From NCBI GenBank assembly GCA_003222535.1, contig QHWJ01000235.1, positions 1 to 64,000 of the forward strand: a stretch of 64,000 nucleotides of DNA, given 5' to 3'. Of this stretch, positions 1-64,000 are shown in pieces (position 1 is the stretch's first letter; each line of letters begins with the position of its first letter). The translations under genes were made by a program, and so were the position numbers. Source of the DNA: Acidobacteriota bacterium. GTDB taxonomy: Bacteria; Acidobacteriota; Vicinamibacteria; Vicinamibacterales; CAVVIG01. The notes under the pieces were generated by a model. That model did no database searches. It had not been told where the DNA came from and saw nothing but the letters and a program-made list of their open reading frames with translations.

Positions 1-128
1 ACCCGACCTACTCGACCTACTCGACCTACTCGATCTACCCGACCTACCCGACCCAACCGACCTACCCGACCTACGCGACCTACGCGACCTACGCGACCTA
101 CCCGACCTACTCGACCTTCCCGACCTAG
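1..128. repeat. 9-bp tandem repeat array (cgacctacN)n, truncated by window start
   Basis: About 14 consecutive degenerate 9-mers (cgacctact, cgacctacc, cgacctacg...); the relA/spoT stop codon lies in the last unit. Confidence 0.95.
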
Positions 129-2287
129 CTCGCGCGTCCGGCCCGTTCAACTCCTAGGACTCCTTCAACGCCTCTGAGCGACTTGATCACCTTCTCCAGG
201 TGCTTGAGGTCGCTGATCTCGATCGTCATGTCGATCCGCGCGCGCTGATCCTCGTCGGTCCGCGCTTCCATGTTCCTGATGTTCGTGTTGATGTCGGCGA
301 TCTTGGCGCTGACGGCTGCGAGCAGACCTTTCCGATCCTCCACCTCCATCGTCAGCTTCACGGTGTAACGCCCGACGGCGTCGGTCTTGTCCCATTCCAC
401 GTCGATCCGCCGCTCAGGGTCGTAGAGCAGATTGACGACGTTCGGGCAGGTCGCGGAATGCACGGAGACGCCCTTGCCACGCGTGATGTAGCCGACAATC
501 TTCTCGCCGCGGATCGGGCTGCAACATCGCGCACGGAACACCATGACGTCGTCGAAGCCTCGGACCTTGATCTTCTCTTCACCCGAGCCCAGCACGCGCC
601 TGACGACGGCCGCGACGGCCCCTTCAGGCGGTTTCTCGTGCAGCTTGTCGGCCGGAACGAGCTTGACGAGCACCTGCTTGGGCTGGACCTTACCGTATCC
701 GATGGCCGCAAACAGATCGTCCACTTTCTGCACCGTGAAGTCCGCCAACGCCTTTGCGAGCTCCTCGCTGTCGACGATGGTCTTCGGGTTGATGTCGTAG
801 CGGCGCGCCTCCTTCTCGAACAGCTTGCGTCCGAGCTCGACCGAGCGCGCCTTCTCTTCCGAGTGAATCAGGTGCTTGATTTTGTTGCGCGCGCGCGACG
901 TCGCGGCGAAGTTGAGCCAGTCACGGCTCGGCCTGTGCCCGGTCTGCGTGACGATTTCGACGATGTCGCCGTTCTTGAGGCGCGTGCGGAGCGGCACGAT
1001 CTTGCCGTTCACCCGCGCGCCGACGCATTGATGGCCGATATCGGTGTGAATCGAGTAGGCAAAATCGATGGCCGTCGCGCCGCGTGGCAGCGCCTTCACC
1101 AGACCTTTTGGCGTGAAGGTGTAGACCTCCTCGGGATACAGCTCGACCTTGAGGTTCTGGATGAACTCCTGCGGATCGCGGACTTCCTGCTGGTATTCGA
1201 GAAGCTGGCGCATCCACTGGAAGTACCGATCGTCGCGGTGGTCGCCGACCCGCCCTTCCTTGTACTTCCAGTGCGCCGCAATCCCCTCCTCCGCCCGCCG
1301 GTGCATTTCAATCGTCCGTATCTGCACTTCGAAGGGCATCCCGTGCTCGCTGATCACCGAGGTGTGCAGCGACTGGTAGCCGTTGGGGCGTGGCATCGCG
1401 ATGAAATCCTTGATGCGCCCCGGCACCGGTGACCACGTCTGGTGGATGATCCCCAGGGCGGCGTAGCAGTCCTTCACGTCGTCGGCGATGATGCGCAGCG
1501 CGATGAAGTCGTACACCTGCTCCATCTCGATCTTCTGGCGCTTCAGTTTCTGGCTGATGCTCCAGAGCCGCTTGATGCGGCCGTCGATCTCAATCACCGG
1601 CACGTCCGCCTCGGCGAGCTTCGCCGTGATCGTCTTCTTCAGCTCCCCGATGAGCCCTTCGGTCGCGCGCCGCGTCGCGTCCACTTTCGCCCGCAGCGCC
1701 TCGTAGGCCTTCGGCTCGAGGTAGCGGAACGACAGCTCCTCGAGCTCGTTCTTCACCTTGCTCATCCCGAGGCGATTGGCGATTGGCGCGTAGATGTCGC
1801 GCGTCTCCTGGGCGACCTTGTTCCGCCGCTCCTCGGGCAGGTGGTTGAGGGTCCGCATGTTGTGGAGCCGGTCGGCCAGCTTGACGAGGATGACGCGGAT
1901 GTCGTCCACCATCGCGAGCAGCATCTTGCGAAAGTTCTCGGCCTGCCGCTCCTCGCTCGACGAGAACGAGATGGCGCTGATCTTCGTGACGCCCTCGACC
2001 ACGTGCGCGACCTCGGGTCCGAACAGCTCCTGGATGCGGTCGATCGTCGTCAGGGTGTCCTCGACGACGTCGTGGAGCAGGCCGGCCGCGATGGCAACGG
2101 CGTCGAGCTTCATGTCGGCGAGGAAGTCGGCGACGGCGAGCGGATGGATGAGGTAGGGCTCGCCCGAGTGGCGCACCTGTCCCCGGTGCTCGAACGCCGA
2201 GAACACGTAGGCGCGCCTGAGCATCTCGACATCGGCGTCCGGGCTGTAGGCCCGCACTTTTTCGAGGAGGTCCTCGAAGCGAATCAT
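125..2287 (-). CDS. relA/spoT: Bifunctional (p)ppGpp synthetase/hydrolase, RelA/SpoT family
   Basis: 720 aa; HD domain (HSGEPYLIHPLAVA..LLHDVVEDT), synthetase domain (RPNGYQSLHTSV), TGS and ACT domains. Confidence 0.97.
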   Translation of the reverse strand: MIRFEDLLEKVRAYSPDADVEMLRRAYVFSAFEHRGQVRHSGEPYLIHPLAVADFLADMKLDAVAIAAGLLHDVVEDTLTTIDRIQELFGPEVAHVVEGVTKISAISFSSSEERQAENFRKMLLAMVDDIRVILVKLADRLHNMRTLNHLPEERRNKVAQETRDIYAPIANRLGMSKVKNELEELSFRYLEPKAYEALRAKVDATRRATEGLIGELKKTITAKLAEADVPVIEIDGRIKRLWSISQKLKRQKIEMEQVYDFIALRIIADDVKDCYAALGIIHQTWSPVPGRIKDFIAMPRPNGYQSLHTSVISEHGMPFEVQIRTIEMHRRAEEGIAAHWKYKEGRVGDHRDDRYFQWMRQLLEYQQEVRDPQEFIQNLKVELYPEEVYTFTPKGLVKALPRGATAIDFAYSIHTDIGHQCVGARVNGKIVPLRTRLKNGDIVEIVTQTGHRPSRDWLNFAATSRARNKIKHLIHSEEKARSVELGRKLFEKEARRYDINPKTIVDSEELAKALADFTVQKVDDLFAAIGYGKVQPKQVLVKLVPADKLHEKPPEGAVAAVVRRVLGSGEEKIKVRGFDDVMVFRARCCSPIRGEKIVGYITRGKGVSVHSATCPNVVNLLYDPERRIDVEWDKTDAVGRYTVKLTMEVEDRKGLLAAVSAKIADINTNIRNMEARTDEDQRARIDMTIEISDLKHLEKVIKSLRGVEGVLGVERAGRAS

Positions 2288-2439
2288 GGAATCTGGTGTC
2301 TAACCACTTGTCGGATCGTTGTTTAGTTCATGATAGTCGCCGTGTGGGGCGCCACAACGACTTCTTGACGTACGTTTTTTTGCTTCACTATACTGTCGCG
2401 GTTTCAACCACGGCCATTCTCTCTGTTTAAGGGGGCTCA

Positions 2440-3423
2440 ATGCGATCTTTGTCGGGAGCATCGCCGGCGATCGTCGCGATGCTGGCGTTGGGGTCACTCA
2501 CCGCGTCGATCGGATGCGCCAAGATCGGCGAGATTCAGGCTCGCAAGGCGTTCAAGTCCGCCAACCAGGCGTATCAGCAGCAGGATTTCAAAAAGGCGTC
2601 GGAGTTTTACGAGGAGGCCATTAAAGCTGCGCCCGACACGCAGGTAGCCCATGAATCGTATTTCTTCCTCGGGAACAGCTATGACAACCTGTTCAAGCCG
2701 AGCAAGCGGGGAGAAAAGGACAACGACGACCTCCTTCAGAAGGCGGTACAGAACTATCAGTTGGCGGCGGAAAAGCTGTCGTCGTCCAACGACGCGCAGG
2801 ATAAGCTGCTCGGACGGCGCTCCCTGGAATACCTCGTGGCGTCGTACGGCGCGGAGAAGCTGAACGATCCGGCCAAGGCTGAGCCGGTTGTGCAGCGTAT
2901 GATTCAGCTCGAGCCAGGCGAGCCGGCCAATTATTTCGCGCTCGCGAAGATCTACGAGGACGCGGGAGCGTACGACGAAGCGGAAAAAATGCTGATCATG
3001 GCCAAGGCGGCCAAGCCCAACGACCCGGCGGTGTATATGAGGCTCGCCGGGTACTACAACCGGCAGGGTCACTTCGACAAGACAATCGAGGCGCTCGAGG
3101 AACGCGCGTCCAGAGAGCCGAACAACCCCGAAGCGTTCTACACGATCGCAACCTACTACTGGGACGAGGCCTATCGAGATTTCAAGCTGAAGGAGAACGA
3201 GAAGAAGGCGTACGTCCAGAAGGGCATCGAGGCCGTGGATCACGCGCTGCAGATCAAGCCCGATTACATGGAAGCGCTGGTCTACAAGAACCTGCTCTTG
3301 CGCCTGCAGGCCAACCTGGAAAAAGATACGAGCAAGCAGCAGATGCTCATCAAGGAAGCGGACAAGCTGCGCGACAGGGCGCAGGAACTGCGGAAACAGA
3401 AGGCCGCGGGAACCACTCCCTAA
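2440..3423 (+). CDS. TPR-repeat lipoprotein
   Basis: Signal peptide with lipobox-like LTASIGC, multiple TPR motifs. Confidence 0.85.
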   Translation: MRSLSGASPAIVAMLALGSLTASIGCAKIGEIQARKAFKSANQAYQQQDFKKASEFYEEAIKAAPDTQVAHESYFFLGNSYDNLFKPSKRGEKDNDDLLQKAVQNYQLAAEKLSSSNDAQDKLLGRRSLEYLVASYGAEKLNDPAKAEPVVQRMIQLEPGEPANYFALAKIYEDAGAYDEAEKMLIMAKAAKPNDPAVYMRLAGYYNRQGHFDKTIEALEERASREPNNPEAFYTIATYYWDEAYRDFKLKENEKKAYVQKGIEAVDHALQIKPDYMEALVYKNLLLRLQANLEKDTSKQQMLIKEADKLRDRAQELRKQKAAGTTP

Positions 3424-3445
3424 TCTCTCTACAAGCGATTGGATC

Positions 3446-3480
3446 AAAGGCCGCCCGGCTCACGCCGAGCGGCCTTTTTG
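3446..3480 (+). terminator. Rho-independent terminator
   Basis: aaaggccgc-ccggctcacgccgag-cggccttttt stem-loop plus T tract. Confidence 0.85.
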
Positions 3481-3552
3481 TCTCATTCCGGTCACATCGC
3501 CGCGCTAGAATAAATCGGTCTTTTGAAATATCCCAACTCGCAGGAGTCAGCA

Positions 3553-6500
3553 ATGAAGCATGTGAAGAGATCGCGCTTCGTGTGCGCGATCGGAGCGTTC
3601 CTGGCGCTCGCGCTGTCGGCGAGTCAGACGGCCGCGCAAGGAGTCACGACGGCCGCCGTTACCGGTGTCGTCAAGGACGCCTCGGGCGGGATCATGCCGG
3701 GTGCGAGCGTGACCGCCGTGCATCAGCCCTCAGGCACGTCGTACGAGTCGGTGACGCAGGGAGACGGACGGTTCTACATCCCAGGCATGCGCGTCGGCGG
3801 ACCGTACACGGTCAGCGCGGCACTCAGCGGATTCACAACGGAGGCGAAGAACAACCTCACGCTGAGCCTTGGTGTCGCGCAGGACCTCGAGTTCACGCTG
3901 AAGGTGGCGACCCTGGCAGAGACCATCACGGTGGTCGGCACGAGCGATCCCGTGTTCAGCTCGTCTCACACGGGCGCCGCGACCTCGGTGATGCGCGAGG
4001 ATCTCGCCACGCTGCCGACGATTTCGGGCCGCATCACCGATATCACGCGCCTCACGCCGCAGTACGGCGGCTCGGGCACCTTCGCGGGTCAGGATAATCG
4101 CGCGAACAACGTGACGGTGGACGGCTCGTACTTCAACAACTCGTTCGGTCTGGGCGTCACGACCGGCGGAATCGGCGACCGCACCGGCGTCGCCCCGATT
4201 TCGCTCGAGGCGATCGAGCAGGTGCAGGTGAGCGTTGCGCCGTACGACGTGCGCCAGGGCAACTTCACCGGCGCCGGCGTGAACACCGTGACGCGCAGCG
4301 GAAACAACAGCATCACCGCCTCGGTCTACCGGCGCCAGCGCAACGGGTCGTACGTCGGCACGGATGCCGCGGGCCAGACACTGAACCCGGGCACGTTCAC
4401 CACCTACACCACCGGCGTCTGGGCCGGCGGCCCGATCGTCAAGAACAGGCTGTTCGCGTTCGGCCTCTACGAGAAGCAGGACGATACGCGGCCGTTGTCC
4501 ACGTTCACGTCGAACCCGGGCGGCGCGGCGGCGACCGGCAACACGACGCGCGTCCTCGCGTCGGATCTCAGCGCGCTGAGCTCTTTCCTTTCGTCGAAGT
4601 TCAGTTACGACACCGGCGCGTTCGACAACATCTCGAAGCTGACGCCGGGCAAGCCGTGGATGCTCAAGGGCGACTACAACGTCAACAGCGCAAACAAGGT
4701 CACCTTCCGGTACAACCAGCTCAACTCGAGTACCGACGTCAACCAGTCCGGCTCGTCGTCGCTCGGCACCAGCCGCTCGACGCTGTCGACGCAGTTCCTG
4801 ACGTTCGACAACTCGAACTACCAGATCCTCGAGAACCTCAAGTCGGGCGTCGGCGAGTGGAACTCGGTGTTCGGGAGCATGACGAACAACCTGCTTGTCG
4901 GCCTCACGCACCAGGACGAGAGCCGCGGCGACAAGGGACAGGTTCCGGCGTTCCCGTTCGTCGTGATCGGCTTCGGCGACGGCAGCGCCTACACGTCCTT
5001 CGGCAACGAGCCGTTCACGCCGTTCAATCTGCTCCGGTATAGCACCTTCCAGGCGCAGGACAGCGTCACGAAGTTCGCGAAGAACCACTCGATCACCTTC
5101 GGCGGCAACATCGAGAAGTTCCACTCCGACAACTCGTTCTATTTCGGCATCCAGAGCGCCTACTCGTACAACACGCTGGCCGACTTCTACGCCGACGCCA
5201 ACGGCTACCTGGCCAACCCGAATCGGACGGTCGCGGCGGCGCCGAACCGCTTCCAGGTGAAGTACCTCCTGCAGCCCGGCCAGACGACGCCGCCGATGCA
5301 GCCGCTCGACGTCATCTACGCGGGCGGCTACGTGCAGGACGAGTGGCGGCCGCGAACGAACCTGACGGTGACTGCCGGCATCCGCGTCGACGTGCCGAAG
5401 TTCGGCAACACCGCGTTCGACAACCCTGTCGCCGACACCCTGACGTTCCGCGATCAGGATGGGTCGTCCGTCAAGTTCAACAGCGGTGCCCTGCCGGCGA
5501 CGACCGCATACTGGTCGCCGCGCGTCGGCCTCAACTGGGATGCGACGAACGACCAGAAGACCCAGCTGCGCGGCGGCACCGGCCTCTTCAGCGGCAAACC
5601 GCCGTACGTCTGGATCTCGAACCAGATCGGTAACACGGGCGTGCTGTACGGATTTCTCGATTCCAACAGTTTCGTCACCACCTATCCGTTCAACCCGAGC
5701 CCGGACAGGTACAAGCCGGCGCCGACCGGCGGCACAGCCGCGAGCTATGAGCTCGACGTGACCGACCAGGGCTTCCGCTTCCCACAGACGTGGCGAAGCA
5801 ACATCGGCGTGGACCGCAGGCTGCCGTGGGGCCTCGTCGGCACGCTCGACTACATCTACAACCGCGACCTGAACGCGCCGGTCTACATCAACGCGAACCT
5901 GCCGGCTGCCGACACGGCGTACACCGGTGTGGATGCCCGGCCCCGCTGGGCGGTCATTCCGGGAGTTCCGGCTTGCATCACCGCGCTCGGTTCAGAAAAC
6001 GGACCCTGCGTCACCAAGATCAATAACCTGCCGGGCAAGAACATCACGGCCGCGTATGTGATCAAGAACCAGAGCCAGAACCGTTCGTGGAACATTTCGG
6101 GTGCGCTCTCGAAGGCGATGGCCCACGGCTTCTCATTGAGGGGCGGCTTCAACTACGGCGTGTCGAGGAGCCTGGTCGAGCCCTCGTCCACTGCGGGGAG
6201 CTCGTGGGGCTCGGCGAACCCGATTACGTTCGACCCGAACAACCCGGCGCTGGCGTACTCGACCAACTCGCCCGGCAAGCGGGTCTTCGTGCAGGCGAAC
6301 TACACGGCGGAGTACTTCAGATTCGGGTCGACGACCTTCTCGGTGTTCTACGACGGCCACACAAACGGCAACACGAGCTACGTCTTCTCGGGTGACGCGA
6401 ACGGTGACACTGTTTCAGGCAACGACTTGATCTACATCCCGCGCGACACGTCCGAGATGAATTTCAAGCCGCTGACCGTCAGTGGCAGGACGTATACCGC

Positions 6501-6918
6501 CGCGGACCAGGCGGCGGCCTTTGAGCAACTCATTCAGGCAGACAGCTATCTGAGCTCGCACCGCGGTCAGTATGCGGAACGGGGCGCCCTCTTCCTGCCG
6601 ATAGTCAACACGGTCGACTTGAACCTGACCCAGAACGTCTTCCACAGCATCGCCGGGCGGCGTCACTCAGGGCAGATTCGACTGGACATCACCAACTTCG
6701 GCAACCTGCTGAACCACGGCTGGGGCGTCGGCCAGCGTCTGGTCAACGGTCAGATCCTGACCAGCCCGACCCCGGACGCTCAAGGCCGCCTCACCTATAA
6801 CCTGCAGACGGCCAGCGGGAACCTCATCACGTCGCCGCTCCAGACGTCGGCGATTCTTGCGGCGGCACGGTCGGACGTCTACGTGATGATGCTCAGCTTC
6901 AGGTACACATTCCAATAG
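3553..6918 (+). CDS. TonB-dependent receptor, Oar-like with N-terminal carboxypeptidase-regulatory-like domain
   Basis: Signal peptide, TAAVTGVVKDASGGIMPGASVTAVH, plug and beta-barrel, C-terminal aromatic end; SD cagGAGtcag before ATG 3553. Confidence 0.9.
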   Translation: MKHVKRSRFVCAIGAFLALALSASQTAAQGVTTAAVTGVVKDASGGIMPGASVTAVHQPSGTSYESVTQGDGRFYIPGMRVGGPYTVSAALSGFTTEAKNNLTLSLGVAQDLEFTLKVATLAETITVVGTSDPVFSSSHTGAATSVMREDLATLPTISGRITDITRLTPQYGGSGTFAGQDNRANNVTVDGSYFNNSFGLGVTTGGIGDRTGVAPISLEAIEQVQVSVAPYDVRQGNFTGAGVNTVTRSGNNSITASVYRRQRNGSYVGTDAAGQTLNPGTFTTYTTGVWAGGPIVKNRLFAFGLYEKQDDTRPLSTFTSNPGGAAATGNTTRVLASDLSALSSFLSSKFSYDTGAFDNISKLTPGKPWMLKGDYNVNSANKVTFRYNQLNSSTDVNQSGSSSLGTSRSTLSTQFLTFDNSNYQILENLKSGVGEWNSVFGSMTNNLLVGLTHQDESRGDKGQVPAFPFVVIGFGDGSAYTSFGNEPFTPFNLLRYSTFQAQDSVTKFAKNHSITFGGNIEKFHSDNSFYFGIQSAYSYNTLADFYADANGYLANPNRTVAAAPNRFQVKYLLQPGQTTPPMQPLDVIYAGGYVQDEWRPRTNLTVTAGIRVDVPKFGNTAFDNPVADTLTFRDQDGSSVKFNSGALPATTAYWSPRVGLNWDATNDQKTQLRGGTGLFSGKPPYVWISNQIGNTGVLYGFLDSNSFVTTYPFNPSPDRYKPAPTGGTAASYELDVTDQGFRFPQTWRSNIGVDRRLPWGLVGTLDYIYNRDLNAPVYINANLPAADTAYTGVDARPRWAVIPGVPACITALGSENGPCVTKINNLPGKNITAAYVIKNQSQNRSWNISGALSKAMAHGFSLRGGFNYGVSRSLVEPSSTAGSSWGSANPITFDPNNPALAYSTNSPGKRVFVQANYTAEYFRFGSTTFSVFYDGHTNGNTSYVFSGDANGDTVSGNDLIYIPRDTSEMNFKPLTVSGRTYTAADQAAAFEQLIQADSYLSSHRGQYAERGALFLPIVNTVDLNLTQNVFHSIAGRRHSGQIRLDITNFGNLLNHGWGVGQRLVNGQILTSPTPDAQGRLTYNLQTASGNLITSPLQTSAILAAARSDVYVMMLSFRYTFQ

Positions 6919-6924
6919 AAATAG

Positions 6925-6960
6925 AAGTTGGTGAATTGGCAAGTTGGTGAATTGGTGATT
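6925..6960. repeat. 8-bp tandem array (aagttggt/gaattggc)
   Basis: aagttggt gaattggc aagttggt gaattggt gattggg. Confidence 0.8.
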
Positions 6961-6994
6961 GGGCCGGCGCGAGAAATCGTGCCGGCCCTTTTTA
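6961..6994 (+). terminator. Rho-independent terminator between convergent genes
   Basis: gggccggc-gcgagaaatcgt-gccggcccttttta. Confidence 0.9.
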
Positions 6995-9724
6995 TTTTGA
7001 TTTGCCGAGCGAGAGGAGATTCGCGAGCAGCCGGTACGCGCCGGGCACGCCGAACGGCAACTGACGGTGAAACGCGTACGCGAAGTACGTGTAGTGCCCC
7101 TTGCCATAGACGGCGGTCACCCAGCCTCCCTTCTGCGGCTCCTGTCCTTGATCATAAGTTGCGATCATCGCCGTGTACGCCGGATCCCATTCCGTGAAGA
7201 ATTTCGATCCGCGTTGCTCCACCCAGCCGTTGAAATCGGCTTTCGTGATCCGGTTCGGCGTGTTGAACACCGGGTGAGACGATGCGAGAATCTCTACCGG
7301 CGAGTCCTCTTCCGACACTTCCTCCGCGCGCGGCGGCAGCTGCGCCGGGTAGGGAGCGTACGTCGTCGGCACGAACTCCTGGGTGTTGTAGAGCACGATG
7401 AGGTTCCCGCCGTCCTTCACGTAGTCCAGCAGACGGCGATTGTAGGTCTTCAAATCCTCTCGAACCGCGTAGGCCCTGGTTCCCGTCATGATAGCGTCGT
7501 AGCGGCGAAGATCGCCGGCCGCCAGATCCTGCTCGCCGAGCAGCGTCACCGATGCGCCCAGCTGCGCGATGCCCGACGGCACCTCGTCGCCCACGCCCAT
7601 CACGTACCCGACCTTCAGGTTCGGCGCGACTCTCACGTCAATCCCGCGCACCTCGGTCGCCGCCGGATGGTAGAGGTACCGCGTCTCGAGGTCGCGGTGC
7701 TCGATGACGTCGTAGCCCTGTCTGTATTGGCGGCCCGCAACGGTTGCGACCGCTTCAATCCGGTAGTCGCGGTTCTCGAGCGACGGCACCGAGACAATGA
7801 ACCGGTAGGCGCTTCGCTCGCCCGATCGGGAGAAGCTGAAGCTCGCCGCCTCGGGCTTCGACGTCCAGCCGGACGGAAGCTGAAGCGCGAGCTGACCGGC
7901 GCCGCCATTCTGCACGTTGTTCAACAGCTCCACGCGGAGCTCCACCGTCTTTCCCGCGGCCGCCAGCGGCACAATCGCGATGCGCGGGGACACGTTGACG
8001 GCCAACGCGGGCACGACCATCAGCTCGCGGAGCTCGTCACCATAGGGCAGGTGGGGCTCGCGGCGCCGGACGATTGAACGAATCTCGACGGGCACGCCGT
8101 CAACCGTGTAACGCGCCCGCGCGCTCAGCGCCGGCTCGGCGGCGGGCCGATACATCGGATCACAACGCTCAACGCAGAAACCGCAGAAGGCGCACAGAAA
8201 GCCTGCGTCCGCGGGTCCGGCGTGTTCCGCGTCGATCGTCGCGCCGGTACCACGCATCGTGTACCGCGCCTCTGCGATCGACTCGCGCTCGAAGTACGGT
8301 CGCGTCAGCGGCGCAGTCTGGGGCACGGTCACGGCGAAAGACTGGCGGGCGGTCTGGTTGTATCCGAGGCGCGCTGGCGCGCTGTCATTCTTCTCAATCC
8401 GCCAGTCGGCGCCGGCGATCAACGTCATGTCCGTCGGCGCGATATCCGTCGTTCCACGGTTGGTGAGCGTGACGCGGACTTCGATGCGCTGTCCCGGCAC
8501 CGCCGGCCCCATCGTGACCGGCGGCACGAACCCCGCGAGTGGTCCGCCGGGGTCGGGAATTCCAGCCGGCTGGGCGATCGCCTGCAGCTCGAGGCCGAGC
8601 GCCGTGTTGATCGCGTCGGCGAACTGCTGTTCTTTCACCCGCAGGATGAAGGCTGCGTCGGGTTCCCCGGCCAGTTGCTCGATCGCCTTTCTCGTCTCCG
8701 CGAGCCCGCGCGCGAGTGCCGGTACCGATGCCGACGGGTTCTGAAGCGAAAACGCCTTGATCGCCGCCTGGACGTCGGCGTCGATCGCCGCGAGGAGCGC
8801 GCCGGCCCCGGGCGGCGCCGGACGCCGAATCGCGTTGAACAGACCGGGAATCGACGTGTCGATGCCGTCGAAAAACGTCTTCTCTTTCTCCGGAGCAGCG
8901 ACGAGGGCGTTGAGCCGCTTGTAGTACGAGACCGATGGCCCCGGCGGCGCGTTCAGGCGGCCGCCGTTCTGCGATCGTTGAAAACTCAGGCCGATGCGTG
9001 AAAAGGTCTGGTACGAATCGCCGAGCCACGCGCTGTACTCGCCCGTGTCGGTGCGCAAGGTCCAGTCCTCGCTTTCGCGCACGCCGCCCATATAGAGCTT
9101 GAGCGGCTGCCATGGACGGAGGCCGTCCTTGATCTGCTCGGGGAATCTCGCTGGATCTCCGGCGGCGGCGTAGGCCTGCTGCGTGACGAGGCCCGCGGTC
9201 TGGTGGTTGCCGTGGCCGTCGCGCTCGTTGCCTTGAAATCGCGCGATCAACACGAACGGGCGATCCATCCGGATGATGCGGACGACGTCGCGCAGCACAT
9301 TCTCGCGGCCCCATTTGACGAGCGCCTCCTCGAGCCGTTTCGAGAAGCCGTAGTCGATCACCGAGGTGAAGTACTGGCGGTCCAGGCCGTAGTAGCGGCC
9401 CGCCATCAGCAGCTCCTCGGTCCGTATCAACCCGACGGCGTCGAACAGCTCGGATCCAATCGCGTTGTCGCCCGCCTCGCCGCGGTTGAGCGTGAGCAGC
9501 GCGACTCGCGCGCCCTGCCCCCGGCTCAGCTGCGCGAGCACGCCGCCGTGCTCATCGTCGGGATGCGCCGTCGTGTGCATCACGCTCGCGGTGGTCTGCA
9601 GCTTGAGGAGGCGCTGCCAGGTACCGGCCGCGCCCGTGTCCTGCGGCAGCGGCTCTGGACCGGCGCGCAACACCAACGACATCAGCGACACACCGGCAGC
9701 GGCGGTGACGATCGCCTTGATCAT
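6992..9724 (-). CDS. PIG-L/LmbE family deacetylase, large form with NEW3-like C-terminal region
   Basis: TTAHPDDEHGGVLAQLSRGQGARVALLTLNRGEAGDN motif; 910 aa. Confidence 0.88.
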   Translation of the reverse strand: MIKAIVTAAAGVSLMSLVLRAGPEPLPQDTGAAGTWQRLLKLQTTASVMHTTAHPDDEHGGVLAQLSRGQGARVALLTLNRGEAGDNAIGSELFDAVGLIRTEELLMAGRYYGLDRQYFTSVIDYGFSKRLEEALVKWGRENVLRDVVRIIRMDRPFVLIARFQGNERDGHGNHQTAGLVTQQAYAAAGDPARFPEQIKDGLRPWQPLKLYMGGVRESEDWTLRTDTGEYSAWLGDSYQTFSRIGLSFQRSQNGGRLNAPPGPSVSYYKRLNALVAAPEKEKTFFDGIDTSIPGLFNAIRRPAPPGAGALLAAIDADVQAAIKAFSLQNPSASVPALARGLAETRKAIEQLAGEPDAAFILRVKEQQFADAINTALGLELQAIAQPAGIPDPGGPLAGFVPPVTMGPAVPGQRIEVRVTLTNRGTTDIAPTDMTLIAGADWRIEKNDSAPARLGYNQTARQSFAVTVPQTAPLTRPYFERESIAEARYTMRGTGATIDAEHAGPADAGFLCAFCGFCVERCDPMYRPAAEPALSARARYTVDGVPVEIRSIVRRREPHLPYGDELRELMVVPALAVNVSPRIAIVPLAAAGKTVELRVELLNNVQNGGAGQLALQLPSGWTSKPEAASFSFSRSGERSAYRFIVSVPSLENRDYRIEAVATVAGRQYRQGYDVIEHRDLETRYLYHPAATEVRGIDVRVAPNLKVGYVMGVGDEVPSGIAQLGASVTLLGEQDLAAGDLRRYDAIMTGTRAYAVREDLKTYNRRLLDYVKDGGNLIVLYNTQEFVPTTYAPYPAQLPPRAEEVSEEDSPVEILASSHPVFNTPNRITKADFNGWVEQRGSKFFTEWDPAYTAMIATYDQGQEPQKGGWVTAVYGKGHYTYFAYAFHRQLPFGVPGAYRLLANLLSLGKSK

Positions 9725-9857
9725 CGTGCCGGATTCTCGGCCTGCCCCCGGAAGGTGTCAAGACATCTTCTGGTAACGAAGATTCTGCCGACCGCTCGTC
9801 GTCACCCGGCGGTTTGGGGCGAAGCTTCGTTACTGGAACTGTGGTATTTTGCAGCGC

Positions 9858-10748
9858 GTGCCCCGCCTCGAGCTCCTCACGGTCGGGGAAGCGTTTCAGG
9901 ATCTGATCTTCGCCGGACTGCCGCACATGCCGCGGAGCGGCGAAGAGGTGAGGACGGCGCGGTTCGTGTCGACGATCGGGGGCGGTGCGGTGATCACCGC
10001 GGCGGCGGGCGCGCGGCTCGGACTGCGGACCGCCGTGATCAGCGGCTTGAGCCGGGACGCGTCCCGCGCGCTGCGGCGTGAGCGCATCAGGGTCGTCAAT
10101 GTGAAGCGGCCGGCGGAAGCGCACGCCGTCACCGTCTCGATGTCGACGACGAGCGATCGAAGCTTCGTCACGTTCAACGGCATGAACGATCGCCTGGAAT
10201 CGCGATTGCCGGCCGCCCTCGCCAGGCAGCGCGCCGCCCACGTCCACTTCGCCTTTGCCCCTGCGCGCTGCGATCGCTGGGCCCGGATCGTCGGCCGCCT
10301 GCGCGCGCGCGGCGTGACGACTTCGTGGGATTTCGGTTGGAATCCGTCGGTGCTCGCCAGCGCGGGATTCGGCGGACTCGTCGCCGGAGTCGATTTCGTC
10401 TTCGTCAACGAAGCCGAGGCGTCGATGTATGCGGGCGCGCGCCGGAGGGCGGCAGCGGTCGCCTATTGGCGGCGCTCGGCGCGAAACACCGTCATCAAGC
10501 TGGGGTCGCACGGCAGCCGCTGGGTCGCCGGCGAGCCGGCAGGGATAGACGTGACGGCACCGGCGCCCCGTGTGAGGGCGGTGGACACGACCGGAGCCGG
10601 CGACGCGTTCAACGGCGGCTTTCTCTTCGGCCTGCTCGCCGGCCGCTCACCGCGCGACTGCCTCCGCCTCGGCAATTTCGTCGGCGCGCGATCGACGCTG
10701 GCCGCCGGCGGCGTTGCGGCCCTGCCGCGCCGCAACGAGCTGCCGTGA
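9858..10748 (+). CDS. PfkB-family sugar kinase
   Basis: AVDTTGAGDAFNGGFLFGLL PfkB signature 2; GTG start preferred because of the TGGTATTTT -10 located 8 nt upstream. Confidence 0.88.
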   Translation: MPRLELLTVGEAFQDLIFAGLPHMPRSGEEVRTARFVSTIGGGAVITAAAGARLGLRTAVISGLSRDASRALRRERIRVVNVKRPAEAHAVTVSMSTTSDRSFVTFNGMNDRLESRLPAALARQRAAHVHFAFAPARCDRWARIVGRLRARGVTTSWDFGWNPSVLASAGFGGLVAGVDFVFVNEAEASMYAGARRRAAAVAYWRRSARNTVIKLGSHGSRWVAGEPAGIDVTAPAPRVRAVDTTGAGDAFNGGFLFGLLAGRSPRDCLRLGNFVGARSTLAAGGVAALPRRNELP

Positions 10749-10761
10749 AGAACGATCGGCC

Positions 10762-12057
10762 ATGAAGATCGCCGTCATCGGCGGTGCCGGTGTGCGCACG
10801 CCGCTGCTCGTCAACGGGCTGACGGACTCGGATCTGCCGATTGATCAGATCGCGCTCTACGACGTCGACCAGGAACGCCTGGCGCCCATCGGCCGCGTCG
10901 CGGCGCTGATGGCGGCCCGGGGCCGCGTGGTCCTCTGCGAGTCGCTTGCCGAATGCGTCAGCGGAACCGACTTCGTTTTCACCAGCATCAGGGTAGGCGG
11001 CATGGACCGCCGGATCCGGGACGAGTCCGCTGCCCAGCGCCACGGCATCGTCGGCCAGGAGACCGTGGGCCCCGCGGGGTTCGCCATGGCGACGCGCACC
11101 ATCCCGCACATGGTGCGTTACGCGCGCGAGATCAGCCGGCTCGCGCCGGCGGCGTGGATCATCAACTTCACCAACCCGGCAGGCATGATCACGGAGGCGA
11201 TGCGCACCGTCACGAGCCGTGTGATCGGCATCTGCGACACGCCGACGGAGCTGTTTGAAGAAGTGGCCCACACGCTCAGCCTCGACTCCGAGCGCTGCTA
11301 TTTCGACTACTTCGGCCTGAATCACCTGGGATGGCTCCGCGAGGTCTACAGCGACGGCGAGCCGCAGCTCGGGCGGGTGTGGAACGATGCGGAGCGGCTG
11401 CGCTCGGTCTACAGGATGCCGATCTTCGAGCCGCCATTCCTGCATGATCTGAAGCTGCTGCCGACCGAGTACGTCTATTACTACGACCAGCCGCAGCGCG
11501 CGTTCGAGAACGTTCAACGCGCGGGCCGGAGCCGCGGGCAGGCGATCGCAGAGCTGACAGGAGTGCTGTTCGAAGCGTTGCGCGAGCCGGGCGCCGACAT
11601 GGTGGCGGTCTACAAGGCGTATCTCTGGACGCGCAGCGCCGGGTACATGCAGATCGAATCGGGCAGCGACAGCCCCGCGGCGCCGGCGCGCCAGGCGGGG
11701 CTGAGCGGCTACGACAGGATCGCCTTGGGAGTCGTGCGGGCGATTCACTTCAACACGCACGCGATCATCCCGCTCAGCGTCAGGAACCTCGGCAACATCC
11801 CGGAGCTCCTCGATGGAGACGTCGTCGAAGTACCGTGCGTTGTCAATTCGAATGGCGCCCGGCCCCTTCATGTCGGTCGGGTTGTCGATCGGATACGTCC
11901 CCTGCTGGCGCGGGTGAAGGAGTACGAGCGCCTCACAGTACGCGCCGCCCTGACCCAATCGCTCGACGCCGCCCGTGAAGCGCTGGCCAGCAACCCACTG
12001 GTGCCTGACCGTGCGACGGCCGATCGGCTGGTCCGCGACCTGTCGCCGCTATGGTGA
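10762..12057 (+). CDS. Glycoside hydrolase family 4-like (6-phospho-beta-glucosidase type)
   Basis: MKIAVIGGAGVRTPLLVNGL NAD-binding N-terminus; NFTNPAGMITEA; GICDTPTEL. Confidence 0.87.
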   Translation: MKIAVIGGAGVRTPLLVNGLTDSDLPIDQIALYDVDQERLAPIGRVAALMAARGRVVLCESLAECVSGTDFVFTSIRVGGMDRRIRDESAAQRHGIVGQETVGPAGFAMATRTIPHMVRYAREISRLAPAAWIINFTNPAGMITEAMRTVTSRVIGICDTPTELFEEVAHTLSLDSERCYFDYFGLNHLGWLREVYSDGEPQLGRVWNDAERLRSVYRMPIFEPPFLHDLKLLPTEYVYYYDQPQRAFENVQRAGRSRGQAIAELTGVLFEALREPGADMVAVYKAYLWTRSAGYMQIESGSDSPAAPARQAGLSGYDRIALGVVRAIHFNTHAIIPLSVRNLGNIPELLDGDVVEVPCVVNSNGARPLHVGRVVDRIRPLLARVKEYERLTVRAALTQSLDAAREALASNPLVPDRATADRLVRDLSPLW

Positions 12058-13379
12058 CGCTCGATCGCGGGATGGGCCTGCTGCCGGCCACTGCCACGAA
12101 CGTCATCGGAATGGTGGGCGTCGGACCGTTTCTCACGATTCCATTCATGGTGTCCGCCATGAACGGCCCGCACATCCTGTACGCGTGGGCCTTCGGTGCG
12201 GTGCTGGCGCTCTGCGACGGTCTCGTGTATGCGGAGCTCGCCGCCGCGCTCCCCGGCAGCGGCGGCCCGTACGTCTATCTGCGCGAGGCGTACCGTCCAT
12301 TCGGTCTGGGCCGGCTGTTCGCATTCGTCTTCATCTTCCAGCTGATACTCGTCGCGCCGCTCTCGATCGCGGGAGGTGCGGTCGGCTTCGCCGACTACCT
12401 CGGCTTCTACTGGACCTCGATGGGAGGGGTCCAGCACAACGTGATTGCCGCCGTTGTCTGCATCGTAGTCACGGCGCTGCTCTACCGCGACATCACCTCG
12501 ATCGGCCGCCTGGCGGTCGTCATGCTCGTGTTCGTGATGGTGACGGTGGGCTGGATCATCGTGGCGGGCGTGTCCAGTTTTTCCTGGGGCCAGGCGTTCG
12601 ATTTTCCGCCAGAGGCACGCCGGCTGGACGCAAACCTGCTTCGGGCGATGGGAGCGGCCGGCCTTCTCGCGATGTACAACTACGGCGGCTACAGCAACAT
12701 CTGCAACATCGGCGATGAGATCAAGACGCCGGAGCGGACGATGCCGCGCGCGATCGTGTTGTCGATTGTGATGGTCGTCGTCCTCTACGTCGTGATGAGC
12801 ACGGTGATTCTCGGCCTCATCCCGTGGCAGGACGTGCAGCGGACGCGGACGATCGCGTCGCTGTTCATCGGGCGCACGTTCTCGGATCCCGTGCACGGCC
12901 GGATCGCGGCGATCGTGATGACCGCGCTCATCCTGTTCGTCACCGCATCATCCGTGTACGCGGTGATTCTCGGCTACTCGCGGATTCCGTTCGCGGCGGC
13001 CAGAGACGGTCAGTTCTTCAGCGTCTTCGGCCGCCTGCACCGCACCAAACATTTTCCGCACGTGTCGCTGCTGACCATCGGGGCGGTGACGATTCCTTTC
13101 TGCTTCTTCACGCTCGGCCAGCTCGTGGGTTGGCTGATCCTCGTGCAGATCCTGCTGCAGTTCATCTGGCAATGCGCCGCGGTCATTCTGCTGCGGCGTT
13201 ACCGCCGCGACATCGTGAAGCCGTTCCGGATGTGGCTGTACCCGCTGCCCGCGATCGTCTCCCTGACGATGTGGATCTATATTTTCCTGTCGGCGCCGCG
13301 AGCCGGCATGCTCTTCTCCGCGGCATTCCTCGCCGCCGCGGTTGTCGCATACGCCCTGTTCGAGCGCGCCGCCAGCTGA
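12051..13379 (+). CDS. APC-superfamily amino acid/polyamine permease
   Basis: About 12 TM segments, GPFLTIPFMVSAMNGPHILYAW; 7-bp overlap with the preceding gene. Confidence 0.85.
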   Translation: MVTLDRGMGLLPATATNVIGMVGVGPFLTIPFMVSAMNGPHILYAWAFGAVLALCDGLVYAELAAALPGSGGPYVYLREAYRPFGLGRLFAFVFIFQLILVAPLSIAGGAVGFADYLGFYWTSMGGVQHNVIAAVVCIVVTALLYRDITSIGRLAVVMLVFVMVTVGWIIVAGVSSFSWGQAFDFPPEARRLDANLLRAMGAAGLLAMYNYGGYSNICNIGDEIKTPERTMPRAIVLSIVMVVVLYVVMSTVILGLIPWQDVQRTRTIASLFIGRTFSDPVHGRIAAIVMTALILFVTASSVYAVILGYSRIPFAAARDGQFFSVFGRLHRTKHFPHVSLLTIGAVTIPFCFFTLGQLVGWLILVQILLQFIWQCAAVILLRRYRRDIVKPFRMWLYPLPAIVSLTMWIYIFLSAPRAGMLFSAAFLAAAVVAYALFERAAS

Positions 13380-13427
13380 GATCCGGCACGGTCTCCAGTG
13401 TCGCGAGCTTGACGCCTTCCGTACATC

Positions 13428-13540
13428 GCTCGTCCTGAGCTTGTCCTGAGCTTGTCGAAGGACGAGCCGCCGAAATGGCTCGTGGTTCGATCGCCCTGTT
13501 GTGAGCGAGACGCTCATCCTTCGACAGGCTCAGGATGAGC
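13428..13540. repeat. REPIN-like inverted pair of a dispersed repeat (cgctcgtcctgagcttgtcgaaggacgag type)
   Basis: Left arm 13428-13466 and inverted right arm 13512-13540 (gctcatccttcgacaggctcaggatgagc); left arm has an internal cctgagcttgt duplication. Confidence 0.85.
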
Positions 13541-13594
13541 GGTGAGTTCGAAGGGCTCGCCAGGGCGCGTATCAGGCGCATCGCGCGCCGATCG

Positions 13595-16500
13595 CTAGAA
13601 GTAGAGCTTCACCGCGAGCTGGAACTCGCGCGGATCGCCAAGCGTGCCCGTGATCTTTCCGAAGGTGGCCGGATTCGACACGCTCGCCGCGGGGAAGTCG
13701 TAGTTCGTCCAGTTGAACACATTGAATCCCTCAACCCTGAATTCGAGGCGCCGGCTGGCGCCGAGCGGGAAGTTCCTGAACAGGGACATGTTCATCGTCT
13801 TGGAGCCTGGCCCGCGCACCGTGTTGAATCCGCAGTTCCCGTAGGTGAACGCGGCCGTCTCCGCGAATGCGGACGGGTCGAACCACTGGTCGATGGTTTG
13901 ATTGAATCCGCCCGGCAGTGGATCGCCGATGCAGTTCGCGCGGGACTGACGGCCCGTGCCGGTATTGGCGCGGTCGGTCGCCGTGATCGTGAACGGCCGG
14001 CCGTCGTTCAGGGTCAGGATGCCATTGATCGTCCAGTTGCCCGCGAGCGCACCAGCCAGCCGGCCCGGGCGGAAACGCCTGCCGTCGCCCACCGGGACCT
14101 CGTAGATGAAGCTCTGCACGAACCGCTTCGGGATATCGAACGCGAGCGGACCGTAATCGCGGGACGGATCGTACGCCGTCAGCGGCACGTTCCCGGACGC
14201 GCCATTCCCCGCGCTCAGGTGATCCAGGAAATTCCCGCGCGCTCGACCGTAGGTAAACGACGAGGTGAAAGACAGGCCACCGCTGAACCTGCGCTGCACG
14301 CGAGCCTGCAGTGCGTGGTAATCGGCCGCGCCGTTGGTCGCGATCTGCTCGAGATAGGCGTTCCCGAAGCCGTACTTCGCGTACGGAAAAACGACGACGT
14401 TGCCCGCGGTGATGATCCCTTCGTTCAGATTCCGCAGCTTGCGGCCGTTGCGCGTGACGTTGCCGACGTACTCGACCGACGCGACCGTGCTGTCGCCGAA
14501 CCGGACTTCAGGACCGGCACTGAACTGGTGGACGATGGGGGTCCGCTGGTCGGGATCCTGAATGCGCCACTGGACGGTTCTTGGATCGATCGTGGACGCG
14601 GAAATCGGCGTGAACCCGTTCCGGAGCAGGATCACCGGCGCCTCCGCGCCCGAGTTCGCCGTTTGAAACACGTCGACCAGCTGCGGTGGATTCAGCGCGA
14701 GCTGGCTCTCGCTGCCGTAGCGATCGGTCTGTTGATAGAAGATCCCATAGCCGCCGCGCACCACAATCCGCGGCGTCATCGCATACGAAAAGCCGGCGCG
14801 CGGCGCGAAGTCATTGAGGTCAGGATGAATCAACGTGCGATCGAACATGTCGCCCGAGTCCCTGGCGGTGAGGACTTGCCCCGTCGCCGGATCGATGTTC
14901 GTCAGCAGATTGTGGCGATCCTGCATCGGCGTGAAGTACTCGTACCGGAGCCCGAAATTGATCGTGAGATTCGGTCCGAGGCGCCACGCATCCTGCCCAT
15001 ACACCTGCCATCCGTCGCTGAAGAGGTTGGCTTCGTGGTACAGCGTCAGCCCCTGCTGCGTGACGAGGCCCAGAAGAAAATCACCGAACCCGGTGTTCGT
15101 GTACCGTCCGTCGTTGAAGCTCAGGAATCCGTTCAGCGCGCGCAGATCGACATAGTCGACGATGTCGCGGCGCCGTTCGACGCCGAACTTGTAGTTGTGC
15201 GTGCCTTTCGTCCACGTGACATTCCCGGCGAACTGGAAGACCTGCGACGTCTGGTCCTGCGGGCGGAAGAAGGGGCCCCCTATCCGCGCGAGCCCGGAAA
15301 TCTGCGTGTGCGGCAGGCCGCCGCTGTAGACAGGGTTCTCGGGTACGCCCTTGATGCCGTATTGCGCGTTGGAGTTGATGCCGAATGCCAGTTGCCGCGA
15401 GTCGGAGGACATCCGGTTCCAGGAGGCGCGGAATTCACTGAACGCCGAGCCCCCGAACACGCGAGACCACCCGCCGACCGCGCTCTGCCCCTTGTTGAAG
15501 ATGTCGCTGGAGAAATCTCCGGACGCCACCGGATCGTTGAGCACGGGCGGCTCGTGCCGGACGGTGTTCATATAGCTGTAGCGACCGAACAACTGATCCC
15601 GGCCAGCCCGAACATTCTGATCGCCGCGCACGTCGAACTGGTTCACGTCGTTGTGCAGGAGGCCATTGGAAATGAAATTCGGCACGCCGAAAGACCCGGG
15701 TTGTCCCTGGCGAGCCACCGCCGAGGGAATGTTGGGCATCGGGTACAGCGCCAGCATGGCCTGGGCCGCCGGATCGAAGCAGCTCGGCGTGATGGTCTTC
15801 GCCGCCGTGTTGATGCAGCCCGCCGGCGCGAACGCCGAGGTCGTGAGCCCGCGCGATAACTCGATCAGGTTGCCCTGCCGCATCAGCGGCGTTGGCACGA
15901 CGGCCGTCGCCGTCAGAGCTTTCGTGGTCCGCGTTGCCTGATAATCGCCGAAGAAAAACGTGTGTCCCTTCAGAATCGGCCCACCCAGCGTCGCCCCGCC
16001 GATGTGCTGGTTGAACCGTCCTTTCGGGCGGTCGGCGCGATTGTTGTCCCACGTGTTGGCGTTGAACGCTTCGTCGCGGAAGAAGTCGAACAGGTCGCCG
16101 CGGAACGCGTTCGAGCCCTGCTTGATCGACGCGTTGATCACGGCGCCGGCGGCCTTGCCGAACTCGGCCGAATAGGTCCGCGTCTGCACGCGGAATTCCT
16201 CCAGCGCGTCGACCGGGGGTTGAATCACCTGTGCGCTCCGCTCCTGCAGGTTCGTCGAGAACGAGTTATTGTCCGCGCCGTCGAGCATGAAGTTGTTCCA
16301 GGTGGCGTAGTTGCCGTTCGCGTTGAAGAACGTGTCCTCGCCGCGGCTCGTCAGGCCCGCCGGAGCGACCACGACCCCCGTCGTCAGCAGCGCCAGCTCG
16401 GCGTAGCGCCTGCCGAGCAGCGGCAGGTCCGTGACTTGACGCTGGTCCACGGCATACCCGATGTCCGCGGTCTGCGTGTGCAGCAACCCGCTCCGAGCGG

Positions 16501-16873
16501 CGCTCACGACGACCTCTTCGGACAGCGCGCCCACGGCCAGCGTGAAATTGACTTCAATGCGCTCCTGAACGTGAAGCTCGATGTTCTGGCGGATGGCGCG
16601 GCGGAAGCCCTGAAGCTCCGCCGCGACAGCGTAGGATCCGATCTTCAGGCTCGGGAATGCGTATTCCCCCTGGCCATTGGTGAGCGCATTGACCGACACA
16701 CCGGTCGTCGTCTGCGTCGCGGTGACCATCGCTCCCGGGATCACGGCGCTCGATGAATCTCGAACCGTGCCGACGAGTGCGGCCGAGTCCAGCTGTGCCA
16801 GCGCCGGGGCTCCGGCCAGCACCGCAATGACGAACGTAGAAGCGCATAGCAGCCTGGCGGCGAGCCGGGTCAT
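13595..16873 (-). CDS. TonB-dependent receptor, Oar-like
   Basis: Signal peptide, LVGTVRDSSSAVIPGAMVTATQ, barrel and C-terminal aromatic residue; start set at MTRLAARLL with SD ggagga. Confidence 0.9.
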   Translation of the reverse strand: MTRLAARLLCASTFVIAVLAGAPALAQLDSAALVGTVRDSSSAVIPGAMVTATQTTTGVSVNALTNGQGEYAFPSLKIGSYAVAAELQGFRRAIRQNIELHVQERIEVNFTLAVGALSEEVVVSAARSGLLHTQTADIGYAVDQRQVTDLPLLGRRYAELALLTTGVVVAPAGLTSRGEDTFFNANGNYATWNNFMLDGADNNSFSTNLQERSAQVIQPPVDALEEFRVQTRTYSAEFGKAAGAVINASIKQGSNAFRGDLFDFFRDEAFNANTWDNNRADRPKGRFNQHIGGATLGGPILKGHTFFFGDYQATRTTKALTATAVVPTPLMRQGNLIELSRGLTTSAFAPAGCINTAAKTITPSCFDPAAQAMLALYPMPNIPSAVARQGQPGSFGVPNFISNGLLHNDVNQFDVRGDQNVRAGRDQLFGRYSYMNTVRHEPPVLNDPVASGDFSSDIFNKGQSAVGGWSRVFGGSAFSEFRASWNRMSSDSRQLAFGINSNAQYGIKGVPENPVYSGGLPHTQISGLARIGGPFFRPQDQTSQVFQFAGNVTWTKGTHNYKFGVERRRDIVDYVDLRALNGFLSFNDGRYTNTGFGDFLLGLVTQQGLTLYHEANLFSDGWQVYGQDAWRLGPNLTINFGLRYEYFTPMQDRHNLLTNIDPATGQVLTARDSGDMFDRTLIHPDLNDFAPRAGFSYAMTPRIVVRGGYGIFYQQTDRYGSESQLALNPPQLVDVFQTANSGAEAPVILLRNGFTPISASTIDPRTVQWRIQDPDQRTPIVHQFSAGPEVRFGDSTVASVEYVGNVTRNGRKLRNLNEGIITAGNVVVFPYAKYGFGNAYLEQIATNGAADYHALQARVQRRFSGGLSFTSSFTYGRARGNFLDHLSAGNGASGNVPLTAYDPSRDYGPLAFDIPKRFVQSFIYEVPVGDGRRFRPGRLAGALAGNWTINGILTLNDGRPFTITATDRANTGTGRQSRANCIGDPLPGGFNQTIDQWFDPSAFAETAAFTYGNCGFNTVRGPGSKTMNMSLFRNFPLGASRRLEFRVEGFNVFNWTNYDFPAASVSNPATFGKITGTLGDPREFQLAVKLYF

Positions 16874-16926
16874 AGCGTCCTCCGATTCTCGAGAATCCAC
16901 GGTAGGAACCATGGGGGCTGATACTA

Positions 16927-18182
16927 GTACGTCGATTCCTAAATAATATGTCAATAGCCTACGCTACGGACACCGTGTCTAGCTTGTACTTCCAGCGGAA
17001 CACCACGGGTGCGTCGTTGACCTCCTGCAGGTAGAGTTCGATGCGTGTCTTCAATTCGTCGCTCGAGGCGACGCGGATGCCGCGCAGCAGAGTCTTCGCC
17101 ATTTTTCCAAAGAACGACTCGATCAGGTTCAGCCACGATCCGTGTTTCGGCGTGAAGGTGAATTCAAACCGGTTCGGCACAGTTGTCAAGAACGCACGGG
17201 TCTCTTTCGAGATATGTGCAGAGTGATTGTCCAAGACCAGTCGGATGCGCGCGCCTGCGGGGTAATGCGCATCGGCCAGTTTCAGGAACTCGATAAACTC
17301 CACGCTGCGGTGCCGTGGACGCACGAGGCCGAGCACTTCGCCGGACACCAGATCGATGCCGGCCAGCAGAGACAACGTGCCGTGCCGAACGTATTCATGA
17401 TCCCGGCCGAGGGTTGCGTGTCTTCCAGGCACGGGCGGAAGATCCGGGGCGGTATTCCCGAGCGCTTGAATGCCGGGCTTCTCATCGTAGGACAGGATGG
17501 CGACCAGGTCCGGGGGTGGAGTACCTTTCTGACGCCAGATCTCCACCTGGTGGTAGACATGCAGCACCTGCACCATCTTCGCGTCAAACTCGGGATCGCG
17601 TCGTTCCAGGTAGTACTGAATCTTGTGCGGCCGCACGTGCGGCGCGCTCAGAATTTTCGACACCGTTCCGCGTCCGAGTTTCGCCAAGCTCGGGTGGCCG
17701 GCCGCCTCGCAGTGCTTCCGAATATGCTTGGCCAGCAAGCGGGTTGTCCACAATTCCTGGGCGTACCCAAGATCCTTCGGTTTCTGGCAGGCGAGGGCGA
17801 TCACCCACGCGCGCGCGTCGGCGGTGATCGCGCGACGACGGCCACGCCCCGGCAAATCGGCCAGCGCTTGCGTGCTGCCCAACTCCAAGGCTTTGCTGAT
17901 GCAGCGTTCAACACGCGGGCGGTTGGTGCCCAGCGCGGTGGCAATCGTGGAAATGCTCTCGCCAGCGTGATAGCGCAACAGCATCGACGCGCGCTGCACG
18001 CGACCCGCCGGGGCGCTTCGCGATTGCGACAAGGTCGAGAGCATCTCTATTTCCGTCGCGCTCAGTGTCAACGGAGCGCGCCGACTGACAAACGGCAAGT
18101 GGGCCACCCTCCTCGTAATGGGGCGGCCGGAAGCTTACACCACTATTCCTAGTATTGCAATATTATTTTGGAATCAATGTAC
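16927..18182 (-). mobile_element. IS630-family insertion sequence, 1256 bp, flanked by TA
   Basis: Imperfect TIRs GTACGTCGATTCCTAAATAATATGTCAAT / GTACATTGATTCCAAAATAATATTGCAAT; TA at 16925-16926 and 18183-18184; removing the element rebuilds CTAG. Confidence 0.9.
16959..18107 (-). CDS. IS630-family DDE transposase
   Basis: 382 aa intact; HTH N-terminus, DEKPG, LVLDNHSAH, HGSWLNLIESFFGK. Confidence 0.95.
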   Translation of the reverse strand: MAHLPFVSRRAPLTLSATEIEMLSTLSQSRSAPAGRVQRASMLLRYHAGESISTIATALGTNRPRVERCISKALELGSTQALADLPGRGRRRAITADARAWVIALACQKPKDLGYAQELWTTRLLAKHIRKHCEAAGHPSLAKLGRGTVSKILSAPHVRPHKIQYYLERRDPEFDAKMVQVLHVYHQVEIWRQKGTPPPDLVAILSYDEKPGIQALGNTAPDLPPVPGRHATLGRDHEYVRHGTLSLLAGIDLVSGEVLGLVRPRHRSVEFIEFLKLADAHYPAGARIRLVLDNHSAHISKETRAFLTTVPNRFEFTFTPKHGSWLNLIESFFGKMAKTLLRGIRVASSDELKTRIELYLQEVNDAPVVFRWKYKLDTVSVA

Positions 18183-18184
18183 TA

Positions 18185-18383
18185 GTGTCCCGTAACAGTG
18201 ATTCGTCACATAATTCCCGGGCGGGGCATCCCTCCTCCACCCCAACGCGGCTGCCGCGTTGGGGGCCCCGGGGCTGGCTGCGTTGCTCGTCGCTTACATG
18301 CTCCCGGTATGCGCGCTCCTCGCGCCTTGCCATCCGGGCGCCGCGCTCCGGGACTTATGCAACGAATCACTGTTACGGGACAC
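18185..18383. mobile_element. MITE-like non-coding element, 199 bp, TA-flanked
   Basis: Perfect 22-bp TIR GTGTCCCGTAACAGTGATTCGT, similarity continuing to about 36 bp; TA at 18183-18184 and 18384-18385; internal hairpin cccaacgcgg-ctg-ccgcgttggg. Confidence 0.88.
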
Positions 18384-18485
18384 TAGCGCTGCGCCGAAAG
18401 TGGCCAGTATCGCTATCGACTGGAATGGTGTCAACAAACGAGCAGGACATCGATGAGCGGCGTGAGGTTCATGTCGACCCGGTGA

Positions 18486-18521
18486 AAACAAAACGGCCGC
18501 CCCCTTCCGGGCGCGGCCGTT
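18486..18521 (-). terminator. Rho-independent terminator of the TonB/ExbBD operon
   Basis: aacggccgc..gcggccgtt stem with TTTTGTTTT on the minus strand. Confidence 0.85.
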
Positions 18522-18530
18522 GAAACCTCC

Positions 18531-18565
18531 GACTTCTGACTTCCGACTTCCGACTTCCGACTTCT
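18531..18565. repeat. 7-bp tandem array (gacttcc)5
   Basis: gacttct gacttcc gacttcc gacttcc gacttct; exbD stop codon (18564-18566) overlaps the last unit. Confidence 0.95.
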
Positions 18566-19037
18566 AGTTGCTTCCCGTCGTGGCGCCGGCCGCCCTTCGC
18601 ATGCCTTCGGTCACGATGCCGACCTTCTCCACGCCGGCGCCCCTCGCGGCGTCGATGACGTTGACGATGTCCTTGTACCGCAGCGTGCCGGCTGCGATGA
18701 TGAACATCGTCTTGTCCTTCCGCTTGTCGAAGATGTCGCGCAGCTTCGGCTCGAGGTCGTTGAGGGACACATCGTCGTGGTTGATCGAGATCTTCTTGTC
18801 CGCCGAGTAGTCCACCACGATCTGACTCACGTCCGGCGTGGCGTCGGTGTTCTTCTTGCTCTCGGCCGGCAGGTTGATGTCGACGCCCTTCTGCGTGAGC
18901 GGGAGCGCCGCCATGAAGATGACCAGCAGCACCAGCAGCACGTCGATCAGCGGCGTGACGTTCATGTCCGAGCTGGCATGCGGAACTTCGGCCTTGACGA
19001 CCCTGTCGGCGCCGAGGTGATGATGGGCGTGCGCCAT
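18564..19037 (-). CDS. exbD: Biopolymer transport protein ExbD/TolR
   Basis: SSDMNVTPLIDVLLVLLVIFM. Confidence 0.93.
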   Translation of the reverse strand: MAHAHHHLGADRVVKAEVPHASSDMNVTPLIDVLLVLLVIFMAALPLTQKGVDINLPAESKKNTDATPDVSQIVVDYSADKKISINHDDVSLNDLEPKLRDIFDKRKDKTMFIIAAGTLRYKDIVNVIDAARGAGVEKVGIVTEGMRRAAGATTGSN

Positions 19038-19477
19038 TACTTGCCTCCCGCCGTTTCTCCGGCCGTCCTCTTGCGCTCGGTGATGAGGCCGATGTCCTCG
19101 ACGCCCGCCTGACGGAGCGAGTCCATCGCCGCCATCACGGCGCCGTACTCGACCTCCTCATCGGCCTTGATGAGGACGATCTTGTCCTTCTGGTTCTCGA
19201 GGATCTCGCTGATTTTCGACGCCAGATCGCCTCCCTGAACCGGCTTGGCGTTCAGGTAGATCTGCTTGTCTTTCGCGATCGCGATCACCGTCTGGCCCTG
19301 CACCTCCGGCTTGTCGACCGTGTTCACGGCGGTCGGCAGCTTGACGGCGACGCCCTGCTGGAGCATCGGAGCGACGAGCATCATGATGATGAGCAGCACC
19401 AGCATGACGTCGACGAGCGGCGTCACGTTGATATCGGATTTGACCCCGCCCTTGGCGCCGCCGAGATCCATTGACAT
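19037..19477 (-). CDS. exbD: Biopolymer transport protein ExbD/TolR (second copy)
   Basis: KSDINVTPLVDVMLVLLIIMM. Confidence 0.93.
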   Translation of the reverse strand: MSMDLGGAKGGVKSDINVTPLVDVMLVLLIIMMLVAPMLQQGVAVKLPTAVNTVDKPEVQGQTVIAIAKDKQIYLNAKPVQGGDLASKISEILENQKDKIVLIKADEEVEYGAVMAAMDSLRQAGVEDIGLITERKRTAGETAGGK

Positions 19478-19490
19478 AACTTCAGCTCCC

Positions 19491-19576
19491 TGTATTGCGG
19501 ACTGCGGATTGCGGACTGCGGATTGGATTGCGGATTGAAATCAACAATCAATCCGCAATGCGCAATCCGAGATCCG
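19491..19576. repeat. 7-bp array (attgcgg/actgcgg) followed by inverted copies
   Basis: ttgcggactgcggattgcggactgcggattggattgcggattga then tcaatccgcaatgcgcaatccgag; 9-bp perfect stem gcggattga/tcaatccgc. Confidence 0.9.
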
Positions 19577-19579
19577 AAA

Positions 19580-20251
19580 TTACGCGGTCTTCCTGACGAA
19601 GTAGTCGACGAGCTCCGATGAGGAGTTGTCCATCTCCACGTTGAAGTACTCGATCCGGCCGCTGAGGTAGTTGTAGAACCACACCGCCGGGATGGCGACG
19701 ACGAGCCCGAGCGCGGTCTCGACCAGCGCTTCGGAGATGCCCACCGAGACGGCGCCGATGCCGGCCGATCCGCTGGCGCCGATTCCCTGGAACGCGTTGA
19801 TCACGCCGACGACGGTGCCGAGCAGTCCGACGAACGGCGCCGTCGAGCCGATGGTCGCGAGCGCCGAAACGCCCTTCTTGAGATCCGACGCCGTCAGCGC
19901 GGACGCGCGCTGAACCGATCGGCGCACGGTGTCCATCAGGTCTTCGCGCGTGAGACTCCCGCCGCTTTCCTGCTGGAACTGATACTCCTGCAGCCCGGCG
20001 AGCACGACCTTCGCGAGGTGGCTGTAGCGATAGTTCTTCGACTGGGACAGCGCGATGGCGTCCTTGAGCCGTCCGTCCTTCAGGTGCTTCGCCACCTGCG
20101 GCGCGTACATCTTCGACTGGTTGCGCGCCTGCGTGTAGGTGAAGATGCGCTCGATCGCGACGCCGAACGACCACATCGACATGATGAAGAGAATGAAGCC
20201 CACGCCCTTCGCGATAGGCCCCATCGACTGCCACATTGCCATTAAATCCAC
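19580..20251 (-). CDS. exbB: MotA/TolQ/ExbB proton channel protein
   Basis: STAPFVGLLGTVVGVINAFQGIG. Confidence 0.93.
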   Translation of the reverse strand: MDLMAMWQSMGPIAKGVGFILFIMSMWSFGVAIERIFTYTQARNQSKMYAPQVAKHLKDGRLKDAIALSQSKNYRYSHLAKVVLAGLQEYQFQQESGGSLTREDLMDTVRRSVQRASALTASDLKKGVSALATIGSTAPFVGLLGTVVGVINAFQGIGASGSAGIGAVSVGISEALVETALGLVVAIPAVWFYNYLSGRIEYFNVEMDNSSSELVDYFVRKTA

Positions 20252-20311
20252 GGTCCATCCTCCATCGAGACGAGGCTCGAAGTTCGAAAAACGACTGACG
20301 AGGTTCGATGT

Positions 20312-21037
20312 CTACTGCAAGGTGAAATTCACGGTCACGGTCATGATGACGGGCACGGGCACGCCGTTCAGCAGGGTCGGCGTGAACTGCCACTGCTTCA
20401 CCGCGTCGAGCGCGGCGGCGTCGAGCAAGGGGATCGAGCGGAGCACCTTCGCCTCCTGCACGGCGCCGTTCGGTCCAATCGTCGCCTCGATGATGACGAC
20501 GCCCTGCACGCGCGCTGACTGCGCGATCGCCGGATACACCGGCTTCACGTCTTTCACCTTCGTCGGCTGCTTGATGTTACCGCCGACGCGGACCGGCGCG
20601 GGCGGAGGCGGCGGCGGGGGCGGCGGCGGCGGCGCTTCAGCGAGCCCGCCCACGATGCCTCCGGTCACGCCGCCGACAATGCCGCCTTCGACGCCGACCA
20701 CGGCTTTGTTGCCCGTCTCGATGCCGGTTTCGGGCTTGATTTCCCTCGGGGCTTCAACCGGCGCGGCGTTCGGGCTGACTTCCATCACCGGCTTGGGCGC
20801 GGCGGCTGCCTGCGGCGGCGGCGGGGGGGGCGGGGGCGGCGGCGGGGGCGGGGGCGCCGCAACGAACGCCATCATCGACGGAGGCGTGGGCAACACATCG
20901 GCCGCCATCAGCGGAATGATCACGACGGCCGCGATGATCATCGTGTGAACGATGACCGACAGCGGCACCGTATACCACTTCTGGCTGCCCACTTTGATCG
21001 AGGGCTCGACGATATCGCCGAACATGTCACGTGGCAC
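20312..21037 (-). CDS. tonB: Energy transducer TonB
   Basis: Proline-rich linker, C-terminal TonB domain VKPVYPAIAQSARVQGVVIIEATI. Confidence 0.92.
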   Translation of the reverse strand: MPRDMFGDIVEPSIKVGSQKWYTVPLSVIVHTMIIAAVVIIPLMAADVLPTPPSMMAFVAAPPPPPPPPPPPPPPQAAAAPKPVMEVSPNAAPVEAPREIKPETGIETGNKAVVGVEGGIVGGVTGGIVGGLAEAPPPPPPPPPPPAPVRVGGNIKQPTKVKDVKPVYPAIAQSARVQGVVIIEATIGPNGAVQEAKVLRSIPLLDAAALDAVKQWQFTPTLLNGVPVPVIMTVTVNFTLQ

Positions 21038-21123
21038 GGGGTCTCTCCTCAGACGCCGTCGCGCTCGCGCGTGGCGGCGTTCCTCCTCGAAGGTGTTTCA
21101 AATCAACGGGCGTAAAGGCGCCG

Positions 21124-21154
21124 ATTATAGTCAGTCCAAAAACTGAGAGTCAAC
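21124..21154 (-). promoter_or_regulatory. Sigma70-like promoter of the tonB-exbB-exbD-exbD operon
   Basis: Minus strand TTGACT-18 bp-TATAAT. Confidence 0.75.
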
Positions 21155-21235
21155 GAAGGACTCGAGGACTTAGACACCAGAACGCCCTAAATGGCCACCG
21201 GCCGTCCGCGCGCCCCGCCCGGCTGCCTCCGCCCT

Positions 21236-23719
<2,484 letters not shown>

Positions 23720-23742
23720 TGCACCTCGCGCAAAAGGGGGGA

Positions 23743-24330
23743 TTATATGCGCACCGTGGGCGGCAGAGCCATGCCGCCGGTCAGGAAAATCCGGATGCCG
23801 TCCTCGACGGTGATGTCGGGGAACGCCGCCCGGTCGCGCTCGACGATGACGATCTCGCCCAGGTAGAGGTGGTTGGTCGGAACGTAGACGGCCAGCATCG
23901 GCTCGGGGCCACGTCCCCGATCGACCGTGAATTCACGCGTCTGGAAACCGAGCGCATAGCCGTGCCTCGGATCCTCCACCAGCACGACGCGCTTGAAACC
24001 GAGCTCGTTGTCGGGTGAAAACGCGGCGATGAGCTGCTTGACCGGCGCGTAGATCGTCCGGAACACCGGCACCTTCAAGAGCCACGATTCCGCGCGCTGC
24101 AGCACGCGGAGGCCGATGACGTTTCTCGCGAGCGCCCCGACCAGCACGAGCGCTGCGGCCGTCGACGCGGTCCCGAGCCCCGGTATCCGGCGTCCGAGCA
24201 GCCGGTCGTACATCGGCGTGGTCAGGCCGTCGACGACGTTGAAGATCCAGATGAAGGCGGCGACGCTGATGAACAGCGGCACCGTGACGAAGAACCCCGC
24301 GACGAAGCTGCGGCGCAGCCACTGGATCAC
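23743..24330 (-). CDS. DUF502 family membrane protein
   Basis: GFFVTVPLFISVAAFIWIFNVVDGL..IPGLG, VFVPTNHL-type YVPTNHLYLGE. Confidence 0.85.
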   Translation of the reverse strand: MIQWLRRSFVAGFFVTVPLFISVAAFIWIFNVVDGLTTPMYDRLLGRRIPGLGTASTAAALVLVGALARNVIGLRVLQRAESWLLKVPVFRTIYAPVKQLIAAFSPDNELGFKRVVLVEDPRHGYALGFQTREFTVDRGRGPEPMLAVYVPTNHLYLGEIVIVERDRAAFPDITVEDGIRIFLTGGMALPPTVRI

Positions 24331-24334
24331 GCGA

Positions 24335-25138
24335 TTACGTCCATCCGGCCGCTACCGCGGCGAGCAGCGCGATCCCGAAGAGGATGCGGTACCACGCAAA
24401 CGGCGCGAACCCGGATCGCTTGACGAAATTCAGGAACGGCCTGACGACGAGCGCCGACGCGATGAACGCCATGACGAAACCGACCGCGATTTCCAGCCCG
24501 CGCGCCGAACCGAGGTCGTGACGCACTTCCAGCAGGTTTTTTCCGAACGCCGCCGCCATCGTCGGCATCGCGAGGAAGAAGGTGAACTCCGCGGCCGCCG
24601 CGCGGTCCACCCGCATCGCCATCGCCGCCACGATGGTCCCTCCCGATCGCGAGACGCCCGGGACGAGCGCGAGCGCCTGAAAGGATCCGATGGCGAGCGC
24701 GCGCCCGAAGGGCAGGCTGTCCACATCGAACAGATCCGGCTTCGGGCGGAACCGCTCGACCAGCAGCATGACGATGCCGCCGGCGATGAACGCGATGGCG
24801 ATGACGCCGAAGCTCTCGTACAGGACGCCTCTCACGAACTTGGACAACAGCCCGCCGGCCACCAGAGCGGGCACCGTCGCGAGGCCGATCATCAGCGCGA
24901 AATGGCGCGCTTCCGGCCTGGACGGCAACCCGGCCAGGACGGCGATGAGCTTCTCGCGATACAGCCACATCACCGCGAAGATCGAGCCGAGTTGAATCAT
25001 CACCGTGAAGACGCCGCCAGGATCGTCATAACCGAGCAGGCGACTGCCGATCAGCAGGTGCGCTGTCGAAGAGACCGGCAGGAATTCCACCAGCCCTTGA
25101 AGGATTCCGAGCAGCGCGGCTTTGAGAAGGGTCGGCAT
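24335..25138 (-). CDS. uppP: Undecaprenyl-diphosphatase
   Basis: GILQGLVEFLPVSSTAHLLI; PGVSRSGGTI. Confidence 0.96.
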   Translation of the reverse strand: MPTLLKAALLGILQGLVEFLPVSSTAHLLIGSRLLGYDDPGGVFTVMIQLGSIFAVMWLYREKLIAVLAGLPSRPEARHFALMIGLATVPALVAGGLLSKFVRGVLYESFGVIAIAFIAGGIVMLLVERFRPKPDLFDVDSLPFGRALAIGSFQALALVPGVSRSGGTIVAAMAMRVDRAAAAEFTFFLAMPTMAAAFGKNLLEVRHDLGSARGLEIAVGFVMAFIASALVVRPFLNFVKRSGFAPFAWYRILFGIALLAAVAAGWT

Positions 25139-25157
25139 GCCGGGTCAGTCTCAGCTC

Positions 25158-25238
<81 letters not shown>

Positions 25239-25253
25239 CGCGAGACTTGAATG

Positions 25254-26261
25254 CTACGAAGCCCTGGCCTTGCGCTGCGGCTTCGAGCGCCGCGTCGGCT
25301 GCGGCGGCGCGGTCGCCGGAGCGGCGGCGGGCGCGTGCGCGGCGGCGCGCGTGGGCCCCGTGCCGCGCCAGAAGCTGACGATCGCGGCGGCGATGAACAC
25401 GCTCGAGTACGTGCCGGTGATGATGCCGACGACCATCGTGAACGCGAAGCCGTGCAGCACTTCTCCGCCGAAAAAGAACAGCGCCAGGGCGGTGAGCAGC
25501 GCCGTGCCCGACGTGATGACCGTCCGCCCGAGCGTCTGGTTGATCGACACGTTGATGACGTGGTTCAGCGAGTCGCGCCGCATGCCGCGCAGGTTCTCGC
25601 GGATCCGATCGAAGATGACGATCGTGTCGTTGGTCGAGTACCCGGTCATCGTCAGGATGGCGGCGACAACGTTCAGCGACATGTCGTACCGGAAGAACGC
25701 CAGGAATGCGATCGTGATGAGCAGGTCGTGGACCGTGGCAACCACGGCGCCGACGCCGAAGCTGAACTGGAAGCGGAACGCGAGATACAGGAGGATGCCG
25801 ACGAGCGAGAGCACGGTGGCCGACAGCCCCCTGGTCCGCAGCTCCTTTCCGACCGCCGGCCCGACGATCTCGGTCCCGGATTCCTTGAAGGCGCCGACGT
25901 TGCCTTTCTTCAGCGCGTCGACCACCTGTTGCTTGGTCGAGCTGAGGGAGCCACCCGACTCCGCGCCCACATGTGGCACGCGAATCATCACCTGCCGCTG
26001 CGCCGGATCCCCGAAGGTCTGGACGACGACGTTCTGGCCGCCGCCGGGAAACGACTTGTCGAGCGCCTGGCGCACCTGCTGCACGCTGACCGGCTGATCG
26101 AACTGCACGATGACGGCCGTGCCGCCCGCGAACTCGATGCCGAGCGGGATGCCCTTCGTCGCGAAGGTGATCGCCCCCGCGATGATGATGATCCACGAGA
26201 GCGCGATCGCGTGCCAGCGCCAGCGGAGAAAGTCGTACGTGGTGTGCTTGAAAATATGCAT
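25254..26261 (-). CDS. secF: Protein translocase subunit SecF
   Basis: GIEFAGGTAVIVQF; TGYSTNDTIVIFDRIREN. Confidence 0.96.
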   Translation of the reverse strand: MHIFKHTTYDFLRWRWHAIALSWIIIIAGAITFATKGIPLGIEFAGGTAVIVQFDQPVSVQQVRQALDKSFPGGGQNVVVQTFGDPAQRQVMIRVPHVGAESGGSLSSTKQQVVDALKKGNVGAFKESGTEIVGPAVGKELRTRGLSATVLSLVGILLYLAFRFQFSFGVGAVVATVHDLLITIAFLAFFRYDMSLNVVAAILTMTGYSTNDTIVIFDRIRENLRGMRRDSLNHVINVSINQTLGRTVITSGTALLTALALFFFGGEVLHGFAFTMVVGIITGTYSSVFIAAAIVSFWRGTGPTRAAAHAPAAAPATAPPQPTRRSKPQRKARAS

Positions 26262-26263
26262 GG

Positions 26264-27850
26264 TTAGATTGACAGCGCGGCGACCTGGTGGCGCCTCGCG
26301 AGGGCCAGCTCAAACAGCGTCTTCGACACGAAGATCGACGTGAACAGGTTCGACAACAAACCGAAAAAGAGCGTGACGGCGAAGCCGCGGATCGGGCCGG
26401 TGCCGAACTGGAACAGGAACGCCACCGAGATGAGCGCCGCAATATGCGTGTCGAAGAGCGTCCAGAACACGCGCGCGAACCCGGCGTTGATTGACGCGCG
26501 GACGCCACGCTGCGCCTCGATCTCTTCCTTGATGCGCTCGAAGATCAGGACGTTCGAGTCGACGCCGATGCCCATCGTGAGGACGAAACCGGCGATGCCC
26601 GGCAGCGTCATCACGGCGCCGACATACGCCATCAAGCCGAGCAGGATCACCAGGTTGAAGAGCAGCGCGACGACGGCGTTGACGCCCGAGAGCTGGTAGT
26701 AGACCAGCATGAAGAGGATGACGAGCAGCAGACCGACCGTGGACGCCATGACGCCCGAGCGGATCGAATCCGCGCCGAGGCTCGGGCCGATCGTGCGCTC
26801 CTCGAGATAGGTGAGGGTGGCAGGCAGTGCGCCCGAACGCAGAATCAGGGACAGGTTCTGGACTTCTTCGGGCGTGAAGCTGCCGGTAATGCGCCCCTCC
26901 GTGTTGATCCGGCTCTCGAGCGTCGGCGCCGACTGCACGCGGCCGTCGAGGATGATCGCCAGCTGCCGCCCGATATTCTCGCCGCTGACCTTGCCGAACT
27001 TGCGGCCCCCCTCGTTGCTCAGCGTGAAGCTGACGGCCGGCCGGTTGTTTTCGTCGACCGAGGCACGCGCGTTGCGCAAATCCTGCCCCGAGACCGCCGA
27101 GACCTTCTTCACGAGATAGTACACCGTGCTCGTGTCGCCGACCGCGCCGGCGCCCGGCACGATCTCCATGCCCTGGGGCACCTGGCCGTTCACCATCAGC
27201 GCTTCCTTCGTCGGAGACGGCGAGCCTTCCACGATCTTGAGCTCGAGGAGGCCCGGCGATCCGATGATGCCCTTCGCACGCTCGACGTCGTCGACGCCCG
27301 GGAGCTGGACGAGGATCTGATCGGTGCCCTGCTGGGCGATGCTCGGCTCGGTGACGCCGAGCTCGTTGACGCGGCGCTCGATCGTCTGACGTGCCTGGAC
27401 GACGGCCTCTTCGCGCAGGTTCAGCTGGATGTTCGGCTTCATCGTGAACGTGTAGGTGCCGTTGACCCCGGTGCCGCGGTCGAAGTTCGCCTGCACTTCG
27501 GTCGCCGCCGTCCGGAAGGCCGCGTCCTGCGCCGGCGGGATGCCTTCGACGCGGAAATGCACCGGATCGGGCGCGTCCATGTTCGTGACGGGGATGTTGC
27601 GCGTCTTGAGCTCTTCGCGCAGCCGCTCCATCTCCTGTTCCGTCACGATCCGCAACGCGTCGTCGGTCTGCACGCGGAGGACGAGGTGGACGCCGCCCTT
27701 GAGATCCAGGCCGAGCCTGAGCTCCTTGTCCATCAGCCAGCCCGGGGAGTGCACGCCGTAGCGCGCGGCAATCAGCGGATAGACCCCGACGCCGAAGAAC
27801 ACGACGAAGACGACGAGAATGGTGGTGACCTTCCAGCGAAGGTTCGACAT
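26264..27850 (-). CDS. secD: Protein translocase subunit SecD
   Basis: LGLDLKGGVHLVLRV; LTMGIGVDSNVLIFERIKEE. Confidence 0.97.
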   Translation of the reverse strand: MSNLRWKVTTILVVFVVFFGVGVYPLIAARYGVHSPGWLMDKELRLGLDLKGGVHLVLRVQTDDALRIVTEQEMERLREELKTRNIPVTNMDAPDPVHFRVEGIPPAQDAAFRTAATEVQANFDRGTGVNGTYTFTMKPNIQLNLREEAVVQARQTIERRVNELGVTEPSIAQQGTDQILVQLPGVDDVERAKGIIGSPGLLELKIVEGSPSPTKEALMVNGQVPQGMEIVPGAGAVGDTSTVYYLVKKVSAVSGQDLRNARASVDENNRPAVSFTLSNEGGRKFGKVSGENIGRQLAIILDGRVQSAPTLESRINTEGRITGSFTPEEVQNLSLILRSGALPATLTYLEERTIGPSLGADSIRSGVMASTVGLLLVILFMLVYYQLSGVNAVVALLFNLVILLGLMAYVGAVMTLPGIAGFVLTMGIGVDSNVLIFERIKEEIEAQRGVRASINAGFARVFWTLFDTHIAALISVAFLFQFGTGPIRGFAVTLFFGLLSNLFTSIFVSKTLFELALARRHQVAALSI

Positions 27851-27883
27851 GGCTGCTGCTCCCGGGGCGGTCCCCGGCCTCTG

Positions 27884-28225
27884 TTAGGTGTTCGCGGTCT
27901 CCACAACCGGCGGCTGCCCCTGAATGCCGCCGATGGCCGCCCTCGAGACTTCGATTCGAACCTTGTCGGCGATCTGGAGCTGTACCTTGTCGCCGTTCAG
28001 GCGCGTGATCTGTCCGTAAATCCCGCTCGTGGTGATCACCCGGTCGTTCTCTTTCAGGTTATCGAGAAACTCCTGGACCTTTTGCTGCTTGCGCTTGCTC
28101 GGGAGCAGGATGATGAAATAGAAAATCCCCAGAATCAGGATGAACGGGACGACCTGCAGCAGAGGGCTTGCGCCCTCACCGGTCATGCCCAGGGCGACCA
28201 CGAGGCCTCGGTCGAACATCATCAT
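27884..28225 (-). CDS. yajC: Preprotein translocase subunit YajC
   Basis: FILILGIFYFIILLPSKRKQQKVQEFLDNLKENDRVITTSGIYG. Confidence 0.94.
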   Translation of the reverse strand: MMMFDRGLVVALGMTGEGASPLLQVVPFILILGIFYFIILLPSKRKQQKVQEFLDNLKENDRVITTSGIYGQITRLNGDKVQLQIADKVRIEVSRAAIGGIQGQPPVVETANT

Positions 28226-29379
28226 GAATCGTGCGGCTGGCGGGACAAGCTCTGGTGGAACGCTAGCCTGAAACTTTCGAACCGCCCGAACACTATAGCG
28301 TCTCTAATCCGTCGCAGTGTGTCAAGGTAAAAGTTGAGGTTATGCAACGTGTTAAGGGTGGAGGCGCTCATTTCGCCTGCCAGAAAGAGGTGCCGCAAAT
28401 ACGCCCGCGAACAGGTCGCGCACGTGTGGCAGTGACACGCGGGATCGGGAGGCCGGTCGTCCTCCGCGTACCGGGCGTTCTTGATGTTGATGCGACCGTC
28501 GCTCGTGAACAGCTGGCCGTTTCGCGCGTTGCGCGTCGGCAGGACGCAATCGAAGAGATCGATGCCGTGGGCGACCGAGTCGACGAGGTCCGCCGGCGTG
28601 CCGGTGCCCATCAGGTATCGAGGCCGATCCTCCGGCAAACACCGCGCCGTCCGGGACACCATCTCGTACATCACGTCCATCGGCTCGCCGACGCTCAAGC
28701 CACCAATTGCATACGCCTCGAAGCCGACCTCGACCGTCCGGCGCGCGCTTTCCTCGCGCAGCGCCGGGTACACGCCGCCCTGCACGATGCCGAACTGCGC
28801 CTGTCCGGGATTGCTCACCGCCACGCCGGGCACCAGCCCATCGCGAAGCGCGAGAAAACGATCGCGCGCTCGACACGCCCACCGGAGCGTCCGCTCCATC
28901 GAATGGCGCGCCGTCGCTTCGTCTGCCGGATGCGAGAGGCATTCGTCGAGCACCATCGCGATGTCCGATCCGAGCTGCGCCTGCATGTCGGCCGCCTTTT
29001 CCGGTGTCAGCGTGTGCGCCGAACCGTCGAGATGCGACCGAAAATGCGCGCCGTGCTCGTCGACCGTGCGGCGGGCCGCGAGGCTGAACACCTGATACCC
29101 GCCGCTGTCGGTGAGGATCGGCCTCGGCCAGCCCATGAAGCGATGGAGGCCGCCGCGTCGGGCAATCAGATCGTCCCCGGGCCGAAGCGAGAGGTGGTAG
29201 GTGTTGCAGAGCAGGATCTCCGCGCCGAGCGATTCGAGATCGCGATGCGTGACGCCCTTCACCGCGCCTTGCGTGGCAACCGGCATGAACGCCGGCGTGT
29301 CGACGACACCGTGGGGCGTGGTGATCCGGCCGCGCCGCGCGCGTCCGTCCGTGTGTGTCACCTGAAAGTCGAAGGACAC
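28222..29379 (-). CDS. tgt: tRNA-guanine transglycosylase
   Basis: DSGGYQVFSL; GIVQGGVYPALREES; zinc motif CHCHTC; GTG start. Confidence 0.96.
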   Translation of the reverse strand: MSFDFQVTHTDGRARRGRITTPHGVVDTPAFMPVATQGAVKGVTHRDLESLGAEILLCNTYHLSLRPGDDLIARRGGLHRFMGWPRPILTDSGGYQVFSLAARRTVDEHGAHFRSHLDGSAHTLTPEKAADMQAQLGSDIAMVLDECLSHPADEATARHSMERTLRWACRARDRFLALRDGLVPGVAVSNPGQAQFGIVQGGVYPALREESARRTVEVGFEAYAIGGLSVGEPMDVMYEMVSRTARCLPEDRPRYLMGTGTPADLVDSVAHGIDLFDCVLPTRNARNGQLFTSDGRINIKNARYAEDDRPPDPACHCHTCATCSRAYLRHLFLAGEMSASTLNTLHNLNFYLDTLRRIRDAIVFGRFESFRLAFHQSLSRQPHDS

Positions 29380-29395
29380 GTGCTAAGTTTAGCCT
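29380..29395. promoter_or_regulatory. Candidate compact bidirectional promoter between tgt and ddl
   Basis: 16-bp start-to-start gap containing GCTAA-gt-TTAGC; -10-like boxes end 7 nt from each GTG. Confidence 0.5.
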
Positions 29396-30547
29396 GTGGA
29401 AAAACTCCGGGTCGGCATCGTCTACGGAGGACGGTCCGGGGAGCACGAGGTGTCGCTCGCCTCGGCCGCGGCGGTCTTTCAGCATCTCGATCCCGCGCGG
29501 TACGAGGCGGTCGCGATCCGGATCGAGAAGGACGGCCGATGGGCGTTGCCGGACCGACCGCCGGCGTTGATGGCAGCGGCCGACGTGATTCAGGCCGCGC
29601 GCGCTTCGGACAGCCCTGGCGGCGGGGCTGAGCCGGGCGTCACGCGGGAAGCGCACCTCGTCGCGCATCCCGGCAGCGAGACGCTCCTCACCATCGATCG
29701 CCACGCTCCGCAGCCGGTGGTCGCCGGTCTCGCGCTCGACGTCGTGTTCCCCGTGCTGCATGGTCCGTACGGCGAGGACGGCACCGTCCAGGGGCTGCTC
29801 GAGCTGGCGAACGTGCCCTACGTGGGCGCGGGCGTGCTCGCGTCCGCCGTCGGCATGGACAAGGCCGTGATGAAGCTCGTCTTCGCCGCGAACAGGCTGC
29901 CCATCTGCGACTACGAGGTGGTGCTGAAGCGCGACTGGCAGCGCGACGAGCGCGCGATTCTGCAGAAGGTCGTCAATCGCCTCGGCTTCCCCGTCTTCGT
30001 GAAGCCGGCCAACCTCGGGTCGAGCGTCGGCATCTCGAAAGCGAAGCACGTCGCGGAGCTGCGCGCCGCCATCAAGCTCGCCGCGGAGTTCGATCGCAAG
30101 ATCGTCATCGAGGCCGCCGTGTCTCAGGCGCGCGAGATCGAAGTCGCCGTCCTCGGCAACGACGAGCCCGAGGCGTCGGTCCCGGGCGAGATCATCACGT
30201 CGCGCGAGTTCTACGACTACGAAGCGAAGTACATCAGCGACGATTCGCGCACGCTGATTCCGGCGCCGCTCGACGACGCCCAGGCCGCCGGCGTGCGCGC
30301 ATTGGCAATCGCCGCGTTCAAGGCGATCGATGGCGCCGGGATGGCACGCGTCGACTTCCTCCTCGCAGGCGACAGCCAGGTTCTGTACCTCAACGAAGTG
30401 AACACGATCCCCGGGTTCACGACGATCAGCATGTACTCGAAGATGTGGGCGGCAAGCGGCCTGCCGTATGCGCGCCTGCTCGATCGCCTGATCGCGCTCG
30501 CGCTCGAGCGTCACCGAGAGAAACAGCAGCTGCGCACGAGCCTCTGA
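29396..30547 (+). CDS. ddl: D-alanine--D-alanine ligase
   Basis: YGGRSGEHEVSLASA; VKPANLGSSVGISK; YLNEVNTIPGFT; GTG start. Confidence 0.96.
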   Translation: MEKLRVGIVYGGRSGEHEVSLASAAAVFQHLDPARYEAVAIRIEKDGRWALPDRPPALMAAADVIQAARASDSPGGGAEPGVTREAHLVAHPGSETLLTIDRHAPQPVVAGLALDVVFPVLHGPYGEDGTVQGLLELANVPYVGAGVLASAVGMDKAVMKLVFAANRLPICDYEVVLKRDWQRDERAILQKVVNRLGFPVFVKPANLGSSVGISKAKHVAELRAAIKLAAEFDRKIVIEAAVSQAREIEVAVLGNDEPEASVPGEIITSREFYDYEAKYISDDSRTLIPAPLDDAQAAGVRALAIAAFKAIDGAGMARVDFLLAGDSQVLYLNEVNTIPGFTTISMYSKMWAASGLPYARLLDRLIALALERHREKQQLRTSL

Positions 30548-30727
30548 CGACATCAGCCGGCCATCATCGGGTGCCGGTCGCCGGACTCACCTCTCCGGTC
30601 ATCTCACGCTCGGTCGCGCGCGATCGCGATCCGCGCGAGCCGATCGGTCGGCGGCGCAAGCTTCTCGCTGCGTTCTTGCGCGCGTTGCGCGGACGAAAGA
30701 TTTTTTGACATTTTGTGAACATTGTGC

Positions 30728-30757
30728 TTGACACTCTGTCGTTACGGTTCATAATCT
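30728..30757 (+). promoter_or_regulatory. Strong sigma70-like promoter
   Basis: TTGACA - 17/18 bp - ATAATC/TAATCT. Confidence 0.7.
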
Positions 30758-30763
30758 ACATCT

Positions 30764-30945
30764 GGTATGAGGATGGTGACATGAGGCCATCCCTAGTGAA
30801 GCTCGATGCGTCGAGCCTCACCTTCCGCCTCGGCGGAGGTTACCCGAAGCGACGGGCGCCGACATCGGGTGAGCGTGCCAGGCGGCAGCCACGGGTGATG
30901 GGCATGAGCGCTCGCGCAGTCTCAATCCCAACATGAAGGGGGGGA
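30764..30945 (+). ncRNA. Candidate structured leader RNA or small RNA (family unknown)
   Basis: Between the promoter and a Lys-rich micro-ORF; successive hairpins GGATGG..CCATCC, GCTCGAtgcgTCGAGC, CCGCCtcGGCGG, CCCGaagcgaCGGG. Confidence 0.4.
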
Positions 30946-30954
30946 TAACAGACA

Positions 30955-31005
30955 ATGGCGAAGAAAGCCAAGGGCGGGAAGAAGAAGGCCGGCAAGAAAC
31001 GATAA
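30955..31005 (+). CDS. 16-aa lysine-rich micro-protein MAKKAKGGKKKAGKKR
   Basis: ATG with purine-rich SD (aaggggggga) 8-10 nt upstream; followed by a terminator; below the ORF-track cutoff. Confidence 0.6.
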   Translation: MAKKAKGGKKKAGKKR

Positions 31006-31024
31006 GCTGACCTCTCCCGTCGAT

Positions 31025-31050
31025 AAAGGGGGCGGCCGTCGCCCCCTTTT
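31025..31050 (+). terminator. Rho-independent terminator
   Basis: aaagggggcg-gccgt-cgcccccttttcc. Confidence 0.85.
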
Positions 31051-31074
31051 CCATTTTCCGAGGTCGGCCGCCCT

Positions 31075-33228
31075 CTATCGACTCGTTATTTCCTGTCCGT
31101 CCCAGATCCTCACCCGCCGAATCACATCCCACTGCTGAATCTGATCGACGACATCCATTCCGGCGATGACGCGGCCGAAGACCGTGTATCTCGCGTCGAG
31201 ATGCGGCTGCGGCGAGTGCACGATGAAGTACTGGCTGCCGCCGGTGTCGGGCCACGGATCGAGCGCCATGCCCACGGTCCCGCGCAGGTACGCCCGCTCG
31301 TTGAGCTCGTCGCGGATCGTGTAGCCGGGCGCGCCTTCGCCGTCGCCGCGCGGGTCGCCGTCCTGAATCACGAAGTCGGGGACAACGCGATGAACGCTGA
31401 GGCCGTTGAAATAGCCCTTGCGCGCCAGCGTGACGAAATTCTCGACCGTCAACGGCGCGTCGACCACCGCCAGCTCGACTTGAATCGTGCCGCGGTCGGT
31501 CTCGATGTACGCCTGCGTCGACACGGAAGGGTTCACCAGACGCGCGGCTGCATACGCGTCGGGCGCCATGGTCGTCGGCGCGGGCCGAATCTGGATGTCG
31601 GCGGCGGCGGCGGCGGCCGGGTCGAGCTGTTTCAACAGCATCGCCGCGCGGACGCGGACCGCCCAGTCCTTGTCGGCGAACGCGCTCCGGAGCACCGGCG
31701 TCGCGACCGCGGCGCCGTAGCTGGCGATGGCCGCCAGCGCCGCCGCGCGCGCCGCATAGGTCGAATCGCGCAGGCCGAACCGGTAGGCGTCCTCGAGCGC
31801 CTGCGCGCCGCCGGACGGTTTCAGATCGCCGAGGCCGGTGGCCGCCGCCGCGCGCACCACCGGATCGTCGGCCTTCAGACGCTCGATGAGGATCGCCGCG
31901 GCATCGGGCGCCTTCAGCTTCACGAGCGAGGCCAGTGCGAACGGGATCACCCGCTGGTCGGCGTCCTGGAGCATCGCGTCGAGCCGCGGCCGCCCGGCCT
32001 CCGGCGTGAGCGTGGCGAGGATGGTGGCGAGCGCCGCGCGGACGCTCCAGTGGGAATCGGGATCGAGGCCGGACAGCACCGTGACGAAGTTCTCCGGATC
32101 GAACGCGGCCAGCGACCCGAGCGCGGCCGCGCGGATGGGCGGACTCGGATCGGCGAGCACGTCGAGCAGCGCGTCGGACACGGCGGGGACGTGCACGCCT
32201 CCGACGGCGCGGACCGCCTCGAGGCGGACGTGCGGATCGGCGGCGGCGTCGCGGATGATCCTTACCAGCGGCTCGGCGGCTGACGGATCGCCGATCCTCC
32301 CGAGCGCTCGAACCGTCTCGATGAGCACCGCGCGCTCTCCGCTCGACAAGAGCGGCATCAACACCGGCAGCGCGGATCGATCTTTCAGCGCGGCGAGCCC
32401 TTTGACGGCGAACGCCCGCGTGTACGGATGCGCGTCCTTCGCGAGCGTCAGCAGCGCGGGCAGCGCGCGTCGGTCTTCGAGCCGCTGGAGCGCGAACGCG
32501 ACCGGCCACCACCGCACGCGCGGTTGACCGTTCGGGTCGAGCACCGCGGAGGCGAGCTGCGGGTAGGCCTTGAGCCGGACGAGGGCGTAGAGGCCCAGGC
32601 GGCAGGCCGCCGCCGGCGTGTCCCGCCGCGCCTCGTCCTGCTCCGCCGGCGTCTCGGCCAGGGCGCCCGACTGCACGATCCGGGCGGTGAAGCTCCCGAT
32701 CGCATCGGCGGCCGCCGCGTCACCGATGAGTCCCAGCGCTTCGGCGGCGCTGCCCTGCACGAGCGGCGATGGATCGGCGAGCGCCCCAACGAGCGGATCG
32801 CGCGCCGTCTTGTCGCCGACCAGCCCGAGCGCGAACGCGGCCATCTGTCGCACTTCGGGATCGGCGTCGGTGAGCAGCCTGACAAGCGGCGGCACGCCTT
32901 CGGCCAGCGCCACGCGCCCGATCGCGAGCGCCGCGCGCCGGCGGACGCGCGCTTCTTCATCCGACAGCAGTCGCACCAGATCGGGCGGCGGTTGGGGCTC
33001 GGCCAACGCCGGCGGTGGCTGCCCGCGTGCCGCCATGGGTGGATTCGGCGCCACTTCCGGCGCCGAATCGCGCAGCACCCGCTGATCTTCGAGGCGGAGA
33101 ATCCACCCCATCTTCTGCTCGAAGCTGGGCCCGGCCGGTCTGGCCGGCGGCGGCGGCGCCGGCGGCGCGCTGGCGCAGGCCGAAGCAGCGAGAGTGAGCA
33201 CGAGCGCAAACGACGTTCGCATCAGCAC
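31075..33228 (-). CDS. HEAT-repeat protein with C-terminal cyclophilin-type peptidyl-prolyl isomerase domain, predicted lipoprotein
   Basis: LTLAASACAS lipobox; many HEAT-like repeats; C-term VHRVVPDFVIQDGDPRGDGEGAPGYTIRDE..GTVGMALDPWPDTGGSQYFI. Confidence 0.9.
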   Translation of the reverse strand: MLMRTSFALVLTLAASACASAPPAPPPPARPAGPSFEQKMGWILRLEDQRVLRDSAPEVAPNPPMAARGQPPPALAEPQPPPDLVRLLSDEEARVRRRAALAIGRVALAEGVPPLVRLLTDADPEVRQMAAFALGLVGDKTARDPLVGALADPSPLVQGSAAEALGLIGDAAAADAIGSFTARIVQSGALAETPAEQDEARRDTPAAACRLGLYALVRLKAYPQLASAVLDPNGQPRVRWWPVAFALQRLEDRRALPALLTLAKDAHPYTRAFAVKGLAALKDRSALPVLMPLLSSGERAVLIETVRALGRIGDPSAAEPLVRIIRDAAADPHVRLEAVRAVGGVHVPAVSDALLDVLADPSPPIRAAALGSLAAFDPENFVTVLSGLDPDSHWSVRAALATILATLTPEAGRPRLDAMLQDADQRVIPFALASLVKLKAPDAAAILIERLKADDPVVRAAAATGLGDLKPSGGAQALEDAYRFGLRDSTYAARAAALAAIASYGAAVATPVLRSAFADKDWAVRVRAAMLLKQLDPAAAAAADIQIRPAPTTMAPDAYAAARLVNPSVSTQAYIETDRGTIQVELAVVDAPLTVENFVTLARKGYFNGLSVHRVVPDFVIQDGDPRGDGEGAPGYTIRDELNERAYLRGTVGMALDPWPDTGGSQYFIVHSPQPHLDARYTVFGRVIAGMDVVDQIQQWDVIRRVRIWDGQEITSR

Positions 33229-33281
33229 GGTCTCACGTTGGAACGCTCACTTCTCCACTGTCAAGCCGGGCCGGTCACGCG

Positions 33282-34397
33282 TCAGCGTTGAGCCTTGAGC
33301 GTCGAGACTTTCAGCGTCGCGTGGTCCAACCGGTCTTCGCGGATCGAAACGCCAAGGCCCGGGCCGCCGGGCACCTCGATCGTGCCGTCGGCGGCCACCT
33401 CGATAGGCGGTTCGATCACGTCGGGATCGAAGTACCGCTTGCTGGCCGCCACATCGCCCGGCAGCGAAAAATTCGGCAGCGTCGAGAGATGAATGTTCGC
33501 CGCCCGCCCGATACCCGACTCGAGCATGCCCCCGTGCCAGACCGGGATGCCGTGCGACGCGCACAGGTCGTGCAGCCGGATCGATTCGGCAAAGCCGCCG
33601 ATGCGGCCCGGCTTGATGTTGATGATGCGGCAGGCGCGCGCCGCGATCGCCTCGCGTGCGACGGCGACGGTCTTGATCGACTCGTCCAGGCAGATCGGGG
33701 TCTGCAGCCGCCGCTGCAGCGCCGCGTGATCCGCCACGTCGTCGTAGTCGAGCGGCTGCTCGATCATCATCAGGCCGAACGCGTCGAGCCGCGCGAGGTG
33801 ATCCGCGTCGGCGAGGGTATACGCCGCGTTCGCATCCACCATGAGCGGGACGTCGCCCACGCGCGCGCGCGCCGTCTCGACCGGGCCGAGATCCCATCCG
33901 GGCTTGATCTTGATCTTGATCCGGCGATAGCCCGCCGCGAGCTCGCGCTCGATCTTCGCGGCGAGATCGTCCAGCGACGGCTGGATGCCGATGGACACGC
34001 CGGACGCGATGCGGTGGCGCGCGCCGCCGAGCACGCGCGCGAGCGGCTCGCCGCGCTGCCGCGAGTGGAGATCCCATGCCGCCATTTCGACCGCGGCCTT
34101 CGCCATGTTGTGCCCGCGGATGGCTTTGAGCGCGGGAAAGACGTCGCGCGGGTGCGCGAAGTCGACGCCGAGCACGCGCGGCGCGATGAAGTCCGCGATG
34201 ATGTGCCACGCCGTCTCGTTGGTTTCGGCGCTGTAGTACGGATCCCGCTCCGCGACGCACTCACCGTAGCCGGTTGCGCCGCCGCCGTCGACGCGCACGA
34301 TGATGAAATGTTTGTCGTCGATGCGACCGAAGCTGGTCTCGAAGAAGTGGACGAGCGGGAGCTTCAGCAGACGCAGCTCCAGACGTTCGATCCTCAC
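33282..34397 (-). CDS. menC: o-succinylbenzoate synthase / enolase-superfamily enzyme
   Basis: IKIKPGWDLGPV; LMVDANAAYTLADADHL; CLDESI; GTG start. Confidence 0.85.
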   Translation of the reverse strand: MRIERLELRLLKLPLVHFFETSFGRIDDKHFIIVRVDGGGATGYGECVAERDPYYSAETNETAWHIIADFIAPRVLGVDFAHPRDVFPALKAIRGHNMAKAAVEMAAWDLHSRQRGEPLARVLGGARHRIASGVSIGIQPSLDDLAAKIERELAAGYRRIKIKIKPGWDLGPVETARARVGDVPLMVDANAAYTLADADHLARLDAFGLMMIEQPLDYDDVADHAALQRRLQTPICLDESIKTVAVAREAIAARACRIINIKPGRIGGFAESIRLHDLCASHGIPVWHGGMLESGIGRAANIHLSTLPNFSLPGDVAASKRYFDPDVIEPPIEVAADGTIEVPGGPGLGVSIREDRLDHATLKVSTLKAQR

Positions 34398-34401
34398 TGC
34401 G

Positions 34402-34415
34402 CGATGATATCATCG
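34402..34415. promoter_or_regulatory. Palindromic bidirectional extended -10 promoter (CGATGATATCATCG)
   Basis: Perfect 14-bp palindrome holding TGATATCAT on both strands; -10 boxes end 7 nt (menC) and 8 nt (dNK) from the start codons. Confidence 0.6.
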
Positions 34416-34420
34416 GCCGC

Positions 34421-35062
34421 TTGCAGTTCCGCTACATCGCGATCGAAGGGCCGATCGGCGCAGGCAAGACCGCGCTCGCGGAACGCCTCGGCACGCGGCT
34501 GGACGCGACCGTCGTGCTGGAGGAAATGGAGAATCCGTTTCTCCTGGACTTCTACGCGGACCGCCCGGGCGCCGCGCTGCAGGCGCAGCTCTTCTATCTG
34601 CTCAATCGGCATCGACAGCAGACCTCGCTCCGGCAGGCCGACCTCTTCAGCCAGACGATGATCTGCGACTACGTGTTCGACAAGGACAAGATCTTCGCCT
34701 ACCTCAATCTCGACGACAACGAGCTGTTCATCTATCAGCGGCTGTACGAGCTGCTCGTGCGCGACGTGCCGCCGCCCGACCTCGTCGTCTATCTGCAGAC
34801 GCCGACCGACGTGCTGCTGCGGCGCGTCCACAGCCGGCGGATGGACGCGGAGGCCGTCGCGTTTCAGCCCGACGACGATTATCTGCGCGAGCTGAACGAG
34901 GCGTATCATCACTTCTTCTTCCACTACAACGTCACACCGCTCCTCGTCGTCGAAACGTCGCAGTTCGATTCCGATGCGAGCGACGAAGCGCTCGACGATC
35001 TGATCAAGCAGATCCGCGCGATGCGGCCGGGAACCCGCTACTACGTGCCCAGAACGAAGTAG
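34421..35062 (+). CDS. Deoxynucleoside kinase family protein
   Basis: YIAIEGPIGAGKTALAERL; DYVFDKDKIFAYLNL; TTG start. Confidence 0.88.
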   Translation: MQFRYIAIEGPIGAGKTALAERLGTRLDATVVLEEMENPFLLDFYADRPGAALQAQLFYLLNRHRQQTSLRQADLFSQTMICDYVFDKDKIFAYLNLDDNELFIYQRLYELLVRDVPPPDLVVYLQTPTDVLLRRVHSRRMDAEAVAFQPDDDYLRELNEAYHHFFFHYNVTPLLVVETSQFDSDASDEALDDLIKQIRAMRPGTRYYVPRTK

Positions 35063-35071
35063 GGCTCGGAC

Positions 35072-35104
35072 CCCGAATCCCTCGGCCCTCGGCCCTCAGC
35101 CCTG
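35072..35104. repeat. 7-bp array (ccctcgg)
   Basis: ccgaatccctcggccctcggccctcagccctg. Confidence 0.8.
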
Positions 35105-35119
35105 CTAAGCTGGCTCCTT

Positions 35120-36031
35120 ATGGCGTGGTTCAAGAAGACGCGCAAGCCGATGGCCGCCGCGGTGAAGGAGAAGCCAAGCCGGGTGCCGGAAGGCCTGTGG
35201 GTGAAGTGTCCCGGCTGCGCGCAGGTCATCTACAACAAGGATCTCGCGGCCAACGTCAGCGTCTGTCCGAAATGCGGCCACCACTTTCGGCTCACCGCGG
35301 CCGAGCGCCTGCGCATGCTGTTCGACGGGGCGTGGATGGAGTTCGACAAAGATCTGGTCTCGACCGATCCGCTCGTCTTCACCGACACCAAGCCGTACAA
35401 GTCCCGCCTGCAGGCCGGCATCGAGAGCACCGGATTGAAGGACGCCGTCATCGTCGCGTCCGGCGCGATCGACGGCATCGAGACGATGGTGGCGTCGATG
35501 GAGTACGGGTTCATCGGCGGCAGCATGGGCGTGGTCGTCGGCGAGAAAATCGCGCGCGGCATCGAGCGCGCCATCGATGCGCGCATGCCCGTGGTCATCG
35601 TCTGCTGCTCGGGCGGCGCCCGCATGATGGAAGGCGCGCTCTCGCTGATGCAGATGGCGAAGATCTGCGGAGCGCTCGCGCGCCTCGATCGCGCGCGCCT
35701 GCCGTTCATCTCCGTCCTGACCGATCCGACGACCGGCGGCGTCACGGCCAGCTTCGCGATGCTGGGCGACCTGAACATCGCCGAGCCCAAGGCGCTCATC
35801 GGCTTCGCCGGACCGCGCGTCATCGAGCAGACGATCCGCCAGACGCTGCCGCAGGGCTTTCAGAGAAGCGAGTTCCTCCTCGAAAAAGGCATGCTGGATC
35901 TCGTGGTGGATCGGCGGGAGCTGAAGATGGCGATCGCGAACGCGCTCCGCTTCATGGGCGCCACGGCGTCCGCCGCGCCGTCCCCCGAGCCGCCCGTGCC
36001 GGTTGCGATCGAAACCGCGCCGCAGGCATGA
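35120..36031 (+). CDS. accD: Acetyl-CoA carboxylase carboxyltransferase subunit beta
   Basis: Zinc ribbon CPGCAQVIYNKDLAANVSVCPKCGHHF; SGGARMMEGALSLMQMAK. Confidence 0.97.
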   Translation: MAWFKKTRKPMAAAVKEKPSRVPEGLWVKCPGCAQVIYNKDLAANVSVCPKCGHHFRLTAAERLRMLFDGAWMEFDKDLVSTDPLVFTDTKPYKSRLQAGIESTGLKDAVIVASGAIDGIETMVASMEYGFIGGSMGVVVGEKIARGIERAIDARMPVVIVCCSGGARMMEGALSLMQMAKICGALARLDRARLPFISVLTDPTTGGVTASFAMLGDLNIAEPKALIGFAGPRVIEQTIRQTLPQGFQRSEFLLEKGMLDLVVDRRELKMAIANALRFMGATASAAPSPEPPVPVAIETAPQA

Positions 36032-36032
36032 C

Positions 36033-36130
36033 CCATCAGCCATCAGTCATGAGCCATTAGCCATCAGCCATCAGCCATCAGCCATCAGCCATCAGCCATC
36101 AGCCATCAGCCATCAGCCATCAGCCATCGA
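36033..36130. repeat. 7-bp tandem array (ccatcag), about 14 units, filling the accD-folC gap
   Basis: 9 perfect consecutive ccatcag units at 36061-36123 plus degenerate flanking units. Confidence 0.98.
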
Positions 36131-37271
36131 TGGATCCCCTCACTTACCTCTTCGGCCTCGAGCAATTCGGGATCAAGTTCGGGCTCGACAACATCTCGAC
36201 GCTCGTCGCGCGGCTCGGCCATCCCGAGCGGACGTTCCGCTCCGCACACATTGCCGGCACCAACGGCAAGGGATCGGTGACGGCGATGGCCGATGCGGCG
36301 CTGCGCGCGGCTGGCCATCGTTCGGCGCGCTATACATCGCCTCACCTCGTCAACCTCGCCGAGCGGTTCGTCATCGACGGCCACCCGGTGACGGAAGAGG
36401 CGCTCGCCGCCGTCGTGGCCGACGTGCGTGACGCCGTCGACGGCCTCCGCCGGGACGGCGGTCTCGCCGCCCAGCCGACGTTCTTCGAAGTGACCACGGC
36501 CGTGGCCTTCGAGCTATTTCGGCGCGCGGGCGTGGAGGTCGCGGTGCTCGAGGTGGGACTCGGCGGCAGGCTCGACGCCACCAATGTCGTCTCGCCAGGC
36601 GAGGTCGCCGTGACGGCGATCACGTCGATTGCGCTCGATCATCAGGTGCATCTGGGATCGACGCTGCGTGAGATCGCATTCGAGAAAGCCGGCATCATCA
36701 AGCCGGGCGTGCCGGTCGTGGTCGGTCCTCTCGACCCCGAGGCGTCGGACGCGATCGAGCAGGTCGCGCGCGATCGCGGGGCCGAGGTCGTCCGTGTCTC
36801 GGCGCGCGACGTTGAGGGCCTCGCGATCGGCCTCGCGGGCGCGCACCAGACGGCAAACGCCGCCGTGGCGGCCGGCCTGCTGAGAATTCTCGACGCGCGA
36901 GGGATTCGGGTGCCCGCTCAGGCGGTTGCGACCGGGCTCGCGCGTCCCGAGTGGCCGGGCCGCCTCGAGATGCGGCGGCTGGCGGACGGCCGCGAGCTGC
37001 TGCTCGACGCCGCACACAATCCGGCCGGCGCCGCGGCGCTTGCGTCCTACCTGCTGACCGGCAGCGACCTGGCGCGGCCGCTCGTGTTCGCGGCCATGCG
37101 CGACAAGGACGTCGCGGGGATGTTCGCGGCGCTCCTGCCTGCGTCCCGATCTCGATCGAGCCGGCGGTCGCCGATGCGCTCGCCGCCGCCTGGCGCGACT
37201 CGCCACGGATCGTCGTCGCGGGTTCGATTTTTCTGCTCGGTGACGTCATGAAGCTGATCGGCCGCTCGTGA
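36130..37271 (+). pseudogene. folC: Bifunctional folylpolyglutamate/dihydrofolate synthase with apparent C-terminal frameshift plus deletion (open frame ends 37251)
   Basis: HIAGTNGKGSVTAM, LGGRLDATN; frame lost after AALLPA near 37140; conserved end IEPAVADALAAAWRDSPRIVVAGSIFLLGDVMK continues in another frame to 37271. Confidence 0.75.
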
Positions 37272-39697
37272 TACGCTTCGAACGCCACCTGCGCCGTGCC
37301 CGGATGCTGAATGTGTTTCGCACGTTTTCCCTGCTCACCTTCCTCTGGCTCGCCGGTCCGTCGCTCGCGCAGCAGGTGACGCTTCCGGCCGCGCCACCCC
37401 TTTCACAGCCGGCCGCACCGGGCGCACCGGCCGCGCCGGCGCCGGTCACCGAAACGACGAGCAGCGATCGCCGCGAGGGCTCGAACAATCAGAAGGACTG
37501 GCATTTCGTCGGCCATGTCGAAATGGATTTCGGCGCCGACACGAAGGTCTACGCCGACGACCTGTGGGCGTACACCGGAGAAGATCGCGCGATCGCGACC
37601 GGCAATGTCCTTTTCTCCCAAGGGAACAACCGCATCTCGGCGGAGTCGGCGGAATTCAACACGGGGACGCGGCTGGGCACCTTCTACAACGCATGGGGCC
37701 TCGCGTCGGTGGCGCCGCAGCGGCAAACGGCCCGCCCCGGCGGCGTCGCAGCGCCGCCGATGACAGGGCAGGATACCGTCGTCTACTTCTTCGGAGAGAA
37801 AATCGAAAAGCTCGGACCGAAGAAATTCAAGATCACGAACGGCGGCTTTTCGACGTGCGTGCAGCCGACGCCGCGCTGGGACCTGCACGCCGACACGGTC
37901 ATCCTGAACGTCGATCACTATACGTTGCTGAGGCAGGCAGTGCTGACGGTGAAGGGCGTGCCGATGCTCTATCTGCCGATCCTGTACTACCCGACGAAAA
38001 AAGGGGACCGCGCGACCGGCTTTCTGATTCCGACCTACGGCGCCTCGTCGCTGCGCGGGCAATCCATTCACAATGCCTTTTTCTGGGCCATCGACCGCAG
38101 CCAGGACGCGACGATCCTGCACGACTGGTTCAGCAAGACAGGGCAAGGCGTCGGCGGCGAGTACCGCTACAACCTCGGGCTCGGCGACGGCAATTTCCGC
38201 ACGTATATGGACGATCAGCACAAAGCGACCTATACACAGGCGGACGGCATCACCCAGATCACGACGGATCCCAGCCGCAGTTACGAGGTCCGCGGCGGCG
38301 CCAACCAGTTGCTGCCCGGGAACATTCGTGCGCGGGCGAACGTGAGCTATTTCTCCAACATTGTTTCGTCGCAGACGTTCAACACGAACATCTACGACGC
38401 CTCGCGCAACGAGCGATCGTTTGGCGGCAACATCGTCGGCGCCTGGGGCAAGTACTCGATGAACGCCACGATGGATCACCGCGAGCTCTTCTTCGGCGTG
38501 ACCGACTCGAACCTGTCCGGCAGCTGGCCGCGCCTCTCGTTTACGCGGAACGAGCGGCCGATCCTCGACTCGCCGGCGTACTTCTCGGTCGGGACGGAAT
38601 ATGTGCGGCCGCTGCGCATCAGGCGATCGAGCGGCGTCGACGAGGACACCGGTCTGAGCCGGTTCGATGTCTCGCCGCAGCTTCGCTATCCGTTCAAGAA
38701 GTGGCAATGGTTCACGGTGAACTCGACCGTCAGCTGGCGGGATACGTTCTACACGCGCAGCTACGAGCCGACCGGCGATCTGCTGGTCGTGCCCTCGAAG
38801 GTGATCGACGAGTCGTTGAACCGGCGGTTTTACACGCTCCAGTCGCAGATCGTCGGGCCGGTGTTCAACCGGGTCTGGGACACGCCCGACAACGGCTACG
38901 CCGAAAAGTTCAAGCACACGGTCGAGCCGTTCGTGACGGTTCAACGCACCTCGGCCGTCGATAATTTCGATCGCATCGTGCAGTTCGACGGCACCGATTC
39001 GTACGTGGGCGGCACGCAGTACAACTATGGCGTCAACAACCGGTTTTACGCCAAGCGCACGCTGACGCCCGGTGCGCAGGCGCAGGCGCGCGAGATCTTC
39101 GACGTCGAGCTGACGCAAAGCTACTACACCAATCAGCGGGCGGCGCAGTACGACCGGCAGTACCAGACAACGCTCGGCGGGACGGCGCCGAGCAACTTTT
39201 CCCCGATCGCGCTGAACATCCGTGCGCTCCCGACCAACGAGATCAACGCGACCGTCCGCGCCGAATTCGACAGCAAGTATCACGAGCTCCGCACCATCTC
39301 GGCGCAGGCCAGCTATTCGTGGAGCAGCGCCGTCCAGGCCACGGCGAACTGGAGCAAGCGCGCGTTCATCGAGAAGCTCCAGGATTTCAACAATCCGAAG
39401 CTGCTCGACCACTACATCGGCGCCTCGACGACGGTGCACACCAAGGACAACCGTGTCGGCGGCGTCTACTCGTTCAACTACGACGTGCTGCATGCCGCCG
39501 TCCTGCAGCAGCGGTTGTCGGCGTTCTACAACGCGCAGTGCTGCGGCCTGGCCTTTGAGTACCAGACCTACAACTACGGCGTCAGCTCACTGACGACGCT
39601 GATTCCCGCCGATCACCGGTTCTTCATGTCCTTCACGCTCGCCGGCCTCGGGAACTTCTCGCCGTTCAACGGTGCGCTGAGCGGCGTGCCCCGGTAA
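37268..39697 (+). CDS. lptD: LPS-assembly protein LptD/OstA-like
   Basis: HVEMDFGADTKVYADDLWAYTGEDRAIATGNVLFSQGNNRISAESAEFN; VLTVKGVPMLYLPILYYPTKKGDRATGFLIPTYG. Confidence 0.9.
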   Translation: MIRFERHLRRARMLNVFRTFSLLTFLWLAGPSLAQQVTLPAAPPLSQPAAPGAPAAPAPVTETTSSDRREGSNNQKDWHFVGHVEMDFGADTKVYADDLWAYTGEDRAIATGNVLFSQGNNRISAESAEFNTGTRLGTFYNAWGLASVAPQRQTARPGGVAAPPMTGQDTVVYFFGEKIEKLGPKKFKITNGGFSTCVQPTPRWDLHADTVILNVDHYTLLRQAVLTVKGVPMLYLPILYYPTKKGDRATGFLIPTYGASSLRGQSIHNAFFWAIDRSQDATILHDWFSKTGQGVGGEYRYNLGLGDGNFRTYMDDQHKATYTQADGITQITTDPSRSYEVRGGANQLLPGNIRARANVSYFSNIVSSQTFNTNIYDASRNERSFGGNIVGAWGKYSMNATMDHRELFFGVTDSNLSGSWPRLSFTRNERPILDSPAYFSVGTEYVRPLRIRRSSGVDEDTGLSRFDVSPQLRYPFKKWQWFTVNSTVSWRDTFYTRSYEPTGDLLVVPSKVIDESLNRRFYTLQSQIVGPVFNRVWDTPDNGYAEKFKHTVEPFVTVQRTSAVDNFDRIVQFDGTDSYVGGTQYNYGVNNRFYAKRTLTPGAQAQAREIFDVELTQSYYTNQRAAQYDRQYQTTLGGTAPSNFSPIALNIRALPTNEINATVRAEFDSKYHELRTISAQASYSWSSAVQATANWSKRAFIEKLQDFNNPKLLDHYIGASTTVHTKDNRVGGVYSFNYDVLHAAVLQQRLSAFYNAQCCGLAFEYQTYNYGVSSLTTLIPADHRFFMSFTLAGLGNFSPFNGALSGVPR

Positions 39698-39724
39698 GGG
39701 CGGGCACGCGCGGCGCGAGACTCG

Positions 39725-40669
39725 ATGTCCAGCCCGATTCTCGTCACCGGCGCGGCTGGATTCGCGGGCGGGCACCTGCTCGATCTGCTGGCGCGCGACG
39801 GCGCCGGGATCGTCGCCTGGCATCGCCCCGCCGGCGCGCCGCCGCGCGATGTGCCGGGCACGCGATGGGAGGCCGTCGATCTGCTCGATCGCCGCGCGGT
39901 GGCGGCGGCGATTGCGCGGACGCGGCCCGCAGCCGTGTATCACTGCGCGGGCGCGGCCCATGTGGGACGCGCGTGGGACTCGACGGAATCGACCTTCGCC
40001 ACCAACGTGCGCGGCACGCATCACCTGCTTCAGGCTCTGGAGCTCGCCGGCACCAACGCGCGCGTGCTGATCCCGAGCTCGGCGCTGGTCTACGCGAGCG
40101 CCGGCGAAGCGCTCAAGGAAGAGCATCCGCTCGTGCCTGCCAGCCCGTACGGCTTGAGCAAGCTGGCGCAGGAGATGCTCGGCCGCAGGACGAAGGGGCC
40201 GCCGGCCGTCACGGTCGCGCGTGCGTTCAACCACTTCGGACCGCGGCAGGCTCCCTTCTTCGCCGCCGCGGGCTTCGCCCGGCGCATCGCCGACATCGAG
40301 CGCGGACTGTGGGAGCCGGTCATTTCGGTCGGCAACCTCGACGCGCGACGCGATCTCACCGATGTCCGCGACACCGTTCGCGCCTACCGGCTCATCCTCG
40401 AGCATGGGCAGGCGGGCCGCCCGTACAACGTGTGCTCGGGCCGCGCCATCACCATCCGTGATCTGCTCAGCCTGATGATTGCCCGCGCGCGGGTACCGGT
40501 CGCGGTGAAGGTCGACCCGGCACGCTACCGCCCGAACGACATACCGCTGCTTGTCGGCGATCCCGGTCGCCTGCGTGACGAGCTCGGATGGACGGCGCAG
40601 ATTCCGATTGAGGAGACGGTCGACGACCTGCTGGCGTATTGGAGAGCCATGGGAACGTCCAACTCTTAA
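39725..40669 (+). CDS. NAD-dependent epimerase/dehydratase (GDP-6-deoxy-D-mannose reductase/GMD-like SDR)
   Basis: ILVTGAAGFAGGHLLDLL; YGLSKLAQE; SARARNHFGPRQ-type ARAFNHFGPRQ. Confidence 0.87.
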   Translation: MSSPILVTGAAGFAGGHLLDLLARDGAGIVAWHRPAGAPPRDVPGTRWEAVDLLDRRAVAAAIARTRPAAVYHCAGAAHVGRAWDSTESTFATNVRGTHHLLQALELAGTNARVLIPSSALVYASAGEALKEEHPLVPASPYGLSKLAQEMLGRRTKGPPAVTVARAFNHFGPRQAPFFAAAGFARRIADIERGLWEPVISVGNLDARRDLTDVRDTVRAYRLILEHGQAGRPYNVCSGRAITIRDLLSLMIARARVPVAVKVDPARYRPNDIPLLVGDPGRLRDELGWTAQIPIEETVDDLLAYWRAMGTSNS

Positions 40670-40694
40670 CCTCTCACTTCGAACTTCCAACCTG
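40663..40694. repeat. Degenerate 7-bp array (cttccaa-like)
   Basis: ctcttaa cctctca cttcgaa cttccaa cctgatg; spans stop/start junction. Confidence 0.6.
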
Positions 40695-41660
40695 ATGAAG
40701 GTTCTGGTCACCGGAGGCACGGGTTATCTTGGCCGGGCCGTCGTGCGGGCGCTGGCCGCGCGCGGGCACGACCTCGTGGTGTTCGCGCGAACCGCGAGCC
40801 GCAGCGGTCTTCCCGGCACCGCGTTCGACGGCGACGTTCGCGATCGGGCGGCACTCGAGCGCGCCGCTGCCGGGTGCGACGCCATCTCACACTCCGCCGC
40901 GCTCGTCAGCATCTGGCAGCGCCGGCCCGCGGATTTCGACGACATCAACGTCGGCGGCCTGCGCAACATGCTGGCGGTCGCTTCCACGCGGCGCATCCCG
41001 CGCGTGTTGTACACCTCCTCCTTCGTGGCGCTGCCGCCGCGCGGCATGAAAGAGCCGCTGCAGGCGAACGACTACCAGCGAACCAAGGTGGCCGCCGATC
41101 GTCTGGCTGACGAGGCCGTGCGGGGCGGCAGTCCGGTCATTCGCGTCTACCCCGGTGTGGTTTATGGACCTGGATCGTTCACCGAAGGCAATCTGGTCGG
41201 CCGGCTGGTGGCGGACCACCTGAAACACCGGCTGCCAGGTCTGGTCGGACCCGAGAATCCGTGGTCGTGCGCCTACGTGGATGACGTCGCCGCTGGCCAC
41301 TGCGAGGCGCTCGAACGCGGGCGCGCGGGCGCGCGGTACCCGCTGGGCGGAGAAAACGTCCCGCAGCGCCGCCTGTTCGAGCTCGTCCAGAAGCTGACCG
41401 GACGGCGCCCGCCGCCGCGCATTCCTTTTCCAATTGCCGATCTCCTGGGAGCCGCCGAAGAGCTGCGCGTGACGCTTTTCGGAGGGACGCCGCTCATTAC
41501 GCGCGGCGCGGTCGAGATCTTCCGCCACGACTGGTCGCTCGACAGCGGCGAGGCGATGCGCGACCTCGGGTACCGCATCACGCCGCTCGCCGACGGGATC
41601 CGCCGCACGGTCGCCTCGATTCGCGACGCGGCGTTCCCGCCCGGGCGTGCGCGCCCATGA
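40695..41660 (+). CDS. NAD-dependent epimerase/dehydratase
   Basis: MKVLVTGGTGYLGRAVVRAL; atypical SDR. Confidence 0.88.
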   Translation: MKVLVTGGTGYLGRAVVRALAARGHDLVVFARTASRSGLPGTAFDGDVRDRAALERAAAGCDAISHSAALVSIWQRRPADFDDINVGGLRNMLAVASTRRIPRVLYTSSFVALPPRGMKEPLQANDYQRTKVAADRLADEAVRGGSPVIRVYPGVVYGPGSFTEGNLVGRLVADHLKHRLPGLVGPENPWSCAYVDDVAAGHCEALERGRAGARYPLGGENVPQRRLFELVQKLTGRRPPPRIPFPIADLLGAAEELRVTLFGGTPLITRGAVEIFRHDWSLDSGEAMRDLGYRITPLADGIRRTVASIRDAAFPPGRARP

Positions 41661-43069
41661 CGATGCACTCGGAGAGCGCGCGGCAGTGGGTGCACGTCGG
41701 GTCGGGAGCGTTCGCGCTGCTGCTGCGCGTGCTCACCTGGTGGCAGGCGGCAGCGCTGGCCGCGTTCGCGCTGGTGTTCAACCTGGCGGTGCTGCCGCGC
41801 ATCGGCGGCCGGCGGCTGTATCGCCCGGTCGATGAGGCGCGTGGCTTTCCGCTCGGGATTCTGCTCTATCCCCTGTCGGTGCTGCTCCTCACGCTCACGT
41901 TCCCCGCTCGACTCGACATCGTCGCCGCCGCCTGGGCGATCCTGGCGATCGGGGACGGCGCCGCAACGCTCGCCGGACGGTGGGCCTCGGACTGGAGCGC
42001 TCGAACCGCCGAGACCCCAGAGACAATCCTCTCCGCCCTCTCTGCGAGTCCTGCGAACTCCGCATTCGTTTGTGGTGCGCTCCCGTGGAATCGTGAGAAG
42101 ACCGTGGCCGGCACGCTGGCATTCGTGGCATTGGGCGGCCTGGCCGGCATGGCGCTGGCGTTGTGGACGCGGCCGGCGGTGGCGCCTGCGCCGCCGCTGA
42201 CATTCACGATCATCGCGCCGTTGGTCGCGGCCGTCGTTGCAGCGCTCGTGGAAACAGTGCCGATCCGGCTGGACGACAACATCTCGGTGCCGGCGACGGC
42301 AGGAGCCGTATTGTGGCTCGGCAGCCTCATGACCACGGCGTCGCTGGCCGGCGCGCGCGAGGGGATCGTGAGCACGCTTCCCTGGGCGCTCGGCGTCAAC
42401 GCGGTCGCCGGCTGGCTCGGCTACCGCGCCCGGGCGGTTTCGCGCTCCGGCGCCATCGTTGGCGCGATCGTCGGCGCCATCATTTACGCCGGCGGCGGCG
42501 GTCGCGCCTGGGTGCTGCTGTTTCTCACGTTCCTCGCCGCGTCGGCCTCGTCGCGGCTCGGGCTGCAGCGCAAAGTCCTGCTCGGGATCGCGGAGGAGCG
42601 CGGCGGCCGCCGCGGCGCCGGCAACGCGATCGCGAATTGCGGCGTGGCGGCCGTTGCGGCCATCGCCGCGATCACGACGCCGCATACGTCCTCTGCCCTG
42701 CTTGCGCTCGTCGCCTCGCTGACCGCCGGCGGCAGCGACACGGTGGCGAGCGAGATCGGCAAGGCCTGGGGACGGTCGCCGTATCTCGTCACCACCTTCA
42801 GCCGCGTGAGGCCCGGCACGCCCGGCGCGATGTCGCTCGAAGGCACGACAGCAGGGCTGGCTGCGGCGTTCGCGCTGGCGACGGCCGGCGTCGCGATGGG
42901 GCTGATCCCGGCATCCATGACGCCTGGCGTCGTCGCTGGCGCCACCGCGGGGACCATCGTCGAGAGCGCGCTTGGCGCGACGCTCGAAGGACCGGGTATC
43001 CTGAACAACGACGTGCTGAATTTCATCAACACGGCAATCGCCGCCGCCGTCACGCTGGCCATCGCGTGA
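41657..43069 (+). CDS. Fusion: phytol/dolichol kinase-like N-terminal region + DUF92 (TMEM19/VTE6-like) C-terminal region
   Basis: N-term multi-TM with GDGAATLAGR...LPWNREKTVAGTLAF; C-term GAIVGAIIYAGGGGRAWVLLFLTFLAAS..GSDTVASEIGKAWGR..GTPGAMSLEGT. Confidence 0.75.
   Translation: MTMHSESARQWVHVGSGAFALLLRVLTWWQAAALAAFALVFNLAVLPRIGGRRLYRPVDEARGFPLGILLYPLSVLLLTLTFPARLDIVAAAWAILAIGDGAATLAGRWASDWSARTAETPETILSALSASPANSAFVCGALPWNREKTVAGTLAFVALGGLAGMALALWTRPAVAPAPPLTFTIIAPLVAAVVAALVETVPIRLDDNISVPATAGAVLWLGSLMTTASLAGAREGIVSTLPWALGVNAVAGWLGYRARAVSRSGAIVGAIVGAIIYAGGGGRAWVLLFLTFLAASASSRLGLQRKVLLGIAEERGGRRGAGNAIANCGVAAVAAIAAITTPHTSSALLALVASLTAGGSDTVASEIGKAWGRSPYLVTTFSRVRPGTPGAMSLEGTTAGLAAAFALATAGVAMGLIPASMTPGVVAGATAGTIVESALGATLEGPGILNNDVLNFINTAIAAAVTLAIA
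42010..42075. repeat. Dispersed CGCAGAG-type repeat inserted in frame in the DUF92-fusion gene
   Basis: cgccgagaccccagagacaatcctctccgccctctctgcgagtcctgcgaactccgc interrupts GR..(G)..LPWN. Confidence 0.6.
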
Positions 43070-44058
43070 GGATCAACGGGGGTTCGGGGTTCAGGGTTCA
43101 GGGATCGAGGTTCGCCGGAGAACCGGGAACGGGAACCGGGAGCCGGAATCGGGGGGCCGCCCGGGCCTATCTGGATCTCGCGAGGCCCTTCACGTTGGTT
43201 GCCCCCGCGCTCGGATTCATGTCGGGCGCGCTGACGGCGGTTGGTGCCGCCCCGCGTGAATCGTGGCGGGCGGCGCTTCTCGCCGCGCCGTTCATGGGAT
43301 CGGCGATGGCGGCGCTCCTCAACGCCGGCAACAACGCGCTGAATCAGATCTACGACCTCGACATCGATCGGGTGAACAAGCCGAAACGTCCGCTGCCCGG
43401 CGGACGGCTGACGATCGCGCAGGCGTGGCGATTCACCAGCGTGACCTACGCACTGGCGTTGCTGCTCGCCTGGCTCGTCGCGCCGGACCGGCGCCATGAG
43501 TGTTTCTGGCTGGTCGCCGTCGCGGTCGTCTGCACCTGCATCTACTCGGTGCCTCCATTGCGCACCAAGCGGCACGGCATCTGGGCGAACGTGACGATCG
43601 CGATTCCCCGCGGCGTGCTGCTGAAGGTGGCGGGGTGGTCGTCGGTCAAAACGATCGTGGGAGTCGAGCCCTGGTACATCGGCGCGATCTTCGGCCTGTT
43701 TCTTCTCGGCGCCACGACCACCAAGGACTTCGCGGACATGGACGGTGATCGGCGTGGCGGGTGCCGGACTTTGCCGATCCAGTACGGCGTCCGGCGCGCC
43801 GCCTGGCTGATCTCGCCCTCGTTCGTCGTCCCGTTCCTGGCGATCCCCGTCGGGGCGTGGCTGCACGTGCTGACGGGAAACTTCTGGCTGCTGCAGGCGC
43901 TCGGCGTCGTGATGACCGTCTACGGGTTGTACGTCTTGTACCTGATGCTGCGACGGCCCGAGGACCTGGCGGTCGAAGAGAACCACGTCTCGTGGGCGCA
44001 CATGTATCGCATGATGTTCGTCGCCCAGATCGGGTTTGCGTTCGCGTATCTGTTGTAG
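43066..44058 (+). CDS. UbiA-family prenyltransferase
   Basis: NNALNQIYDLDIDRVNKPKRPLPGG; second Asp motif KDFADMDGDRRGG; GTG start overlapping TGA (start uncertain). Confidence 0.85.
   Translation: MRINGGSGFRVQGSRFAGEPGTGTGSRNRGAARAYLDLARPFTLVAPALGFMSGALTAVGAAPRESWRAALLAAPFMGSAMAALLNAGNNALNQIYDLDIDRVNKPKRPLPGGRLTIAQAWRFTSVTYALALLLAWLVAPDRRHECFWLVAVAVVCTCIYSVPPLRTKRHGIWANVTIAIPRGVLLKVAGWSSVKTIVGVEPWYIGAIFGLFLLGATTTKDFADMDGDRRGGCRTLPIQYGVRRAAWLISPSFVVPFLAIPVGAWLHVLTGNFWLLQALGVVMTVYGLYVLYLMLRRPEDLAVEENHVSWAHMYRMMFVAQIGFAFAYLL
43081..43130. repeat. 7-bp array (ggttcag/ggttcgg), coding for GSGFRVQGSRF if translated
   Basis: gttcggggttcagggttcagggatcgaggttcg. Confidence 0.8.
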
Positions 44059-44081
44059 CGCGAGGCTGTCATCTGTCGGAG

Positions 44082-44260
44082 CGCGAAGGCTGTCAGCCCA
44101 GCGGCGCCGGTGACGTACGTGGCGTCCGGCTTCAGCCGGGCCGTCGTATCGGCGTGGGCCGTCCCGCCTGAAGGCGGCCTCATGGAGCGCGAGGCTTCCA
44201 GCCGGGCGGCGCCGGTGACGCGGAGCGCGAAGGCTTTCAGCCGAGCGCTCGGCGAGATTC
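44082..44260. repeat. Clustered REP-like repeats (gagcgcgaaggctktcagccsagcggcgccggtgacg) x3 plus a cgtccggcttcagccgggccg palindrome
   Basis: Three degenerate about 38-bp units and one palindromic REP in one intergenic region. Confidence 0.75.
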
Positions 44261-44448
44261 GCCCTGCAGCGTCCAGAACGGACCCGTCGGCGGCGCGGTT
44301 GCTGGCCCGGCCGGACGCGGCTCGGATCATCGTCGACCGGGCGATAGAACTCATCCGTACGGCGGCCTCAAGAAATCATCGCCAAGTTGGGGCGGATGCG
44401 TTATGGTACGCGGACCGCATTCACAAACACTTCCCCGGAGGGCGTTCG

Positions 44449-44736
44449 ATGAGTCGCATGACGATAAAGATGTTGCTGGTCGCGATCGTGGCCTCCTTCG
44501 CGATCGCATCGATGGCCGAAGCCGCTCCGAAGAAGGCGGTCCGCCACCGGGTGAGACACTCGTCGCGGGTTTCATCGGGAGCCGCGCCGACGGCGGGCAA
44601 TCAGTCGGCGTCGAGGAAGAAGTCGACCGCCGCTTCCAGGGCGAAACGCCGCGCGCCGGCGGCCAGGGGCACGGTGAAGAAATCGACAACCACGAAGGCG
44701 ACCGCGAAGCGCAAACCGCTCACCAAGCCCCACTGA
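44449..44736 (+). CDS. Small exported, highly basic (Lys/Arg/Ala/Thr-rich) protein
   Basis: SD ccggaggg; signal peptide MTIKMLLVAIVASFAIASMAEA then KKAVRHRVRH..KKSTAASRAKRRAPAARGTVKKSTTTKATAKRK. Confidence 0.7.
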   Translation: MSRMTIKMLLVAIVASFAIASMAEAAPKKAVRHRVRHSSRVSSGAAPTAGNQSASRKKSTAASRAKRRAPAARGTVKKSTTTKATAKRKPLTKPH

Positions 44737-44828
44737 TCCGCAGCTCATCGACTTGACACCGGCGGCGAGTGGGCCCGATCATAAGGCGAAACAGGGACGA
44801 ATTGCCTTGTTTTTCAGAGGCCGGGCCC

Positions 44829-45851
44829 ATGCCTGCATTTCCTCTCCTGTTCGACGCCGGTTCCACCAGACCCACTACTCGCGAAATCGCGAAGGTCGTC
44901 AAGCAAGGCGGCACGGCCGCGCTGACTGAAGCGGACCGGCGCGCCGATCAGGCCCGGTATCAGGAGGTCACCTGCCGATCGGCGTTGAACCGCGTCCGCG
45001 GCATGCCATTCGAGTGGACGCTGAACCCGTACCGCGGCTGCACGCATGGCTGCCACTACTGCTACGCGCGCCGCTATCACGTGCAATTCGAGATGAACGC
45101 CGACGACGAGTTCGCGTCGATGATCCTCGTGAAAGAGAATTTCGCCGACGTCCTCACACGGGAGCTCGCGCGGCCGGCGTGGAAGGGAGACTACGTCGCG
45201 GTGGGCACCGCGACCGACTGCTATCAGCCGATCGAAGGTCACTACAAGCTGACGCGGCGCGCGATCGAGGCGCTCCTGCGGGCCCGGAATCCCATGGGCC
45301 TCATCACCAAAGGGCCGATGGTCGTTCGCGACCGCGACCTGCTCGCGGCGCTCTCGCGAGTGGCGAGGTGCACGGTGTACATGAGCGTGCCGACCGTCGA
45401 CGAGCAGGCCTGGGAGCGGCTCGAGCCGGGCACCGCGCATCCGCTGCAGCGCCTTCGCGCCGTGCGCGAGCTGGTCGATGCCGGCGTGACCGCCGGCGTT
45501 CTCATGAATCCGATCGTGCCCGGGTTTTCGTCATCGCGCGACAAGCTCGAACGCACCGTCAAGGCGATCGCCGACCACGGGGCGCGATTCGTCGGCTGCA
45601 ACGTGATGTTTCTCGAAGGCGGCACGCGCGCGCACTTCATGAAGTATCTCGAGCGCGAGTTTCCCTCGTGGCTGCCGCGCTACGAGAAGTTGTACGAAAG
45701 GAAATACGCGCCGCAGGAATACCGCAAGCAGGTTCAGGGAATGGTGCGCGTGCTGCAGGCGCGTCACGGCCTCAGCGGGCGCGAGGACCCGAACCGGGGC
45801 GGCACGGTTGAAGACAGGAACGAAGCCGAGCAGGTGGGCTTTGCGTGGTAA
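44829..45851 (+). CDS. Radical SAM protein (SPL/Rv2578c-like)
   Basis: LNPYRGCTHGCHYCYARRYH; GTATDCYQPIE; alternative start 44769. Confidence 0.87.
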   Translation: MPAFPLLFDAGSTRPTTREIAKVVKQGGTAALTEADRRADQARYQEVTCRSALNRVRGMPFEWTLNPYRGCTHGCHYCYARRYHVQFEMNADDEFASMILVKENFADVLTRELARPAWKGDYVAVGTATDCYQPIEGHYKLTRRAIEALLRARNPMGLITKGPMVVRDRDLLAALSRVARCTVYMSVPTVDEQAWERLEPGTAHPLQRLRAVRELVDAGVTAGVLMNPIVPGFSSSRDKLERTVKAIADHGARFVGCNVMFLEGGTRAHFMKYLEREFPSWLPRYEKLYERKYAPQEYRKQVQGMVRVLQARHGLSGREDPNRGGTVEDRNEAEQVGFAW

Positions 45852-45929
45852 AAACCTGTCATGGCTGGTGGCTGATGGCTATGGCCGATCGAACGACCAT
45901 GCATCAGCGGCCATCAACTCGTGGTCATT

Positions 45930-45964
45930 AGCCATCAGCCATCAGCCATCAGCCATCAGCCATC
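45930..45964. repeat. 7-bp array (agccatc)5, with inverted partial copies at 45863-45885
   Basis: agccatc x5 adjacent to the Clp ATPase stop codon; ggtggctgatggctatgg upstream. Confidence 0.93.
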
Positions 45965-45965
45965 T

Positions 45966-48275
45966 TTAAGCGAGCCCTTCGAAAGCGAGCGAGCCGTCCG
46001 GCGACGTGACCTGCGTGATCGACGGCTCGACGACGAGCGCACCGTCCCTGCTCTTCACGTTGAAATGCGAGCCTTCCTTCCAGCGCGCGCTGATCGGCAG
46101 CTTGATGTGCTCGTCGATGAAGCGCTTCAGGAATCGGGCGCCGAAGGCCATGCTGTAGCCCTTCACCACGACGAGCTCCAGCGCCGCGTCGTCGACCGCA
46201 ATCGTCTTCCCGGCCTTCGCCAGCGCCATGGTGATCTGCTCGAGATAGTGCTTCGCGATCTCACGCACTTCGTCGTGGGTCAGCGGAGAGAACAGCACGG
46301 TTTCGTCGATGCGGTTGCGGAACTCCGGCGGGAACCGGCGCTCGAGCTCGCGCATCACTTCGCCCTGCACCTGCTCGACACCGACCGTCCGGTGCAGGAA
46401 GCCCATCGGGCTCGTCAGCTTCCGGAAGTGCTCCGCGCCGAGATTCGACGTCATGATGACGATCGCGTCGCTCAGGTAGACGCGCTTTCCACGGCCGTCC
46501 GTCATCCAGCCCTCGTCGAACGCCTGGAGGAACAGGTTCAGCGTATGCGGGCTCGCCTTCTCGACCTCGTCGAGCAGGACGACGCAGTACGGATTGTCTT
46601 TCAGCTGATTGGTGAGGACGCCTCCGCGCTCGCTTCCGACAATACCGCGCGGCATGCCGATGAGCTTATCAACTGAGACGGATCCATCCTGATACTCGGA
46701 CATGTCGACGCGGATCATCTTCTTCTCGTCGCCGAACAGGAAGTCGGCGACCGACTTCGCCAGCTCCGTCTTGCCGACGCCGGTCGGCCCCAGGAACAAC
46801 AGGACACCGTCCGGACGATCGAAGCCGTCCTTCAGGGGCCCCTTGTTGAGGACCAGCCGTCGCGCCACCGCATCGATCGCTTTTCTCTGGCCGATCACAC
46901 GCCTCTGCAGGCGCTCCTCGATGTCCTTGAAGCGATCGGTCACGTCCCGGAAGACCATGTCCTCGGGAATCTGCGCGACGTGCGAGATCACCGCGACGAC
47001 GTCTTCCTTCTTCACTTCCCAGCGCCGATCGATTTCGGCGCGGACGGCCGCCGTGTCCAGCCAACCGATGACCTTGTCCGGCAGATGCAGATGCCGCATG
47101 TAGCGCGGCGACAGGTCGAGGGCGGCGTCGAGCGCCTCGTCGAGCAGGCGGACCGAGTAGTTTCGTTCGAGCCGCGGCCGCAGGTTATAGAGGATGCGGC
47201 GGGTCTCCTCGATGCTCGGCTCGCAGATGGTCACGCAGCGAAAACGACGCGCCAACGCCTCGTCCTCCTGGATGTATTCCTTGTACTCGCTCAAGGTGGT
47301 CGCGGCCACCATGCGGATTTCGCCGCGCGCGAGCACCGACTTGAAGATGTTGGCGGCGTCAGAGGGGGCGCCGAGCGCCGAGCCGGCGCCGACCATCGTG
47401 TGCGCCTCGTCGACGAACAGAATCAGGTTCGGCCGCTCTTTGAGCTCGCGGATCACGTTCTGAATCCGGTCCTCGAACATCCCCCGCAGCATCGTCCCGG
47501 CGACCATGCTGTTCATCTGAAGGTTGACGACCTGGCAGTCGCGCAGTCGAACGGGCACGCTCTCCGGCTCGAACTCGATGCGAAGCGCCAGCCCTTCGGC
47601 GATCGCGGTCTTGCCGACCCCCGGCTCGCCGATGAGCATCACGGAATTGGCGCGCTCCCGGTGGCAGAGGATTTCCAGCACCTGCTGGATTTCCTTTTCT
47701 CGACCGAACACCGGCGGCAGCTTGTCCTGGCGGGCGAGCAGGTTCAGGTTCGTCGCGAAATGTTTGAGGAACGGCGGCAGCTCGAAGCGCTTCTTCAGCC
47801 GCTCTTCGCGCAACTCCATGTCGCGCATCCGCGTGTTCAGTCGCGACACCAGCATCTCCGGCTCGACGCCGTGGCGCCGGAGGATCGACACGGGCACGCC
47901 CTGCGTTTCCTCGAATACGGCGGAGAACAAGTCGGCGGCTTCAACCGTCTGCCGGCCGGCCCGGCTGGCGTGATGAAGCGCCAGCTTGAAGACCAGCTTT
48001 GTCGCCGGCGACACGCGGAACTCGCGTCCCGCAAACGACGGCATCATGTGCAAGTGCTCTTCGATCGCCTGAAGAATGGTATGCGGATTGACTTCGATGT
48101 CCCTCATGACTTCCGAGAACATGTCCCATTCGACCTGTGCAAATGCGAGAAACACATGCTCGTTGGTCAGCAGCGCGTGCTCACGGCGGCGAGCCTCTTC
48201 GATGGCCCGATCGACAATCCGCTGGGCGGTTTCGCCAATCTTGCTCGGTGAGATGTCGAGGTCTTCTACGTGCAC
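45966..48275 (-). CDS. ATP-dependent Clp protease ATP-binding subunit (ClpA/ClpC-like)
   Basis: Clp_N; GEPGVGKTAIAEGLA; GPTGVGKTELAKSVADFLF; SPMGF loop. Confidence 0.93.
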   Translation of the reverse strand: MHVEDLDISPSKIGETAQRIVDRAIEEARRREHALLTNEHVFLAFAQVEWDMFSEVMRDIEVNPHTILQAIEEHLHMMPSFAGREFRVSPATKLVFKLALHHASRAGRQTVEAADLFSAVFEETQGVPVSILRRHGVEPEMLVSRLNTRMRDMELREERLKKRFELPPFLKHFATNLNLLARQDKLPPVFGREKEIQQVLEILCHRERANSVMLIGEPGVGKTAIAEGLALRIEFEPESVPVRLRDCQVVNLQMNSMVAGTMLRGMFEDRIQNVIRELKERPNLILFVDEAHTMVGAGSALGAPSDAANIFKSVLARGEIRMVAATTLSEYKEYIQEDEALARRFRCVTICEPSIEETRRILYNLRPRLERNYSVRLLDEALDAALDLSPRYMRHLHLPDKVIGWLDTAAVRAEIDRRWEVKKEDVVAVISHVAQIPEDMVFRDVTDRFKDIEERLQRRVIGQRKAIDAVARRLVLNKGPLKDGFDRPDGVLLFLGPTGVGKTELAKSVADFLFGDEKKMIRVDMSEYQDGSVSVDKLIGMPRGIVGSERGGVLTNQLKDNPYCVVLLDEVEKASPHTLNLFLQAFDEGWMTDGRGKRVYLSDAIVIMTSNLGAEHFRKLTSPMGFLHRTVGVEQVQGEVMRELERRFPPEFRNRIDETVLFSPLTHDEVREIAKHYLEQITMALAKAGKTIAVDDAALELVVVKGYSMAFGARFLKRFIDEHIKLPISARWKEGSHFNVKSRDGALVVEPSITQVTSPDGSLAFEGLA

Positions 48276-48438
48276 GTCAGCCTCCGTCCGGCCGACAGAT
48301 CAGCAAGACGTACGCCACCGCTCAACCGTGGCCGAACGGCCACAGTTTTCCCGCTGACTATGGCCATCGAGCTACAAGAAGAGGGCAACTCGACGCTTCC
48401 CCTCTCCCTTTCGGCCTCCGGTCCTTGACCCTTTTTGG

Positions 48439-49266
48439 TTAGTCCTGACGCAACAGCGCTTCAATCCGGAGCTCTGTGGGTGGGTGCGTGCTGAACAAAC
48501 CGAGCAGCCCGGAGGCGCTGAAGGGCTTGATGATGAACATGTGTGCAGTGGCCGGATTCGCGTCAAGTGGGACGGCGCGCGAGGCCGCCTCGATCTTGCG
48601 GAGAGCGCTCACGAGCCCTTGTGGGCCGCCGGCGATGACGGCGCCGCCGGCGTCGGCGTCGAACTCGCGCGAGCGCGAAATCGCCGCCTGAATGAGCATT
48701 GCGGCGATCGGCGCCAGGATGATCGTCGCGATCAGCGCGAACGGATTGGACCCTTCCCGATCGTCGCTCCGGCTCCCCCCGAAGAACATCGCAAAGCGCG
48801 AAACCATCATGATCGCGGCCGCAGCTGTGGCCGCAACCGAGCTGATCAGGATGTCGCGATGTTTGACATGCGCCAGCTCGTGGGAGAGCACGCCTTCGAG
48901 CTCCTCGTCGTTGAGAACCTGGAGGATCCCTTCCGTCGCCGCCACGGCCGCGTGTTGAGGGTTGCGGCCGGTCGCGAAAGCATTCGGCGACGCGTCGGGA
49001 ATCACGTAGACGCGCGGCTGGGGCAGGCCGGCGCGCACGGCCAGCCGGGCCACGGTGTCGTAAAGGCGGTGGCCGGGACCGACCTCCTGCGCCCGATACA
49101 TCCGTAAGACAATCTTGTCCGAGAACCAGTACGAACCGAAGTTCGTCGCCGCCGCAAAGAGAAAGCCGATAGCCATTCCCTGCGTGCCGCCGAGCTTTTC
49201 GCCGATGAACAGGAGCAATGCGCTGAGCACTCCGAGCAATAGCGCGGTTTTGACAGTATTGGACAT
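48439..49266 (-). CDS. htpX: M48 family metalloprotease HtpX-like
   Basis: LSHELAHVKHRDIL (HExxH); N-terminal TM segments. Confidence 0.93.
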   Translation of the reverse strand: MSNTVKTALLLGVLSALLLFIGEKLGGTQGMAIGFLFAAATNFGSYWFSDKIVLRMYRAQEVGPGHRLYDTVARLAVRAGLPQPRVYVIPDASPNAFATGRNPQHAAVAATEGILQVLNDEELEGVLSHELAHVKHRDILISSVAATAAAAIMMVSRFAMFFGGSRSDDREGSNPFALIATIILAPIAAMLIQAAISRSREFDADAGGAVIAGGPQGLVSALRKIEAASRAVPLDANPATAHMFIIKPFSASGLLGLFSTHPPTELRIEALLRQD

Positions 49267-49273
49267 AGGGTGT

Positions 49274-50318
49274 CTATTTTATGCGCCCGATGAGCCCCGC
49301 GACGAGGGCGGCGCGGGCGGGCATGGTTTCGATGTCTATGTGTTCATGGAGGGCGTGGGCGCCGTCGCCAATCGCCCCCAGGCCGTCTAAGGTGGGAACC
49401 CCTAGCGCGGCGGTGAAATTCCCATCCGACCCGCCGCCTGTTCCCCCCTCGGCGAGCTCCTGACCGAGCTCGAGAGCCACTTCCCGCGCTTCCTCGTACA
49501 GCCGCGCAATCTGTTCAGTGCGCTCCATCGGCGGCCGGCCGAACCCGCCACTTGCCTCAACCGTCGTCCGCACATCGACGGGCTCCAGAGCGCTGAACGC
49601 CCGGTCGACCTCTGACGCGGCGGCCGCCGTCGGTACTCGCACGTCGACGACGGCGCCGGCCTCGTCGGGGATGAAGCTCTTGTACGGCGCTCGCGCCCTT
49701 TTGCGGCTCGATCCCCGCGTGCGCCGCAATCCCTCGAACCACGATCCTGTACCCGCCGCATCCTTTCCGCGACGTCTTCACACCGCCGCCCGGCAGCGAC
49801 GGCTCGAGGACCAGCACGGCGGCGCTGCGGCGCGCCTCCTCCTCGATCGCCTCGCGTGACGACCCGCTGCCGACCTCTTCATCCGTCGTCCAGAGCATGA
49901 CGATGCGGCGTGAAGGCCGAGCATCGGCTTCGAGCAGCGCGCGTGTCGCGAGCATGCCAATCGCGATGCCGGCCTTCATGTCGAACACGCCAGGGCCGTG
50001 GAGCCTGCCGTTGGATCGGGTCAGCGGCATGCGATCGAGCTGGCCGACCGGCCAGACCGTGTCGAAATGGCCCAGGAGCAGGATCTGCGACTCGCCGCAA
50101 CCGAACTCGGCGAGCAGATGATCGCCGCGCTCGGGACGCGACAGGCGGGTGACGCGTCCGCCGATTGCTTCGAGACGTGATGCCAGCTCGGCGCCGCACC
50201 GATCGACCGCTGCCTTGTCCGTCGTCGGCGACTCGAGACGGACGAGGGCTTCGGTCGTGTCGAGCACCCACTCGCGCTCGCCGCAGCAGAAATCGCGGAG
50301 GTCTATAATCGAGCTCAT
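49274..50318 (-). pseudogene. M20-family metallopeptidase (carboxypeptidase G2-like), frameshifted with apparent internal deletion
   Basis: N-term frame LLLGHFDTVWPVGQLD..GVFDMKAG..TTDEEVGSGSS..GIAAHAGIEPQKGASAVQEL, then C-term in another frame FIPDEAGAVVDVRVP..GGGSDGNFTAALGVPTLDGLGAIGDGAHALHEHI. Confidence 0.78.
50304..50309 (+). promoter_or_regulatory. -10 element TATAAT 8 nt upstream of the 50317 ATG
   Basis: TATAATcgagctcATG. Confidence 0.6.
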
Positions 50319-50901
50319 GCTCCTCGCTCTGACTCTCGCAGCGACGATCAACGCAAAGCCCGCAGAGTCCGCAGAGAATATCCGGCTGTGCGCGCTTTAC
50401 GGGCTTCGCGTTCACACGGCGTATCAAACGCCGCAGCCGTTCCCGCGGCCGGGTCAGCCTGCGCAGCCGCCCACGCGCCCGGCGCCCACCGCGCCGGCGC
50501 CTGCCGGGCCGGCAGCGCCCGGAGCTGCGGCGGCACCCCAGGTGGCGCCGACGGAAGCCAATCTCGGCGTGCCGATCTTTCCGGGCGCGCAGTTCATCGC
50601 GTCGTACGACGCCGGGCGCGGGCAGCGGTACTACATTTTCGGATCAGCCGCGTCGTTTGTCGAACTGGTGGCCTGGTATCGGACCGTGCTGAAGCAGAAG
50701 GGTGAGCTCGTGTACGACGTACCCGCCACGCATGAATTCGACGTCGGCAAGTTCCACGAAGAGACGATGGCGTTTCCGCCGGGGGTGACGATCAAGGACT
50801 TTCAGTCGGACATCTCGCAGGGCTATCCGAATCCGAAACCGGGCGGCCAGCCGGCACGCTTTCCGACGCTCATTCAAGTCGTACCGGTCATGGACAGGTG
50901 A
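50317..50901 (+). CDS. Hypothetical exported Pro/Ala-rich protein
   Basis: Signal-like N-term, PFPRPGQPAQPPTRPAPTAPAPAGPAAPG linker, then conserved-looking domain GVPIFPGAQFIASYDAGRGQRYYIFGSAASFVELVAWYRTVLKQKG. Confidence 0.7.
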   Translation: MLLALTLAATINAKPAESAENIRLCALYGLRVHTAYQTPQPFPRPGQPAQPPTRPAPTAPAPAGPAAPGAAAAPQVAPTEANLGVPIFPGAQFIASYDAGRGQRYYIFGSAASFVELVAWYRTVLKQKGELVYDVPATHEFDVGKFHEETMAFPPGVTIKDFQSDISQGYPNPKPGGQPARFPTLIQVVPVMDR

Positions 50902-50903
50902 AT

Positions 50904-51068
50904 CTGATAAATCTAGTAATCTGGTAATCTCGTAATCTGGTAATTGGATTGGGTAATTGAAATCTGGTAATTGGATCGGTAATTCAGCAAATTGAACAAT
51001 CCCATTACGAGGTTCTCAAATTGACCAATCCAATTACTCGATTACCAGATTACCCGATTACCAGATTC
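50904..51068. repeat. 8-bp array (aatctggt) with large inverted counterpart (accagatt)
   Basis: aatctggtaatctcgtaatctggtaattggattg ... caatccaattactcgattaccagattacccgattaccagattc. Confidence 0.93.
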
Positions 51069-51076
51069 TGGGCGCG

Positions 51077-52783
<1,707 letters not shown>

Positions 52784-52807
52784 AATATCCCACTATAGTC
52801 GATCGGC

Positions 52808-52933
52808 ATGCTCGCATCGAGATCGGCTGCGGCGCGCTGGCTGATGCCGGGAATGGTGGCGCTGGCCGCCGTCAGCTTCGCCGTCGCGGCCTGCGCCTTC
52901 TTTGCCGGCGGGTTCTACTTCGCGCCTTACTAA
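52808..52933 (+). CDS. 41-aa single-TM small protein
   Basis: MLASRSAAARWLMPGMVALAAVSFAVAACAFFAGGFYFAPY; TATAGT -10 box 9 nt upstream; below the ORF-track cutoff. Confidence 0.5.
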   Translation: MLASRSAAARWLMPGMVALAAVSFAVAACAFFAGGFYFAPY

Positions 52934-55227
52934 GGCGGCGAGAGGCGACCGTCAGTGCCGAATACGGCAAGTTCCGCGACAGCCCAGCCGTTGACCGGAT
53001 CGACACCAGTCTGACGAACTCGCAGGTACCGCACCGCGCGAGCGGTGACAGGGAGGATCATCGTGGCGGTCAGCGGATCAGCCAGCACGGCCCTCAGCGC
53101 GAGGGACGCGCCGGATCCGCTCCAGCAGGTATCCCACCGGTGCCGATCGCCGGAGCACTCCACCGACAAGCGCCGCGGGAAATCCTGAAGAAAGGGACCG
53201 AGTGTGAGGCGCACGCCGGACAGGTCCGCCGGGCGACCAAGATCAATCGACAGTTCTTCGCCGCCCGCCTGCGCACGGCCAGTGCTCCAGGCCGTGTGCA
53301 CATCCCCGTCGAGCATCCCGGCGACCGCGTCATTCCGAAGATTCGCCTGGACCGACACGATCGGCTGCCGTACACCGCCGGTCGGCCTTGCCGGCGAGGC
53401 GCTTGCGGCCACGCGATAGAGCCGCCAGCCTCCCTCATCGGCGATGATCGGTCGTGGCCCAACGACCGCGGCCCATCGATCGAACTGCTCACCGTGATCG
53501 ACGGCAACCACCAGCGAGCCGCCGCCAGCCAACTCGTCGAGGAGCGACGTGTCACCCAGCCGCAAGCCGATTCTCAGGATCTCGTAGTGCGGAGGCGCGT
53601 ACCCGCTATAGCCGTTCACGACGGGATGGTGGTGTTCGAGCGATCGGTACACGGCGGCCACGTCGCGCTCAATGATGCCGAGCGGCAATTCAAGCACCGG
53701 TGCGCGGTCTCCGATCGCGCTCAGCGCGGCAATTGAGGCAGCCGGAGCCGCCAGCGTGACCCGCGGCCAGCTCTCGAAGAGGATGAGGACCACCGCGATC
53801 GCCGAAACGGAGCGTCGGAACAACGGCCGCAATGTCGATGTCAACCGCGCGAAGGCGATGGCCGCCGCAATCGCGACGCACAGGACGAACAGCATGCCGA
53901 ACCGCGCCGGCACGCGGAGCTCGGAAAACCCCGGCACCTCCATCAACAGCGCATAGGGTGCTCGATACAGAACCGCCGTGCCGGCCAATGTGGGTCGCGG
54001 CCCCAGGCTCAGCATGAGCATCGCGGCCGCGCCGCAGACGTAGTAGCCAAAGACGGAGCGTCGACGCCAGAGGTCGCGAAGCGCCGGGCTCGTGATCGCG
54101 GCGAACAGGACCAGCGCAACCGAGACCGTCAATGGCTTGTCCGCCGAGCTGGCAGATGCAATCGTGGAGCTGCCCACTACCCATCTCCACGGCCCGAGCA
54201 GCACCACTTCCACGGCAATCACCATGAAGCCCACCGCAATAAGCAACGCCGCCACTCTCGAACGGCGCCAAGCTGCCGAGGCCCCAATGGTCCGGAACTT
54301 GGAGGCCGCGATCACAATCGCCACCGCGATCAACGCAGGCGCGATCAAGCCGGGAAAGAGCTCGCCTTCAGGTCGCGACCACCGCGAGAGGCCGTGCCAG
54401 ACAATCAGATCCGGCGATGCCGCAAACGGCGACAGCAAATCGGCGCTGTTCGCCTCGATCTCGTATCGGTGGCGGCTGAGCCCCAACGCGGCGTGCTGCG
54501 TGGAGTAGCGCCACAGCAGCGGCGCGAGCGGCAGCGACGCGACGGCCCACGTGATGGTGATGGGCACGAGGCTCCCCGGCTCCCTGGCAAACCACAGGAC
54601 CCAGCCAGCGAGCAGGACCGGAAAGAGCATCAAGTAATAGCCGTTCGCGGAGGCCTGGGACAGCCAGGCCAGGCCAAAGACAACGAGCCAGCGGCGTTCC
54701 CGGCGCTCGGCGAACCGGTGCAGCGCCATCAGCGCGAGCGGCATACCGAACGCCCACAGCATCTGCAAGTGCGCCAGGTGCGACACCCGGTACGGACTGA
54801 ATCCAAAGACGCATCCCGCGAGGCAGGCGGCGTCATGCCGCTTCAAAAGCGCAAACGCCAGCGCGTGCGCGGCCAGCGCCGTCAGCGGAAACGAGCACAG
54901 GAAGGCGACGTTGTACGCGGTCAGCGGCGTCGCACCCGACCATTGCAGCGGCGTGGTCAGCAGGCTGATCCCGAGCAGGTGTTCAGAAAACGAGAGCGCA
55001 CCCCGCACCGGCCAGAACATCGAAGCGTCCCACCAGCTGCGTGTCATTGGAAGGGTGCGCGCATTCCATCCCAGAATGACGGCAATGAGCGCCGGATCGT
55101 AATGGTCGTGCGGGAACGCCGACGACAGATGCGAAACGAGGGGCGACGTGAAGGCGACGGCCCCGCCGGTGTACATCACGGCGGCAATCAGCCACGGGGC
55201 GATGTGGCGTCGGACCGTCGCCATCAT
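52930..55227 (-). CDS. Multi-TM GT-C-like membrane protein with C-terminal F5/8-type-C-like region
   Basis: About 12 TM; FPHDHYDPALIAVILGWNARTL; C-term discoidin-like SIDLGRPADLSGVRLTLGPFLQDFPRRLSVECSGD. Confidence 0.7.
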   Translation of the reverse strand: MMATVRRHIAPWLIAAVMYTGGAVAFTSPLVSHLSSAFPHDHYDPALIAVILGWNARTLPMTRSWWDASMFWPVRGALSFSEHLLGISLLTTPLQWSGATPLTAYNVAFLCSFPLTALAAHALAFALLKRHDAACLAGCVFGFSPYRVSHLAHLQMLWAFGMPLALMALHRFAERRERRWLVVFGLAWLSQASANGYYLMLFPVLLAGWVLWFAREPGSLVPITITWAVASLPLAPLLWRYSTQHAALGLSRHRYEIEANSADLLSPFAASPDLIVWHGLSRWSRPEGELFPGLIAPALIAVAIVIAASKFRTIGASAAWRRSRVAALLIAVGFMVIAVEVVLLGPWRWVVGSSTIASASSADKPLTVSVALVLFAAITSPALRDLWRRRSVFGYYVCGAAAMLMLSLGPRPTLAGTAVLYRAPYALLMEVPGFSELRVPARFGMLFVLCVAIAAAIAFARLTSTLRPLFRRSVSAIAVVLILFESWPRVTLAAPAASIAALSAIGDRAPVLELPLGIIERDVAAVYRSLEHHHPVVNGYSGYAPPHYEILRIGLRLGDTSLLDELAGGGSLVVAVDHGEQFDRWAAVVGPRPIIADEGGWRLYRVAASASPARPTGGVRQPIVSVQANLRNDAVAGMLDGDVHTAWSTGRAQAGGEELSIDLGRPADLSGVRLTLGPFLQDFPRRLSVECSGDRHRWDTCWSGSGASLALRAVLADPLTATMILPVTARAVRYLRVRQTGVDPVNGWAVAELAVFGTDGRLSPP

Positions 55228-55844
55228 TCTCCCAGTCGCCTCACGATCGGAATCACGAACTTCTCAGCCGTGTGCGTCTCCGAAAACGCGACGACCTTCA
55301 CGTCGACGAGGCCCGCCGCTCTGCCCGCAGCCATCGTCGCGCGCTCGGAAATCTCCGGGCGGCCCTTCGGACGGATGATCCACAGCGCGCCGTTCGGCTT
55401 GAGCGATGCCTTCAGCTTTTCCAGCCGGGCGAGCTCGCCGGCGTTCGTGACGCCGAAGAAAATCGCGTCGCTGTTCCTGGCGACGCGCCCGATCGACAGA
55501 GATGCGACGACGTGCTCCAGCTCCGCCAGGAATGCCTCGTCGTCTACACCGATTGCCGACACGCGCCACTCCGGCTTCGCACCGAGCTTTTGCAGGCGCG
55601 AAGGCGGATGCCGGATCTTGTCGACCCATTTCGGCGCCGCCGTGCCGAGGTCGAACGAGGCGGTGCCGTCCTGGAACGTCACGCTGAGCGTGCCGCCGCG
55701 GGCGGTGATCCGCGACATCTGGTCGAAGGGAATCGACAGCCGGAGATCGCCGCCGCGGAACTGGAGCACGTCCGTTTCGAGGCGCGCCTTGCCGCTCGCC
55801 GTCTTGCCCTTGAAACGCGCAGTGCACGTCGATTCAGCTCCCAT
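55224..55844 (-). CDS. Hypothetical protein, DUF3052-like C-terminus
   Basis: LKASLKPNGALWIIRPKGRPEISERATMAAGRAAGLVDVKVVAFSETHTAEKFVIP. Confidence 0.65.
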   Translation of the reverse strand: MGAESTCTARFKGKTASGKARLETDVLQFRGGDLRLSIPFDQMSRITARGGTLSVTFQDGTASFDLGTAAPKWVDKIRHPPSRLQKLGAKPEWRVSAIGVDDEAFLAELEHVVASLSIGRVARNSDAIFFGVTNAGELARLEKLKASLKPNGALWIIRPKGRPEISERATMAAGRAAGLVDVKVVAFSETHTAEKFVIPIVRRLGE

Positions 55845-55847
55845 TTT

Positions 55848-55915
55848 GGTCCTTGGTCCTTCGTGCCTGGTTCCTGGTCCGTCCCTGGTGCCTGGTCCGT
55901 TCCTGGTCCTTAGTA
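55848..55915. repeat. 7-bp array (tggtcct)
   Basis: tggtcct tggtcct tcgtgcc tggttcc tggtccg ... Confidence 0.85.
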
Positions 55916-57013
55916 CTCGATTTCACACTTACGGCGACGTGTTTCGTGACGGCGATCGGTGCCCCATTTCAGAAATACGACGACATACTTGGCCACAGAG
56001 AACACAAAGACACAGAGAAGAACACGCTGCAGGTAGCGCGCTCGACGCGGCGCCGCCGAGCGGCGGGCGAGGCGTGCCAACCGCAAACGAACGACCGCTG
56101 GACCGTGGCCCGGTTCGTTCGTTTGCGGTTTGCGCGCCTCACGGCTCGCCGTCCCTGGGCGTTGGTCCTTGACCCTTAGTCCTTGAGCCTTAGTCCTTGA
56201 GCCTTGAGCCCTGAGCCTTGGTCCTTGAGCCTTCGTCCGTCCCTGGTTCTTGATCCGCGTCGCCTGCAGAAGGGCGCGGCGACTCGGCTCGGGAAACCGC
56301 TCGATCGCGTATCGCAGTGTCGTGCGCGGAATGGCCGCGCCGTTCGCGCGGAGGTAGCGTTCGAGGCGCGGCATGTCGAGCTTGCCGGCCTCGCGAAGCG
56401 CCCAGCCGACGGCCTTCTGAATCAGATCTTCCTCGTCGGCGTGCAGGCGCCGGGCGATTTCATAAACGAGGTCCAGCGATTCGCCTCGGCGCGCCCGCGG
56501 AATCAGGCCGACAATGGACGCGCGGCGCACCCACATGTTGCGATCGCGCGCCCAGATGCGCAGGCGCGGGGCGAGCTCGGGATGCTGCAGCAGCAGCGGC
56601 CCGATGAGCGAGACCGAGATCGAGTCGGTCGTCGCCCAGTTGGCGGAGTGGTCGTCGGCGAGCCAGCGTTTCCAGACCGCGAGATGGCCCGGCGCGAAAT
56701 CGCGACGATAGCGCGCGACCAGCTCGATGCCGACGGACTTCACCTCGAGATGCCGATCGCCGATCAGCGCATCGGCGAACGCGAGGGCGTCGTCTATCGA
56801 CCACTGGTCGGCGTGGGCGTGGTGTATCGATCGCGCGAGCGCCCGCGTCGCGCCCGTCCCGACGTTGTAAAAGGCCAGATCGCCCTGGCCGCGGAAGTAG
56901 CGGCTCGCGTCGAAGCCGCCGGGTGGCCGGGCGAGACGCGCGAGCGCCCGCCTGGCGTCGCGCGCCGCCTCCGCCGGGGTCCCGGTCACCCGAGCTTTCG
57001 CAGAATGAAGCAT
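55910..57013 (-). CDS. AlkD-like DNA alkylation repair protein with repeat-derived C-terminal extension
   Basis: HEAT-like core (DNMWVRRASIVGLIPRAR..LIQKAVGWALREAGK); last about 115 aa encoded by heptamers and a palindrome. Confidence 0.8.
   Translation of the reverse strand: MLHSAKARVTGTPAEAARDARRALARLARPPGGFDASRYFRGQGDLAFYNVGTGATRALARSIHHAHADQWSIDDALAFADALIGDRHLEVKSVGIELVARYRRDFAPGHLAVWKRWLADDHSANWATTDSISVSLIGPLLLQHPELAPRLRIWARDRNMWVRRASIVGLIPRARRGESLDLVYEIARRLHADEEDLIQKAVGWALREAGKLDMPRLERYLRANGAAIPRTTLRYAIERFPEPSRRALLQATRIKNQGRTKAQGPRLRAQGSRTKAQGLRVKDQRPGTASREARKPQTNEPGHGPAVVRLRLARLARRSAAPRRARYLQRVLLCVFVFSVAKYVVVFLKWGTDRRHETRRRKCEIEY
56165..56255. repeat. 7-bp array (ttgagcc/ttagtcc)
   Basis: ttggtcc ttgaccc ttagtcc ttgagcc ttagtcc ttgagcc ttgagcc ctgagcc ttggtcc ttgagcc ttcgtcc. 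Confidence 0.95.
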
Positions 57014-58146
57014 TTCAGATAGTAGGTTTCGGGAACGCCCAGCAGCACGGGATGATCGCGGCCCTGCATGCGTTTTTCGACGACCGTCATGTGCACCTGC
57101 GCATCGACGGCGGCATCGTAGACGATTTCCGCGAACGCCGCCTCGTTGACGTGGTACGAGCAGCTGCAGGTCACGAGCGTCCCGCCCGGATTCAGCAGCT
57201 TCAGCGCGCGCAGGTTGATCTCCTTGTAGCCGGCCTGCGCGTTCGCGACCGCCGCCTTGTTCTTCGCGAACGCCGGCGGATCGAGCACGATCGTGTCGAA
57301 CCGCTCGCCGGCACGTTCCATCCCGCGCAGCTCGTCGAAGACGTTGCCGACGCGCGCGCCGACGGCGATCCCGTTGCGCAAGGCGTTGTGTCTGAGCCGC
57401 GCGATCGCGTCCTCCGACACGTCGAACGCGATCGTCTCCGTGCAGCGGCGTCCCATGACGAGCGCGAAGCCGCCCTGGTACGTGAAGCCATCGAGCAGCC
57501 GCCCGCGGGCGTACGCGGCCGCCGCCGCCCGGTTCTCGCGCTGATCGAGAAACAGCCCGGTCTTCTGTCCGCGGCGCAAGTCCACGCCGTACTCGATCCC
57601 GATCTCGGTGACCGTCAGCGTTTCAGGTATGCTGCCGGCCAGCACGTCGACGCGCTGTTCCAGCCCTTCCAGCACGCGCGCCCGCGGATCGTTCCGCGCG
57701 AGAATACCGCGCGGGTGCAGCACATCGGTCAGCGCCACCACGACGGCCGGCATCAATCGATCCATTCCCTGCGAGAGCGCCTGCACCACCAGGTAGTCTC
57801 CGTACCGATCGACGATGAGCGACGGAAGCAGGTCGGCTTCGCCATGAACGATGCGGTACGCCGTCGCGTCGAGCGCCAGCGATTCGCGGAACGCGATGGC
57901 CGTCTCGATCCGCCGCCGCACCAGCGCTTCGTCCGCGGCCTGGTCTCCGTGTGAGAGCATGCGCAGCGTGATCTGCGACCGATCGCTGAAGAGCGCCGAC
58001 CCGAGCGTTCGGCCGCGGGCGCTGCGCACCTGCACGATGTCGCCGGCCTCCGCACGAACATCGGCCACATCCGCGCGATAGATCCACGGATGGCCGCTTC
58101 GCAGCCGCTCTTCGCCGCGCGGGCTCACGACAACGACAGGGTTCAT
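56986..58146 (-). CDS. Class I SAM-dependent 23S rRNA methyltransferase, RlmI-like (PUA + MTase)
   Basis: HPWIYRADVADV PUA; TGLFLDQRENR; LDPPAFAKNK; SCSYHV. Confidence 0.9.
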   Translation of the reverse strand: MNPVVVVSPRGEERLRSGHPWIYRADVADVRAEAGDIVQVRSARGRTLGSALFSDRSQITLRMLSHGDQAADEALVRRRIETAIAFRESLALDATAYRIVHGEADLLPSLIVDRYGDYLVVQALSQGMDRLMPAVVVALTDVLHPRGILARNDPRARVLEGLEQRVDVLAGSIPETLTVTEIGIEYGVDLRRGQKTGLFLDQRENRAAAAAYARGRLLDGFTYQGGFALVMGRRCTETIAFDVSEDAIARLRHNALRNGIAVGARVGNVFDELRGMERAGERFDTIVLDPPAFAKNKAAVANAQAGYKEINLRALKLLNPGGTLVTCSCSYHVNEAAFAEIVYDAAVDAQVHMTVVEKRMQGRDHPVLLGVPETYYLKCFILRKLG

Positions 58147-58193
58147 GGTTCAGGGTTCGTTCACGCGGAACCCATATAGTACAATCGCGCGCT

Positions 58194-58643
58194 GTGCGAA
58201 TCGCCGTCGGAGCCGATCATGCAGGGTTCGCGCTCAAGGAGCATCTGAAGCAGACGCTTGCACGGCTCGGCCACACGGTGGACGACCACGGGACCCACAG
58301 CGAGATCTCGGTCGACTATCCGCCGATTTGCATCGCGGTCGGGCGCTCGGTCGCCGGCGGTCAGGCGGACCGCGGTATCCTGCTCGGCGGCAGCGGACAG
58401 GGCGAACAGATCGCCGCCAACAAAGTGGTCGGCGTCCGCGCCGCACTCTGCCACGATCTCTATACGGCCCGCCTGTCGCGAGAGCACAACAATGCGAATG
58501 TCCTCTCGATGGGCGGGCGCATTGTCGCGTTTGGCCTGGCGGACGAGATTCTGGCACTCTGGCTCGAGACCGCCTTCGAAGGCGGGCGCCACCAGCGCCG
58601 GATCGATCAGATCCTCGAGGCGGAACACCGCCGGGACCCCTGA
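58194..58643 (+). CDS. rpiB: Ribose-5-phosphate isomerase B
   Basis: RIAVGADHAGFALKEHL; GILLGGSGQGEQIAANKVVGVRAA. Confidence 0.95.
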   Translation: MRIAVGADHAGFALKEHLKQTLARLGHTVDDHGTHSEISVDYPPICIAVGRSVAGGQADRGILLGGSGQGEQIAANKVVGVRAALCHDLYTARLSREHNNANVLSMGGRIVAFGLADEILALWLETAFEGGRHQRRIDQILEAEHRRDP

Positions 58644-58721
58644 AGGGTGCCCGACGCGCACGCGAGCCGTACCTGAAAGGGACGCCCGCAGCCGGGTCGT
58701 TCAGGACCGAGCGAGAACCCT

Positions 58722-59990
58722 ATGACGACTCAAACGACGGCCCCGCCCACGTGGCGCGCGCTCGCCGACGCCGACCCCGAAATCGCCGGCGCAATCCGCG
58801 ACGAGCTGCATCGACAGAACACCGGGCTCGAGCTCATCGCATCGGAAAACTTCGTCAGCCGCGCGGTGCTCGAAGCCGCCGGTTCGGTGATGACGAACAA
58901 GTACGCCGAAGGCTATCCCGGCAGGCGGTACTACGGCGGCTGCGAGTTCGTGGACGTCGCCGAGCGCGCCGCGATCACGCGCGCGAAGACGCTCTTCGGA
59001 GCCGACCACGCCAACGTCCAGCCGCATTCCGGCGCGCAGGCGAACATGGCGGTCTACCTCACGCTCCTGAAGCCGGGCGACACCGTTCTCGGCATGAACC
59101 TCGCGCACGGCGGCCACCTGACCTTCGGCCATCCGCTCAATTTCTCCGGCAAGCTCTACACGATCGTGCCGTATGGCGTGCGCAAGTCGGACGAGCGGAT
59201 CGACTACGACGAACTGGCGCGTCTCGCCGACGAGCACCATCCCAAAATGATCATCGTCGGCGCCAGCGCCTATCCGCGCGTCATCGATTTCGCGCGGATC
59301 CGCACGGCGGCCGATCGCATCGGCGCGCCGGTCTTCACCGACATGGCGCACATTGCCGGACTGGTGGCGGCCGGAGTGCATCCCAGTCCCGTTCCGCACT
59401 CCGACTTCGTCACGACCACGACGCACAAGACGCTGCGGGGACCGCGCGGCGGCCTCGTGCTCTGCCGCGAGCAGTACGCGAAAGATCTCGATCGCACGGT
59501 GTTCCCCGGCGTGCAGGGCGGGCCGCTGATGCACATCATCGCGGCGAAGGCCGTGTGCCTGAAGGAGGCCGCGGAACCGCCATTCGTCGCGTACCAGCAC
59601 CAGATCGTCGCCAACGCGAAAAAGCTGGCCGGCGTCCTGGTCAGCGAGGGCTTCCGTCTCGTGAGCGGCGGCACCGACAATCACCTGATGCTCGTCGACG
59701 TTTTCTCCAAGGGGATCACCGGCAGGGTGGCGGAGGCGGCGCTCGGCAAAGCGGGCATCACCGTGAACAAGAACGCCATCCCGTTCGATCAGAATCCGCC
59801 GATGGTCGCGAGCGGCATCCGCATCGGCACGCCGGCCGTGACGACGCGCGGGATGCGGGAAGCCGACATGGAGATCGTCGGCGAACTGATCGCGCGTGCG
59901 CTGCAGGCCCCGGAAGACGATCACGCACTGGGGATGATTCGCGTCGAAGTCGAGGGGTTGTGCCGGAAGTTCCCGCTGTACCCGGAGTAG
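58722..59990 (+). CDS. glyA: Serine hydroxymethyltransferase
   Basis: [51 protein letters not shown]. Confidence 0.98.
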
Positions 59991-62119
59991 GAGCGAAGCC
60001 CGCGCCGGCCGCGGGGCCGACGAGGGTCACCTCCTGGGTGGAGACCGTCGGAGCGATCTTTGCGCCCGGCGGCGCGCTGGCTCGCGCCATGCCCGGTTTC
60101 GAGCCGCGCGCCGGGCAGCTCGAGATGGCGTCGGCCGTCGCGCACGTGTTCGACGAGGGCGGCGTCCTCCTCGCCGAAGCGGGCACCGGCACCGGGAAGA
60201 CGCTCGCCTATCTCGTTCCGGCGATCCTGAGCCGCGAGCGCGTCCTCATCTCCACGGGCACCAAGAACCTTCAGGAGCAGATTTTCTTCAAGGACATTCC
60301 CGCTCTGCGTGAAGCGCTGGGCATTCCCTTCACCGCTGCGTGCATGAAGGGCCGCGCGAACTATCTGTGCCTGCACAAGCTCGATCAGCTCGCCGGCGGG
60401 GCCGGCCCGGCGGCTCACGACGTCTTCCTGCCGATCATCCGCGACTGGTCGGAGCGCACGGAAACCGGCGATCGTGCCGAGCTCGAAGATCTGCCCGAGG
60501 ACCTCGCGTTCTGGAGCGAGGTGTCGGCGACCGCCGAAACGTGTCTCGGACCCGAGTGTCCGCGCTACGACGACTGCTTCGTCACGCGGATGCGACAGCA
60601 CGCCGCCGCGTCAGACGTGGTGATCGTCAACCATCACCTGCTCTGCGCCGACGCGGCCGTGCGAACGAGCGGGCTCGGTGAGGTGATCCCGGCGGTCAGC
60701 CGTGCGATCCTCGACGAAGCGCACCAGCTCGAGGACGTCGCGACGCAGTACTTCGGGTTCAGCGTCAGCAACTACCGGGTCGAGGATCTGGCCCGTGACG
60801 TCGAACGGCTGGTCGCGGTCGGCGGCGTCGAGGACAGACACGCGAAGGACGAGATCGCAAAGGCCGTCGAGCGCCTGCGCGATCGCGCGCGCGCCTTCTT
60901 CACCGAGCTCGCGTTCGCGCATCGCGGTGAAGGAGGCGTCAGAAACGAAGAGCGCGTGCGGGCCACGGTCGAATCGCTTGGACACACGCGCGACGCGGCC
61001 GCCCACCTCACCGGCGCCCTCGACATCATCGAAGCAACCCTGGCGCTGCTGAAGCCGGTCCGGCTCAAGCCGGACACGACCGGAGAGAGCGACGGCCCCG
61101 TGCGTGATCGGCGAGGTCACGGCAAGCCAGATCCCGGCAGGCGAGATCCCGGTAGGCAAGATCCCGGTAGTGTCCGGCTTCAGCCGGACCGTGACGACGA
61201 GATCGCCACAGACGTCCTTGCGCTCGCGCGGCGCGCGGGGTCGCTGCGTGACGAGCTGCGGTTTCTGCTGCGTGGCGGAGACGAAGAGTACGTCTATTTC
61301 GTGGAGTTCCGCGGACGCGGCACCTTCCTGCGCGCCTCGCCGATAAACGTCTCCACGATCGTGCGCGCGCAACTGCTCGATCGCATGCGGACGACAGTGC
61401 TCACGTCGGCGACGCTGACGGTGGACGGCGCGTTCGACTACGTGCGCGCACGGCTCGGCGTCGGCAAGGCCGCCGAGGTGCGCCTGCCGTCCGAGTTCGA
61501 CTTCCGCCGGCAGGCGATTCTCTATCTCCCGCCGCGCATGCCGGACCCACGCTCGGAGAATTTCGCCGTGGCGGCCGGCCGCGAGGTGATCGAAGTCCTC
61601 AGACGCACGCGCGGGCGCGCCTTCGTCCTCTTCACCAGCTACGCGACGATGCGCGCGGTGCAGGCGATGGCGGAGATGGCGCTGAACTACCCCATTTTCG
61701 CGCAGGGCGCGGCGCCGCGCTCGCAACTCCTGAATCAGTTCCGCCGGACTCCCCACTCGGTGCTGTTTGCCACCTCGAGCTTCTGGCAGGGCGTCGACGT
61801 GGTCGGCGAGGCCCTGAGCTGCGTCATCGTCGACAAGCTGCCTTTTGCGCCGCCCGGCGATCCCATCACGGCGGCGCGCATCGACGCGATTCGCGCGCGC
61901 GGCGGCGACCCGTTCAGCGAGTATCAGGTGCCGCTCGCGATCCTGGCGCTGCAGCAGGGGCTGGGCCGGCTCATCCGGCACCGGCGCGACCGCGGGGTCC
62001 TGGCGGTTCTCGATCCCCGCCTGCGGACCAGCGGATACGGGCGGCGCTTCGTCGCCTCTCTGCCGCCCGCGCCGATCGTGCACGACCTGTCCAGCATCGA
62101 GGCGTTCTTTGCCGGCTGA
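59960..62119 (+). CDS. DinG/XPD-like ATP-dependent DNA helicase
   Basis: [48 protein letters not shown]; exact start uncertain. Confidence 0.88.
61057..61190. repeat. REPIN-like element in frame inside the dinG-like gene
   Basis: 21-bp inverted arms ggtccggctcaagccggacac (61057-61077) and gtgtccggcttcagccggacc (61170-61190), 1 mismatch; internal 15-bp repeats agatcccggyaggca. Confidence 0.9.
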
Positions 62120-62226
62120 TTCGGCTCGAGGTCCGTCCTGTATCTTCGAGCCGCTCCCCGCCGTCGCGGATCGATGTAAACTACCCCCCAACGCGAAAGT
62201 TGCTCTCATTCTTCCAGGAGGATTCC

Positions 62227-63213
62227 ATGGTCCGCCGATTGAACGGCCGGCTTCCGTGGCTGGTGGCGTGCGCCGCAGGGTTCGCCCTATCGCTCGCGTC
62301 GCCTGCCGCTGCTCAGTCCACAGGGATGGTCAAGGGCGTCGTGAAAGACGCGCAGGGCCAGCCGGTTGATGGCGCAAAGGTCATCATCGACATGACCGAG
62401 GGCGTCAGCCGTCACTTTGAAACCAAGTCGAACAAGAAGGGCGAGTTCATCCAGATCGGCCTTCAGTCGGGGCCCTACAAGGTGACCGCCGAAAAAGACA
62501 AGCTCACGTCGAACACGGCCGAAGTCAGGGTCGCGATCAGCAGGCCGGCCGAGGTGAACCTGATTCTCGGCGCCGGCGGGCCGTCCGCGGCGGCGTCGAA
62601 GGAAGCGGCGGCGAAGAACGCGGAGCTGAAAAAGACCTTCGATGAAGGCGTCACGGCGAGCCGCGCGGGGAATCACGACGAGGCGATCGCCAAGTTCACG
62701 GCCGCCGCTGCCGTCAACGCGACGTGCTTCGACTGCTATTACAACATCGCGTACTCCGAATCGCAGAAGAAGGACTACGACAAGGCTGAGGCGGCCTACA
62801 AGAAGGCGATCGAGATCAAGGCCGATTACGCCGAGGCGTACAGCGGGCTGGCCAACATCTACAACGCGACGCGCAAGTTCGATCAGGCGGCGGCGGCGAG
62901 CGCGAAGGCGATGGAGCTGAGCAGCGCCGGCGCCGGCGGCGCCGCGGGCGGCGGCGGGAACGCCGACGCGATGTTCAATCAGGGCGTCATCCTCTGGAAT
63001 GGCGGGAAGGTCGCCGAGGCGAAGAAGCAGTTCGAAGCGGCGATCGCGGCGAACCCGAACCACGCCGAGTCGCACTACCAGCTCGGCATGGCGCTGGTGA
63101 ACGAGAACAACCTCGCCGGCGCCACGACCGAATTCGAGACGTACCTGAAGCTCGCGCCCTCAGGGCCGAACGCGGCGACGGCAAAAGGAATCCTGGGCAC
63201 GCTGAAGAAATAG
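62227..63213 (+). CDS. TPR protein with N-terminal carboxypeptidase-regulatory-like domain, exported
   Basis: SD caggagg; GMVKGVVKDAQGQPVDGAKVIID; TPR repeats. Confidence 0.88.
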   Translation: MVRRLNGRLPWLVACAAGFALSLASPAAAQSTGMVKGVVKDAQGQPVDGAKVIIDMTEGVSRHFETKSNKKGEFIQIGLQSGPYKVTAEKDKLTSNTAEVRVAISRPAEVNLILGAGGPSAAASKEAAAKNAELKKTFDEGVTASRAGNHDEAIAKFTAAAAVNATCFDCYYNIAYSESQKKDYDKAEAAYKKAIEIKADYAEAYSGLANIYNATRKFDQAAAASAKAMELSSAGAGGAAGGGGNADAMFNQGVILWNGGKVAEAKKQFEAAIAANPNHAESHYQLGMALVNENNLAGATTEFETYLKLAPSGPNAATAKGILGTLKK

Positions 63214-63941
63214 TGATCGACGCCGCCGCACTCCGTACCCGGCTGGCAGACGTCTGCGCGAGGATCGCGCGCGCCGCCGGCCGGGCAGGGCGCGACCCCG
63301 CTTCGGTCACCCTCATCGCCGTCTCCAAAACCTTCCCTCCCGAATACGTGCGTGCCGCCGCCGAGGCCGGCCAGGTCGACTTCGGCGAAAACAAGGTCCA
63401 GGAAGCGCGTCAGAAGATGGACCAGACCTCGGACCTTCAGATCCGGTGGCACCTGGTCGGCCATCTCCAGACGAACAAAGTGAAAAAGGCCTGCGGCTTC
63501 GACGTCGTGCATTCGATCGACGACGCCGGGCTGGTCGAAAAGCTGGACCACGCAGCGCTGGCGGCGGGGCGGCGACTGGACCTGCTCGTCCAGGTGGATC
63601 TCGCGGGTGAAGAGACCAAGCACGGCGCGCGCGAAGAAGAGCTGACCGCGATTTTCGAGGCGGGCCGGGCGGCGCGGGCTTCCCGGATCGTGGGGCTCAT
63701 GCTGTTGCCCCCCGCGGTCGACGATCCCGTCGCGGCCCGCCCGTATTTCAAGGCGCTTCGGGACGTGCGCGACCGGCTGCTGCGGCGGGGCGTGGACGCC
63801 TCGAGCCTGAAGGAACTGTCCATGGGCATGAGCCAGGATTTCGAGGTCGCAGTGGAAGAAGGCGCCACGCTCGTCCGTGTCGGGACGGCGATTTTCGGCA
63901 GCCGTCCACCGGGCCAAAACCCCATGATCATCGGGATTTAA
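63213..63941 (+). CDS. YggS/PLPBP family pyridoxal phosphate homeostasis protein
   Basis: VTLIAVSKTFPPEYVRAAAEAGQVDFGENKVQEA; WHLVGHLQTNK; LSMGMSQDFEVAVEEGATLVRVGTAIFG. Confidence 0.96.
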   Translation: MIDAAALRTRLADVCARIARAAGRAGRDPASVTLIAVSKTFPPEYVRAAAEAGQVDFGENKVQEARQKMDQTSDLQIRWHLVGHLQTNKVKKACGFDVVHSIDDAGLVEKLDHAALAAGRRLDLLVQVDLAGEETKHGAREEELTAIFEAGRAARASRIVGLMLLPPAVDDPVAARPYFKALRDVRDRLLRRGVDASSLKELSMGMSQDFEVAVEEGATLVRVGTAIFGSRPPGQNPMIIGI

Positions 63942-63942
63942 C

Positions 63943-64000
63943 CGCGGAGGACGCAGCGCTCGCTGAAAAAGCGTTTTCTCTATCTGCGTTCTCAGCGTGC
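63943..64000. repeat. Dispersed CGCAGAG-type palindromic repeat, truncated by window end
   Basis: accgcggaggacgcagcgctcgctgaaaaagcgttttctctatctgcgttctcagcg. Confidence 0.6.

Follow-up and report, generated by a model that had tools for sequence, protein, structure and literature searches.

A putative lysine/alanine-rich microprotein gene with its own promoter and structured leader, conserved between ddl and a peptidyl-prolyl isomerase gene in the Vicinamibacterales

The window analysed here is a stretch of 64,000 nucleotides from an Acidobacteriota bacterium of the order Vicinamibacterales (contig QHWJ01000235.1, positions 1 to 64,000). Positions 30728-31050 comprise a free-standing transcription unit formed by a promoter, a structured leader of about 190 nt, a Shine-Dalgarno sequence (SD), a micro-ORF and a terminator. 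Upstream lies ddl (D-Ala-D-Ala ligase), on the same strand and ending at 30547, and downstream a HEAT-repeat/peptidyl-prolyl isomerase (PPIase) gene, convergent on the minus strand and ending at 31075, both names being our own reading of the sequences. With a convergent gene next in line, the promoter serves the micro-ORF alone, and the claim of an earlier note on this DNA that no longer gene depends on it holds, none following on the same strand. This gene order also contradicts the reading as a leader peptide or attenuator of a downstream gene: a short ORF followed by a terminator has that layout, but both in the window and in the relatives the next gene is convergent and there is no same-strand gene to control, which leaves this reading with a negligible probability. 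The elements of the unit are the following:

30705-30727, plus strand: upstream promoter element, with a TTGAC-like box at 30705-30709 and TTGTGC abutting the -35 box
30728-30755, plus strand: core promoter TTGACA-16-CATAAT, followed by the conserved CTACATCTGGTATGAGG
30771-30776 / 30787-30792, plus strand: leader hairpin P1, GGATGG/CCATCC, in both the minimum free energy (MFE) and the centroid structure
30796-30821, plus strand: leader hairpin GUGAAGCUCGA/UCGAGCCUCAC, MFE and centroid; by eye similar to the GTGAGGT..ACCTC hairpin of family relatives
30822-30839, plus strand: leader hairpin CUUCCGC/GCGGAGG, MFE and centroid
30849-30917, plus strand: module 2, with an outer helix (30849-30859/30908-30917, bulged A30852) and an inner hairpin (30869-30892, UGCC-AGGC-GGCA)
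30925-30946, plus strand: AUCCC (30925-30929) paired with GGGAU of the SD (30942-30946) in the window MFE
30936-30946, plus strand: Shine-Dalgarno sequence AAGGGGGGGAT of the ORF2 type, with GAAGGGGGGGAT nearly invariant among relatives
30955-31005, plus strand: micro-ORF MAKKAKGGKKKAGKKR, 16 aa, TAA stop
31025-31049, bidirectional: intrinsic terminator T2, 11-bp stem with a T-tract

The -35 box (TTGACA, 30728-30733) and the -10 box (CATAAT, 30750-30755) give 11 of 12 matches with a spacer of 16, or of 17 if the latter is read as ATAATC, so that the TTGACA-17/18-ATAATC promoter of the earlier note is present. No other promoter-like site lies within positions 29000-33000, where shuffles yield 0.2. 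Among 122 distinct units the per-base identity was 98-100% in TTGACA and 96-100% in TAATCTACAT (like the other conservation figures, partly conditioned on the features by which the relatives were searched for and which were later counted). Conservation extends beyond the two hexamers, to TTTGTGC abutting the -35 box (89-99% per base) and to CTACATCT(G/T)GTATGA past the -10 box, and a second TTGAC-like box was identified 24-25 bp 5' of the -35 box in 108-109 of these units. The promoter spacer of other families contains a conserved TTCTCATCC, which the window has lost. The second TTGAC-like box, TTTGTGC and the spacer TTCTCATCC suggest a dedicated DNA-binding regulator. At the other end, the strong terminator that had been claimed is the 11-bp stem with T-tract at 31025-31049, which is bidirectional because of the A-flank beside the T-tract and can therefore serve both convergent genes. 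In 57 of 119 units, compared with 4.5% of control stretches, a GTAC motif (often TTGTACG) was identified at most 14 nt past the T-run of the terminator; it occurs for example in the tails of loci L031, L034 and L050 and is absent from the window.

A 381-bp region was matched in all 27 searched genomes of the window's family (f1) and in 53 of 60 relatives overall, with E values reaching 9e-91, and the locus is orthologous in the 27 genomes of f1. The promoter pattern TTGACNN{13,20}TAATCTACATNTNG was found in exactly one copy per genome in 114 of 162 Vicinamibacterales genomes and in none of 31 genomes of other orders of the same class (0/31), and the reversed-pattern control gave 0 matches. Among 84,980 species genomes there were 86 matches, with titles such as Vicinamibacterales, Luteitalea and Acidobacteria gp6 MAGs and including some evidently mislabelled MAGs. 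Two matches in Solobacterium were attributed to chance, no micro-ORF being present there. In nearly all fetched loci the unit is flanked by ddl and the PPIase gene, tgt being the neighbour of ddl, and this synteny indicates a vertically inherited single-copy locus. Conservation of the unit is far above chance; the earlier note had taken a lack of conservation of promoter, hairpins and ORF in relatives as evidence against the unit, and the opposite was found for the three of them. On this comparative basis the unit is a never-annotated microgene held at one chromosomal spot across the order Vicinamibacterales, often in two tandem copies, although it is not universal and some genera are without it.

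The architecture in most families is promoter, leader 1, ORF1 (SD AAGGAGGA), terminator T1, module 2, ORF2 (SD GAAGGGGGGGAT) and terminator T2. Both ORFs were identified in 61 of the 122 units, ORF2 alone in 38 and ORF1 alone in 21. Terminator-like structures follow ORF2 in 94 of 102 cases and ORF1 in 58 of 81, compared with 6.5% of shuffled tails. The window is of the ORF2-only type, while two members of its family (L026 and L056) retain both ORFs. Family f8 retained ORF1 alone, enlarged to 35-65 aa, and in other genera of f8 ddl and the PPIase gene are adjacent with nothing recognisable between them, a clean loss which indicates that the unit is dispensable in several of these genera. That some lineages retain ORF1 alone and others ORF2 alone suggests that the two copies are functionally equivalent.

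The 16-codon Lys-rich ORF and its SD were identified as the earlier note described them, except that the peptide has 8 Lys and 1 Arg instead of 9 Lys. Most relatives in f1 encode the same peptide, and its ten nucleotide variants present 103 pairwise differences at third positions and 0 at positions 1 or 2; since these variants differ only silently, the ORF is under strong purifying selection at the protein level. The 122 distinct units yield 186 micro-ORFs of 14-65 codons (median 17), with a composition of 49% Lys and 28% Ala; all 186 begin with MAK and 168 finish with KKR. Their length varies in frame by AAKK- and GGKK-like units, changes typical of a low-complexity polycation. Identical peptides are encoded by both copies in 17 of 63 two-ORF pairs despite several silent differences, and the mean ORF1-ORF2 distance is 0.152 within a genome vs 0.321 across genomes (0 of 1000 permutations as low), a difference to which genome relatedness contributes. 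This likeness indicates concerted evolution of the copies at the amino-acid level. In the two-ORF units L061, L068 and L248 the paired peptides are identical or nearly so with silently different codons, and the peptide changes between genomes.

These data bear on the reading of the unit as a regulatory small RNA, with a terminator-proximal ORF that is incidental or merely gives a dual function. The strong leader structure and promoter, the lack of a coding gene downstream on the strand and the conserved non-coding helices are compatible with it, but the substitutions are silent only, the SD is always present, the ORFs of variable length are always in frame and mostly end in KKR, and paralogues encode the same peptide with other codons. 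A regulatory RNA is thus very unlikely, and the regulatory RNA of the earlier note, if taken as purely non-coding, is contradicted by the substitution pattern. A cationic antimicrobial or secreted peptide, which the Lys/Ala composition recalls by its resemblance to synthetic cationic peptides, is even more improbable given the low hydrophobicity, the vertically inherited single-copy locus and the absence of a signal sequence, transporter and immunity genes. A type I toxin, that is a short hydrophobic membrane-spanning peptide, was rejected, as the window peptide consists of M, A, K, G and R only and has no hydrophobic stretch. Also rejected was a 73-aa ORF running across the leader (30715-30936): in nearly all relatives of the family the three frames of the leader are interrupted by stops, and the leader length varies freely.

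The leader of the window (30763-30957) is more stable than 199 of 200 shuffles (z -2.9), and z is -3.7 when the ORF and the terminator are included. The succession of hairpins over about 190 nt that had been noticed is present in the predicted structures. Module 2 is formed by an outer helix of 10 bp, from which one A bulges, and an inner hairpin, and the same helices were obtained with RNAalifold. In 21 family sequences including the window 93.5% of its cells are paired, against 24-57% when slid, and its covariation score was reached by 0 of 500 shuffles. In the window the single-sequence MFE structure is more stable than this one by about 6 kcal/mol, so that other conformations may be adopted there. 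The pairing of AUCCC with the SD is weak, only two C-G pairs being present in the family consensus. A pairing of the 5'-end UGGUAUG with CGUGCCA, present in the window MFE, was set aside: by eye, its third base varies between families (G/T) with an unchanged partner. SD2 could pair by sequence with the 3' arm of T2, a possibility that does not discriminate between lineages.

Leader 1 was compared in 68 sequences. It comprises P1 (GGGUGG/CCACC(U/C)) and a loop, GCUCAGC, pairing with GCUGAGC 20-26 nt 5' of the ORF1 start, which together form a compact H-type pseudoknot just upstream of SD1. In P1 and the pseudoknot 90.0% of the cells are paired, against 29-47% with the partners slid; six pairs change on both sides, and 0 of 500 shuffles match the covariation score. 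RNAalifold, which is blind to pseudoknots, gave no nested consensus structure for the ORF1-type leaders; for leader 1 only the test of the named pseudoknot was informative. The P1 of the window (GGAUGG/CCAUCC) is the equivalent of GGGTGG/CCACCC in the relatives; in the window's family P1 was kept and the pseudoknot partner is gone together with ORF1, and regulation may consequently differ in f1. Covariation upstream of the micro-ORFs, which the earlier note had proposed as a check, is thus supported for both elements, and together with the protein-level selection on the ORF it favours the leader-controlled micro-protein among the options of that note.

The unpaired residues GUAUGA and U-GU-GUGA are near-invariant in the 68 leaders, a hint of a bound ligand or protein. 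With the compact pseudoknot next to SD1 they are what would be expected if the leader were an aptamer that senses a small ligand or an ion (a riboswitch, e.g. for a polyamine or Mg2+) instead of an autoregulatory or structural mRNA leader. Such an aptamer appears unlikely, as the element is attached to one gene only, has no Rfam match and has lost half of the pseudoknot in the window's family, and as the leaders of the sister orders differ in appearance. Rfam scans of the window unit, both gathering and permissive, gave no gathering-level match (best E 0.33, for the terminator hairpin alone), and those of ten relatives gave no match; the failure of the earlier note to recognise a known riboswitch is hence confirmed. 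The sole gathering-level Rfam match in the window is a TPP riboswitch aptamer (RF00059) at 52690-52787 on the minus strand, with 70.4 bits for a gathering threshold of 54.3.

In ribosomal-protein leaders a pseudoknot or helical element adjoins the SD of a gene whose product is small and basic, and serves autoregulation. The unit resembles them in layout only, having a structured covarying element by the SD (the pseudoknot for ORF1, module 2 for ORF2) and a small basic product; unlike them it presents no Rfam r-protein leader match, and its product is not a ribosomal protein. The product could instead be a ribosome- or RNA-associated accessory peptide, such as bTHX or the basic tails of r-proteins, with feedback of the r-protein style and no role as a nucleoid protein. 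Its very small size and strong basicity and the position of the pseudoknot by the SD agree with this reading, which we nevertheless regard as rather unlikely, considering that no r-protein gene is nearby, that the long forms match no r-protein model and that not every genome of the order has the unit. The same phylum has structured RNA motifs described by Weinberg, among them Acido-1 (RF01686) and Acido-Lenti-1 (RF01687), listed as non-coding and not as cis-regulatory (PMC2864571). Both belong to Rfam, and neither matched the window or the ten relatives.

No Rfam, Pfam or NCBIfam family fits the unit, and nothing relevant was found in the literature on Lys-rich acidobacterial small proteins. 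The histone H1-like Hc2 models (PF07382/NF038052) were compared with the long orthologues only, the 16-aa peptide of the window being below the 20-residue limit of the scan; the best scores, 21.5 bits in Pfam and 19.4 bits in NCBIfam, lie far under the cut-offs of 40 and 135 bits. The 65-aa and 52-aa orthologues gave HC2 E values of 3e-4 to 1.5e-3, below the cut-off, and Hc2 together with the Burkholderia H1-like model (NF038053) gave weak values of about 3e-4 to 0.1 for the long forms. The Lys/Ala-rich low complexity of the Hc2 type is present in the 186 ORFs. Like Hc2, the Burkholderia proteins and the KPAA-repeat domains of AlgP and PhaF, the product is presumably an unstructured polycation rich in Lys and Ala (with Pro in the long forms). 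It differs from H1-like proteins in being a microprotein of 14-65 aa without a globular N-terminal domain, with its own structured leader and often with tandem copies and an internal terminator. Proteins of the AlgP/PhaF type have a helical N-terminal domain of about 120 aa that precedes a KPAA-repeat tail (PMC9239181); the domain is absent from these ORFs, which have 14-65 aa in total. The Lys/Ala/Pro tail of AlgP binds DNA, organises polyphosphate granules and is needed for granule spacing (PMC9239181), a precedent for the possible action of such a polycation.

Our preferred reading, which we consider likely, is that of a translated, cis-regulated, Lys/Ala-rich microprotein that binds polyanions like a free-standing tail of the histone H1 type. 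Judging from composition, the product is probably a minimal nucleic-acid-binding protein, and the nucleic-acid-binding peptide suggested by the earlier note is compatible with the abundance of Lys and Ala and with the H1-like longer orthologues, the binding itself being what we infer from them. The single-copy chromosomal gene would encode a Lys/Ala/Gly microprotein of 14-65 aa across the order and of 16 aa in the window. The dedicated strong promoter is expected to transcribe the microgene alone, and the RNA to end at the shared bidirectional terminator. The expected binding partner of the peptide, as an unstructured polycation, is DNA, RNA or another polyanion. Cis control of its expression probably acts at translation: where both genes are present, the pseudoknot ends about 8-12 nt 5' of SD1; ORF2 (the copy of the window) has its folded module about 20 nt 5' of the G-rich SD; and the internal terminator that separates the two copies is expected to limit ORF2. 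In the window's family the loss of ORF1, its terminator and the pseudoknot partner would have fused the 5' hairpin to the ORF2 module. The signal for this regulation is possibly the peptide itself.

The comparative case is unusually strong, comprising the promoter, one locus per genome, silent substitutions, covarying leaders, same-peptide paralogues and lineage-specific copy loss, for genes of a size (14-20 codons) that standard annotation skips. Both leaders are new candidate cis-regulatory RNAs, and if the products bind nucleic acid or polyphosphate they would be among the smallest families of bacterial chromosome- or RNA-associated proteins, in a phylum that dominates in soil and is poorly understood. 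As a tentative extension, the Acidobacteriota might have a phylum-wide unannotated class of free-standing, tail-only polycationic microproteins acting as dose-controlled counter-ions of nucleic acid or polyphosphate, and the pseudoknot leader, internal terminator and second folded leader of the two-gene form might together be an RNA device of a new kind, autoregulatory and controlling the dose of both near-identical peptides.

An SD of the ORF2 type followed by a Lys-rich ORF was also identified outside the Vicinamibacterales. A general pattern for MAAKKK/MPAKKK...KKKK ORFs of 14-21 aa was found in 12 of 396 genomes of the phylum. In the sister orders (f17 and f18) MAAKKK-type ORFs with the SD GAAAGGGGGGAT lie in the tgt/ddl-PPIase neighbourhood, and f17 has a related promoter ending in GTATG. 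In other classes (f26, f41, f62, f89 and f93) Lys-rich ORFs are located elsewhere, in most cases together with a TTGACA-like promoter and a terminator of their own; these may be homologous or convergent, low-complexity peptides being unable to discriminate between the two. The relatives in other orders and classes combine an SD, a terminator and a KKK-rich ORF. Since Lys-rich microgenes occur beyond the order, strict order-specificity applies only to this promoter and leader. Three loci of f41 (L335, L336 and L337) have a different, strongly conserved and foldable-looking leader (UUAUGCCAAGA..GCGCGACCG.GAGGUCCCGUACGGCAUGAAAGG) before MAAKKK micro-ORFs. In one genome of a sister order (G083, locus L312) the same SD precedes a longer Lys-rich ORF, MPAKKKLTKTQKKKVVKKLAKTKKGRK..., about 470 nt 3' of ddl, which runs past the end of the fetched stretch.
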